The notes under the pieces are model-generated. The model saw nothing but the letters and a program-made list of their open reading frames with translations. It ran no database searches and was not told where the DNA came from. A stretch of DNA of 37,765 nucleotides from an uncultured beta proteobacterium (GTDB lineage Bacteria > Pseudomonadota > Gammaproteobacteria > Burkholderiales > Burkholderiaceae_C), in assembly GCA_903856025.1 (NCBI GenBank), contig CAIOAQ010000563.1, positions 1 to 37,765 of the forward strand. Direction: 5' to 3'. Positions 1-37,765 of this stretch are shown here, piece by piece; position 1 is the stretch's first letter, and each line of letters opens with the position of its first letter. Both the position numbers and the translations under genes were made by a program.

Positions 1-531
1 ACTGCCAGAGCCGTCACGCAGGTGGATCCAGTTCTTGTCCATGATGCCGCCGTTGAATTTCACGACCTGGGCGTGAAGCAGTACCGGTTTGTCTTTGAGT
101 TCGGTGCGTTTGCCGATGATTTCAGCCACGGTACGGGCCAGCGGACCGGTTGCCTTGGGTACCTTGACCTCTTTGGCGGCTTCGCCTTTGGCCGGGCTGG
201 CACTTGCCATACCCGACTGGGCTGCGGGTGCGCCAGCAGCACCGCCCAAGGTTCCGAAATAGACGACTGGGAAGGTTTTCTTCAGCGACTTGCTCTCGAA
301 ATTATGCATCTCCATCGCGTTTTCGACAGTCACCTTGGCACCGGGCTTGAGCGCCGCTGTGGGGACCGCAGCCCAGGTTTCGCCTGTGCTGGTTTTCAGA
401 CGGACGTAGGTGTAGTTGTCGACGTTCTTGATTTCAAGCACTTCGCCCTGGAGGGAAGGTGCGGCACTTGCCGGGGCGCTCCAGAAGGCGGCATTACAAA
501 GCACAAGCATCAAGGCAATAAAGTGTTTCAT
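1..531 (-). CDS. Exported OB-fold protein, NrfJ-like (3' part cut off by window edge)
   Basis: The reading frame is open from the ATG at 531 to the window edge (about 177 residues seen). It starts with a hydrophobic export signal (MKHFIALMLVLCNAAFW, then SAPASA-APS as a likely signal peptidase site). Residues about 30-90 contain YTYVRLKTSTGETWAAVP and an MEMHNFESK segment, a pattern I associate with NrfJ-like small exported proteins. After an Ala/Pro/Lys-rich linker a second domain begins (VVKFNGGIMDKNWIHLRDGSG), typical of an OB-fold nucleic-acid- or ligand-binding barrel. An in-frame ATG at 546 is possible, but neither start has a clear ribosome site. It lies 59 nt downstream of gspB on the same strand. 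The biochemical role is unknown; family assignment is by resemblance only. Confidence 0.6.
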   Translation of the reverse strand, partial: MKHFIALMLVLCNAAFWSAPASAAPSLQGEVLEIKNVDNYTYVRLKTSTGETWAAVPTAALKPGAKVTVENAMEMHNFESKSLKKTFPVVYFGTLGGAAGAPAAQSGMASASPAKGEAAKEVKVPKATGPLARTVAEIIGKRTELKDKPVLLHAQVVKFNGGIMDKNWIHLRDGSGS

Positions 532-590
532 GGTCAGGTGGTTCATTAAAAAGAAAGATGGTACTCCAACGCCATCGCAGCGGTGGACGT

Positions 591-1295
591 TCAGTAGGTC
601 ACACGGAACCGTACATCCTGAAAACTGAAGACCACGGTGTGGGGTTGAATTTCTTCAAGCGTGACACCGGGAGCCACCTGGCTGCCCTGTGGCAAGACCT
701 GGTTGTTGATCAGCAGCAAGCGTTTGCGGGGGTCGTCAGCGTAGACCGAGCCGGTGATGGTCAGCGCCGGTATCTGGTTGCGCAGTTCTTCGGGCAGCTC
801 GTTGCGAGAAGGCACTGGTGCCGCGCGTGCTGCTCCGGCTGCGTTGGGCGCGGAGGCGGGCGCAATTGGCACCGGTTTTGCCACGGCATGCAGCGGCGCG
901 ATGGCTGCGGGGGTATTTGCTGGCGCAACAGCTTCGGTCGGTGTGACTGGGGGTGTCGCCGCTGACAGGGCTGTCGGGGCAGCGGGTGCGGGCGTTGGCA
1001 TTTGGGTAGGCAAGGCCACCGCAGCGGTGTTCAGAGGCGGGGGTGGCACGGTTTGGGCGTTGGTCATTGGCGCGGGTGTTGGCACAGCCGGTGCCTGTAC
1101 CGGCGCTTGCCAGCGCCACAGGCCCAGCGCGGCGACTGCGCCCAGCAGCACGGCACCAGCCAGCCACCACAGCGGTTTGGACACAGGGCTGTCCGTGCCG
1201 CGCGGGCTTGCCGTTGGCCGGGTGTGCAGCCCCGGCACGGCACCACGTGTGCGTTCGGCGTCGGCGCGTTTAAGGGCATCTAGGATGTAGGACAT
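591..1295 (-). CDS. gspB: GspB, type II secretion accessory protein
   Basis: The 234-residue protein opens with MSYILDALKRADAERTRG, the hallmark N-terminus of GspB proteins. One membrane anchor follows (PLWWLAGAVLLGAVAALGLW, about residues 41-60), then a long Pro/Ala-rich periplasmic linker (about 65-160). The compact C-terminal T2SSB domain covers about 165-234 (ELPEELRNQIPALTITGSVY...). In the family GspB partners the ATPase GspA to insert the secretin through peptidoglycan and assemble it in the outer membrane. It starts only 4 nt after the gspA stop, so the two genes are clearly one operon. No core gsp genes (C-N) are in the window, so they must lie elsewhere, or this pair serves another secretin. 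The start has only a weak GAAG ribosome site. Confidence 0.88.
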   Translation of the reverse strand: MSYILDALKRADAERTRGAVPGLHTRPTASPRGTDSPVSKPLWWLAGAVLLGAVAALGLWRWQAPVQAPAVPTPAPMTNAQTVPPPPLNTAAVALPTQMPTPAPAAPTALSAATPPVTPTEAVAPANTPAAIAPLHAVAKPVPIAPASAPNAAGAARAAPVPSRNELPEELRNQIPALTITGSVYADDPRKRLLLINNQVLPQGSQVAPGVTLEEIQPHTVVFSFQDVRFRVTY

Positions 1296-1299
1296 GGCT

Positions 1300-3021
1300 T
1301 CAACGGGGTTCGGTGAGCAGGCTGGGCTTGGTCAGGCCCCTGGCCCGCTCGATCTGCATGAAGGTCAAAGGGCCGGGCAGCCCGTCCGAGGTCAAACCCA
1401 GGGCGAGTTGGAAAGCGCGCACGCGTTGCTTCAGTTCTGCATCCAGAACCGGGGCAGAGGCTGGCGCAGCCGACACAGGCGCGCCTTCAAGAAGTGCCAA
1501 CTGGCGGGCCAACTCGGCCAGCACGGGCGCGGCGCTGCTGCCGTTCAAACCAGGCGTGTAACCCGCCGGTGGCTTCCAGTAGGTGGCAAAGTCACCTTGC
1601 CACAGCTTGCTCAGTGCCAGGGTGTCGATCACACTTTGCTGGCCGTCGATCTGCACGGTGGCCGTGTGTTCAGACAATCCCACCAGCACGGCGTAGACCG
1701 GCGCGTCATTGCCCGCCACCAGGGTGAGGATGCCTGGGCGACCCAGCTGGCGCAACTGGGGCAGGGTGAGTTTGCCTACCTGATGGCATTGCCACGGTTT
1801 GAGCTCGCTTGCGGTGCAGGGTGAACCCTGCAGCGGGGGTAATTGCCACACCCGGGCCAGTTCAAGCCAGGCGCTGTTGATATCGCGCGGCAGTTTTGGC
1901 AACAGCGACGCACCGTCTTCATGTGTGCGCTGTTCCACGGCAGGAACCTCGTTGGGCTGATGGGGTACGGCCACAGCGCTTGAAGCCGGCTGGCTTGCGG
2001 GCGGGACCGTGGCATCGGCGGTGACCTTGGCCGCGGCCTGCGCGCTCTGGCTTGCCACTGGCGCATGGCTGTTTTCACTGCGCCACAGCACCCAACCAGC
2101 CACCGCAGAGGCGGTCAGCATCAGCACCACGGCGCTTGCCACAGCGGCTTTGTGCTGCGCCAACCAACCCGTGTGGCTCGCCAGATCGGGGCCAAACACT
2201 TCGGTGGATGCGCGGTCAACGATGGCCTTGTCCACGCGCGCCTGGCCATTGGCCCAAGCCCCTAATAGCGCGCGGCCGCACAGCAGGTTGACGCGTCTTG
2301 GCACGCCACGGGTCAGGTGGAAGATGCGTTTGAGCGCCCGGGCATCAAATGGCAGGCCGCCTTTGTGGCCCGCCACACCGAGGCGGTGTTCGATGTACTG
2401 CCTGGTTTCCTTCTGGTCGAGTGCCTCAAGGTGAAACCGCGCAATTACCCGCTGTGCCAACTGCTCCAGCCCGGGGGTGGCCAGCATGATGCGCAGCTCG
2501 GGCTGGCCAATCAGCACAATTTGCAGCAGCTTGCGCTCGCTGGTTTCCAGGTTGGTCAGCAGGCGCAGTTGTTCCAGCACGTCGGCGGCCAAGTTTTGGG
2601 CTTCGTCAACGATCAACACGCAGCCTTGCCCGTTGGCGTGGGCCTGCAGCAGGAAGGCATTCAGCGCATCGATGCAGGCCTTGGGCGATGCGCCTGCACC
2701 TGACACGCTGATGTGGAACTCGTCGCAGATGGTCTGCAGCAGCTCGACCACATTGAGCTTGGGGTTGACGATGTAGGCGACGTGGCAGGCGGAGGGAATT
2801 TGTTCCAGAAAGCAGCGGCAAATGGTGGTTTTGCCTGCACCAATGTCCCCGGTGAGCAACACAAAGCCACCACCCATGCCTGCGGCGGACTGGCTCGGGC
2901 CGGTCACGCCGTACAGCAGGTGCGCCAACGCCTCGCGGTGGCGCTCGCTCATGAACAGAAAGCGAGGGTCCGGGGCAATGGAGAACGGGTCCTGGGTCAG
3001 GCCAAAATGCTGGGTATACAT
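1300..3021 (-). CDS. gspA: GspA/ExeA-type AAA ATPase with peptidoglycan-binding domain
   Basis: The 573-residue protein opens with MYTQHFGLTQDPFSIAPDPR, typical of ExeA/GspA. The cytoplasmic AAA domain has Walker A GDIGAGKTT (58-66), Walker B CVLIVDEAQN (134-143) and a sensor-like QIVLIGQPEL stretch (167-176). A single transmembrane helix at about 292-313 leads to a periplasmic region ending in a peptidoglycan-binding repeat (about 535-570, QRVRAFQLALGLTSDGLPGP). With GspB it forms the inner-membrane complex that remodels or binds peptidoglycan so that the GspD secretin can assemble. The C-terminal half also has a C39-like papain-fold-like segment (about 390-490), which I cannot assign firmly. 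An AT-rich dispersed repeat lies directly upstream of the start; a possible AGAGG ribosome site is rather far (11 nt). Confidence 0.88.
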   Translation of the reverse strand: MYTQHFGLTQDPFSIAPDPRFLFMSERHREALAHLLYGVTGPSQSAAGMGGGFVLLTGDIGAGKTTICRCFLEQIPSACHVAYIVNPKLNVVELLQTICDEFHISVSGAGASPKACIDALNAFLLQAHANGQGCVLIVDEAQNLAADVLEQLRLLTNLETSERKLLQIVLIGQPELRIMLATPGLEQLAQRVIARFHLEALDQKETRQYIEHRLGVAGHKGGLPFDARALKRIFHLTRGVPRRVNLLCGRALLGAWANGQARVDKAIVDRASTEVFGPDLASHTGWLAQHKAAVASAVVLMLTASAVAGWVLWRSENSHAPVASQSAQAAAKVTADATVPPASQPASSAVAVPHQPNEVPAVEQRTHEDGASLLPKLPRDINSAWLELARVWQLPPLQGSPCTASELKPWQCHQVGKLTLPQLRQLGRPGILTLVAGNDAPVYAVLVGLSEHTATVQIDGQQSVIDTLALSKLWQGDFATYWKPPAGYTPGLNGSSAAPVLAELARQLALLEGAPVSAAPASAPVLDAELKQRVRAFQLALGLTSDGLPGPLTFMQIERARGLTKPSLLTEPR

Positions 3022-3032
3022 GTTAAAAAATG

Positions 3033-3079
3033 CCTCTAGCCCCTATGTAATAAGCGTCAACAGCTATACAAAAAATAGC
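3033..3079 (+). repeat. Dispersed AT-rich intergenic repeat, copy 1
   Basis: It contains CCTCTAGCCCC, TAATAAGCG and CAGCTATACAAAAAATAG in order, matching the other copies at 3746, 26192 and (reverse) 15455 and 37130. It lies just upstream of the gspA start and may supply part of its promoter or leader. Confidence 0.7.
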
Positions 3080-3320
3080 ATTCGAATGGCGTAGATGACA
3101 AAGCTAGTTTAAGCCTGTGCGGACCGCAAATCATAATGCCATCGTGTCAACCAGGGAGACGCGATGAACCGCACAGCCGGGGTTGTGGTGACAAGGCTAG
3201 TTGGAAAATATTTTTAAGGGGTGGGGCAGAGGGTCATCTGGTGGACCTGTGGGGGCGTAAGCTAGCCACAAATCAACAGCGTTCACAAGGTGAAGCTGCA
3301 CCATTCGAAGGACTGAACAT
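3080..3320. other. Non-coding stretch with no recognisable content
   Basis: I see no convincing gene between the repeat and the pseudogene. A short open frame at 3136-3324 has no recognisable motif and no ribosome site, and its composition is not gene-like. Two similar short strings (GACAAAGCTAGTT near 3098 and GACAAGGCTAGTT near 3189) about 90 nt apart are the only internal repetition. Confidence 0.5.
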
Positions 3321-3657
3321 ATGAAAATCCTGCCCACCGATTTCGACGGCCAATCCATCCGCCGCGTGTACGACGAAGACGCGGAAACCTGGTGGTTTTC
3401 AGTGATTGATGTGGTGTAGGTGCTGACCCAGCAGGGCTATTACCAGACAGCGCGCAAGTACTGGAACAAGCTCCGAGAGCGCCTGAGCAAGGAAGGCAGT
3501 GAGTCGGTGACAAATTGTCACCGACTGAAATTACCCGCTGCTGATGGCAAAAATTACCTCACTGATGAGTCAGACCGGCAAGTCGGTGGTGTCGGGTGAT
3601 CATTTTCTGCCGCCCAAGGCTGAGAAGAAGGCAGTGAAGACAGAGCGTAAAGCCTGA
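3321..3657 (+). pseudogene. Decayed BRO-N/DinD-like gene (stop codon plus internal deletion)
   Basis: From ATG 3321 the frame reads FDGQSIRRVYDEDAETWWFS then VIDVV, hits TAG at 3417-3419, and continues in the same frame as QQGYYQTARKYWNKLRERL and SVTNCHRLKLPAADGKNYL before a stop at 3597. These are characteristic of the BRO-N domain of DinD-like DNA-damage-inducible or phage-type proteins (intact members are about 280 residues). A second frame, offset by one base, encodes VVSGDHFLPPKAEKKAVKT to TGA 3655, resembling the usual C-terminal tail. Most of the protein between the two ends is missing. I infer an in-frame nonsense mutation, a large internal deletion and a frame change. The family is often mobile. 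A sequencing error could explain the TAG but not the missing middle. Confidence 0.75.
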
Positions 3658-3745
3658 CGCAGATACAAATAGGCCAAGTATCCGTGCGTGGCTTGAAACC
3701 CGACATCATCACTGGATGATGGCAAGTAGTTCAGGCTAAATACGC

Positions 3746-3791
3746 ATCTAGCCCTCGTAAAATAAGCGCAAGACACGATAACAACTATAGC
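3746..3791 (+). repeat. Dispersed AT-rich intergenic repeat, copy 2
   Basis: It contains ATCTAGCCCTCGTAAAATAAGCGCA followed by a diverged ACTATAG end; the core is written here in split form: AGCCCTCGTAAAATAAGCGC. Its right end overlaps the stop codon (3785-3787) of the dehydrogenase gene that reads towards it. Confidence 0.7.
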
Positions 3792-5209
3792 GTAAACATG
3801 TTCCCGGGATTCATGATGTTGTGCGGATCCAGCGCCTGTTTGATGGCTCGCATCATGGCGACGGCACCCGCGCCGGTTTCTTCAACCAGAAAACCCATCT
3901 TGTGCAGCCCCACGCCGTGTTCGCCGGTGCAGGTGCCGCCCAGCTTCAGGGCACGGCGCACCAGTTGCTGGTTGAGGGTTTCGGCCAGCTCGCGTTCCTG
4001 CGGTTGATCGGGGTCAATCAAATAGCCCATGTGGAAATTACCGTCACCCACATGGCCGACCAGAAAGTAAGTCAGACCGCTCTGTTCGGCCTCCAGCACA
4101 GAGTCCAGCAGCGCATCGGCCAGGTGCGAGATCGGCACGCAGGTGTCGGTGGTGATGGCTTTGCAACCGGGGCGCGACTGGATGCCGGCAAAGTAGGCGT
4201 TGTGTCGTGCCGTCCACAAGCGGGTGCGTTCTTCGGGTGAGCTGGCCCACTCGAACGTCTGCCCCCCGTGTTCGTCGGCAATGGCTTGCACGGTTTCCAC
4301 CTGTTCCTTGACCCCCGCCGGTGAGCCGTGGAATTCCATCAGCAGCATGGCCCCTTCACGCAGCGTGAGTTTGGAGTGCGCGTTCACCATGCGGATGGTG
4401 TTGGCGTCCAGCAGTTCGCAGCGGGCAATCGGCACCCCCAGCTGGATGATCTGGATGGTGGTGTTGACCGCATCGGCCAGGCTGTTGAAGCTGACGGTGG
4501 CGGCCATCACGCTCTCGGGCAGCGGGTAGAGTTTGACGGTCACTTCGGTGAGGATGCCCAGCGTGCCTTCGCTGCCCACCATCAGGCGGGTCAGGTCGTA
4601 ACCGGCGCTGCTTTTTTTGGCGCGGGTGCCGGTGCGGATCACCTCGCCGCTGGCGGTGACCATTTCCAGCGCCAGCACGTTTTCGCGCATGGTGCCGTAG
4701 CGCACGGCGTTGGTGCCGCTGGCGCGGGTGGCACTCATGCCGCCAATGGTGGCGTCCGCGCCGGGGTCGATCGGGAAAAACAGGCCGGTGGACTTGATCG
4801 CCGCGTTGAGCTGGCTGCGTGTCACGCCGGGTTGCACCGTCACCGTCAAGTCTTCGGCATGGATGGCCAGCACCTGGTTCATGCGGCTCACGTCGATGCT
4901 GACGCCACCCTGCACCGCCAGCAGGTGGCCTTCCAGCGAAGAACCCACGCCAAACGGGATTACCGGCACCTTGTGCTGCGCAGCCAGCTTGGCCGCATCG
5001 CTGACATCCTGCGTGCTTTGCGCAAACACCACGGCGTCTGGCGGTGGCACGCTGAAAGCCGACTCGTCACGGCCATGCTGTTCCCGCACCACCAGCGCAC
5101 TGGAAAATTGTGGGCCAAAACGCGCTTGCAGCGCCTCCATCAGTGCCGTGGGCACGTTGCGGGGCTGAATGTCGGGCAAAAAAACGGGAAATGGTGGGGA
5201 TACTTGCAT
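3785..5209 (-). CDS. FAD-linked D-lactate/glycolate-type dehydrogenase
   Basis: The 474-residue protein has the FAD-binding PCMH domain first (VPVIPFGVGSSLEGH, 81-95; later DPGADATIGGMSATRASG) and the FAD-oxidase C-terminal domain after it. HVGDGNFH (386-393), TGEHGVG (428-434) and NPGNMF near the end are the conserved marks of D-lactate dehydrogenase (cytochrome)/GlcD-like flavoenzymes. These oxidise D-2-hydroxyacids to 2-oxoacids, passing electrons to cytochrome c or the quinone pool. A good CAGGAGA ribosome site sits 7 nt before ATG 5209. It follows amrS by 42 nt on the same strand, so co-transcription with the AmmeMemoRadiSam genes is likely. D-lactate is favoured because lldP and a glyoxalase-like hydrolase are in the window, but glycolate or 2-hydroxyglutarate cannot be excluded. 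Confidence 0.85.
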   Translation of the reverse strand: MQVSPPFPVFLPDIQPRNVPTALMEALQARFGPQFSSALVVREQHGRDESAFSVPPPDAVVFAQSTQDVSDAAKLAAQHKVPVIPFGVGSSLEGHLLAVQGGVSIDVSRMNQVLAIHAEDLTVTVQPGVTRSQLNAAIKSTGLFFPIDPGADATIGGMSATRASGTNAVRYGTMRENVLALEMVTASGEVIRTGTRAKKSSAGYDLTRLMVGSEGTLGILTEVTVKLYPLPESVMAATVSFNSLADAVNTTIQIIQLGVPIARCELLDANTIRMVNAHSKLTLREGAMLLMEFHGSPAGVKEQVETVQAIADEHGGQTFEWASSPEERTRLWTARHNAYFAGIQSRPGCKAITTDTCVPISHLADALLDSVLEAEQSGLTYFLVGHVGDGNFHMGYLIDPDQPQERELAETLNQQLVRRALKLGGTCTGEHGVGLHKMGFLVEETGAGAVAMMRAIKQALDPHNIMNPGNMFTL

Positions 5210-5251
5210 GACGGGTCTCCTGAAGAACGCCCATTATCGGCACGCGCAGCC

Positions 5252-6352
5252 TCAGCCTGTGTCACCCAGATGGATCGGAATGCGTTGACGCCCGAAGTGA
5301 CCCACGTGCGCATCAAACCGACCTGCCAGTAGCGCGCCACAGTCCGGACAGTGGCCGCTGGCATCGAGCCGATAAGCGTTAATTTGGTACCAATCACGCA
5401 CGATCAGCGGGCTTTGACACGCCGGGCAAAAGGTGGTGTCGCCTTCGACGTGGTGCACATTGCCGGTGTACACATGGTGCAGGCCAGCCTGGCGTGCGAT
5501 CTGGCGCGCGCGCACCAGCGTGGCCAACGGCGTGGCGGGTACATCGGGCATTTTGTAGTCGGGGTGGAAGGCCGAGAAATGCAGGGGCACCTCTGCGCCA
5601 AGCTCGGCAACAAGCCAGCGGCACATGGCGGTGAGTTCTTCGTCCGAATCGTTGTGGCCGGGAATCAGCAGGGTGGTTATCTCAAACCACACCTGGGTTT
5701 CGTGCGCCAGGTAGCGCAAGGTGTCGAGCACCGGCTGCAGATGTGAACCGGTGAACCGGAAGTAAAAGTCGTCGGTGAAGGCCTTCAAGTCGACGTTGGC
5801 TGCGTCCATCTTGGCATAAAAGTCGCGTCGGGCCTGGTCGTGCATGTAGCCGGCGGTCACGGCCACAGTCTGAATGCCGCGCGCGTGGCAGGCATCGGCC
5901 ACGTCCATGGCGTATTCGGCAAAAATGACCGGGTCGTTGTAGGTAAAGGCCACACTCTTGCAGCCGTTTTGGGCGGCAGCCTGCGCTATTGCCTTGGGCG
6001 AAGCCTGGTCCATCAGGCGGTCCATGTCGTGCGCCTTGCTGATGTCCCAGTTCTGGCAGAACTTGCAGACCAGGTTGCAGCCTGCCGTGCCAAACGACAG
6101 CACGCTGGAGCCGGGGTAGAAGTGGTTCAGGGGCTTCTTTTCGATCGGGTCGATGCAAAAGCCTGACGAGCGACCATAGGTGGTCAATACCATTTGCTGG
6201 CCCAGACGCTGGCGTACAAAGCACGCGCCGCGCTGGTTGTCGTGCAGTCGGCAGTCGCGTGGACACAGGTCGCACTGCAGGCGGCCATCGTCCCGCCAGT
6301 GCCAATAGCGTGCCGGGTAATCAGACTGGTGAACGCTGTGCTGGATGTTCAT
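5252..6352 (-). CDS. amrS: AmrS, AmmeMemoRadiSam system radical SAM enzyme
   Basis: The protein (366 residues from ATG 6352) carries the radical SAM cysteine triad CNLVCKFC at about 92-99 and an N-terminal CDLCPRDCRL...GACFVR block typical of the family. The C-terminus has two CxxC pairs (CPACQSPL and CPDCGALL) that look like a zinc ribbon. It is the third member of the amrB-amrA-amrS cassette: its ATG overlaps the amrA stop in an ATGA, indicating translational coupling. An alternative ATG at 6361 is in frame. Family knowledge: radical SAM proteins of this type co-occur with Memo and AMMECR1 homologues, but the reaction and substrate are not established. The start choice rests on the overlap and a GAAGA about 9 nt upstream. 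Confidence 0.88.
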   Translation of the reverse strand: MNIQHSVHQSDYPARYWHWRDDGRLQCDLCPRDCRLHDNQRGACFVRQRLGQQMVLTTYGRSSGFCIDPIEKKPLNHFYPGSSVLSFGTAGCNLVCKFCQNWDISKAHDMDRLMDQASPKAIAQAAAQNGCKSVAFTYNDPVIFAEYAMDVADACHARGIQTVAVTAGYMHDQARRDFYAKMDAANVDLKAFTDDFYFRFTGSHLQPVLDTLRYLAHETQVWFEITTLLIPGHNDSDEELTAMCRWLVAELGAEVPLHFSAFHPDYKMPDVPATPLATLVRARQIARQAGLHHVYTGNVHHVEGDTTFCPACQSPLIVRDWYQINAYRLDASGHCPDCGALLAGRFDAHVGHFGRQRIPIHLGDTG

Positions 6353-6963
6353 GACGGACATTCTTCGCTGAATTTTGTCACCGTATAGCGTTGCAGTTGT
6401 ACGCCGGGTGCCCAAAAGTCAGGGGCCAAAGAGGCTTTCTGCTTCAGGTGTGTCAAGAAACTGACCGCATCGGGCAACTGCTCCCAGACTTGGGGCAAGA
6501 AGGTGCTGCGCCTACCCCGGTAGCTGAACACCACGCCATCCACGCCGGGGCGCAACTGGGTCAGCGCGTCGGCTTCATCGGTGAAGGTCATCGCGGTCAT
6601 GGGTGACAGCACGGACACTTCTATGCGTGTGTGTGCCAATTCCGCTGCGGTGAGTGGCGCAAAGCGCGGGTCCTGCATGGCAGCCGCCACCGCGTTGGCC
6701 CGAACATCGGACAGCAGGCTGCGGCGCGCTTCTAGCGAACCAATACAACCGCGAAGTTGGCCCTGCTGCGTCAGGGTGACAAAGCAGGCACCAGGCTCCT
6801 GCAGCCATGCCGCCGATGCATCGGCCTGCGCCGCGCCGCTCAAGGCGTTGGTGATGGCAGCACGTGCCAAGGTCAACAGGATGGGGCCGCGCGCATCGGT
6901 GGGTGGGGTTGGCACCGCAGTGTCAGTTGCGATACCTGAGGCGGCGCATTCAGTGTGCATCAT
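6349..6963 (-). CDS. amrA: AmrA, AMMECR1-domain protein
   Basis: The 204-residue product contains the AMMECR1 signature LRGCIGSLEARRSLLSDVR followed by the conserved DPRFAPLT and IEVSVLSPM strands, and a PGVDGVVFSYRGRRSTFLP segment later. The open frame extends upstream to 7146, but that part lies over amrB in another frame. ATG 6963, with GAGG 9 nt before it, fits both the coupling (14-nt overlap with the end of amrB) and the family length. It sits between amrB and amrS. The function is unknown in bacteria; conservation with the Memo and radical SAM partners suggests a shared modification or redox reaction. Human AMMECR1 belongs to the same domain family. Confidence 0.87.
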   Translation of the reverse strand: MMHTECAASGIATDTAVPTPPTDARGPILLTLARAAITNALSGAAQADASAAWLQEPGACFVTLTQQGQLRGCIGSLEARRSLLSDVRANAVAAAMQDPRFAPLTAAELAHTRIEVSVLSPMTAMTFTDEADALTQLRPGVDGVVFSYRGRRSTFLPQVWEQLPDAVSFLTHLKQKASLAPDFWAPGVQLQRYTVTKFSEECPS

Positions 6964-7771
6964 GATGGGTTGCCTCATGAAAGGCCAGTGCGCCATAGCC
7001 GACCACACGGCCTTTGTCGCCAGCGGTGTCGCCAGAATTGCACAGCCCCAGCAGCTCGGGCGTGAGGTGGTGCTGCGCTGCAGCCAGCAGCAGGCCGTTG
7101 ACAGGCGCAGCGCCACAGGCCTGCGCAGGGGTGATGTGGCTGTCAAGTTGCAACATGTGGTTCACTGTGTTGCGGTCCATTTCCTGGGCGTTGTCGTATG
7201 GCAAATAGTGCGACAAGTCCGAGCTGATGACGATCAAGGTCTCCGGGCCACCCCAAACCGCATCCAGCACCTGGGCCACTTCGCTGGCCGTGGCATCACC
7301 CACCGCCAGCGGCAGCAGGGTGAAATGTTCCAGCACCATTTGTAAAAATGGCAGTTGCACTTCCAGTGAATGTTCCTGCGCATGTGCTGCCGGGCTGGTT
7401 ACCACCTGCTTTAGATGGCTCAATATGTCCACACCCGCCTGGTCCACCGGGATGCGTCCAAGTGGGGTGTCAAAGGCATCCACCCCGGGCAGTGCCAAGC
7501 CACGCACCGGCACCCGATGCACAGGACCGAGCAACACCACACGGTGAATCTGCTGGCGCCAGGCCTGCAGGCGCTGGTAGGCCAGCGCGGCTGTCGTGCC
7601 AGAGTAGATGTAACCAGCGTGCGGCACGATGATGGCCTTGGGCGGTATCGCCGCAGCGCTGACCGGTTCAGCTTTTGCCGCGCCCAGCATCGCCTTCACC
7701 TTGTGGGTCAAGGCGGCGGTTTGCAGTGGGTAAAAACTTCCGGCACCGGCCGGTGAACGCACAGACAACAT
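6950..7771 (-). CDS. amrB: AmrB, Memo-family protein
   Basis: The 273-residue product has the Memo-family marks IIVPHAGYIYSGTTA (His51), LLGPVHRVPVRGLALPG, EHSLEVQLPFLQ, SSDLSHYLPYD and ACGAAPVNGLL, which hold the candidate metal-site histidines and a cysteine. The fold is related to class III extradiol dioxygenases; bacterial activity is not established. ATG 7771 is chosen because a strong GGAGG sits just upstream; a GTG at 7783 would place that ribosome site inside the gene. It is the first gene of the amrB-amrA-amrS-dehydrogenase run and overlaps amrA. A structured dyad lies about 40 nt upstream (7811-7865). Confidence 0.88.
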   Translation of the reverse strand: MLSVRSPAGAGSFYPLQTAALTHKVKAMLGAAKAEPVSAAAIPPKAIIVPHAGYIYSGTTAALAYQRLQAWRQQIHRVVLLGPVHRVPVRGLALPGVDAFDTPLGRIPVDQAGVDILSHLKQVVTSPAAHAQEHSLEVQLPFLQMVLEHFTLLPLAVGDATASEVAQVLDAVWGGPETLIVISSDLSHYLPYDNAQEMDRNTVNHMLQLDSHITPAQACGAAPVNGLLLAAAQHHLTPELLGLCNSGDTAGDKGRVVGYGALAFHEATHHDAH

Positions 7772-7810
7772 ACAAACCTCCACGCAGGAAAGCGACTCCT
7801 TGTTCTTCAG

Positions 7811-7865
7811 GTAGGCCCGATGGGCGCTTTATCAAGCCCATTTGTGAAATTTGATCGGGACCTAC
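7811..7865. promoter_or_regulatory. Long imperfect dyad upstream of amrB
   Basis: GTAGGCCCGAT (7811-7821) can pair with ATCGGG-A-CCTAC (7854-7865) through 11 base pairs with one bulged A. Inside it ATGGGC (7820-7825) can pair with GCCCAT (7836-7841). The two helices share two bases, so they compete at that edge. It lies 40 nt upstream of amrB and about 185 nt before pduO. It could be a leader structure of the amr operon or a DNA-level operator. I do not see a cobalamin-riboswitch B12 box in this region. Confidence 0.4.
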
Positions 7866-8050
7866 ACCTACACGATCGAGCGGTGCCAGGGGCTTCGACG
7901 AGTTGGGGTCATTGTCCGCCCCGCTTCAAGGCAACGTCAACGGCTTTGAATGGCCGGACCTGCCACACGGGCAAACGCGCCAAAGTGTCCGCGACGGGCA
8001 GGGATGCCGATAATGGCGCGTTGAGCCATCTCTGCAAATAAGGACACACC

Positions 8051-8629
8051 ATGGGCAACCGTCTCACACAAATCGCCACCCGCACCGGGGACAACGGCAC
8101 CACCGGCCTGGGCGACAACACCCGGGTGTCAAAAGACAGCTTGCGTGTGCACGCCATGGGTGATGTGGACGAGCTCAACTCGCACATTGGCTTGCTGCTG
8201 TGCGAGGACATGCCCAGTGATGTGCGCCCTCTGTTGGTGGCGATCCAGCATGAACTGTTCAACCTGGGGGGCGAGTTGTCGATTCCGGGGTTCGAACTGC
8301 TCAAGCCCCAGGCGGTAATGGCGCTGGACGAGGCACTGGCGGTGCACAACGCCGCCTTGCCCAGGCTGCAGGAGTTCATCTTGCCAGCAGGTACCCGCGC
8401 GGCGTCGCTAGCCCATGTGTGCCGTACCGTGGCACGGCGCGCCGAGCGTGCGGTGGTGGCGCTCGAAGGGCAGGAGGCACTCAAAGACACGCCACGCCAG
8501 TACCTCAACCGCTTGTCAGACCTGATGTTTGTTCTGGCCCGGGTACTGAACCGCCACCGTGCCGACGGCAGTGTGGGTGACGATGTTTACTGGCACAGCG
8601 AAAAAATGGCGCGCAACGCCGACCAGTGA
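8051..8629 (+). CDS. pduO: PduO-type ATP:cob(I)alamin adenosyltransferase
   Basis: The 192-residue protein begins TQIATRTGDNGTTGLGD, the ATP-binding P-loop-like signature of PduO/MMAB-type adenosyltransferases. It also has VHAMGDVDELNSHIG and the helical core motif CRTVARRAERAV, and ends with LNRLSDLMFVLARVLN. It transfers the 5'-deoxyadenosyl group from ATP to cob(I)alamin, giving adenosylcobalamin for mutases and other B12 enzymes. A clean AAGGA site lies 6 nt before the ATG. It stands alone on the plus strand, divergent from the amr operon and convergent with the small YdcH gene. No B12-dependent enzyme is encoded in the window, so the client is elsewhere. Confidence 0.92.
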   Translation: MGNRLTQIATRTGDNGTTGLGDNTRVSKDSLRVHAMGDVDELNSHIGLLLCEDMPSDVRPLLVAIQHELFNLGGELSIPGFELLKPQAVMALDEALAVHNAALPRLQEFILPAGTRAASLAHVCRTVARRAERAVVALEGQEALKDTPRQYLNRLSDLMFVLARVLNRHRADGSVGDDVYWHSEKMARNADQ

Positions 8630-8631
8630 GT

Positions 8632-8646
8632 TGCCCGGTGCGGGCA
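8632..8646. terminator. Possible short hairpin between convergent genes
   Basis: TGCCCGGTGCGGGCA can fold with a 5-bp GC-rich stem between the stops of pduO (8629) and the ydcH-like gene (8654). There is no clear T-run, so it is at best a weak terminator. Confidence 0.3.
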
Positions 8647-8653
8647 CCTTGTG

Positions 8654-8872
8654 TCAGGCTTGCGCGTTTTTTTTCAGGAGCGCGTAGAGCTCGTCTTTGA
8701 GATGCAGTTTTTCTTTCTTGAGTTGCTCGATTTCTTCAGGTGTGGCCGGGTCGGTGCGTGAGACCATGCGTTTGACCTGTTGATCCAGCGTGTTGTGCTG
8801 CTGAAAAAGACTGGAAAAGTGCGCGTCAGTCGATTTGAGCTGGGTGATCAGGTCGCGATATTCAGGAAACAT
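8654..8872 (-). CDS. YdcH/DUF465-family small coiled protein
   Basis: A 72-residue, highly charged helical protein from MFPEYRDLITQLKSTD, with EEIEQLKKEKLHLKDELYALL near the end written here as two parts: EEIEQLKKEKLHLKDE then LYALL. This matches the YdcH (DUF465) family of small coiled-coil proteins of unknown function, common in Proteobacteria. The open frame runs further upstream to 8932, but ATG 8872 with AAGGG just before it gives the normal family length. It is convergent with pduO and appears monocistronic. Confidence 0.82.
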   Translation of the reverse strand: MFPEYRDLITQLKSTDAHFSSLFQQHNTLDQQVKRMVSRTDPATPEEIEQLKKEKLHLKDELYALLKKNAQA

Positions 8873-9029
8873 GGCATGCCCTTTTTTTGAATCAATCGGA
8901 GTCTTGAGGTCACAAGCGATAAGCACCTCCACTTTACTCCAGCCATGTGGGTTGCTGGCGCGCTACAAATAATAGAGCTGCATACCCTTTTAAATCAATG
9001 GGTGAAGCCTGATTTTCTATTGCATGCCG

Positions 9030-9452
9030 CTACTTTGGGGCCAGGATGGCCATGGTGATGCGCGACACGCAGGTCAGATCACCTGCCTCATTGACCATGT
9101 CGATTTGCCACACCTGGGTGGTGCGACCCAGATGAATGGGCCGGGTGGTGCCAGTCACCCAGCCACTTTTCACGCCACGCAGGTGATTGGCGTTGATGTC
9201 CAGTCCCACCGCCTGATGGCCTGCCGGGCAGGCATAGTTGGCTGCCACCGAGCCCAGCGTTTCGGCCAGCACCACGCTGACCCCGCCATGCAACAGGCCA
9301 AAGGGCTGGCGCGTGCGCGCATCCACCGGCACACGGGCGCGGATGAAGTCGTCCCCCACTTCCACAAATTCAATGCCCAGATGTGAGGCCGCCGTGTCCA
9401 GACTGGTGCGGGTGAGCTCTTCGACAGAAATCGGATGTTGCCAAATGGGCAT
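9030..9452 (-). CDS. PaaI/YdiI-type hotdog-fold acyl-CoA thioesterase
   Basis: The 140-residue protein has the hotdog thioesterase core: PFGLLHGGVSVVLAETLGS (about 50-68), where the HGG loop and the Glu (E64) are the usual catalytic or binding elements. GLDINANHLRGVKSGWVTG and the strand TTQVWQIDMVNEAGDLTC follow. It resembles PaaI and YdiI/MenI (hydroxyphenylacetyl-CoA or DHNA-CoA hydrolases). Substrate is not inferable from sequence; the neighbours do not help. It runs divergently from the solute-binding protein gene beginning at 9576. Confidence 0.85.
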   Translation of the reverse strand: MPIWQHPISVEELTRTSLDTAASHLGIEFVEVGDDFIRARVPVDARTRQPFGLLHGGVSVVLAETLGSVAANYACPAGHQAVGLDINANHLRGVKSGWVTGTTRPIHLGRTTQVWQIDMVNEAGDLTCVSRITMAILAPK

Positions 9453-9575
9453 TCAAAACTCCAAAAAAGATGTTGTGTTGGACTATATAACCATTGCGCG
9501 GCCATGATGCCGGAACAAGCAAAATACGTACTAACACCAATGGAGAAGGTTGGAGATTCGATCAAAAATGGAGGC

Positions 9576-10373
9576 ATGGACATCACACGCGCCCTCCCCG
9601 CCACTGTTCTTGCGGGTGCCCTGCTTGTCGCGAGTAGCATGGCAGACGCAGGCGGCAAATTGCGTTGTGTGTCGCTTGAATATCCACCGCTGGTGTTTGC
9701 CGACGCGGACAAGCGTGCACAAGGAATCGCAGTTGACGTGGTGAAATTGGCCCTGGAGCCAGCCGGTTGGTCTGTTGAGGTGGAAATTTTGCCATGGGCC
9801 CGCTCACTCAAGCTGATTCAAGAGGGGCAGAGGGACTGCATATTTACGATCTTCAAGACGCCCGAACGGGAGAAATTTCTAGATTTCAGCCAGCATCCCC
9901 TCTTGGTCCAATCCATCAACCTGTATACGCAAAAAACGTCTCGCATTCGGTTTGACGGGGACTTGTCCAAACTAAAGGGTCATTCGTTTTCGACGGTTTT
10001 CAAGGTGAACTACGGTGAAAAATTTGCAGCAAAAAAAGCGGAGCTGAGAGTCAGTGAGGAGTACACACCCACAGATTCCTTTCTGCAGCTAGGTCGCAAC
10101 CGGGTGGATTTGGTCATCAGCAACGTCTTTCTGGCAGCGTATGAACTTGGCAATGGCGCCGCCTCGGTGGCTGGCAATATTCTGGAGTTACACCCCCCCG
10201 TGGAAACGGTAACGTCCTACATCGCCTTCCCGAAAGATAAAAACACGCAGGCCCGCATCGACTTCGATGCCAATATAGAAAGGGTGCTAAAAGGAAACGG
10301 TGGCAAAGAATTCAAGAGAATTTTGGACAAATACCAGATCCCTTTGTCGTTGAGGACAAGCTTGGTTAAATAA
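9576..10373 (+). CDS. Orphan periplasmic solute-binding protein (family 3-like)
   Basis: From ATG 9576 the product has 265 residues with a signal peptide (MDITRALPATVLAGALLVAS, cleavage near SMADA-GG). The mature part looks like a family 3 bacterial solute-binding domain: EYPPLVFADADKRAQGIAVD, LPWARSLKLIQEGQRDCIF, and TPEREKFLDFSQHPLL. There is no permease or ATPase gene beside it, so it may be a sensor or enzyme-associated binder, or use a transporter encoded elsewhere. In-frame ATGs at 9504 and 9540 are possible; 9576 best fits the signal peptide even though GGAGG lies only 1 nt upstream. Codon use is visibly less GC-rich than in the surrounding genes. Confidence 0.75.
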   Translation: MDITRALPATVLAGALLVASSMADAGGKLRCVSLEYPPLVFADADKRAQGIAVDVVKLALEPAGWSVEVEILPWARSLKLIQEGQRDCIFTIFKTPEREKFLDFSQHPLLVQSINLYTQKTSRIRFDGDLSKLKGHSFSTVFKVNYGEKFAAKKAELRVSEEYTPTDSFLQLGRNRVDLVISNVFLAAYELGNGAASVAGNILELHPPVETVTSYIAFPKDKNTQARIDFDANIERVLKGNGGKEFKRILDKYQIPLSLRTSLVK

Positions 10374-10525
10374 TGCAGTTGAAGTGGTCAAAGTTGGTAA
10401 TTTTGAGGCTTTCCATGGTGGTTTCAAAGCCATGGGGGTCAGGTTACGGACGCTAGGAATAACAACACAGGCGCGAGACAGGGCATCACCTGAACATGCG
10501 CCAATCCAATAAACAAGAGAATTCC

Positions 10526-11368
10526 ATGCCACAAACACGCAGTACTGCCGATGTTGCGCTTAAAGGTCCTTTTAAAGCACACGGAGAAATTACTTATCGA
10601 ATTGAAGGCCGGATTTTGCGCACTGCAGCAACCGGACCATTTAACAATGAGCTGGTGGGCGCAATCCCGTCCGTGATCAAGGAATTGATTGCCAAGCTCG
10701 TGCGGCAGGGTAAATGGGGACAAATCATTACTTTCCACCGCAGCGCGCTCGGTTCGCCATCGGCCATTAGTGACTTCGCTGCGTATCTGAAGGCAAGGTA
10801 CACCCATCCTGAAACAAATCCAGTTGTTGCGCTTGTTTTTCCACGCGAAGTCGAAGGCGGCCATTTGATGGCACCCCTGTATTTGAAGTGCTACCTTGAT
10901 ACCGACATCGTCAGCAAGATCTTTGTGGACGATTCCTCGGCACACAGCTGGGTCGAATCGATGATTCAGCAATCCTCTGAAGAGATTGCGTGGAACGAAA
11001 AATACCAGGTAGGTGATGCGGCGATGGACGAACAGCATCAGGAACTCTTTGTGCGGGCTGCCGCTGTCATTGCCGCGACGACGAGCGGTGGTCAGGCGCT
11101 AAGCTCAATGCGGCTCCATCAATACACGCGAACCCATTTTGGACACGAGGAAAACCAGATGCGTCGTCTAAAGTACCCTGATATGGACGAGCACACCCGC
11201 CAGCATTTGGATTTGATCGACCGGCTTGAAGTCATCTCCAAAAATATCGCCAATAACAATTTCGTCAAATCCGACATCGAGGAATTCATTTCTCATTGGC
11301 TGCTGAACCATATAGCCAATGACGATCAGAAGCTTGCTGACTACCTGAAGGCATCAAAGAAAACCTGA
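10526..11368 (+). CDS. Bacteriohemerythrin fused to an N-terminal SpoIIAA/STAS-like domain
   Basis: The 280-residue protein has two parts. Residues 154-280 form a bacteriohemerythrin with all diiron ligands visible: His171 (DEQHQ), His204 and Glu208 (HFGHEE), His223 and His227 (HTRQH), His262 and Asp267 (HIANDD). Such domains bind O2 reversibly and act in oxygen sensing or delivery. Residues about 15-150 (ITYRIEGRILRTAATGPFNN, then WGQIITFHRSALGSPSA) resemble the SpoIIAA/STAS-like alpha-beta fold, by eye only. No membrane segment or signal peptide is seen, so it should be cytoplasmic. ATG 10526 is chosen because AAGAGA sits 5 nt upstream; an in-frame ATG lies at 10496. It follows the solute-binding protein gene by about 150 nt; co-transcription is possible but not shown. 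Confidence 0.82.
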   Translation: MPQTRSTADVALKGPFKAHGEITYRIEGRILRTAATGPFNNELVGAIPSVIKELIAKLVRQGKWGQIITFHRSALGSPSAISDFAAYLKARYTHPETNPVVALVFPREVEGGHLMAPLYLKCYLDTDIVSKIFVDDSSAHSWVESMIQQSSEEIAWNEKYQVGDAAMDEQHQELFVRAAAVIAATTSGGQALSSMRLHQYTRTHFGHEENQMRRLKYPDMDEHTRQHLDLIDRLEVISKNIANNNFVKSDIEEFISHWLLNHIANDDQKLADYLKASKKT

Positions 11369-11396
11369 CGCGTTGATCAGCAGCGGCTAGTCTCTT

Positions 11397-11460
11397 GCAT
11401 TCAATTTGAATGCCGCCACAACCTGCCCTGAGTCGCAAGCTGGGAGCTTGTAACTCAGGG
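11397..11460. terminator. Tandem inverted repeats between convergent genes
   Basis: A perfect palindrome GCATTCAATTTGAATGC (11397-11413) is followed by a strong hairpin. Its outer stem is CCCTGAGT (11426-11433) with ACTCAGGG (11453-11460); its inner stem is CAAGCT with AGCTTG. They lie between the hemerythrin gene (ends 11368) and the oppositely directed usp gene (ends 11469). No T-run follows on either strand, so a bidirectional terminator or mRNA 3'-end stabiliser is inferred rather than proven. Confidence 0.5.
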
Positions 11461-11468
11461 CGATGGTG

Positions 11469-11930
11469 TCACGCAGAAAAGTTTTCGCGCACGAGTAGCA
11501 GCGAACAGTTTGCAATGCGCACCAAATTCTCCGCTACGCTGCCCACCAGCATGCGTTCGAAGCCGCGTCGGCCATGGGTGCCGACCACGATCAGGTCAGC
11601 ATTCCATTGGCCTGCCGCCTCCGCAATCATTTCGGCGACACGCCGTTGCGTGGATTCGATCAGTAGACGCTCTGTTGTGCAGCCCGCTGCAGTGGCTTTG
11701 GCCTGGGCCTGATCCAGCAGGTCATTGCCCGATGCCCGCATCTCCTTCTTGATCAGGTCAATGTTGATGTAGCTGCCAAGCCCCATGCCGTGCTGTTCCA
11801 CTGGACCTTCGTCCAAAGCGTTTGCAATGCAAAGCGTCGCCGATTGGGTGAGTGCCAAAGCGATGGCTTCATCCAATGCCTTTTGTGCGGTGCTGCTGTT
11901 GTCGATGGCGACAAAAATTCGCTTGCTCAT
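11469..11930 (-). CDS. UspA-family universal stress protein
   Basis: A single-domain 153-residue Usp. It begins RIFVAIDNSSTAQKALDEAI and ends with the ATP-binding-type motif GTHGRRGFERMLVGS (GxxG-9x-GS, 117-131) and ALLVLVRE-like strand (SLLLVRENF). ATP-binding Usp proteins act in stress survival and as regulatory partners of transporters. It starts 18 nt after the lldP stop on the same strand, so it is almost certainly co-transcribed with the lactate permease and may modulate it. That link is inferred from position. Confidence 0.88.
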   Translation of the reverse strand: MSKRIFVAIDNSSTAQKALDEAIALALTQSATLCIANALDEGPVEQHGMGLGSYINIDLIKKEMRASGNDLLDQAQAKATAAGCTTERLLIESTQRRVAEMIAEAAGQWNADLIVVGTHGRRGFERMLVGSVAENLVRIANCSLLLVRENFSA

Positions 11931-11948
11931 AAGGTGTGCTCCGTAAAA

Positions 11949-13610
11949 TTATTTGACGACCATCAGCGTGAACGGGAATACGTAAGCTTGCATGGTCACA
12001 AAGATGCCGACCAGACAGGCCAGGGCCAACGAATGAAAGAACACGTAGCGCAGAATGTCACCTTCATGGTTGAACCAACGCGTCGCAGTAGAGGCAACCA
12101 CAATCGATTGCGCGTCGATCATTTTGCCCATCACGCCACCCGAACTGTTGGCGGCTCCCATTAAATTGGGCGACAGGCCGAGTTGATCCGCTGCGACCCT
12201 TTGCATGCCACCGAAGAGCACGTTGGAGGCGGTGTCCGATCCGGTCATTGCGACGCCAACCCATCCCATCAGAGTGCCAAAGAAGGGGTAAAACACACCG
12301 CTGTTGGCGAAAGCCAGCCCCAAGGTGGTATCTGTGCCTGAGTAACGTGTCAAAGTACCCAGCCCCAGCATCAGGACGATGGTCATGAGGGAGTAGCGAA
12401 CCAGCCAGAAAGTGCGACAGAAGGTGCGCACGATCTCCGTGGGTTTGTACTTCATGACCAGTGCGCCAACGATGGCCGACAGCAAGATGCCCGTGCCCGT
12501 GGCCGAGAGCAGGCCCAGCACATAGACGGCACCTTCCTTGGTGGGCTTCACAACGACCGGAGGCATTTTCTCAATCAGATTGTGCAAACCAGCCATGGGA
12601 AAGGTAGGGGCGTAAATGCTGTTGAGCCATGTTTTTACCGATGGCAGACCCCAGATGAATACAAACACCGTCAATATCAGCCATGGCGTCCAGGCGCGGA
12701 CCAGCTCAGCGCGCGTGTAGGCCACTTGAGGTGCGGCTGGTTTGGTATCGCCACCGTCCGTCTCATGGCCTTTCAGGTTGGGCGAAGTCCAGATCTTCTT
12801 GGGCTGCCAGAAGCGCAGAAATACCACCAGAGAGATCATCGAGACGATGGCCGCGATGATGTCTACCAACTCTGGGCCAATGAAATTGGACACCAGGTAT
12901 TGTGGAATGGCAAACGAGAGGCCAGTGACCAGAATGGCTGGCCAAATTTCCATCATCGCTTTGCGTCCTGCAAAGGCCCAGATCAGCCAGAACGGCACAA
13001 TCAGCGAGAAGAAAGGCAGTTGACGCCCGATCATTGCAGTCACCTGCATCAGATCGTAGCCGTGCACCTTGGCCAAAGTAATGACGGGCGTGCCCAGCGC
13101 ACCAAATGCGACCGGTGCGGTGTTCGCAATCAGGCTCAGGCCTGAGGCTGCAAGCGGCGAAAATCCCAGACCTATTAAGATGCCTGCGGTCACGGCCACG
13201 GGTGTGCCAAAACCCGCTGCGCCTTCAAAGAAGGCACCAAAGCAAAAGGCAATCAACAGCAACTGCAATCGACGGTCATCGGTGATGCCAGAGAGCGAGG
13301 CTTGCAGCACTTTGAAGCTGCCGTTTTGCTCTGCCAGTTGCTGCAGGAAAATGATGTTCAGCACAATCCAGCCGATGGGCAGCAGGCCAGTGAAACCTCC
13401 ATACATGGCCGCCGTACCGGCCATGCTGGCCGGCATACCGTAGGCGAAAACGGCCACCAGAAGTGCGGCCGCCAGGCCTAACGCGGCCGCAATATGGGCC
13501 TTGATGTGAAGAAAGCCAAGTGACACGAGCATCACCACCACCGGCACGGCCGCCAGCAAGGTGGAAATGACCATGTTCCCAAATGGGTCGTAAACCTGTT
13601 GCCAAATCAT
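11949..13610 (-). CDS. lldP: L-lactate permease LldP
   Basis: A 553-residue polytopic membrane protein (about 12-14 hydrophobic segments) with landmarks of the LctP family: an early AALGLAAALLVAVFAYGMP helix, FGAFFEGAAGFGTPVAV, and near the C-terminus MTGSDTASNVLFGGMQ and GAANSSGGVMGKMIDAQS. It takes up lactate (and glycolate in some species) with protons across the inner membrane. AGGAG lies 6 nt before ATG 13610. It is divergent from lldR, and the 344-bp intergenic region holds a pair of matching regulator sites. A usp gene follows it. No L-lactate dehydrogenase gene (lldD or lutABC) is adjacent; the FAD dehydrogenase at 3785-5209 could act on the imported D-isomer. Confidence 0.93.
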   Translation of the reverse strand: MIWQQVYDPFGNMVISTLLAAVPVVVMLVSLGFLHIKAHIAAALGLAAALLVAVFAYGMPASMAGTAAMYGGFTGLLPIGWIVLNIIFLQQLAEQNGSFKVLQASLSGITDDRRLQLLLIAFCFGAFFEGAAGFGTPVAVTAGILIGLGFSPLAASGLSLIANTAPVAFGALGTPVITLAKVHGYDLMQVTAMIGRQLPFFSLIVPFWLIWAFAGRKAMMEIWPAILVTGLSFAIPQYLVSNFIGPELVDIIAAIVSMISLVVFLRFWQPKKIWTSPNLKGHETDGGDTKPAAPQVAYTRAELVRAWTPWLILTVFVFIWGLPSVKTWLNSIYAPTFPMAGLHNLIEKMPPVVVKPTKEGAVYVLGLLSATGTGILLSAIVGALVMKYKPTEIVRTFCRTFWLVRYSLMTIVLMLGLGTLTRYSGTDTTLGLAFANSGVFYPFFGTLMGWVGVAMTGSDTASNVLFGGMQRVAADQLGLSPNLMGAANSSGGVMGKMIDAQSIVVASTATRWFNHEGDILRYVFFHSLALACLVGIFVTMQAYVFPFTLMVVK

Positions 13611-13821
13611 AGTTGTCTCCTAAAAAATTAATCTTCCAAGGTGTGGCGCTCAGTCTGCTCGCCCGTGGGTTTCTTCGCATCAACAATTCATCACAGCGTT
13701 CTCCATGGTGCATTCCTTAAGCAGGTGGGCGATAGAGCGAAAAGGTTGCCTGGGCAAGGCGGAACGCGTTGGTCATTTTGGGTATTGAGCGAAAGGAACA
13801 TCGTTTTTCTCAAAATGTCGG

Positions 13822-13837
13822 CAAAGTGGTATGACCA
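13822..13837 (+). promoter_or_regulatory. Putative LldR operator O1
   Basis: CAAAGTGGTATGACCA contains TGGT-ATG-ACCA, the TGGTNNNACCA palindrome bound by FadR-type GntR regulators such as PdhR and LldR. It is an exact reverse complement of the site at 13932-13947. A further half-site (GATGACCA) follows at once. Confidence 0.72.
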
Positions 13838-13931
13838 GATGACCAAATTCTAAAAAGCATGTGGATTTTTAAAATAGGGGTTTTCCCTCGCGCGTAAATC
13901 GGAATACGGCTTTGAATGGGCTACCATTACA

Positions 13932-13947
13932 TGGTCATACCACTTTG
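13932..13947 (-). promoter_or_regulatory. Putative LldR operator O2
   Basis: TGGTCATACCACTTTG is the exact inverted copy of O1; the palindrome centres (13832 and 13937) are 105 bp apart, close to ten helical turns. It sits just before the chosen lldR start, suiting autoregulation. Confidence 0.72.
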
Positions 13948-13954
13948 TATTTCT

Positions 13955-14719
13955 ATGTCCCAACTCCGCCCTACCGTGGTCCGACTGGCTGACACTGTCG
14001 CGGCCGAACTTGAAAAACGCATCCTTGAAGGGTCACTCAAGCCTGGAGATCGCTTGGCCGCTGAGCGCAACCTCGCGCAGGATCTGGGCGTGTCCCGCCC
14101 GTCGCTGCGTGAAGCCATTCAGAAGCTGGTATCAAAAGGTTTTTTGAGCACCCGCCATGGCGGGGGCACTTTTGTCACGGACCGGATGGAAGCGCACTTC
14201 GCTGATCCCTGGGCGGATTTGGTCAAAGGCCATCCCGTGCTGCACCAAGACTTGCTGGAATTTCGCCAGATGCTCGAAAGCGAGGCTGCTCAACTGGCTG
14301 CAGACCGTGCCACCGACGCTGATATTCGGCGTCTGGACGCGGTGTACGCAAAATTGGACGAAGTCTATGCCGGTGAAAACCTGGCAGCCTGCATTGACGC
14401 AGACGTTGCGTTTCATCAGGTGATCGCTGAAGCCGCACACAACGTGTTGATCGGGCACCTGAGCGCGAGCCTGATGCGGGTGATCCACGGTCACATTTCA
14501 GACAATCTTGAGCACTTGCACGCGCGGCCACAACGCTGGGATCAGTTGCAGTCGCAGCACAGGGCCATCTGGCTGGCGGTCCGCGAGCACAGGTCAGAAG
14601 ATGCCGGACAAGCTGCACGCAACCACATCGAGTTCGTACGTCAGAGCATGGACAACAATGCCCGCGATGAGGAACGCCGCCTGAGTGCGTTGAGGCGGGC
14701 GGGCGAGTTTGTCGAATGA
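13955..14719 (+). CDS. lldR: LldR/PdhR-like FadR-family transcription regulator
   Basis: From ATG 13955 the product has 254 residues: an N-terminal winged helix of the GntR type (about 12-75, with LKPGDRLAAERNLAQDLGVS and SRPSLREAIQKL) and a C-terminal all-helical FCD ligand domain (about 97-230). That domain has the metal/ligand-site pattern DADVAFHQVIAEAAHN and a late QHRAIWLAV. In the family LldR represses lactate genes and is relieved by lactate. The frame is open back to 13916, but operator O2 lies at 13932-13947, so 13955 is the likely start although no good ribosome site is visible. Divergence from lldP and the TGGTNNNACCA sites support the name; PdhR-type pyruvate sensing is the main alternative. 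Confidence 0.83.
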   Translation: MSQLRPTVVRLADTVAAELEKRILEGSLKPGDRLAAERNLAQDLGVSRPSLREAIQKLVSKGFLSTRHGGGTFVTDRMEAHFADPWADLVKGHPVLHQDLLEFRQMLESEAAQLAADRATDADIRRLDAVYAKLDEVYAGENLAACIDADVAFHQVIAEAAHNVLIGHLSASLMRVIHGHISDNLEHLHARPQRWDQLQSQHRAIWLAVREHRSEDAGQAARNHIEFVRQSMDNNARDEERRLSALRRAGEFVE

Positions 14720-14812
14720 TTCGTATGACAACACCCCGCTAAAGTCAGGCTTCGCTGATCGTGCCGACCGACCAACGATTTCAAACATTGACACCGACAA
14801 TCTTTTTTGCAC

Positions 14813-15454
14813 ATGTTCCGTTACCTCACCATCCCCGTCACCCCGTTTGCCCAAAATTGTTCACTCGTCTGGTGCGACCAGACGCTCCAGGCTGCGGTGG
14901 TTGACCCCGGCGGCGATCTGGAACTATTGTTGGCCGAGGTCAAGCGCCTGGGCTTGAAGCTGGAGCAAATCTGGCTGACCCACGCGCACATTGACCATGC
15001 GGGCGGTGCAGGCGAGTTGGCCACGCGGTTGAACCTGCCCATCATCGGCCCGCACGAAGGTGATCAGTTCTGGATTGACGGCTTGCCCGCGCAGAGCAAG
15101 ATGTTTGGTTTTCCACCAGCCCAATTGTTCAAACCCACACGCTGGTTGCACGATGGTGACACGGTGACGGTGGGTGAATGCACTTTGCAAGTGCGCCACT
15201 GTCCTGGCCACACACCGGGTCATGTGGTGTTTTATTCAGCCGATTCCAAACGTGCGTTTGTGGGAGATGTGTTGTTTGCTGGCTCGATTGGCCGCACCGA
15301 CTTTCCACAAGGCGACCATGACACCTTGATTGCCAGCATCAAAAACCGACTGTGGCCGATGGGGGACGACACGGTGTTTATCCCTGGACACGGTCCCGAG
15401 AGTACCTTTGGCAGAGAGCGCCGCACCAATCCGTACGTGGCAGATGGTCTGTGA
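14813..15454 (+). CDS. MBL-fold metallo-hydrolase, glyoxalase II-like
   Basis: The 213-residue protein has the metallo-beta-lactamase zinc motif THAHIDHAGG (56-65), then HCPGHTPGHVVFY, FVGDVLFAGSIGRTDFP and PGHGPES. These are the complete metal ligand set of the YcbL/GloB-like hydrolases. GloB enzymes hydrolyse S-lactoylglutathione to D-lactate and glutathione. The short form without the GloB C-terminal domain fits YcbL-type proteins, whose substrate is less certain. It lies 93 nt after lldR on the same strand. The link to D-lactate chemistry is inferred. ATG 14813 is preferred to an upstream TTG. Confidence 0.87.
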   Translation: MFRYLTIPVTPFAQNCSLVWCDQTLQAAVVDPGGDLELLLAEVKRLGLKLEQIWLTHAHIDHAGGAGELATRLNLPIIGPHEGDQFWIDGLPAQSKMFGFPPAQLFKPTRWLHDGDTVTVGECTLQVRHCPGHTPGHVVFYSADSKRAFVGDVLFAGSIGRTDFPQGDHDTLIASIKNRLWPMGDDTVFIPGHGPESTFGRERRTNPYVADGL

Positions 15455-15506
15455 AAAGTATTATTACGATAGCAGATAACTCTTTTATTACGAGGGCTAC
15501 AGGCTA
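15455..15506 (-). repeat. Dispersed AT-rich intergenic repeat, copy 4 (reverse)
   Basis: On the minus strand it reads TAGCCTGTAGCCCTCGTAAT, then TATCTGCTATCGTAATAATAC. It fills the whole gap between two convergent stops; its first TAG is the stop codon (15504-15506) of the SRPBCC gene. Confidence 0.65.
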
Positions 15507-16511
15507 ATTTGTTACTAACACGGGCACATTGACCTCGGTGATCCAGTCGTTACTGGGTGCCGTACTGGCGTTGAACACATGGGTCTCAAACGGAGGTGAG
15601 CGCTGGTCGGGCTTGAGTTTGTCCTGGGTCATGCGTTGCATGGCGAGGTACCAGGCCAGTTCCAGTGCGGAGTGGTCACCCTGTAACACCACCCGGAAGA
15701 CGCGTTGCGCCGGCATGTTGCGCACGGGCATGTCACCCACCTCCGCATCGCCTATGGGCAAGCCCATCAGGCAGACGGTGGTGCGCAACTTGATGTTGGT
15801 TCGCGTGTAGAGCGCCAGAGGTGCGCCAACAGGCGAAATACCCAGCACGGCAAGCTGGCTGTGCAACCCTGAAAAACATTCTTGCATGGCCGCGGGCAGC
15901 CCTTTGATGGTGCCCTGATACGTTTGGTAGACATACCTGCAAGCAGGCGCTTCCTGCAGTCCAAGCACTGAGAGCTGGTAGCGCGGCGCGTCGGTTGGCT
16001 CCAGCAAGCTGGCCAGCCGATCGAGCCCGTATCTGCTGTCGAGCTCCAGTGCACCTTTGACGGTCTGCGAAAAGGCACGCATGGTGAACGCTACCCGGGC
16101 TTTTATTTGCCAGGTCACTTCTGTCATGCCCTCACGTTCGGTAAATGTCCAGCGGCTGCGGCCATGCACCACAAAGGGTTGTTTCAACTGCATGCGTTGC
16201 TCAATGCTTTTGAGCGTCGCGATGCGCACCAAGCGGATGACGCCCATGCCTGCCTTGTCGCTGTCCCAGGCACACTCGCTGCCAGGTTGGCCACTGGTGC
16301 CACTGACTGTGAGTTCGGCTCCAGGCTCGTGCGCTAGCCAGGGGTTCCACGCGCCCCATTGCTGAAAATCAACCACCTTGGCAAATACCTGCTCAATGGG
16401 CGCATGGATCACGCGGCTTTGCGTGACCCGCACGCGGCCACTGTAGCGGGCCATGTAGACCAGTACCGCCACGACGCAAAACAGTGTCACAAAAATAAGG
16501 GTTGAGGCCAT
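15504..16511 (-). CDS. Membrane-anchored SRPBCC domain fused to GyrI-like domain
   Basis: The 335-residue protein has one N-terminal hydrophobic helix (about 4-22). A SRPBCC/polyketide-cyclase-like ligand pocket follows at about 27-165 (SRVIHAPIEQVFAKVVDFQQ, with WNPW a few residues later). The C-terminal half (about 175-330, with CRYVYQTYQGTIKGLPAAM, then RTTVCLMGLPIG) resembles a GyrI-like or AraC effector-binding domain. Both folds bind small hydrophobic ligands; the function is unknown. It is alone on the minus strand between the MBL gene and the TRAP operon; the dctM terminator lies just upstream. Confidence 0.72.
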   Translation of the reverse strand: MASTLIFVTLFCVVAVLVYMARYSGRVRVTQSRVIHAPIEQVFAKVVDFQQWGAWNPWLAHEPGAELTVSGTSGQPGSECAWDSDKAGMGVIRLVRIATLKSIEQRMQLKQPFVVHGRSRWTFTEREGMTEVTWQIKARVAFTMRAFSQTVKGALELDSRYGLDRLASLLEPTDAPRYQLSVLGLQEAPACRYVYQTYQGTIKGLPAAMQECFSGLHSQLAVLGISPVGAPLALYTRTNIKLRTTVCLMGLPIGDAEVGDMPVRNMPAQRVFRVVLQGDHSALELAWYLAMQRMTQDKLKPDQRSPPFETHVFNASTAPSNDWITEVNVPVLVTN

Positions 16512-16536
16512 AAAACAGTTTCATCAGGTAGAAAAA

Positions 16537-16558
16537 AAGCCCGGCAGTTGCCGGGCTT
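16537..16558 (-). terminator. Rho-independent terminator of the dctPQM operon
   Basis: AAGCCCGGCA-GT-TGCCGGGCTT forms a perfect 10-bp stem. On the minus strand it is followed by a run of seven or eight T. It lies 27 nt after the dctM stop (16585) and 26 nt before the next gene start, so it is correctly placed to end the operon. Confidence 0.9.
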
Positions 16559-16584
16559 GAGAAGTTGAACGACAGGAGCGGAGC

Positions 16585-17868
16585 CTACAGCATGCCCATC
16601 ATTCGCGGCACCACCAGGGTCAGCCATGGCCAGTAGGTCACGATGACCAGGAACACGATCATGGTCCCCAACCACGGCAACACCGCTTTGGTCAGTTCGG
16701 TGATGCCAAGTTTGGAAATTCCCGAAGCGACGTACAGGTTCAGCCCCACCGGTGGATGGCACAGGCCGACCTCCATGTTCACGTCGATCAAAATACCAAA
16801 ATGCACCGGGTTGATGCCCAGCTGCATGGCCGCCGGAAAGAAAATCGGTGCCATGATCAGGATGATGGAAGACGGTTCCATGAAGTTGCCCGCAGCCAAC
16901 AAGATGATGTTGACGACAAACAGGAAGCCTTCCCTGCCCAGGTTCATACTCAGCATCCAGTCGGCCAGTCGGTGCGGCAGATTCTCGTTGGCCAACACAA
17001 ATGAGAACAGTGTGGCGTTGGTGATGATGTAGAGCAGCATCGCCGACATGTTGGCCGAGTCGCGCAGTACCTTGGGCACGTCCTTCATGCCCATGTCCTT
17101 GTAGACAAAGATCGAAACAAAGAACGAATACACCGCCGCCATGGCAGCCGCTTCAGTCGCCGTGAAAATGCCAGAGTAGATGCCGCCGACGATGATGACT
17201 ACCAACATCAGTCCCCAGACGCTGTTCTGGAAGAACTTCAAGCGCTCCATCCAGGTCGCCTTTTTCATGCGCGGGTAATTGTTCTTCTTGGCGATGTACC
17301 AGGTCACGCCACCCAGCATGAAGGCCAGCATGATCCCCGGCAGCAGACCAGCCACAAACAATGCGCCAATGGAGGTGTTGGTGGAAATGGCATAGATGAC
17401 TTTCGGAATGCTGGGCAGCATCAGAATGCCCAGTGAACCGGCGGTGATCATGACCCCCGCCCCAAAGGCCATCGGGTAGCCATGCGCCACCATCGCCGGC
17501 AGCACGATGGAACCGATCGCCACCACGGTCGCGACGCTGGAGCCACATACCAGTGCGAACATGGCGCAGGCCAGAATGGAGGCCAGCGCCAGACCGCCAT
17601 GGAAGTGCCCAACAATGGAGGTCGCAAAGTTGATCATGCGCCTGGCCACACCACCGTGCGTCAGGAAGTTGCCCGCCAGGATGAAGAAGGGAATCGCCAT
17701 GATTTCCCATTTTTCGATACCGGTGAACAATTTGAGCGCTACGGCTTCCATGGGCACCTGCGTCATGGTCACGATAAAGGTCAGTACCGTCAGGCCCAGC
17801 GAGATCGAAATGGGCATGCCGGTCAGCATCAGGGCGATCAGCAGCCCAAACAGGATGGAGGCATTCAT
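16585..17868 (-). CDS. dctM: TRAP transporter large permease DctM
   Basis: From ATG 17868 the product has 427 residues, the normal DctM length. It is a polytopic membrane protein with family marks ILFGLLIALMLTGMPISISL near the start, an early GIEKWEIMAIPFFILAGNFL segment, and the late VDVNMEVGLCHPPVGLNL-type motif (here IDVNMEVGLCHPPVGLNLYV). It forms the transport channel, using the sodium gradient to move carboxylates delivered by the binding protein. The start codon overlaps the dctQ stop (ATGA), showing translational coupling. The open frame reaches 17907, but the coupled ATG is the better start. It is the last gene of the operon; a strong terminator follows. Confidence 0.92.
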   Translation of the reverse strand: MNASILFGLLIALMLTGMPISISLGLTVLTFIVTMTQVPMEAVALKLFTGIEKWEIMAIPFFILAGNFLTHGGVARRMINFATSIVGHFHGGLALASILACAMFALVCGSSVATVVAIGSIVLPAMVAHGYPMAFGAGVMITAGSLGILMLPSIPKVIYAISTNTSIGALFVAGLLPGIMLAFMLGGVTWYIAKKNNYPRMKKATWMERLKFFQNSVWGLMLVVIIVGGIYSGIFTATEAAAMAAVYSFFVSIFVYKDMGMKDVPKVLRDSANMSAMLLYIITNATLFSFVLANENLPHRLADWMLSMNLGREGFLFVVNIILLAAGNFMEPSSIILIMAPIFFPAAMQLGINPVHFGILIDVNMEVGLCHPPVGLNLYVASGISKLGITELTKAVLPWLGTMIVFLVIVTYWPWLTLVVPRMMGML

Positions 17869-18569
17869 GGCTTGGTACCTCCGTCTTTGGGATGGCTTTT
17901 GGCCCATTCTTTGTCGCCTTGCCCCAGGTGGACATGCGTAATTTCCTCACCTTCGGCAAGCACTTCGCCCACGAGTGAGGCCTCGTCTTCAACGCCTTCG
18001 ACGTGGGCATGGTCATGGTGCGGCAGTTCACCTGTTTTTACAAAAGTCCAGGCGACTTGCATAAACCTGAACGACATCAGGGAAGAGCCAAGCGGAATGG
18101 CGCAATACACCATCCAGGTGGGCCATTCCAGATCGGGGGTCGTCGGCCCCTCCGGAATGTCACCCACGTCCATGCCAAAAAATTGGAGGAAAGCATGATG
18201 TGCACCGTTTTCCCACACAAAGTGTCCACCCAAATAGCCGATGCACCCCGTGAACAGGGCTCCTGCCAACAAGGCGAAGAGGACAAACTTGGCGCGTGTT
18301 TTTTCTTCCAGGCGGTTGACCACCACATCCACGCCCACGTGAATGCCGGTGCGCACACCGTAGGCGGCACCAAATTTGGCCATCCAGACAAACATGATGA
18401 TGCAAAGCTCTTGCGCCCAGCTGAAGTTGAGCGTCAACAACCAGTCTTGCAGGTAAGGAATGGGGGCGCTGGCAAGGTAGCGATGCAACACCGAAAAGAA
18501 AATCAGCAGTGTGGCACCGCCCATGAGGAAGGAGATGATCCATTCCTCTAGGTGGTCAAGAAATTTCAT
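17865..18569 (-). CDS. dctQ: TRAP transporter small permease DctQ with long acidic/His tail
   Basis: The 234-residue protein has four predicted membrane helices (about 9-30, 47-68, 92-116 and 150-175), with the family pattern of FSWAQELCIIMFVWMAKFGA and RTGIHVGVDVVVNRLEEKTR. Typical DctQ proteins are about 160-200 residues. Here the second periplasmic loop is long (GGHFVWENGAHHAFLQFFG...) and a C-terminal cytoplasmic tail of about 50 residues is added, rich in His, Asp and Glu (LPHHDHAHVEGVEDEASL). The tail might bind metal or a partner. It lies 51 nt after dctP and overlaps dctM by 4 nt. Confidence 0.9.
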   Translation of the reverse strand: MKFLDHLEEWIISFLMGGATLLIFFSVLHRYLASAPIPYLQDWLLTLNFSWAQELCIIMFVWMAKFGAAYGVRTGIHVGVDVVVNRLEEKTRAKFVLFALLAGALFTGCIGYLGGHFVWENGAHHAFLQFFGMDVGDIPEGPTTPDLEWPTWMVYCAIPLGSSLMSFRFMQVAWTFVKTGELPHHDHAHVEGVEDEASLVGEVLAEGEEITHVHLGQGDKEWAKSHPKDGGTKP

Positions 18570-18620
18570 ACGAGGTACTCAGGGGCAGTTCAGCCGTTGG
18601 GACAACAGGGCGGGCCGGGA

Positions 18621-19616
18621 TTACAGTTTTGCCGGATCGAAGTTGGTGGCTTTGTAAATTGATTCAAGCAAATCCTTGCCGACTCGATCAGCCATCTTGG
18701 CATGGGTGGGCACAAGCACCTTTTTCAGTGCCAAACGCTCTTCTTTGCTGGGTACATACACGGTGGTCTTGCCAGCTTTTTTAACACCTTCAAGCGCTTG
18801 ATCGTTGTCTTTTTGAGCCACTTGGTTGGCTAGATCAGTGGCTTCTTTCATGGCCTGCTCCAATTGGCCTCGTACATCAGCCGGCAAGCCGTCCCAGAAC
18901 TTCTTGTTGACAATCACGGCGTATCCCAGATAGCCATGGTTGGTCAGGGTGAGGAACTTTTGCACTTCATTCATCTTCTGGCTGTAGAAGTTGGAGATCG
19001 GGTTTTCAGTGCCGTCGACCACCCCAGTTTGCAGGGCTTGATAGACCTCAGAAAAAGCCATCACCTGCGGAATGCCACCCAACGCACGAATTTGTTCTTC
19101 GAGTACCTTGGAAGATTGGATGCGGAATTTTTTACCCTTGAAATCAGCGGGCACTTTCAGTGGGGTGTTGGCAGAGAAAGCTTTGAAGCCGTTGTCCCAG
19201 AATGCCAGTCCCTTGACGCCCTTGGGCTCGAGCTTGGCCAACAAACTGGCACCAATCGGACCTTGCGTGATTTTGTGCAGATCCGCCCTGTCGTCAAAAA
19301 TGAAGGGGAAGTCAAACACTTCAAATTCTTTCACCCCCAAAGGGCCAAACTTGGCAAGCGAGGGGGCCAGCATCTGCACGGCACCCATCTGCAATGCTTC
19401 CATCTCTTCCTTGTCTTTGTAGAGTTGGCTGTTCGGGTACACATCCACCTTGACTTTGCCCTTGGTCAGTTCGGCTGCCCGTTTGGCAAAAAATTCTGAG
19501 GCCTGCCCTTTGGGTGTGTCGGTCGCAACCACATGGCTGAACTTGATCACGATTTGTGCTTGGGCGCTCAATCCAAAGGCCAACAGTGCTGCGGCAAGGA
19601 TGGTTTTCAGTTTCAT
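18621..19616 (-). CDS. dctP: TRAP transporter substrate-binding protein DctP (transport partner)
   Basis: The 331-residue protein has a clear signal peptide (MKLKTILAAALLAFGLSAQA, cleavage after residue 20). The mature DctP fold has KFSHVVATDTPKGQASEFFA, FDFPFIF, the ligand-contacting Arg165 in KKFRIQSSKVL, and ALQTGVVDGTENPISNF. The arginine conventionally clamps the substrate carboxylate. Substrate is likely a C4-dicarboxylate or another organic acid. TGGAGA lies 5 nt before ATG 19616. It is first in dctP-dctQ-dctM. The 33-bp repeat shared with the dctP2 upstream region lies 65 nt before its start. Confidence 0.92.
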   Translation of the reverse strand: MKLKTILAAALLAFGLSAQAQIVIKFSHVVATDTPKGQASEFFAKRAAELTKGKVKVDVYPNSQLYKDKEEMEALQMGAVQMLAPSLAKFGPLGVKEFEVFDFPFIFDDRADLHKITQGPIGASLLAKLEPKGVKGLAFWDNGFKAFSANTPLKVPADFKGKKFRIQSSKVLEEQIRALGGIPQVMAFSEVYQALQTGVVDGTENPISNFYSQKMNEVQKFLTLTNHGYLGYAVIVNKKFWDGLPADVRGQLEQAMKEATDLANQVAQKDNDQALEGVKKAGKTTVYVPSKEERLALKKVLVPTHAKMADRVGKDLLESIYKATNFDPAKL

Positions 19617-19680
19617 GTTTGTCTCCAGTTATTGATTTAAACGACGCGAGGCGAGATTAGCTATAAATTTGCATTGGGGT

Positions 19681-19713
19681 AACTGTGGTGTTCAACAGCT
19701 AGGGTTAACCCGA
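19681..19713 (-). repeat. 33-bp shared upstream element, copy A (before dctP)
   Basis: It matches the element at 22389-22421 at 32 of 33 positions and is in the same orientation. It includes the perfect palindrome GGGTTAACCC and the string GTTCAACAGCTAG. It starts 65 nt upstream of dctP and overlaps the last codons and TAA stop of the chemotaxis gene. Its position fits an activator site for dctPQM, but a recombination footprint is possible. Confidence 0.8.
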
Positions 19714-21291
19714 ATTTGTGGTGCTGTTAAGTTGAAATCGATGCACCAAGCCGCTGAGGTGGTCTGACTGTTGTCGCAACGAGGCCGCGGCTGCAGCAGA
19801 CTCTTCGGCCAAGGCCGCGTTTTGATGGGCCACTACGTCAAGCTGTCCGACCAATTGATTGGCTTGTTCAATGTGTGCGAGTTGCTGCGCGGCCTCGCCT
19901 GTGATGGTGATCACCATGTCGCTGACGCGCCGTACCGAGGCAGTGACCTCATGGGTGGTGCGTCCGGCTCGGTCCACTTGTGCGGTGCCCGAGACCACTT
20001 TCTCCAGTGATGCTTCAATCAGGGCCTTGATTTCTTTGGCCGCACCCGCGCTGCGCCCGGCCAGCGACCGAACTTCGCTGGCCACCACAGCAAAACCACG
20101 TCCCTGCTCACCCGCGCGAGCGGCCTCGACAGCGGCATTGAGCGCCAGGATATTGGTCTGGAATGCGATGCCGTCAATGATGGCAATGATGTCAGCAATC
20201 TTGTGTGATGCGGTGTCAATTTCTCCCATGGTGGCGACGACCTGGGCCATTTCTGCACCGCTGCGGGTAGCCACCTCACTGGCCTGCGTGGAGAGTGAAT
20301 GTGCCGATCTGGACGCCGCTGTGGTTTCGTTGACCGAGGTGCTCAACTGTTCAATGGCCCCCATGGCGGTTTGTAGCGTGTTGGCCGCTTCTTCTGTGCG
20401 GTTGCTCAAGTCCATGCTGCCCTGTGCGATTTCGCCGCTGGAGTTGTTGACATCTTCCGAGGCGGTGCCCACACCCGTGGCGAGTTGGTGCAGATTGACT
20501 CGCATGGTTTCTAGCGCCACAAGCAGGTCACCGATCTCGTCTTGTCGGCTGGTATCTACAGGTTGGGATAGATCGTGTTTGGCCATGCGTTCAGTTGCAG
20601 CCACGGCCGTGTGAATGGCTTTGCGGGTGTCACGCACCAACCACACCGCGATCAGGCTGCCCGTCACCAACACCAGCAATGCCCCGGCGATCATTGCCTG
20701 GCGGGCGGTTTGAGCGTTGACAGTGGCCTGGGCGGAATGCGTTGCATTGGCTTCGTCATGCCAGTCGCTCAGCTGGTTCACGGCCTTGCTCCACGTGTTT
20801 TGTCGCTGGCTCCAGACGGCCGTGTTGTCGCGGTACTCGTTTCGTACCTCAAAGGCTTGTGCGGCTGCCCCACGGCCTTCGGCCCGTTTGTCGCCGATGC
20901 CTTGCAACTCAGCCGCGGCCGTCGATGCCTTTTGAACTTCCTGGAACAGGGCCTGGACATTCTGATCGTTGGGCAGCATGGTTTTCACCTTGGCCTGGGC
21001 AGCCTCATAAGCGGTCATGACGGTGCGTATACGCGTCAAAACCACAGGGCCACCCGCCAAGTCCGTACTGCCAAGATCGCCCATATCCTGCACATACGCC
21101 GCAAGCTGGCGTTTCATGACATTGAGGGTTTCCGCGCGCGCAGCGTTGTGCACGGTAATGACTTCTAATGCAGAAGTTAACGTGTGCATCTGTATCAGCG
21201 ACATGGCGGTGCCGCCCAGCATCATGGCTAAAAGTGTGCCAAAGCCAAGGGTCAAACGTGCGGCCAAGCTCAATTGAGAAATCAGTTTCAT
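19705..21291 (-). CDS. Methyl-accepting chemotaxis protein
   Basis: The 528-residue protein has a first membrane helix at about 11-33, a periplasmic helical ligand or partner domain (about 34-198), a second helix at about 199-219 and a HAMP domain (about 218-270). The cytoplasmic signalling rod has the conserved tip [18 protein letters not shown] and the [18 protein letters not shown] stretch. No NWETF-type receptor tail for CheR/CheB is present at the C-terminus (ends [12 protein letters not shown]). It follows dctP2 by 57 nt on the same strand with an AAGGA 9 nt before its ATG. The pairing suggests that DctP2 delivers the ligand signal to this receptor's periplasmic domain, as binding-protein-dependent receptors do. 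Confidence 0.92.
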
Positions 21292-21348
21292 TTTTTCGAA
21301 TCCTTGGAAAACAGTGAAGGCGAAGCTCAGTGCAAATGCAATGAAAAT

Positions 21349-22332
21349 TTATCGATTGGCCTGTAGTGCAGCCTGGATCAAATCTTGACCAATGTCTTGC
21401 TCAAACTTCTTCCAAACGGGTTGCATGGCGGTGCGCCAGAGTTGGAGTTGATCCGCATTCAATGGCAGCACATGGACGTGTTTCTGTGCCATCACATGAC
21501 TGCGAAATGTGGCTTCTTCGTCATGTGCAACCTGGTTACCAAAGCGGATCGATTCCGCCATCGCTTCAGACAAACCCTTTTGTATATCGGGTGGCAGGGC
21601 ATTCCACCACTTCGCGTTGCCGATCACCATGTAAGCCAGTACCCCATGGTTGCTGTCCATGATGTAGGGCTGCACTTCATGAAAGTGCTGGCTGTAAATG
21701 TTGGACCATGGATTCTCCGCGCCATCAACCAGGCGGGTTTTCATGGCAAGGTAGGCTTCTGAAAATGGAATTTTTTTTGGCTTTGCACCAACAGCCCTGA
21801 ATTGGGCATCGAGCACGTCAGATGATTGAATCCGAAATGTCAGTCCCTTTGCATCCTGTGGGCGATACAGCGGTGTGTTGGCCGAGAGCTGTTTCATGCC
21901 GTTTTGCAAATAGCCGAACCCGTAGATGCCCTTGGTGGACAGGGAAGTTAGCAAACTCTGCCCATGCGGGCTGGCCTGGAACCTCTCAACCGCCGCCATG
22001 TTGTCAAACAAAAAAGGCAGGTCAAAAATTTGCAACTGGTGCGTGTATTGGTCAAATTTGGAAAGTGAGGGCGCGATGATTTGAACGTCACCCAGCAGCA
22101 GTGCCTGCATTTCCTTGTCATCGCCAAAAAGCTGGCTGTTGGGAAATACTTGTATCTGCACCTTGCCGGCTAGTTTTTTTTCAGCTAATTCTTTGAATTT
22201 GATAGCCGCCTGCCCTTTTGGAGTGACATCGGCCACCACGTGGCTGTATTTGATAATGATGGGCATCGCCCGCACGTCAATATGCAGCCCCAGGCCCAGC
22301 AATAGGAATGGCACCATCAAGGCGAATTTCAT
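21349..22332 (-). CDS. DctP-type binding protein 2, paired with the chemotaxis receptor
   Basis: The 327-residue protein has a short export signal (MKFALMVPFLLLGLGLHIDV, cleavage near RAMP). The DctP fold follows: IKYSHVVADVTPKGQAA, FDLPFLFDN, Arg167 in LTFRIQSSDVL, then AMKTRLVDGAENPWSNIYSQ. The carboxylate arginine is kept, so it should bind an organic acid. It has no dctQ or dctM beside it. The next gene downstream is a chemotaxis receptor, so its role is more likely sensing than transport. Compared with dctP and dctP3, it has a distinct loop near residue 200 (TRLVDGAENPW in place of TGVVDGTENP). The shared 33-bp element is 57 nt upstream of its start. Confidence 0.87.
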   Translation of the reverse strand: MKFALMVPFLLLGLGLHIDVRAMPIIIKYSHVVADVTPKGQAAIKFKELAEKKLAGKVQIQVFPNSQLFGDDKEMQALLLGDVQIIAPSLSKFDQYTHQLQIFDLPFLFDNMAAVERFQASPHGQSLLTSLSTKGIYGFGYLQNGMKQLSANTPLYRPQDAKGLTFRIQSSDVLDAQFRAVGAKPKKIPFSEAYLAMKTRLVDGAENPWSNIYSQHFHEVQPYIMDSNHGVLAYMVIGNAKWWNALPPDIQKGLSEAMAESIRFGNQVAHDEEATFRSHVMAQKHVHVLPLNADQLQLWRTAMQPVWKKFEQDIGQDLIQAALQANR

Positions 22333-22388
22333 TTATTTCCCGATAAGAAGCATGGGTTGCAAGCCTATCGGTAGCAAAGATTTCAAGC

Positions 22389-22421
22389 AACTGTGGTCTT
22401 CAACAGCTAGGGTTAACCCGA
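22389..22421 (-). repeat. 33-bp shared upstream element, copy B (before dctP2)
   Basis: It is 32/33 identical to 19681-19713; the one difference is C for G at the tenth base. It starts 57 nt upstream of dctP2 and overlaps the TAA stop of dctP3. Since the two upstream genes (a chemotaxis protein and a binding protein) are unrelated at their 3' ends, shared coding ancestry does not explain the match. Confidence 0.8.
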
Positions 22422-23477
22422 TCCCTGATGCAAAGCGGCTTGTAAAGCGTTGATCCAATCCTGCCCAATGCGGCTCGCCAACTGTTGGTAAACCGGCTGG
22501 ACTGCCTGACGCATGTGGGCGCGTTGGCTGTCATGAAGGGCATGGATGCGCGTCGTGCCCAGTTGGCGCAGCAAGCCTAGCGCCCGGTCGTTTTGCGCAT
22601 CAGCAATCTGGTTGGCAAATGTCAGGGCTTCCTGCAGCGCCTGGTTGATGATTTCGCGGTCAGGGTTGTTCAGGCTTTGCCACAAGTGCTGGTTGGTGAC
22701 CACCGCGTAGCCCAGGTAGCCGTGGTCGGTCAGGCTCAAATCGCTTTGCACCTCGTGCATCTCCTGTGTCCAGAAATTGGACACCGGGTTTTCGGTACCA
22801 TCGACCACGCCTGTGGCCAGGGCCTGGCGGGTTTCACTGAAAGCCAGTGTCACGGGGCGTGCGCCCAACGCGCGCATTTGTGCCGCAATCACGCGTGAGG
22901 CCTGTACCCGCATGCGCAAGCCGACAAAATCTATGGGCTCCAGCAACGGTCGATTGGCACTCATTTGCTTGAAGCCATTGTCAAAAAACCCCAGCCCCAC
23001 CAGCCCTTGACGCTGCAAGCCCGTCAGCAGCTTGTTGCCCAAGTTTCCTTGTGTGACGCGCCTGACCGCGTTCAGGTTTTCAAACAAAAAAGGCAAATCA
23101 AAAAGCTCAAATTCAGGAAGTCCGATGCGACCGAACTTGGACAGTGAGGGTGCGACCAAGTCCACTGCGCCGAGCTGTAAGGCTTGCATCTCGTCGAGGT
23201 CGCCATACAACTGTGCATTCGGATAAACCTGCACGGCGATGCGTCCGCCAGTGCGTTGCTCCACCAGCACCTTGAAGCGGTTGGCTGCCAGCCCCTTTGG
23301 TGTTTCTTCGGCCACCACATGCGAAAAACGCAACGTGATCTCAGGACGGGTCGTGGCCATCCCGAGGTGCGGCAAGGTTGCCACGCTTGCGGCGGCAGTA
23401 AGCAATGCGCGTCTGCCCAAGCCTGTCGCTTTGGCGGACTCGGTGGAAAGGTGGGTGGGTAGGCAAATCACGGGCAT
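22413..23477 (-). CDS. DctP-type binding protein 3, divergent from the sensor kinase
   Basis: The 354-residue protein carries a long N-terminal extension ending in GLGRRALLTAAASVATLP, a twin-arginine-like signal (Arg22-Arg23). The mature DctP fold has LRFSHVVAEETPKGLAANR, FDLPFLFEN, Arg190 in LRMRVQASRVI, and ALATGVVDGTENPVSNFWTQ. It has no permease gene beside it. It is divergent from the dctS-like kinase; start codons are only 46 bp apart, so promoters must overlap. In Rhodobacter capsulatus and other bacteria, DctP-type proteins and DctS kinases work together; by analogy this copy may be the periplasmic ligand sensor for the kinase. Export by Tat rather than Sec is a prediction only. No good ribosome site is visible at 23477. 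Confidence 0.85.
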   Translation of the reverse strand: MPVICLPTHLSTESAKATGLGRRALLTAAASVATLPHLGMATTRPEITLRFSHVVAEETPKGLAANRFKVLVEQRTGGRIAVQVYPNAQLYGDLDEMQALQLGAVDLVAPSLSKFGRIGLPEFELFDLPFLFENLNAVRRVTQGNLGNKLLTGLQRQGLVGLGFFDNGFKQMSANRPLLEPIDFVGLRMRVQASRVIAAQMRALGARPVTLAFSETRQALATGVVDGTENPVSNFWTQEMHEVQSDLSLTDHGYLGYAVVTNQHLWQSLNNPDREIINQALQEALTFANQIADAQNDRALGLLRQLGTTRIHALHDSQRAHMRQAVQPVYQQLASRIGQDWINALQAALHQGSG

Positions 23478-23523
23478 GAGATTACATCAATTGGCTATCA
23501 TGCGAGGACTCCTTTGCCAGACC

Positions 23524-25560
23524 ATGACTTCACGCGCTCCGACTGCCGCAGACCAAACACTTGACTTTGCATTGTTGCAACAGCCAGCCGCGCGCCACAT
23601 CGGGCGCAATCGCCGCGCCCTGTGGTGGTTGTTGGGCTGGTTGGCACTGCTGTTGGGTTCGGTGGCGGCGCTGCTGATGTACCTGAATAATTTCGAGAGA
23701 GAAGAAGCGGCACGCCGCCGCGCCGCCGATGCCCAATGGCTGGAGCAAAGTGTGCAATTTCATTTTCGTCGTCTGGAAGACGATTTGTTGTTTTTGGCGC
23801 GCCACGAGGTGCAGCAAAGTAACGGGGATCCCCTCTCGCAAGACCGTCAACAGTTTGACCTGAAAGCCGGATTGCTCTGGCGTGAACCGGATGTGGTGGT
23901 CGCCAGTGGCTGGATTCCAGCGGGGAAATTCAACAACCGACAGACCGGCCCCCAACGCTGGCTGGAAGACTGGCAAGCCCACGCAGACAACGCACAAGCC
24001 TTGGCGCTGATGTTGTCCACAAGCCAAGGGTTGCGCCGCGAAGCCTATGCGGGCCTGATGCTCAAACCGGATGGACAGGCCACGGATGTGGTGTGGTTGG
24101 CCGTGCCGTTTTTTGACCGTGGTCAATTTGTGGGCGATTATCTGGCCGCCGTTTCAGTCGGACATGCCCTGGCAGCTTTGGTGCCGGGCTGGTTCAAGCA
24201 GGACCACGGCGTGCAATTGCTCACCGATGAGACCACGGTACAGCCAGACACCGCCTACCGGGTCGGTTTGCAATTGCCCGGTACCGATCTTTTTGTGCAA
24301 GTGGCATTAACCCAGGAGCAACCCACCACGGTGCCGCGCATTTTCTTTTTGGTGGCCCTGTTGTTTTTAACCGGCATGCTGCTGAGTTTGTACGCCTTGC
24401 GACGTGACTTTATGAAACGCCAGGAGGTGCAGGCTCGGCTGCAAGCCCAGGTGGCACTGCGCACGGCCATGGAAAACTCGGTCACCATCGGTTTGAGGGC
24501 CTGGAATTTGAGTGGGCGGATTTTGTATGTGAATGAGGCGTTTTGTCGCATGTTGGGTTATGGCACCACTGAATTGATTGGCCGCACCCCACCTTTCCCC
24601 TATTGGCCAACGGATCAACGCGAAGCATTGGAGCGGGTACATGAAGGCATCATGGCGCAAGGCACCAGCGGCGAAGGTGTGGAGGTGCAGTTCCAGCACA
24701 GTGACGGACATCTGGTGGATGTGTTGATCCATGAAGCCCCCTTGAATACCGCCACCGGCGAGCAAATGGGCTGGATGAGCTCGGTGCTGGACATCAGCGA
24801 GCGCAAGCGGGCCCAACGCATGGCCGCGCAGCAGCAGGAAAAGCTCGAAGCGTCGGGTCGTTTGGTGGCAGTGGGCGAAGTTGCTTCCACCTTGGCGCAT
24901 GAGCTCAACCAGCCGCTGGGGGCACTGAGTAGCTTTTCCAACGGACTGCTCAACCGTTTGCATGACGGCAGCATCACGTTGCCTGAATTGCTGCCTGTGG
25001 TGGAGCGCATGGCGGGTCTGGCCAAACGCGCCGGCGGCATCATCAAACGCGTCAACGCGTTTGCACGTCGGCGCGAGCTTTCCCGCCAACGTCTGGATCT
25101 GGTGGGCGTGCTGCAGCGGGTGATTCTGTCTTACAGCGAGGATCACACCCTGGCGCCCACCTGGTCGCTGCCCGCGCACCCCATATGGGTGGACGCTGAC
25201 GAATTGCTGCTGGAGCATCTGGTGATCAATCTGGTCGGCAACGCGCAAGACTGGGCACCACATGGTGGCCGGCGCGCTCAGGTGTGGGTCAGCTTGGGAT
25301 TGGGTGATGACCACACCACAGCGGTGCTGGCCGTCGCCGATACCGGGCCTGGTGTCAGTGAGGACGCGCAAACCACCATTTTCAATGCGTTTGTGAGCCG
25401 CAAGGAAGGGGGCATGGGCATGGGGCTGGCCATTTGTCGCTCGATTGTGGAAGCGCACCACGGTCGCATCGAGGTCAGTCGGGACCCGGTGTTGGGTGGT
25501 GCACGTTTTACGGTGTTGTTACCTTTGGCCAATCAGTCCGCAGAGAAGGAATCCGCATGA
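23524..25560 (+). CDS. dctS: DctS-like sensor histidine kinase
   Basis: From ATG 23524 the product has 678 residues: membrane helix 1 at about 30-53 (WWLLGWLALLLGSVAALLMY), a periplasmic sensor domain of about 215 residues, helix 2 at about 272-295, and a PAS domain at about 311-440 (SGRILYVNEAFCRMLGY, ELIGRTPPFPYWP). The dimerisation box follows with phospho-accepting His459 (TLAHELNQPLGALSSF), then a GHKL ATPase (HLVINLVGNAQDW, VADTGPGVSED, GGMGMGLAICRSIVEAHHG). The order matches DctS of Rhodobacter capsulatus and FixL-like kinases. Its stop overlaps the dctR start (ATGA), so the two are coupled. The signal is probably a carboxylate, sensed directly or through DctP3. Confidence 0.88.
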   Translation: MTSRAPTAADQTLDFALLQQPAARHIGRNRRALWWLLGWLALLLGSVAALLMYLNNFEREEAARRRAADAQWLEQSVQFHFRRLEDDLLFLARHEVQQSNGDPLSQDRQQFDLKAGLLWREPDVVVASGWIPAGKFNNRQTGPQRWLEDWQAHADNAQALALMLSTSQGLRREAYAGLMLKPDGQATDVVWLAVPFFDRGQFVGDYLAAVSVGHALAALVPGWFKQDHGVQLLTDETTVQPDTAYRVGLQLPGTDLFVQVALTQEQPTTVPRIFFLVALLFLTGMLLSLYALRRDFMKRQEVQARLQAQVALRTAMENSVTIGLRAWNLSGRILYVNEAFCRMLGYGTTELIGRTPPFPYWPTDQREALERVHEGIMAQGTSGEGVEVQFQHSDGHLVDVLIHEAPLNTATGEQMGWMSSVLDISERKRAQRMAAQQQEKLEASGRLVAVGEVASTLAHELNQPLGALSSFSNGLLNRLHDGSITLPELLPVVERMAGLAKRAGGIIKRVNAFARRRELSRQRLDLVGVLQRVILSYSEDHTLAPTWSLPAHPIWVDADELLLEHLVINLVGNAQDWAPHGGRRAQVWVSLGLGDDHTTAVLAVADTGPGVSEDAQTTIFNAFVSRKEGGMGMGLAICRSIVEAHHGRIEVSRDPVLGGARFTVLLPLANQSAEKESA

Positions 25561-26213
25561 CCCAACCCCGTGTGCATATCGTTGACGATGACCCCGACAT
25601 TCGCGACGGCTTGGCTTGGTTGTTTGATTCGCGTGGTTTTCAGACGGCCACCTGGGACGGTGGCCAAAGCTTTCTGGACGCCGCGCGCGCGCTGCAGGGC
25701 GAGTGGGGCCATGCGGTGGTGCTTCTGGACATGCGCATGGCACCGCTCTCTGGCACGGTCACCTTTGATCAGCTCAAGGCCATGGCCTGTCCGTGGCCCG
25801 TGCTTTTCCTGACCGGCCACGGTGATGTGGGAACTGCCGTGGCCGCGGTCAAACAAGGGGCTTGGGATTTTCTTGAAAAGCCTTTTCAGGACAACGAACT
25901 CGTGGACCGGGTGCAGCAAGCCTTGACGGCTGCCAGCGCGGCGGTACAGGACGACTCTGAGACGCGTCGCCTGCGGCAGGCACTGGCCTCGCTCAGCCCG
26001 CGGGAGCGCGAAGTGCTCGACGAGTTGATTCGTGGCCATTACAACAAAAACATTGCCGACCATTTGGGCATCACCCCGCGCACAGTGGAGTTTCACCGCG
26101 CCCACATTTTCGAGAAAATGGGGGTGAGTTCGGCAGTGGAGTTGGCCCACAAGCTGGGGCGCCTGGAACCGATGAGTTCATCATTAAACTGGCCTCTGCC
26201 CCTCGTAATATAA
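25557..26213 (+). CDS. dctR: DctR-like response regulator (FixJ/NarL type)
   Basis: The 218-residue protein has a receiver domain with the acidic cluster VDDDPD (9-14), phospho-accepting Asp58 (VVLLDMRMAP), Thr86 (FLTGHGD) and Lys108 (LEKPF). A LuxR-type helix-turn-helix covers about 147-195 (LSPREREVLDELIRGHYNKN, then TPRTVEFHRAHIFEKMGV). This is the FixJ/TodT-like architecture of DctR, the activator of TRAP dct genes in Rhodobacter. ATG 25557 overlaps the dctS stop. The last seven residues (WPLPLVI) and the TAA stop come from a dispersed repeat inserted at the gene end. Confidence 0.9.
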   Translation: MTQPRVHIVDDDPDIRDGLAWLFDSRGFQTATWDGGQSFLDAARALQGEWGHAVVLLDMRMAPLSGTVTFDQLKAMACPWPVLFLTGHGDVGTAVAAVKQGAWDFLEKPFQDNELVDRVQQALTAASAAVQDDSETRRLRQALASLSPREREVLDELIRGHYNKNIADHLGITPRTVEFHRAHIFEKMGVSSAVELAHKLGRLEPMSSSLNWPLPLVI

Positions 26214-26237
26214 GCGCATACAGCTATAAATATAGAA
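26192..26237 (+). repeat. Dispersed AT-rich intergenic repeat, copy 3
   Basis: It reads GCCTCTGCCCCTCGTAATAT, then AAGCGCATACAGCTATAAAT and ATAG. This is the best match to the consensus. The dctR stop codon (26211-26213) lies inside it. Confidence 0.75.
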
Positions 26238-26306
26238 GCAACTGATACCTTCACACCCCGGCCGTCCCAGCGCCGGTCACCATTTCCAAGATACAAGGAC
26301 ACCTTC

Positions 26307-27416
26307 ATGAGTACACCCATCAAACGCATCGCGGTCAACACCGGTGGCGGGGATGCCCCCGGCCTCAATGCGGTGATCCAGTCGGTGATGATTGCCGCTG
26401 ACAACCGGGGGTGGGACTGTTTTGGTATCCGTGATGGTTTCAACGGCATCCTGTTTCCCGAACGGTATGCAGAAGGCGGCGTGATCCGCCTGACCCGTGA
26501 ACGGGTGCGCGGCATTGGCCACCTGGGTGGCACCATACTGGGCACCACCAACAAAGGCAATCCCTTGCACTTTCCGGTGAACATGCCTGATGGCACTGTC
26601 CGAGAGATAGACCGTTCCGATGAAATCCTGACCTACTTTGCCACGCATCAGATCGACGCGTTGGTGTCGATTGGTGGCGACGGCTCATTGACGATCGCCA
26701 ACGCGTTGCATCAAAAGGGTCTGCGCGTGGTCGGCGTGCCAAAAACCATTGACAACGATCTGGATAAGACGTTCACCACCTTCGGGTTTGACACCGCCGT
26801 GGGCTTTGCCACAGAGTGCCTGGACCGACTGCACAGCACGGCGGAGAGCCACCAACGGGTGATGGTGGTCGAGGTGATGGGGCGTTACGCCGGATGGATC
26901 GCCCTGCACGCCGGTATTTCAGGCAATGCGCATGCCATTTTGATCCCGGAAATCGGCTTTAGCATTGATAAAGTCGCCGCCAAAATCCGTGAACGCGAGG
27001 CCGGAGGTCATCTGTACTCAATCGTGGTGGTGGCCGAAGGTGCGCAAGCGCGGGACGGTCACCGCGAGTTGCTGGCTGCTGCAGAAGTGGGCCATGCCGA
27101 GCGACTGGGGGGTATCGGCGAACACGTTGCTGAAGCCTTGGCCAAGGCCACGGGCAAAGAGGCGCGTGTGGTGGTATTGGGCCACTTGTTGCGCGGGGGC
27201 AGCCCAACCTCATTTGACCGCCTGGCCGCCCTGCGTTTTGGTGCCGCAGCAGTACGTGCCCTGGATGCCGGCAAAAGCGGTGTCATGGTCTCCCTGGGTA
27301 TCAACGGCGTGGACTACGTTGACCTGGAAGAGGTGGCTGGGCACATCCGCAATGTGCCCATGGCCTGCGACACCTTGCAAACCGGGCGAGATCTGGGAAT
27401 CTGCTTCGGGGATTAA
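26307..27416 (+). CDS. pfkA: 6-phosphofructokinase with mixed ATP/PPi-type signature
   Basis: The 369-residue PFK has NTGGGDAPGLNAVI (11-24), GGDGS (123-127), PKTIDND (145-151, catalytic Asp149), an MGRYAGWIALHAGI segment and HLLRGGSPTSFDRLAA near 295-310. It phosphorylates fructose 6-phosphate at C1. A Gly in GGDGS is usual for ATP enzymes (PPi enzymes carry Asp). A Lys in PKTIDND (Lys146) is usual for PPi enzymes, but also occurs in the group III, ATP-using PFKs; I therefore favour ATP. AAGGA lies 7 nt before the ATG. Its TAA shares bases with the stop of the oppositely directed CBS gene, so no terminator separates them. Confidence 0.88.
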   Translation: MSTPIKRIAVNTGGGDAPGLNAVIQSVMIAADNRGWDCFGIRDGFNGILFPERYAEGGVIRLTRERVRGIGHLGGTILGTTNKGNPLHFPVNMPDGTVREIDRSDEILTYFATHQIDALVSIGGDGSLTIANALHQKGLRVVGVPKTIDNDLDKTFTTFGFDTAVGFATECLDRLHSTAESHQRVMVVEVMGRYAGWIALHAGISGNAHAILIPEIGFSIDKVAAKIREREAGGHLYSIVVVAEGAQARDGHRELLAAAEVGHAERLGGIGEHVAEALAKATGKEARVVVLGHLLRGGSPTSFDRLAALRFGAAAVRALDAGKSGVMVSLGINGVDYVDLEEVAGHIRNVPMACDTLQTGRDLGICFGD

Positions 27417-27853
27417 CCCAACGCGTCGTTCACCTGCTCGTTGAATTCGGCCATGCCTTCGGCAGCTTGCACTTCTTTGGGCATGGCATCACGTACAGAA
27501 AAGACACCCAGGATTTTCTTGGCTTCGGTGACGATAGGCAAATGACGGAAACCGCGCTCGATCATGATCAGCACCGCGTCGGCCACCCGAGTTTCTGGTA
27601 CCACGCAATGCGGATTGCGCGTCATGATGTCAGCCACCGTGGCCGTGGCTGGATCGAGCGCCTTGGCGATCACCCGGGTCATCAGGTCACGCTCGGTGAC
27701 GATGCCCAACAAGGTGTTGGTGGTGTCAATGATCAACACGCTGCCGCAATTGGCTCGCGTCATCACACAGGCAGCGGTATAGACCGTGGCGGTAGGCACC
27801 ACGCTGACCACATGGCGCTGTGCCATGGACTGGAATACGGTACGTTCTGACAT
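27413..27853 (-). CDS. Two-CBS-domain protein
   Basis: A 146-residue protein made of two CBS domains (about 8-65 and 74-130), with VLIIDTTNTLLGIVTERDLM and MTRNPHCVVPETRVADAVLI showing the usual strands. CBS pairs bind adenine nucleotides or SAM and regulate partner proteins by energy state. A good AGGAG lies 6 nt before the ATG. It follows korB by 24 nt, so it is the last gene of the korC-korA-korB operon and may tune that enzyme. Its stop overlaps the pfk stop in TTAA. Confidence 0.88.
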   Translation of the reverse strand: MSERTVFQSMAQRHVVSVVPTATVYTAACVMTRANCGSVLIIDTTNTLLGIVTERDLMTRVIAKALDPATATVADIMTRNPHCVVPETRVADAVLIMIERGFRHLPIVTEAKKILGVFSVRDAMPKEVQAAEGMAEFNEQVNDALG

Positions 27854-27877
27854 GACTGACTCCTGGGTGGTGGGGGT

Positions 27878-28933
27878 TTAACGCAGCGCAGCGTTGATTT
27901 TTTCCAGCGCCTTGGATCCGGGGCAAAGCTGTGGCGTGTTCAACGTATTGAGTGGCGCGGCACAGGTGTTCAGCGAAGTATGCAGGTCGGTGGGCAGCGG
28001 GTCAAGGTACAACAGACCGGTCACCACTTCACCGCGTGACGCATGCTCGTGCATGTAACTCATGGCGGCGTAGCGGTCCGTGGGGTTGTAGTCGCTGTGC
28101 AGCTTACGCAAGCGCAGGACGGTGCCATCGCTTTGTTCCACTTCGGTCACGCTGCCGGGCGGGTACTGGTTGGAATGAATGCTGCCGGGGGTCATGAACT
28201 CGATGGTGCTCACGGCCTCGTCGTGCTGGCGGATGTATTCGTAGCTCTTGGTGCTGCCCGAATGGTTATTGAAGGTGACACATGGGCTGATGACGTCGAT
28301 GACTGCTGCACCACCATGCGCCATCGCGCCTTTGATGAGCGGAATCAACTGGTCTTTGTCGCCGGAGAAACTGCGCGCCACATAGGTGGCACCCAATTGC
28401 AGGGCGATGCCGACCAGATCCACCGGACTTTCGGTGTTGATGGCACCTTTTTTGCTCTTCGAGCCACGATCCGCAGTCGGAGAAAACTGTCCCTTGGTCA
28501 AGCCATAGACACCGTTGTTCATCACGATGTAGGTCATGTTGACACCACGACGCATGGCGTTGGCAAACTGCCCCAAACCAATGGAGGCCGAGTCACCATC
28601 GCCTGACACGCCCAGATACATCAGCTCGCGGTTGGCCAGATTGGCGCCGGTCAGCACACTGGGCATGCGCCCGTGCACGGTGTTGAAACCGTGCGACGCG
28701 CCCAAAAAGTAGGTGGGCGCCTTGGAGCTGCAGCCAATGCCAGAGAGTTTGGCTACGCGGTGTGGCTCGATGTCAAGTTCCCAGCACGCCTGGATGATGG
28801 CCGCAGAAATGGAGTCGTGTCCGCAGCCCGCGCACAGGGTCGAGACCGGGCCCTCGTAGTCGCGCCGGGTGTAACCAACCTTGTTTTTGGTCAGGGTGGG
28901 GTGGTGCAGCCGTGGTTTGGCGAGGTAGGTCAT
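27878..28933 (-). CDS. korB: 2-oxoacid:ferredoxin oxidoreductase beta subunit (KorB)
   Basis: The 351-residue protein begins its core with STLCAGCGHDSISAAI (Cys34 and Cys37 of the Fe-S site), then the thiamine diphosphate/Mg site GVSGDGDSASIGLGQFANAM and YIVMNNGVYGLTKGQFSP. These are marks of the beta subunit of 2-oxoglutarate- or related 2-oxoacid:ferredoxin oxidoreductases. The enzyme oxidatively decarboxylates the 2-oxoacid to its acyl-CoA while reducing ferredoxin. Its ATG overlaps the korA stop (ATGA), and AAGGAGA lies just upstream. The C-terminal tail of about 40 residues is low in known motifs. Confidence 0.9.
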   Translation of the reverse strand: MTYLAKPRLHHPTLTKNKVGYTRRDYEGPVSTLCAGCGHDSISAAIIQACWELDIEPHRVAKLSGIGCSSKAPTYFLGASHGFNTVHGRMPSVLTGANLANRELMYLGVSGDGDSASIGLGQFANAMRRGVNMTYIVMNNGVYGLTKGQFSPTADRGSKSKKGAINTESPVDLVGIALQLGATYVARSFSGDKDQLIPLIKGAMAHGGAAVIDVISPCVTFNNHSGSTKSYEYIRQHDEAVSTIEFMTPGSIHSNQYPPGSVTEVEQSDGTVLRLRKLHSDYNPTDRYAAMSYMHEHASRGEVVTGLLYLDPLPTDLHTSLNTCAAPLNTLNTPQLCPGSKALEKINAALR

Positions 28934-30750
28934 ACAGTCTCCTTCAGAAGGGCCAGCTTGGCGGCAATTGCACTGACGATAAAGCGGGCCGTGATCGGGG
29001 TGCCGTCATAGTGCAGCACTTTCACCAGTTGTTTGGGATTGGCATCCAGCTCATTGACCAACATGGTGCGCATCTGCGCATCGCGGTTTTGCTCCACCAC
29101 GAACACGGTGTCATGATCGGCCAGGAATTGCTCGACCGATTGCGGGAACGGAAACGCCTGCAAGCGCAAGCCGTCCACGTAAACACCATCTTCGGCCAGC
29201 ACGTCCAGCGCTTCCCGCATGGCGGGCGTAGTCGATCCAAAATAAATCGCGCCAACACGGGTGGGTTTGGCGGCCTTTTGCAGGATCGGTTGGGGCGCCA
29301 GATTGGCCGCCGTCTTGAACTTCTTGTTCAATCGTTCCATGTTGTAGACGTAATCCGGTCCGCGCTCGGAATAACGCGCATACGCATCTTTGGACGTGCC
29401 CCGGGTGAAGTACGCCCCTTTGGTGGGGTGCGTGCCGGGGTAAGTGCGCCACGGAATGCCATCGCCATCGACATCGTTGTAGCGACCAAAATCCCTGCCC
29501 GCATCCAGGTCGGCTGCGGTCATGACCTTGCCGCGATCGTATTCGCGTGCGTCGTCCCACGCAAACGGCTTGCACAAACGCTGGTTCATGCCAATGTCCA
29601 GGTCGCTCATGACAAAAATCGGTGTTTGCAATCGGTCTGCCAAATCCAGTGCCGCGGCGGAATGTGTGAAACATTCATGGGGGTCTTGTGGAAACAACAG
29701 CACGTGCTTGGTGTCGCCATGCGAAGCGTAAGCGCATGCAAGCAGGTCAGATTGCTGAGTGCGTGTGGGCATGCCGGTGGACGGGCCGCCACGCTGGATG
29801 TTGATCAGCGTGACCGGGATTTCGGCAAAGTAAGCCAAGCCAATAAACTCGGTCATCAGGGAAATGCCTGCACCAGAAGTGGCGGTGAAGGACCGAGCCC
29901 CATTCCAGCCGGCGCCAATCGCCATACCGACTGAAGCCAGTTCGTCTTCGCACTGTACGATGGCAAAGTTGTGCTGCCCGGACTCGGGATCGACCCGGAA
30001 TTTTTCACAGTATTTGGCAAAGTTTTCCGGTACCGAAGACGACGGTGTGATGGGGTACCAGGCAGCCACCGTGGCACCACCGTAGACACAACCCAAAGCG
30101 GCGGCGCTGTTGCCATCGGTAAAAATCTGGTCGCCAATCATGTCGGACTTGCGGACCTGCAGACCCAGTGGGAACTTCAGATGCGCCTTGACATAGTCGC
30201 GGCCCAGGTTGATGGCCTGCATGTTGGAGGCCAGCAGGCGTTCCTTGCCTTTGAATTGTTCGGAAAAAAGCTTTTCAAACACGGATGCATCCATGTCCAG
30301 CAGCACCGACAAGGCACCGACATAGATGATGTTCTTGAACAGCTGGCGCTGGCGCGGGTCGGTGTAGGCCGAGTTGGTGATTTCAGTCAACGGCACACCG
30401 ATGACTTGCACGTCTTTGCGGAACTTGGACTCGGGGATAGGCCGGGTGCTGTCATAAAACAGGTAGCCACCGGGTTCGATCTCGGCCACATCCTCGTCAA
30501 AAGTCTGCGGGTTCATGGCGACCATCATGTCGACGCCGCCGCGACGGCCGTGGTAGCCCTTTTCGCACACCCGGGCTTCGTACCAGGTGGGCATGCCCTG
30601 GATGTTGCTTGGGAAAATATTGCGGGGGCTGACCGGCACGCCCATGCGCATCACCGCCTTGGCAAACAACTCGTTGGCGCTGGCCGAACCCGAGCCGTTG
30701 ATGTTGGCAAACTTGATGACGAAATCGTTGATGGCTTCAATAGGCTTCAT
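28930..30750 (-). CDS. korA: 2-oxoacid:ferredoxin oxidoreductase alpha subunit with fused gamma domain (KorA)
   Basis: The 606-residue protein fuses an N-terminal gamma domain (about 1-190; ANINGSGSASANELFAKAVM, RRGGVDMMVAMNPQTF) with the alpha domain (about 215-600). The alpha domain has AAWYPITPSSSVPENFAKY and QRGGPSTGMPTRTQQSDLL, typical of the group that acts on 2-oxoglutarate. It forms the active site with KorB and the electron route with KorC. Its start overlaps the korC stop in ATGA and a GGAGG lies 4 nt upstream. The same gamma-alpha fusion occurs in Thauera and Azoarcus-type KorA proteins; exact substrate is inferred. Confidence 0.9.
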   Translation of the reverse strand: MKPIEAINDFVIKFANINGSGSASANELFAKAVMRMGVPVSPRNIFPSNIQGMPTWYEARVCEKGYHGRRGGVDMMVAMNPQTFDEDVAEIEPGGYLFYDSTRPIPESKFRKDVQVIGVPLTEITNSAYTDPRQRQLFKNIIYVGALSVLLDMDASVFEKLFSEQFKGKERLLASNMQAINLGRDYVKAHLKFPLGLQVRKSDMIGDQIFTDGNSAAALGCVYGGATVAAWYPITPSSSVPENFAKYCEKFRVDPESGQHNFAIVQCEDELASVGMAIGAGWNGARSFTATSGAGISLMTEFIGLAYFAEIPVTLINIQRGGPSTGMPTRTQQSDLLACAYASHGDTKHVLLFPQDPHECFTHSAAALDLADRLQTPIFVMSDLDIGMNQRLCKPFAWDDAREYDRGKVMTAADLDAGRDFGRYNDVDGDGIPWRTYPGTHPTKGAYFTRGTSKDAYARYSERGPDYVYNMERLNKKFKTAANLAPQPILQKAAKPTRVGAIYFGSTTPAMREALDVLAEDGVYVDGLRLQAFPFPQSVEQFLADHDTVFVVEQNRDAQMRTMLVNELDANPKQLVKVLHYDGTPITARFIVSAIAAKLALLKETV

Positions 30751-32585
30751 GCGGCCTCCGTGGCGTTTTTATGGGCAGCAGATTGGGTATCGCGTGCGCG
30801 CGGCCCTGCTTGGGTGGTGTCGAGTCGGAATTTCTGCATGTCCCATGCACCGGTGGGGCAACGTTCGGCGCAGAAACCGCAGTGCAGACACACGTCCTCG
30901 TCTTTCACCGCCACACGTCCGGTTTTGAGCTCGCCTGACACAAACAGGTCTTGCGCGCCATGTTCTGCAGGGGCTTTGAGTCGGGTGCGTAAATCGGCTT
31001 CTTCACCGTTGGTGGTGAAGGTGATGCAGTCCATGGGGCAAATGTCCACACAGGCGTCGCACTCGATGCACAGGCTGTCCTTGAAAACGGTCTGCACGTC
31101 GCAGTTCAGACAACGGCTGGCTTCTTTGAACGCGGTCGCGGCATCAAAACCAAGTTCCACTTCCACTTTGATGCTGGCGAGCGCCTTTTCAGCCGAAGTC
31201 CATGGCACTTTGGAGCGCAAGTCGTTGGACACGGCGTTTTTGTAGCTCCACTCGTGGATGCCCATTTTTTGCGACATCAGGTTGGTCATCGGAGCAGGGC
31301 GTTGCGCCACGTCTTCGCCGTTGAGCAAGCGGTCAATCGACACGGCGGCTTCATGCCCATGGGCCACTGCCGTGATGATGTTTTTGGGGCCGTAGGCCGA
31401 ATCACCACCGAAAAAGACTTTGGGTTGGGTCGACTGGAAAGTGCCCTCGGTGAGCACGGGCAAGCCCCATTTGTCGAATTCGATACCGCAGTCGCGTTCG
31501 ATCCAGGTGAAGGCGTTTTCCTGGCCGACGGCAATCAACACCTCGTCGCAAGGGATCAACACGTCAGGTTCACCGGTGGGAACCAGGTTGCGCCGGCCTT
31601 TGGCATCGTATTCAGCGCGGACGATCTCGAACGTCATGCCGGTCAGCTTGCCGTCGGTGTGCTCGAACGATTTGGGCACGTGGTAGTTCAGGATCGGGAT
31701 GCCTTCATGCGCGGCGTCTTCCTTTTCCCAGGGGGACGCTTTCATTTCTTCGAAGCCGCTACGAACAACCACCTTCACATCTGCACCGCCCATGCGTCGT
31801 GCGCTGCGGCAGCAGTCCATGGCGGTGTTGCCCCCGCCCAGAACGATCACGCGCGGAGCGGTTTTTGTGATGTGGCCGAAAGACACCGACATCAGCCAGT
31901 CGATACCGATGTGGATGTTGGCTGCAGCTTCTTTGCGACCAGGTGCCTCAAGGTCGCGACCACGTGGTGCGCCGCTGCCCACAAAAATGGCGTCATAACC
32001 CTGATCCATCAGCGCTTTCATGGACTCAATGCGCTTGCCGGGCTGGAAATCCACACCCAGATTCAAAATCTGGTTGACTTCTTCGTCCAGCACCGATTCG
32101 GGCAAACGGAATTTCGGAATTTGCGTGCGTACAAATCCGCCCGCTTTGGATTCGCCTTCAAACACCGTCACCGCATAACCGCACGGCACCAAATCGCGCG
32201 CCACGGTCAGCGAGGCTGGCCCTGCACCCACGCAGGCCACTTTTTTCCCGTTGGACGGCGCAATGGTTGGCATGCGCGAGGACACGTCCTCTTTAAAGTC
32301 TGCTGCCACGCGCTTGAGGCGGCAAATCGCCACCGGTTCAGGCTTGACACCGTTGTTTTCTTCCACTCGACCACGCCGACAGGCGGGTTCACAAGGGCGG
32401 TCGCAGGTGCGACCCAAAACACCGGGAAATACGTTGCTGACCCAGTTGATCATGTAGGCGTCGCTGTAGCGGCCTTGACCAATCAGGCGGATGTATTCCG
32501 GCACGGGTGTATGAGCCGGGCAGGCCCATTGGCAATCCACGACCTTATGGAAATAGGTCGGGTTCGAAGTGTTGGTAGCTTGCAA
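30747..32585 (-). CDS. korC: FAD/[4Fe-4S] NAD(P)-type oxidoreductase subunit (KorC-like)
   Basis: A GltD-like flavoprotein of about 612 residues. The N-terminal Fe-S region has CQWACPAHTPVPEYI and GRTCDRPCEPACRRGRVEE. The FAD motif is GAGPASLTVARDL and the NAD(P) motif is VLGGGNTAMDCCRSARRMGG. The C-terminus carries two [4Fe-4S] ferredoxin motifs, CIECDACVDICP and CLHCGFCAERCP. It likely moves electrons between KorAB and NADP or ferredoxin, like the third subunit reported for Azoarcus 2-oxoglutarate:NADP oxidoreductase. I place the start at TTG 32585 because GAGGAG lies 6 nt before it; the in-frame ATG at 32606 has no ribosome site. It leads the operon and lies downstream of an FNR-box region. 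Confidence 0.85.
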   Translation of the reverse strand: MQATNTSNPTYFHKVVDCQWACPAHTPVPEYIRLIGQGRYSDAYMINWVSNVFPGVLGRTCDRPCEPACRRGRVEENNGVKPEPVAICRLKRVAADFKEDVSSRMPTIAPSNGKKVACVGAGPASLTVARDLVPCGYAVTVFEGESKAGGFVRTQIPKFRLPESVLDEEVNQILNLGVDFQPGKRIESMKALMDQGYDAIFVGSGAPRGRDLEAPGRKEAAANIHIGIDWLMSVSFGHITKTAPRVIVLGGGNTAMDCCRSARRMGGADVKVVVRSGFEEMKASPWEKEDAAHEGIPILNYHVPKSFEHTDGKLTGMTFEIVRAEYDAKGRRNLVPTGEPDVLIPCDEVLIAVGQENAFTWIERDCGIEFDKWGLPVLTEGTFQSTQPKVFFGGDSAYGPKNIITAVAHGHEAAVSIDRLLNGEDVAQRPAPMTNLMSQKMGIHEWSYKNAVSNDLRSKVPWTSAEKALASIKVEVELGFDAATAFKEASRCLNCDVQTVFKDSLCIECDACVDICPMDCITFTTNGEEADLRTRLKAPAEHGAQDLFVSGELKTGRVAVKDEDVCLHCGFCAERCPTGAWDMQKFRLDTTQAGPRARDTQSAAHKNATEAA

Positions 32586-32655
32586 AGTGGTCTCCTCGTC
32601 CTGCATTGCACATGCACAGGCAAAGCCGCAGGTAGTGTGATCCTACGCCGGGTCA

Positions 32656-32673
32656 CCTTGTTTGAACACAAGG
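32656..32673. promoter_or_regulatory. Dyad CCTTGT-N6-ACAAGG upstream of korC
   Basis: A perfect inverted repeat of 6-bp arms around TTGAAC between the korC start and the FNR-like sites. It could be an additional operator; the sequence alone does not identify the regulator. Confidence 0.35.
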
Positions 32674-32697
32674 GCTGGACCGAAATCTCGGTTTTTA

Positions 32698-32711
32698 CTG
32701 ATCTAAGTCAA
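32698..32711. promoter_or_regulatory. Imperfect FNR/ANR box
   Basis: CTGATCTAAGTCAA matches TTGAT-N4-ATCAA at 8 of 10 consensus positions. Its centre is 44 bp from the perfect box. It may serve the leftward korC promoter. Confidence 0.55.
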
Positions 32712-32741
32712 AAAAATTGGCGACTTCAAAAATGATGACGG

Positions 32742-32755
32742 TTGATCTACATCAA
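32742..32755. promoter_or_regulatory. Perfect FNR/ANR box
   Basis: TTGATCTACATCAA is an exact match to the FNR/ANR consensus TTGAT-N4-ATCAA. It lies between the divergent korC operon and the HHE hemerythrin gene. Its centre is 60 bp before the hemerythrin ATG, which allows the typical class II spacing of about 41.5 bp upstream of transcription start. Confidence 0.85.
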
Positions 32756-32808
32756 ACTTGAGGGCTAAGTGCCCGACAAAATGTCATGAATGAACAAGGA
32801 GACTTTTG

Positions 32809-33312
32809 ATGAAGACCGACCCGCAAACCGAACGTTTCAAAGCACTGGATGCCTGCCACCAACAAATCCACGATCAACTCGCGGTGTTGGCCGAATTGCT
32901 TGAGAGCCTGGAGCTTGGGACAGATATCACGCTGTGCCGCCACAAGGCCAAGGATGCAGAAGCTTTTTTCTCAAGTACTGCCCAGGCGCACCACGCAGAA
33001 GAAGAGCGCAACGTGTTTCCGGGCCTGTTGCTCAGCGCCGACGCAGAACTGGTGCATGTGGTGCAGACCCTCAAGCAGGACCACGGTTGGATCGAGCAGA
33101 ACTGGCTGGAACTCAGCCCCATGTTGCGGGCCATTGCCCAGGGCGAAGACTGGGTGGACATGGATGAGTTGCGACACCACCTTCAGGTGTTCCTGGCGCT
33201 TTGTCACGACCACATCGTGCTGGAAGAAGCGGTGATCTATCCGCAGGCCAAGGCAAAGTGGGCGCAAGAGTTGGCCAGTCGTGCCATGCGCCTGAGCCAA
33301 ATGACCCAGTGA
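32809..33312 (+). CDS. HHE-domain hemerythrin-like protein
   Basis: The 167-residue helical protein has His/Glu patterns of the HHE cation-binding family: LDACHQQIHDQLAVL, AQAHHAEEERNVFPGL, LKQDHGWIEQNW and LCHDHIVLEEAVIYP. These are suited to a diiron centre in oxygen, nitric oxide or iron stress handling. AAGGAGA lies 6 nt before ATG 32809; an in-frame TTG at 32806 is not needed. It is divergent from korC, next to a perfect FNR box, so low-oxygen or nitrosative control is likely. The permease gene starts 53 nt further on and may be co-transcribed. Confidence 0.85.
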   Translation: MKTDPQTERFKALDACHQQIHDQLAVLAELLESLELGTDITLCRHKAKDAEAFFSSTAQAHHAEEERNVFPGLLLSADAELVHVVQTLKQDHGWIEQNWLELSPMLRAIAQGEDWVDMDELRHHLQVFLALCHDHIVLEEAVIYPQAKAKWAQELASRAMRLSQMTQ

Positions 33313-33365
33313 AGGCGTTTTTATGATTGACAATCGATCGCACTAAAACACTTCAAAGGATTTCC

Positions 33366-34661
33366 ATGAGTCTGTTTTCCTGGGCCGAAAAGAGCCCCGA
33401 TACGCTGTGCCACGGCGGCGTGATTTCCCCTGACGAGCGACTGCCCTGGCCACAAACCGCGGTGATGGGTATGCAACACGTGATTGCCATGTTCGGCGCG
33501 ACCGTACTGGCTCCGATCCTGATGGGGTTTGATCCCAATCTGGCAATTTTGATGAGTGGTGTCGGCACGCTGATCTTCTTTTTCATCACCGGCGGCAAGG
33601 TGCCCAGCTATTTGGGTTCAAGCTTTGCGTTCATTGGTGTGGTGATTGCCGCCACCGGTTACGCGGGTAAGGGACTCAACCCCAACATTGGCGTGGCGCT
33701 GGGCGGCATTATCGCCTGCGGTGCGCTCTACACCGCCATAGGCGTGTTGGTACAAGTGGTGGGTACCGGTTGGATCGAGAAGCTGATGCCACCGGTGGTC
33801 ACCGGTTCGGTCGTGGCGGTGATCGGACTGAACCTGGCTGGTGTGCCGGTCAAAAACATGGCGGGCAACAACTTTGAGAGCTGGATGCAAGCCGCCACCT
33901 TTGTCTGTGTGGCAGGCGTCGCGGTGTTTACCAGCGGCATGGTGCAGCGTTTGTTGATTTTGGTCGGGTTGGCGCTGGCCAGCGTGTTTTACGCGGTCTT
34001 GACCAATGGCCTGGGCCTGGGAAAACCGATGGACCTGAGCGGTTTACTGGCGGCGCCGTGGATCGGCATGCCCACCTTTTCATCACCTGTTTTTGACCCT
34101 AAAGCCCTTATCATGATTGCCCCAGTAGCTATTATTTTGGTAGCTGAAAATCTGGGCCACATCAAGGCGGTGACGGCCATGACCGGCAAAAATCTGGACA
34201 GGTACATGGGCCGTGCCTTCATTGGTGACGGTGTGGCCACCATGGTCAGCGGCAGTGCCGGCGGCACCGGTGTGACCACGTATGCAGAAAACATTGGTGT
34301 CATGGCGGCCACCAAGATTTACTCGACTGCCATGTTCCTGGTGGCGGCGTTGATTGCCTTGGTGCTGGGTTTCAGCCCCAAGTTTGGTGCCGTGATTCAG
34401 ACCATTCCGTTGCCGGTGATGGGCGGCGTGAGCATCGTGGTGTTTGGCCTGATTGCGGTGGCCGGTGCACGCATCTGGGTCGAGAACAAGGTGGATTTCT
34501 CTGACAACAAAAACCTGATTGTGGCCGCCATCACCCTGATTTTGGGCACTGGCGACTTCACGCTCAAATTTGGTGACTTTGCCCTGGGTGGCATCGGTAC
34601 CGCCACGTTTGGTGCCGTCGTGCTTTACGCCTTGTTGAATCGGCGCACGTCAGGACGCTGA
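33366..34661 (+). CDS. NCS2-family uracil/xanthine permease
   Basis: From ATG 33366 the product has 431 residues with about 12-14 membrane segments. UraA/RutG marks are GMQHVIAMFGATVLAPILMG early, GSSFAFIGVVIAATGYAG, the substrate-region motif VAIILVAENLGHIKAV, and the GSAGGTGVTTYAENIGVMAA segment. It imports uracil or a related pyrimidine or xanthine by proton symport. AAAGGA lies upstream of the ATG. Codons 34105-34150 are strikingly AT-rich for this gene. UraA and RutG cannot be separated by eye; no pyrimidine-degradation genes are adjacent. Confidence 0.9.
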   Translation: MSLFSWAEKSPDTLCHGGVISPDERLPWPQTAVMGMQHVIAMFGATVLAPILMGFDPNLAILMSGVGTLIFFFITGGKVPSYLGSSFAFIGVVIAATGYAGKGLNPNIGVALGGIIACGALYTAIGVLVQVVGTGWIEKLMPPVVTGSVVAVIGLNLAGVPVKNMAGNNFESWMQAATFVCVAGVAVFTSGMVQRLLILVGLALASVFYAVLTNGLGLGKPMDLSGLLAAPWIGMPTFSSPVFDPKALIMIAPVAIILVAENLGHIKAVTAMTGKNLDRYMGRAFIGDGVATMVSGSAGGTGVTTYAENIGVMAATKIYSTAMFLVAALIALVLGFSPKFGAVIQTIPLPVMGGVSIVVFGLIAVAGARIWVENKVDFSDNKNLIVAAITLILGTGDFTLKFGDFALGGIGTATFGAVVLYALLNRRTSGR

Positions 34662-34680
34662 CACCGCGCCAGTTGAAAAC

Positions 34681-35835
34681 TCAGGCAGTGGCGCGTGCGG
34701 ATTCGCGAATACCCATCGCATCCAGCGCCCCTGCCAACTGTGCCACGCTGCGTGGCACGTTGTGCAGCTTTTCCAGACCAAACAACCCCACGCGGAAGGT
34801 CTTGAAGTCGGGTCCCTCGTCGCACTGCAGGGGCACACCCGCGGCGGTTTGCAGGCCAAGTGCCAGAAATTTCTTGCTGTTTTGAATGTCGGGGTCGGTG
34901 GTGTAGCTCACCACCACGCCTGGGGCTTTGAAACCGTTGGCCGCCACGCTTTGGATGCCACGGTTTTCAAACAGCGTGCGCACTTGTGAGCCAAGTGCGA
35001 CTTGTTCCGCTTTCACCTTGTCAAAACCGTAGGCGCGGGTCTCGTTCATGACCTCGCGCAGGCGTGTCAACGCGTCGGTGGGCATGGTGGCATGGTAGGC
35101 GTGTCCGCCGCCTTCATAGGCTTCCATGATTTGCAGCCACTTTTTCAGATCACAGGCAAAGCTGGTGCTGGTGGTGGCATCAATGGCTTGACGGGCGCGC
35201 TCGCTGAGCATCACCATGGCGCAGCAGGGTGAACCGCTCCAGCCCTTTTGCGGCGCACTCACCAGCACGTCCACGCCGGTGGACTGCATGTTGACCCACA
35301 TCGCGCCGCTGGCAATGCAGTCCAGCACAAACAGGCCGCCTGCGGCGTGCGTGGCATCCGCAACCGCTTTCAGGTAATCGTCCGGCAGGATCATGCCTGC
35401 GGCGGTTTCCACATGCGGGGCAAACACCACGTCGGGGCGCTCGCGGGCAATGGTGGCGACCACCTCGGAAACCGGGCAGGGCACCCATGGGTCTTGTACG
35501 CCAGCGCCGGCTTTTCGGGCCTTGAGGACGATCGACTCCGAGGGGATGCCGCCCATGTCAAAAATCTGCGTCCAGCGGTAGCTGAACCAGCCGTTGCGGA
35601 TTACTAGTGTTTTCTTGCCAGTGGCAAATTGCCGCGCCACGGCTTCCATGCCAAAAGTGCCGCTGCCGGGCACCAACACGGCGCTGTGCGCGCCATAAAC
35701 CTCTTTCAGGATGCGCGAAATGTCGGTCATCACGCCCTGGAAGCGCTTGGACATGTGGTTCAAGGCGCGGTCGGTGTACACCACCGAAAATTCAAGCAGG
35801 CCATCGGGGTCGATGTTGGGCAGTAGTCCGGGCAT
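34681..35835 (-). CDS. Class V aminotransferase (alanine-/serine-glyoxylate type)
   Basis: The 384-residue PLP enzyme has SAVLVPGSGTFGMEAVARQ (51-69), the cofactor Asp172 (LFVLDCIASGAMW), and Lys197 in VLVSAPQKGWSGSPCCAM, which should form the Schiff base with PLP. The late KTFRVGLFGLEKLHN is also typical. The family moves amino groups to glyoxylate or pyruvate (AGXT/SPT) and includes PucG, the ureidoglycine-glyoxylate aminotransferase. The neighbouring permease hints at purine use, but the two genes converge and are not one operon. AGGAG lies 7 nt before ATG 35835. Substrate remains open. Confidence 0.85.
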   Translation of the reverse strand: MPGLLPNIDPDGLLEFSVVYTDRALNHMSKRFQGVMTDISRILKEVYGAHSAVLVPGSGTFGMEAVARQFATGKKTLVIRNGWFSYRWTQIFDMGGIPSESIVLKARKAGAGVQDPWVPCPVSEVVATIARERPDVVFAPHVETAAGMILPDDYLKAVADATHAAGGLFVLDCIASGAMWVNMQSTGVDVLVSAPQKGWSGSPCCAMVMLSERARQAIDATTSTSFACDLKKWLQIMEAYEGGGHAYHATMPTDALTRLREVMNETRAYGFDKVKAEQVALGSQVRTLFENRGIQSVAANGFKAPGVVVSYTTDPDIQNSKKFLALGLQTAAGVPLQCDEGPDFKTFRVGLFGLEKLHNVPRSVAQLAGALDAMGIRESARATA

Positions 35836-35926
35836 GGGAGGCTCCTGATTTTTTGAAAATGTCCTATCAGCTTAGCACGGTTGAACCTTCGAGAGCGTGC
35901 CAGCTGGAGGTGACCATTCGCCCGAT

Positions 35927-36151
35927 TCAGCCGGGCTTGCTTCTGACAACTTGAATGGCATTGAACAAACACCGGGCTTCACATTTTTTGCAGCCTGTGC
36001 ACTCGGCTTCGTCATGGACTTCTGCATGTTTTTTCCATCCTTGCGGTTCCAGACTCAGCAAATGCAACGGACAGGCTGCCACGCACCAGCCGCAACCAGT
36101 GCAGCGACCGGGATCAACCTGAACCAAGAAGCTTAAAGGACGGGTGGACAT
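35927..36151 (-). CDS. Small 2[4Fe-4S] ferredoxin
   Basis: The 74-residue protein has two cluster motifs, CTGCGWCVAACPLH and CTGCKKCEARCLFNAI. The second has Leu in place of the usual Pro after the last Cys. It should be a cytoplasmic electron carrier. Its start overlaps the end of the LysR gene by 19 nt on the same strand, implying translational coupling. KorABC in this window is a possible electron donor; the acceptor is unknown. Confidence 0.85.
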   Translation of the reverse strand: MSTRPLSFLVQVDPGRCTGCGWCVAACPLHLLSLEPQGWKKHAEVHDEAECTGCKKCEARCLFNAIQVVRSKPG

Positions 36152-37092
36152 GGGTCCGTTTGAGTGGTGGAGCTGTCAGCTTGCACCAAAGTGAGTAACC
36201 AGTCCAGAAATATGGGTGTCGAAGCGGGTGTGTCACCCTGCTCAGGACGCACCAAGTAGTAGGCGTGTTCGCTGGTCAGGGGGATGTCGCAGGCCACCAC
36301 CAGCTCACCCCGCGCCAGTTCCTGTTCGATCAGCAGTTTGGGCACCAGCGCCAGCCCCATGCCCTGCGTTGCCGCTGCGGCAGTCATGGAAAACTGCTCG
36401 AAACGCGGTCCTGACAAGGCCAGCGGCGTGCTGACACCCTGCGCTTCAAACCAGTGTCGCCAGGCATCAGGTCGGGTGCTTTGTTGCAGCAGGGGCAACT
36501 GTGCAATGGCCTCGGGGGACAAGCGTTCGGCACCTTGCAGCAGGCTTGGCGCACACACCGGCAGCACCACTTCGTCCAGCAGTTTGACGGCCTGCGTCCC
36601 GGCCCACCGCTGGACCTGATCGGGCGTGCCAGCAAACAGCGCTGCATCAAAGGGTGTGTCTGCAAACATGAAGGGGCGGGTGCGGGTTTCGATATGAATG
36701 GTGAGTTCCGGTTGCTGGCGTTTCAGGTTTGGCAGGCGCGGAATCAACCAGCGCGTGGCAAAAGTGGGCACTGCGGCCAGGTGCAGCACGCTGGCGCTTC
36801 CCTGGGTGCTCATCACGTCCAGTGTGTCCTGCTCCAGGGCCTGCAGCCGAATGGCGACCTGAGCGGCATAGTCGCGGCCGCGCTCGGTCAGCGTGACCCC
36901 GTGGCGGGTGCGTCTGAACAGCGCGACGCCCACAAAATCTTCCAGCGCGGTGAGCTGGCGCGACACCGCGCCCTGGGTCAGCGCCAGTTCTTGCGCTGCG
37001 CGGGTGTAACTTTGGTGGCGTGCGGCTGCGTCAAAGCAGGCCAGGGCTTGAAGGGATGGGATTTTTCTGCGCATGATGTGCGTAATGTACAC
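36133..37092 (-). CDS. LysR-family regulator, GcvA-like, divergent from glutaryl-CoA dehydrogenase
   Basis: The 319-residue regulator has an N-terminal winged helix (about 13-70, with SLQALACFDAAARHQSYTRA and LTQGAVSRQLTALED) and a periplasmic-binding-like effector domain (about 95-305). It lies divergent from gcdH, the arrangement of GcdR regulators in related bacteria, which activate glutaryl-CoA dehydrogenase. That role is inferred from position. The start at 37092 has GAGAG nearby; ATG 37074 (MRRKIPS), closer to the usual GcvA start, is an alternative. Confidence 0.85.
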   Translation of the reverse strand: MYITHIMRRKIPSLQALACFDAAARHQSYTRAAQELALTQGAVSRQLTALEDFVGVALFRRTRHGVTLTERGRDYAAQVAIRLQALEQDTLDVMSTQGSASVLHLAAVPTFATRWLIPRLPNLKRQQPELTIHIETRTRPFMFADTPFDAALFAGTPDQVQRWAGTQAVKLLDEVVLPVCAPSLLQGAERLSPEAIAQLPLLQQSTRPDAWRHWFEAQGVSTPLALSGPRFEQFSMTAAAATQGMGLALVPKLLIEQELARGELVVACDIPLTSEHAYYLVRPEQGDTPASTPIFLDWLLTLVQADSSTTQTDPCPPVL

Positions 37093-37129
37093 ATAACTCT
37101 CATCACACTTTAATCAAACCGCATTAATT

Positions 37130-37170
37130 ATGATAGCGTATTCTTAATATTATACGAGGGGTAAAGCTGG
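37130..37170 (-). repeat. Dispersed AT-rich intergenic repeat, copy 5 (reverse)
   Basis: On the minus strand it reads CCAGCTTTACCCCTCGTATA, then ATATTAAGAATACGCTATCA. It lies in the divergent regulatory gap rather than at a gene end. Confidence 0.6.
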
Positions 37171-37196
37171 ATATTTGATGTGATTAAGATATTGGA

Positions 37197-37231
37197 TTGA
37201 GATTGACTGTGAACTCTAAATATTAATAAAG
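37197..37231 (+). promoter_or_regulatory. Candidate gcdH promoter
   Basis: TTGAGA (37197-37202) and TATTAA (37221-37226) are 18 bp apart; TTGACT with ATAAAG at 17 bp is an overlapping alternative. Either would place transcription start about 120 nt before gcdH. Confidence 0.3.
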
Positions 37232-37356
37232 CGCATATCTGTGTGACAACAAATCGTTTGTGTCGCAGACTGCGTGGCGCTACGATGCGTTCATCGACAT
37301 CCTCGGCCGAACCGAGGCGGTCGCAACATTTCCCCATCACGCACAGGAGACACCTC

Positions 37357-37765
37357 ATGGCCCACGCCGCTTTCAATTGGCAAGACCCCTTTTTGCTGGA
37401 GCAACAGCTCACCGACGATGAACGCATGGTCAAGGACGCCGCCGCTTCTTACTGTCAGGACAAGCTGCAACCGCGCGTGATTGAGGCGTTTCGCAAAGAG
37501 CAAACCGATCCGAGCATCTTTCGTGAAATGGGTGAACTGGGTCTGCTTGGGCCAACCATCCCCGAGACCTACGGCGGCCCCGGACTGAACTACGTCGCCT
37601 ACGGCCTGATCGCCCGCGAGGTCGAGCGCGTGGACAGTGGATACCGCTCGATGATGAGCGTGCAGAGCTCGCTGGTGATGGTGCCGATTTTCGAGTTTGG
37701 CAATGAGGCCACCAAACAAAAATACCTGCCCAAATTGGCCACCGGCGAGTGGATTGGCTGCTTTG
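37357..37765 (+). CDS. gcdH: Glutaryl-CoA dehydrogenase (5' part, runs off window)
   Basis: About 136 residues are visible from ATG 37357, with AGGAGA 6 nt upstream. The sequence has [39 protein letters not shown] and [19 protein letters not shown], characteristic of the N-terminal helical domain of glutaryl-CoA dehydrogenase within the acyl-CoA dehydrogenase family. It oxidatively decarboxylates glutaryl-CoA to crotonyl-CoA in lysine, tryptophan and benzoyl-CoA catabolism. The catalytic Glu and most of the FAD site lie beyond the window. A divergent LysR gene probably controls it. Confidence 0.9.

What the first reader, a model, noticed from the sequence alone, without database searches (positions are those of the whole stretch)
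18621..26213. Three DctP paralogues wired to uptake, chemotaxis and gene control
Seen: three DctP-type binding proteins, each keeping the carboxylate Arg (165, 167 and 190), sit together. Only the first has dctQ and dctM. The second is followed by a chemotaxis receptor. The third is divergent from a DctS/DctR pair with 46 bp between starts. Known: DctP proteins can assist DctS-type kinases, and binding proteins can dock to chemotaxis receptors. Inferred: gene duplication produced a dedicated binding protein per output, so one locus reads a carboxylate and adjusts transport, swimming and transcription. I know of no described system with this full layout.
Basis: partly seen in the sequence, partly recalled or inferred. 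Interest (0 to 1): 0.78.

Follow-up and report, generated by a model that had tools for sequence, protein, structure and literature searches.

The report
Sensor binding protein with swappable transporters
A Rhodoferax-like bacterium carries three related carboxylate-catching proteins in one gene cluster; comparison with relatives suggests that one is a sensor partner for the cluster's gene switch, one feeds the uptake pump, and one has lost its own pump and now sits beside a swimming receptor.

Summary
In detail: three dctP, an mcp, dctQM and divergent dctSR lie where stated; dctP3-dctP2-mcp-dctP1-dctQ-dctM look like one operon. (1) DctP3 with DctS is well supported: of 89 genus genomes, 52 have both, 2 one, 35 neither. 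The pair stays together beside three transport modules, including DctA in three genomes without a close DctM. DctP3 distances track the DctS periplasmic domain (r 0.90 against 0.61 for DctP1 on the same 32 loci). DctP3 is most likely a sensory binding protein. (2) DctP2 with the MCP is not supported as stated: in 23 of 24 genus relatives dctP2 precedes its own dctQ2/M2, and the linked MCP follows dctP3 in 6 of 6. Here and in G249 DctP2 lost its permease, evolves fast, stays under purifying selection and adjoins the MCP; a chemotaxis role, a second transport role or decay remain open. (3) The triad reflects exchange of transport cassettes rather than local triplication. Contacts between proteins are untested. 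Novelty: a new variant of binding-protein-assisted sensing.

The parts
22413..23477 (-). dctP3: TRAP-type binding protein (354 aa, R190) with no permease of its own; proposed sensory partner of DctS; Tat-like GRRALLTA N-terminus (by eye, no predictor run)
   Evidence: PF03480 312 bits; one clade of 65 rows; co-occurs with DctS
21349..22332 (-). dctP2: TRAP-type binding protein (327 aa, R167), orphaned from its dctQ2/M2; fast-evolving
   Evidence: PF03480 327 bits; synteny
19705..21291 (-). mcp: chemoreceptor (528 aa), modelled periplasmic four-helix bundle, HAMP, MCPsignal
18621..19616 (-). dctP1: binding protein of the TRAP permease (331 aa, R165)
   Evidence: PF03480 361 bits; directly before dctQM here and in relatives
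17865..18569 (-). dctQ: small permease subunit
   Evidence: PF04290
16585..17907 (-). dctM: large permease subunit (its second Met codon, at 17868, would overlap the dctQ stop by 4 bp)
   Evidence: PF06808 and TIGR00786 over cut-off
15504..16511 (-). polyketide_cyc2 protein (cyc) that travels with this P1QM cassette in several relatives
23478..23523 (.). 46-bp divergent gap between dctP3 and dctS
   Evidence: upstream box
23524..25560 (+). dctS: histidine kinase; presumed periplasmic domain about aa 53-270 (by eye), then PAS, HisKA, HATPase
   Evidence: low-confidence model
25557..26213 (+). dctR: response regulator; ATG at 25557 overlaps the dctS stop by 4 bp

Best explanation
The locus has a fixed sensor head and an exchangeable transport part. 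Head: DctP3, a TRAP-type binding protein with no permease of its own, captures a C4-dicarboxylate-type ligand in the periplasm and, when loaded, docks on the periplasmic domain of DctS. DctS then phosphorylates DctR, which activates the operon. Transport part: DctP1-DctQ-DctM does the uptake here; in relatives the same place holds DctP2-Q2-M2 or the symporter DctA. The operon also carries a four-helix-bundle chemoreceptor that probably reads the same ligand, through DctP3, through DctP2, or directly. DctP2 is the binding protein of a lost P2-Q2-M2 transporter, kept under selection beside the receptor. Shown by sequence: gene order, DctP3-DctS co-occurrence and co-variation, the different modules, absence of M2 here, accelerated DctP2. 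Inferred: the ligand class, docking on DctS, activation by DctR, any docking on the MCP.
For: Genus profile of 89 genomes, own included: DctS N-terminal part (aa 1-273, E<=1e-20) in 53, DctP3 (E<=1e-105) in 53; both 52, DctS only 1 (G277, 75% complete), DctP3 only 1 (G227), neither 35 (Fisher p 2e-22, not corrected for kinship). Family sample, 199 other genomes: DctP3 at >=56% identity in 18, and the matching DctS in the same 18, in one (G137) only its linker part at a contig end. The 56% line was drawn by me in a gap between 56 and 52%; a 52% hit in G292 proved to be a DctP1. By coordinates 16 of the 18 are head to head, 1 tandem, 1 contig break. Of 69 dctP3 loci, 43 have dctS directly divergent; in five without it in 6-8 kb of upstream DNA it is elsewhere in the genome. 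DctP3 sits beside P1QM, P2Q2M2 or DctA. G051, G167 and G038 (98-99% complete) have DctP3-DctA and no DctM above 35% identity to the window's; G053 and G137 likewise lack one. Distances: DctP3 to DctS periplasmic part r 0.909 (n=47), partial on DctR 0.83, on the DctS kinase part 0.72; on 32 shared loci DctP3 0.903, DctP1 0.613; on 17 shared loci DctP3 0.906, DctP2 0.54. The carboxylate Arg is invariant in P3.
Against: No interaction was measured or modelled. DctS has a periplasmic domain that may bind ligand itself (weak Cache-like matches of a poor model, pLDDT 57). DctP3 keeps the Glu equivalent to the SiaP permease-contact residue E172 in 62 of 65, so it might still serve a permease, and in nearly all genus loci it stands before a transport module or the MCP (not in L055 and L081). 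In 11 of 69 loci 1-6 called ORFs lie between dctP3 and dctS. Co-occurrence and distance correlation within one family share ancestry, and DctP3 and DctS usually travel as linked genes while cassettes are exchanged, which alone raises their correlation. The MCP's partner is undecided: the receptor type occurs in two genomes without DctP3 (G290, G292), and the MCP-DctP3 distance correlation adds little beyond the signalling domain (partial 0.25, permutation 0.11, n=12; genus alone 0.64, n=7, untested).
Confidence: 0.7

Rival explanations
1. One reading: DctP1 serves uptake, DctP2 serves the chemoreceptor, DctP3 serves DctS, each dedicated.
For: DctP2 here and in G249 lacks Q2M2; the two copies are sister (SH-aLRT 99, quick tree) with long branches, with 19 and 33 changes at 162 columns invariant in 28 permease-linked DctP2, against 0-7 for leave-one-out controls. 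The ligand Arg and purifying selection remain (dN 0.20-0.23, dS 1.9-2.8, near saturation). Both orphans lie directly next to the MCP.
Against: The MCP follows dctP3 in 6 of 6 other linked genus loci and in two of them (L063, L084) no dctP2 is present in the locus. The orphans share one origin, so this is one event. G249 is a diverged lineage: its DctP3 is also the most diverged of 48 (67.6 against a median of 70.7%). Orphan changes are enriched where P3 also departs (window 5 of 18 against 4 of 71, p 0.015; G249 8 of 18 against 5 of 71, p 0.0004), but the permease-linked rows L145_P1 (5, 4) and L131_P2 (4, 2) look alike; at 100% conservation (4 of 11 against 3 of 57; 5 of 11 against 4 of 57) no control row exceeds (2, 0).
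Confidence: 0.2
2. DctP2 is a second transport binding protein for DctQM, or a slowly decaying relic of the displaced P2Q2M2 transporter.
For: P2Q2M2 has this place in 23 of 24 other genus genomes with dctP2; no M2-class DctM elsewhere in this genome; accelerated change.
Against: Reading frame intact, low dN/dS, kept in two lineages since orphaning. TRAP binding proteins are usually permease-specific (recalled).
Confidence: 0.45
3. The chemoreceptor binds C4-dicarboxylate directly and is merely co-regulated with uptake.
For: Four-helix-bundle model (pLDDT 82) resembling Vc1313, Tsr, Tar and the malate-bound MCP2201. Receptors with a different, 4HB_MCP_1-type domain sit directly after dctM in G202 and G178, which fits repeated co-regulation. 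The same LBD type occurs in two genomes without DctP3.
Against: Weak Foldseek E-values (best 9e-4); no Pfam domain over cut-off for the LBD and no PDB sequence match. The receptor gene adjoins a binding-protein gene in 7 of the 8 genus genomes that carry it, own included.
Confidence: 0.45
4. DctP3 is only a second transport binding protein, and its tie to DctS reflects regulation of a two-SBP transporter.
For: Keeps the ligand residues and the E172 equivalent; in nearly all genus loci in front of a transport module or the MCP.
Against: Five genomes with DctP3 and DctS have no DctM above 35% identity; in three of them DctP3 precedes DctA, which needs no binding protein as far as known (recalled).
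Confidence: 0.12

Closest known systems
DctB-DctS-DctA of Bacillus subtilis (Graf 2014, not held; described in a passage of PMC6978683)
   Same: A co-receptor protein, a DctS kinase and DctA form a C4-dicarboxylate sensing unit; here DctP3-DctS-DctA loci occur in three family genomes.
   Different: Here the binding protein-kinase pair is also found with two different TRAP modules and, in a few genomes, a chemoreceptor. Sequence kinship of DctP3 with DctB, or of the two DctS, was not tested.
BctC-BctE of Bordetella (TTT system; passages of PMC5812351)
   Same: A transporter binding protein needed for two-component induction of its operon.
   Different: BctC does both transport and signalling; DctP3 has no permease of its own and is of the DctP, not the TctC, family.
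DctP homologues of Bordetella pertussis whose membrane parts seem non-functional (passage of PMC5812351)
   Same: A DctP-type binding protein kept and expressed although its permease is lost, as for DctP2 here.
   Different: Role there unknown; no chemoreceptor link is mentioned in the passage.
DctPQM with DctSR of Rhodobacter capsulatus (passages of PMC4268860)
   Same: DctSR-dependent control of dctPQM; in G007 and G013 of this family dctRS is divergent from a single dctP1QM.
   Different: The extra DctP3, and a DctS whose N-terminal half has its close matches only in the DctP3 set (17 genomes at E 4e-54 or better plus the cut G137; next 5e-31).
Binding-protein-assisted chemoreceptors such as MBP-Tar (reference listed in PMC9602780)
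   Same: Four-helix-bundle receptor encoded beside binding proteins.
   Different: Docking is untested. I saw no DctP-chemoreceptor pair in the listings or in the passages read; PMC9602780 says that at least 13 SBP families bind receptors, but the review that lists them was not held.

Membership tests
TRAP C4-dicarboxylate transporter (DctPQM) | DctP, DctQ and DctM encoded together | tested here: met
   dctP1-dctQ-dctM: Pfam cut-offs passed for all three; NCBIfam for DctP and DctM, none for DctQ
TRAP C4-dicarboxylate transporter (DctPQM) | Own DctQ/DctM for DctP2 | tested here: not met
   None in the locus; no M2-class DctM elsewhere in the 92%-complete genome; DctQ not searched genome-wide
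TRAP C4-dicarboxylate transporter (DctPQM) | Ligand carboxylate Arg in each DctP | tested here: met
   R165, R167, R190 in one invariant column
TRAP C4-dicarboxylate transporter (DctPQM) | Transport of C4-dicarboxylates | not testable with these tools
   Ligand class inferred from nearest PDB entries named C4-dicarboxylate-binding DctP
Binding-protein-assisted sensor kinase (DctB/DctS, BctC/BctE type) | Binding protein gene linked to and co-inherited with the kinase | tested here: met
Binding-protein-assisted sensor kinase (DctB/DctS, BctC/BctE type) | Physical contact between binding protein and kinase periplasmic domain | not testable with these tools
   Only indirect: distance correlation
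Binding-protein-assisted sensor kinase (DctB/DctS, BctC/BctE type) | Binding protein needed for induction | not testable with these tools
   Needs a deletion strain
Binding-protein-assisted chemoreceptor (MBP-Tar type) | Periplasmic ligand-binding domain of a type known to accept binding proteins (four-helix bundle) | tested here: met
   (model, weak E-values)
Binding-protein-assisted chemoreceptor (MBP-Tar type) | Co-inheritance of receptor and one particular binding protein | tested here: inconclusive
   DctP3 present in 13 of 15 genomes with this receptor type (8 of 8 genus, 5 of 7 others); G290 and G292 lack it
Binding-protein-assisted chemoreceptor (MBP-Tar type) | Loaded binding protein docks on the receptor | not testable with these tools
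   No complex prediction available

The most novel reading that the evidence does not exclude
One locus in which a sensor-only TRAP binding protein (DctP3) drives DctS, while a transporter binding protein (DctP2), set free when its permease was displaced, has been recruited as a chemotaxis adaptor: uptake, gene control and swimming read the same carboxylate through three paralogous DctP, assembled by cassette exchange.
Probability: 0.22. Interest if true: 0.82.

Novelty: new variant of a known kind. Interest (0 to 1): 0.6.

Why it matters
TRAP binding proteins are usually treated as transport parts. A lineage of DctP that stays with its kinase while the transporter beside it changes from one TRAP to another, or to DctA, points to binding proteins specialised for sensing. 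It makes the question of how DctS-type kinases detect C4-dicarboxylates directly testable. The orphaned DctP2 beside a receptor is a natural case for asking whether a binding protein can change from transport to chemotaxis.

Tried and rejected
Rejected: simple local triplication (P2 and P3 are each one supported clade and P1 nearly so, all wider than the genus). Rejected: DctP2 as the receptor's usual neighbour. Rejected: chimeric assembly as the cause of P2 plus P1QM, because G249 shows the same pair in a different order. Led nowhere: PDB and Pfam searches with the receptor LBD and the PDB search with the DctS N-terminal part; the DctS model is too poor to use; the plasmid search gave 3 records with matches to 3-5% of the query. 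The convergence test between orphan DctP2 and DctP3 changes is weakened by its control rows. The MCP-DctP3 distance test was not significant.

Literature: eight full-text searches of open-licence papers; I saw their listings, and passages of PMC6978683, PMC9602780, PMC9352664, PMC10942642, PMC5812351, PMC3180692 and PMC4268860, no whole text. In these I saw no account of a sensor-only DctP paired with DctS in this family, nor of a DctP-MCP pair. Two likely relevant papers were not held (Matilla 2021; Graf 2014), so absence from print is not claimed.

Rows dropped: DctP ORFs without the start motif or under 270 aa before the tree (141 rows kept); L059 and any L058 row left out, L059, L058 of the invariant-column count; loci without dctP3 left out; loci without all needed genes left out. 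Notebook slips: one entry says 71 dctP3 loci and leaves the sum wrong; one search gives 69.


Full report
WHAT IS THERE. On the minus strand, in transcription order: dctP3 (22413-23477), dctP2 (21349-22332), mcp (19705-21291), dctP1 (18621-19616), dctQ (17865-18569), dctM (16585-17907). On the plus strand: dctS (23524-25560) and dctR (25557-26213). Domains are confirmed by Pfam. The 46-bp gap and the three arginines are right. The three DctP are 43-48% identical to each other.

CONTEXT. The genome (4.04 Mb, 592 contigs, 92% complete) has three further, distant DctP and three further DctM; none of these DctM is of the M or M2 class (at most 34% identity). The six genus relatives that the named collection returned are titled Comamonadaceae bacterium, Rhodoferax sp. 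or uncultured beta proteobacterium (L113-L118).

SYNTENY IN THE GENUS. I fetched 60 stretches from 58 of the 88 other genus genomes, chosen for a DctP2 ortholog or a close DctP, and annotated them. The core is dctR-dctS divergent from dctP3. After dctP3 usually comes one of two TRAP modules: P1-Q-M, or P2-Q2-M2 (Q2 31-34%, M2 50-52% identical to the window's Q and M). Of 24 relatives with a full or nearly full dctP2 (a 25th, G257, is a fragment), 23 have dctQ2 directly after it; only G249 has dctP2 followed by P1-Q-M. The receptor with this LBD is in 7 of 88 other genus genomes at 47-72% identity; further genomes have only 20-36% matches. In six it follows dctP3 directly (L039, L044, L051, L057, L063, L084), in front of P2Q2M2, P1QM or P2-P1QM; in G229 it lies elsewhere. 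The window, with dctP2 between dctP3 and mcp, is the exception.

MOSAIC. The window's P1, Q, M and cyc match G245 at 94, 91, 96 and 65%, while its R and P3, S and glx match G217 or G121 better (R 91-93 against 83, P3 78-81 against 72). The transport cassette was therefore probably exchanged under a resident sensor head; no breakpoint analysis was done.

DCTP3 GOES WITH DCTS. In the family sample (199 other genomes) DctP3 at 56% identity or more is in 18, and the matching DctS is in the same 18; in G137 only the DctS linker part is seen, at a contig end. The line at 56% is mine, drawn in a gap down to 52%; a 52% hit in another genome (G292) proved to be a DctP1. In the genus (89 genomes, own included) both are present in 52, one alone in 2, neither in 35. 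P1-Q-M without DctP3 and DctS occurs, for example in G223 (100% complete). Among 69 dctP3 loci, window included, 43 are directly head to head with dctS, 11 have 1-6 called ORFs between, 13 have no dctS in the stretch (eight of these have about 1.3 kb or less of upstream DNA), one has dctS downstream on the same strand and one (L128) was left unclear by overlapping ORFs, though its coordinates are head to head. In the five with longer upstream DNA, dctS is elsewhere in the genome.

DCTP3 WITHOUT A TRAP PERMEASE. In L138, L141 and L142 (G051, G167, G038) dctP3 is followed by dctA, over the NCBIfam DctA cut-offs. A DctM search of these and of G053 and G137 found nothing above 35% identity, against 70, 69 and 50% for G121, G072 and G002. 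A binding protein kept with DctS beside a symporter that needs none is best read as a sensor. This is the logic described for B. subtilis DctB-DctS-DctA (passage of PMC6978683). In the genus, dctP3 also stands apart from a transport module in L055 and L081.

CO-VARIATION. Pairwise distances of DctP3 and the DctS periplasmic part correlate at 0.909 (n=47), and at 0.72 after removing the kinase part. On the same 32 loci DctP3 gives 0.903 and DctP1 0.613; on the same 17 loci DctP3 gives 0.906 and DctP2 0.54. Linked inheritance explains some of this, because cassettes move and the head does not; no test here separates that from contact.

DCTP2. Window and G249 DctP2 form a supported pair (99, quick tree) with long branches. 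Their mean identity to six outgroup DctP2 is 67.2 and 62.0%, against a median of 78.8% and a next-lowest of 76.4% among 24. The window's DctP3 is at the middle of 48, so its genome as a whole is not fast; G249's DctP3 is the most diverged of the 48 (67.6 against a median of 70.7%), so part of its DctP2 divergence may be lineage-wide. DctP2 changed at 19 (window) and 33 (G249) of 162 columns invariant in 28 permease-linked DctP2; leave-one-out controls change at 0-7. Several changes lie in the helix around the Glu that corresponds, by offset from the alignment range, to SiaP E172, a permease-contact residue (passages of PMC9352664); the Glu itself is kept in the window. dN is about 0.2 with dS near saturation, so the gene is under purifying selection. 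This fits release from permease contact with some function kept. It does not say which function.

RECEPTOR. The LBD model is a four-helix bundle, nearest in fold to Vc1313, MCP2201, Tsr and Tar (weak E-values). MCP2201-like direct sensing and Tar-like docking are both compatible. Outside the genus the same LBD type (50-53%) is not beside a dctP in the DNA fetched, at most 8 kb a side and less for some. Five of those seven genomes have a head-to-head dctP3-dctS; G292 has a classical dctRS-P1QM without dctP3; G290 has no DctP above 34% identity to DctP3. Receptors of the 4HB_MCP_1 type follow dctM in G202 and G178, so receptors have joined this operon more than once.

CONCLUSION. The strongest part is DctP3-DctS; the DctP2-MCP link is a hypothesis that the genus-wide order weakens but the orphaning of DctP2 keeps alive.

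Noticed in passing
window 23478-23523 and L035-L092 upstream of dctP3: A CATAAT box stands a few nt before the dctP3 ATG in many relatives (CATGAT, further upstream, in the window, by eye), which suggests a nearly leaderless dctP3 transcript.
   Followed up: no
L060:5151-6881, L137:3529-5190, L106:10276-11913: Other chemoreceptors directly or closely after dctM in G202, G178 and G229; receptors join dct operons repeatedly.
   Followed up: partly
L038:9290-10408, L047:5763-6902: MscS-type channel genes between dctS and dctP3 in some genus genomes.
   Followed up: no
dctP3 N-termini, L035-L092: Nearly all readable genus DctP3 N-termini carry an RR motif of Tat type, while DctP1 and DctP2 look Sec-type (by eye); several DctP3 outside the genus lack it.
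   Followed up: partly
L119 and L120 contigs (G287:C14, G288:C84): Equal contig lengths suggest that the receptor and dctP3-dctS lie about 25 kb apart on the same contig in these two genomes.
   Followed up: no
L106 (G229:C1:944000-960000): A second dctRS-dctP1QM locus with an MCP downstream, in a genome that also has a P3-type locus.
   Followed up: no
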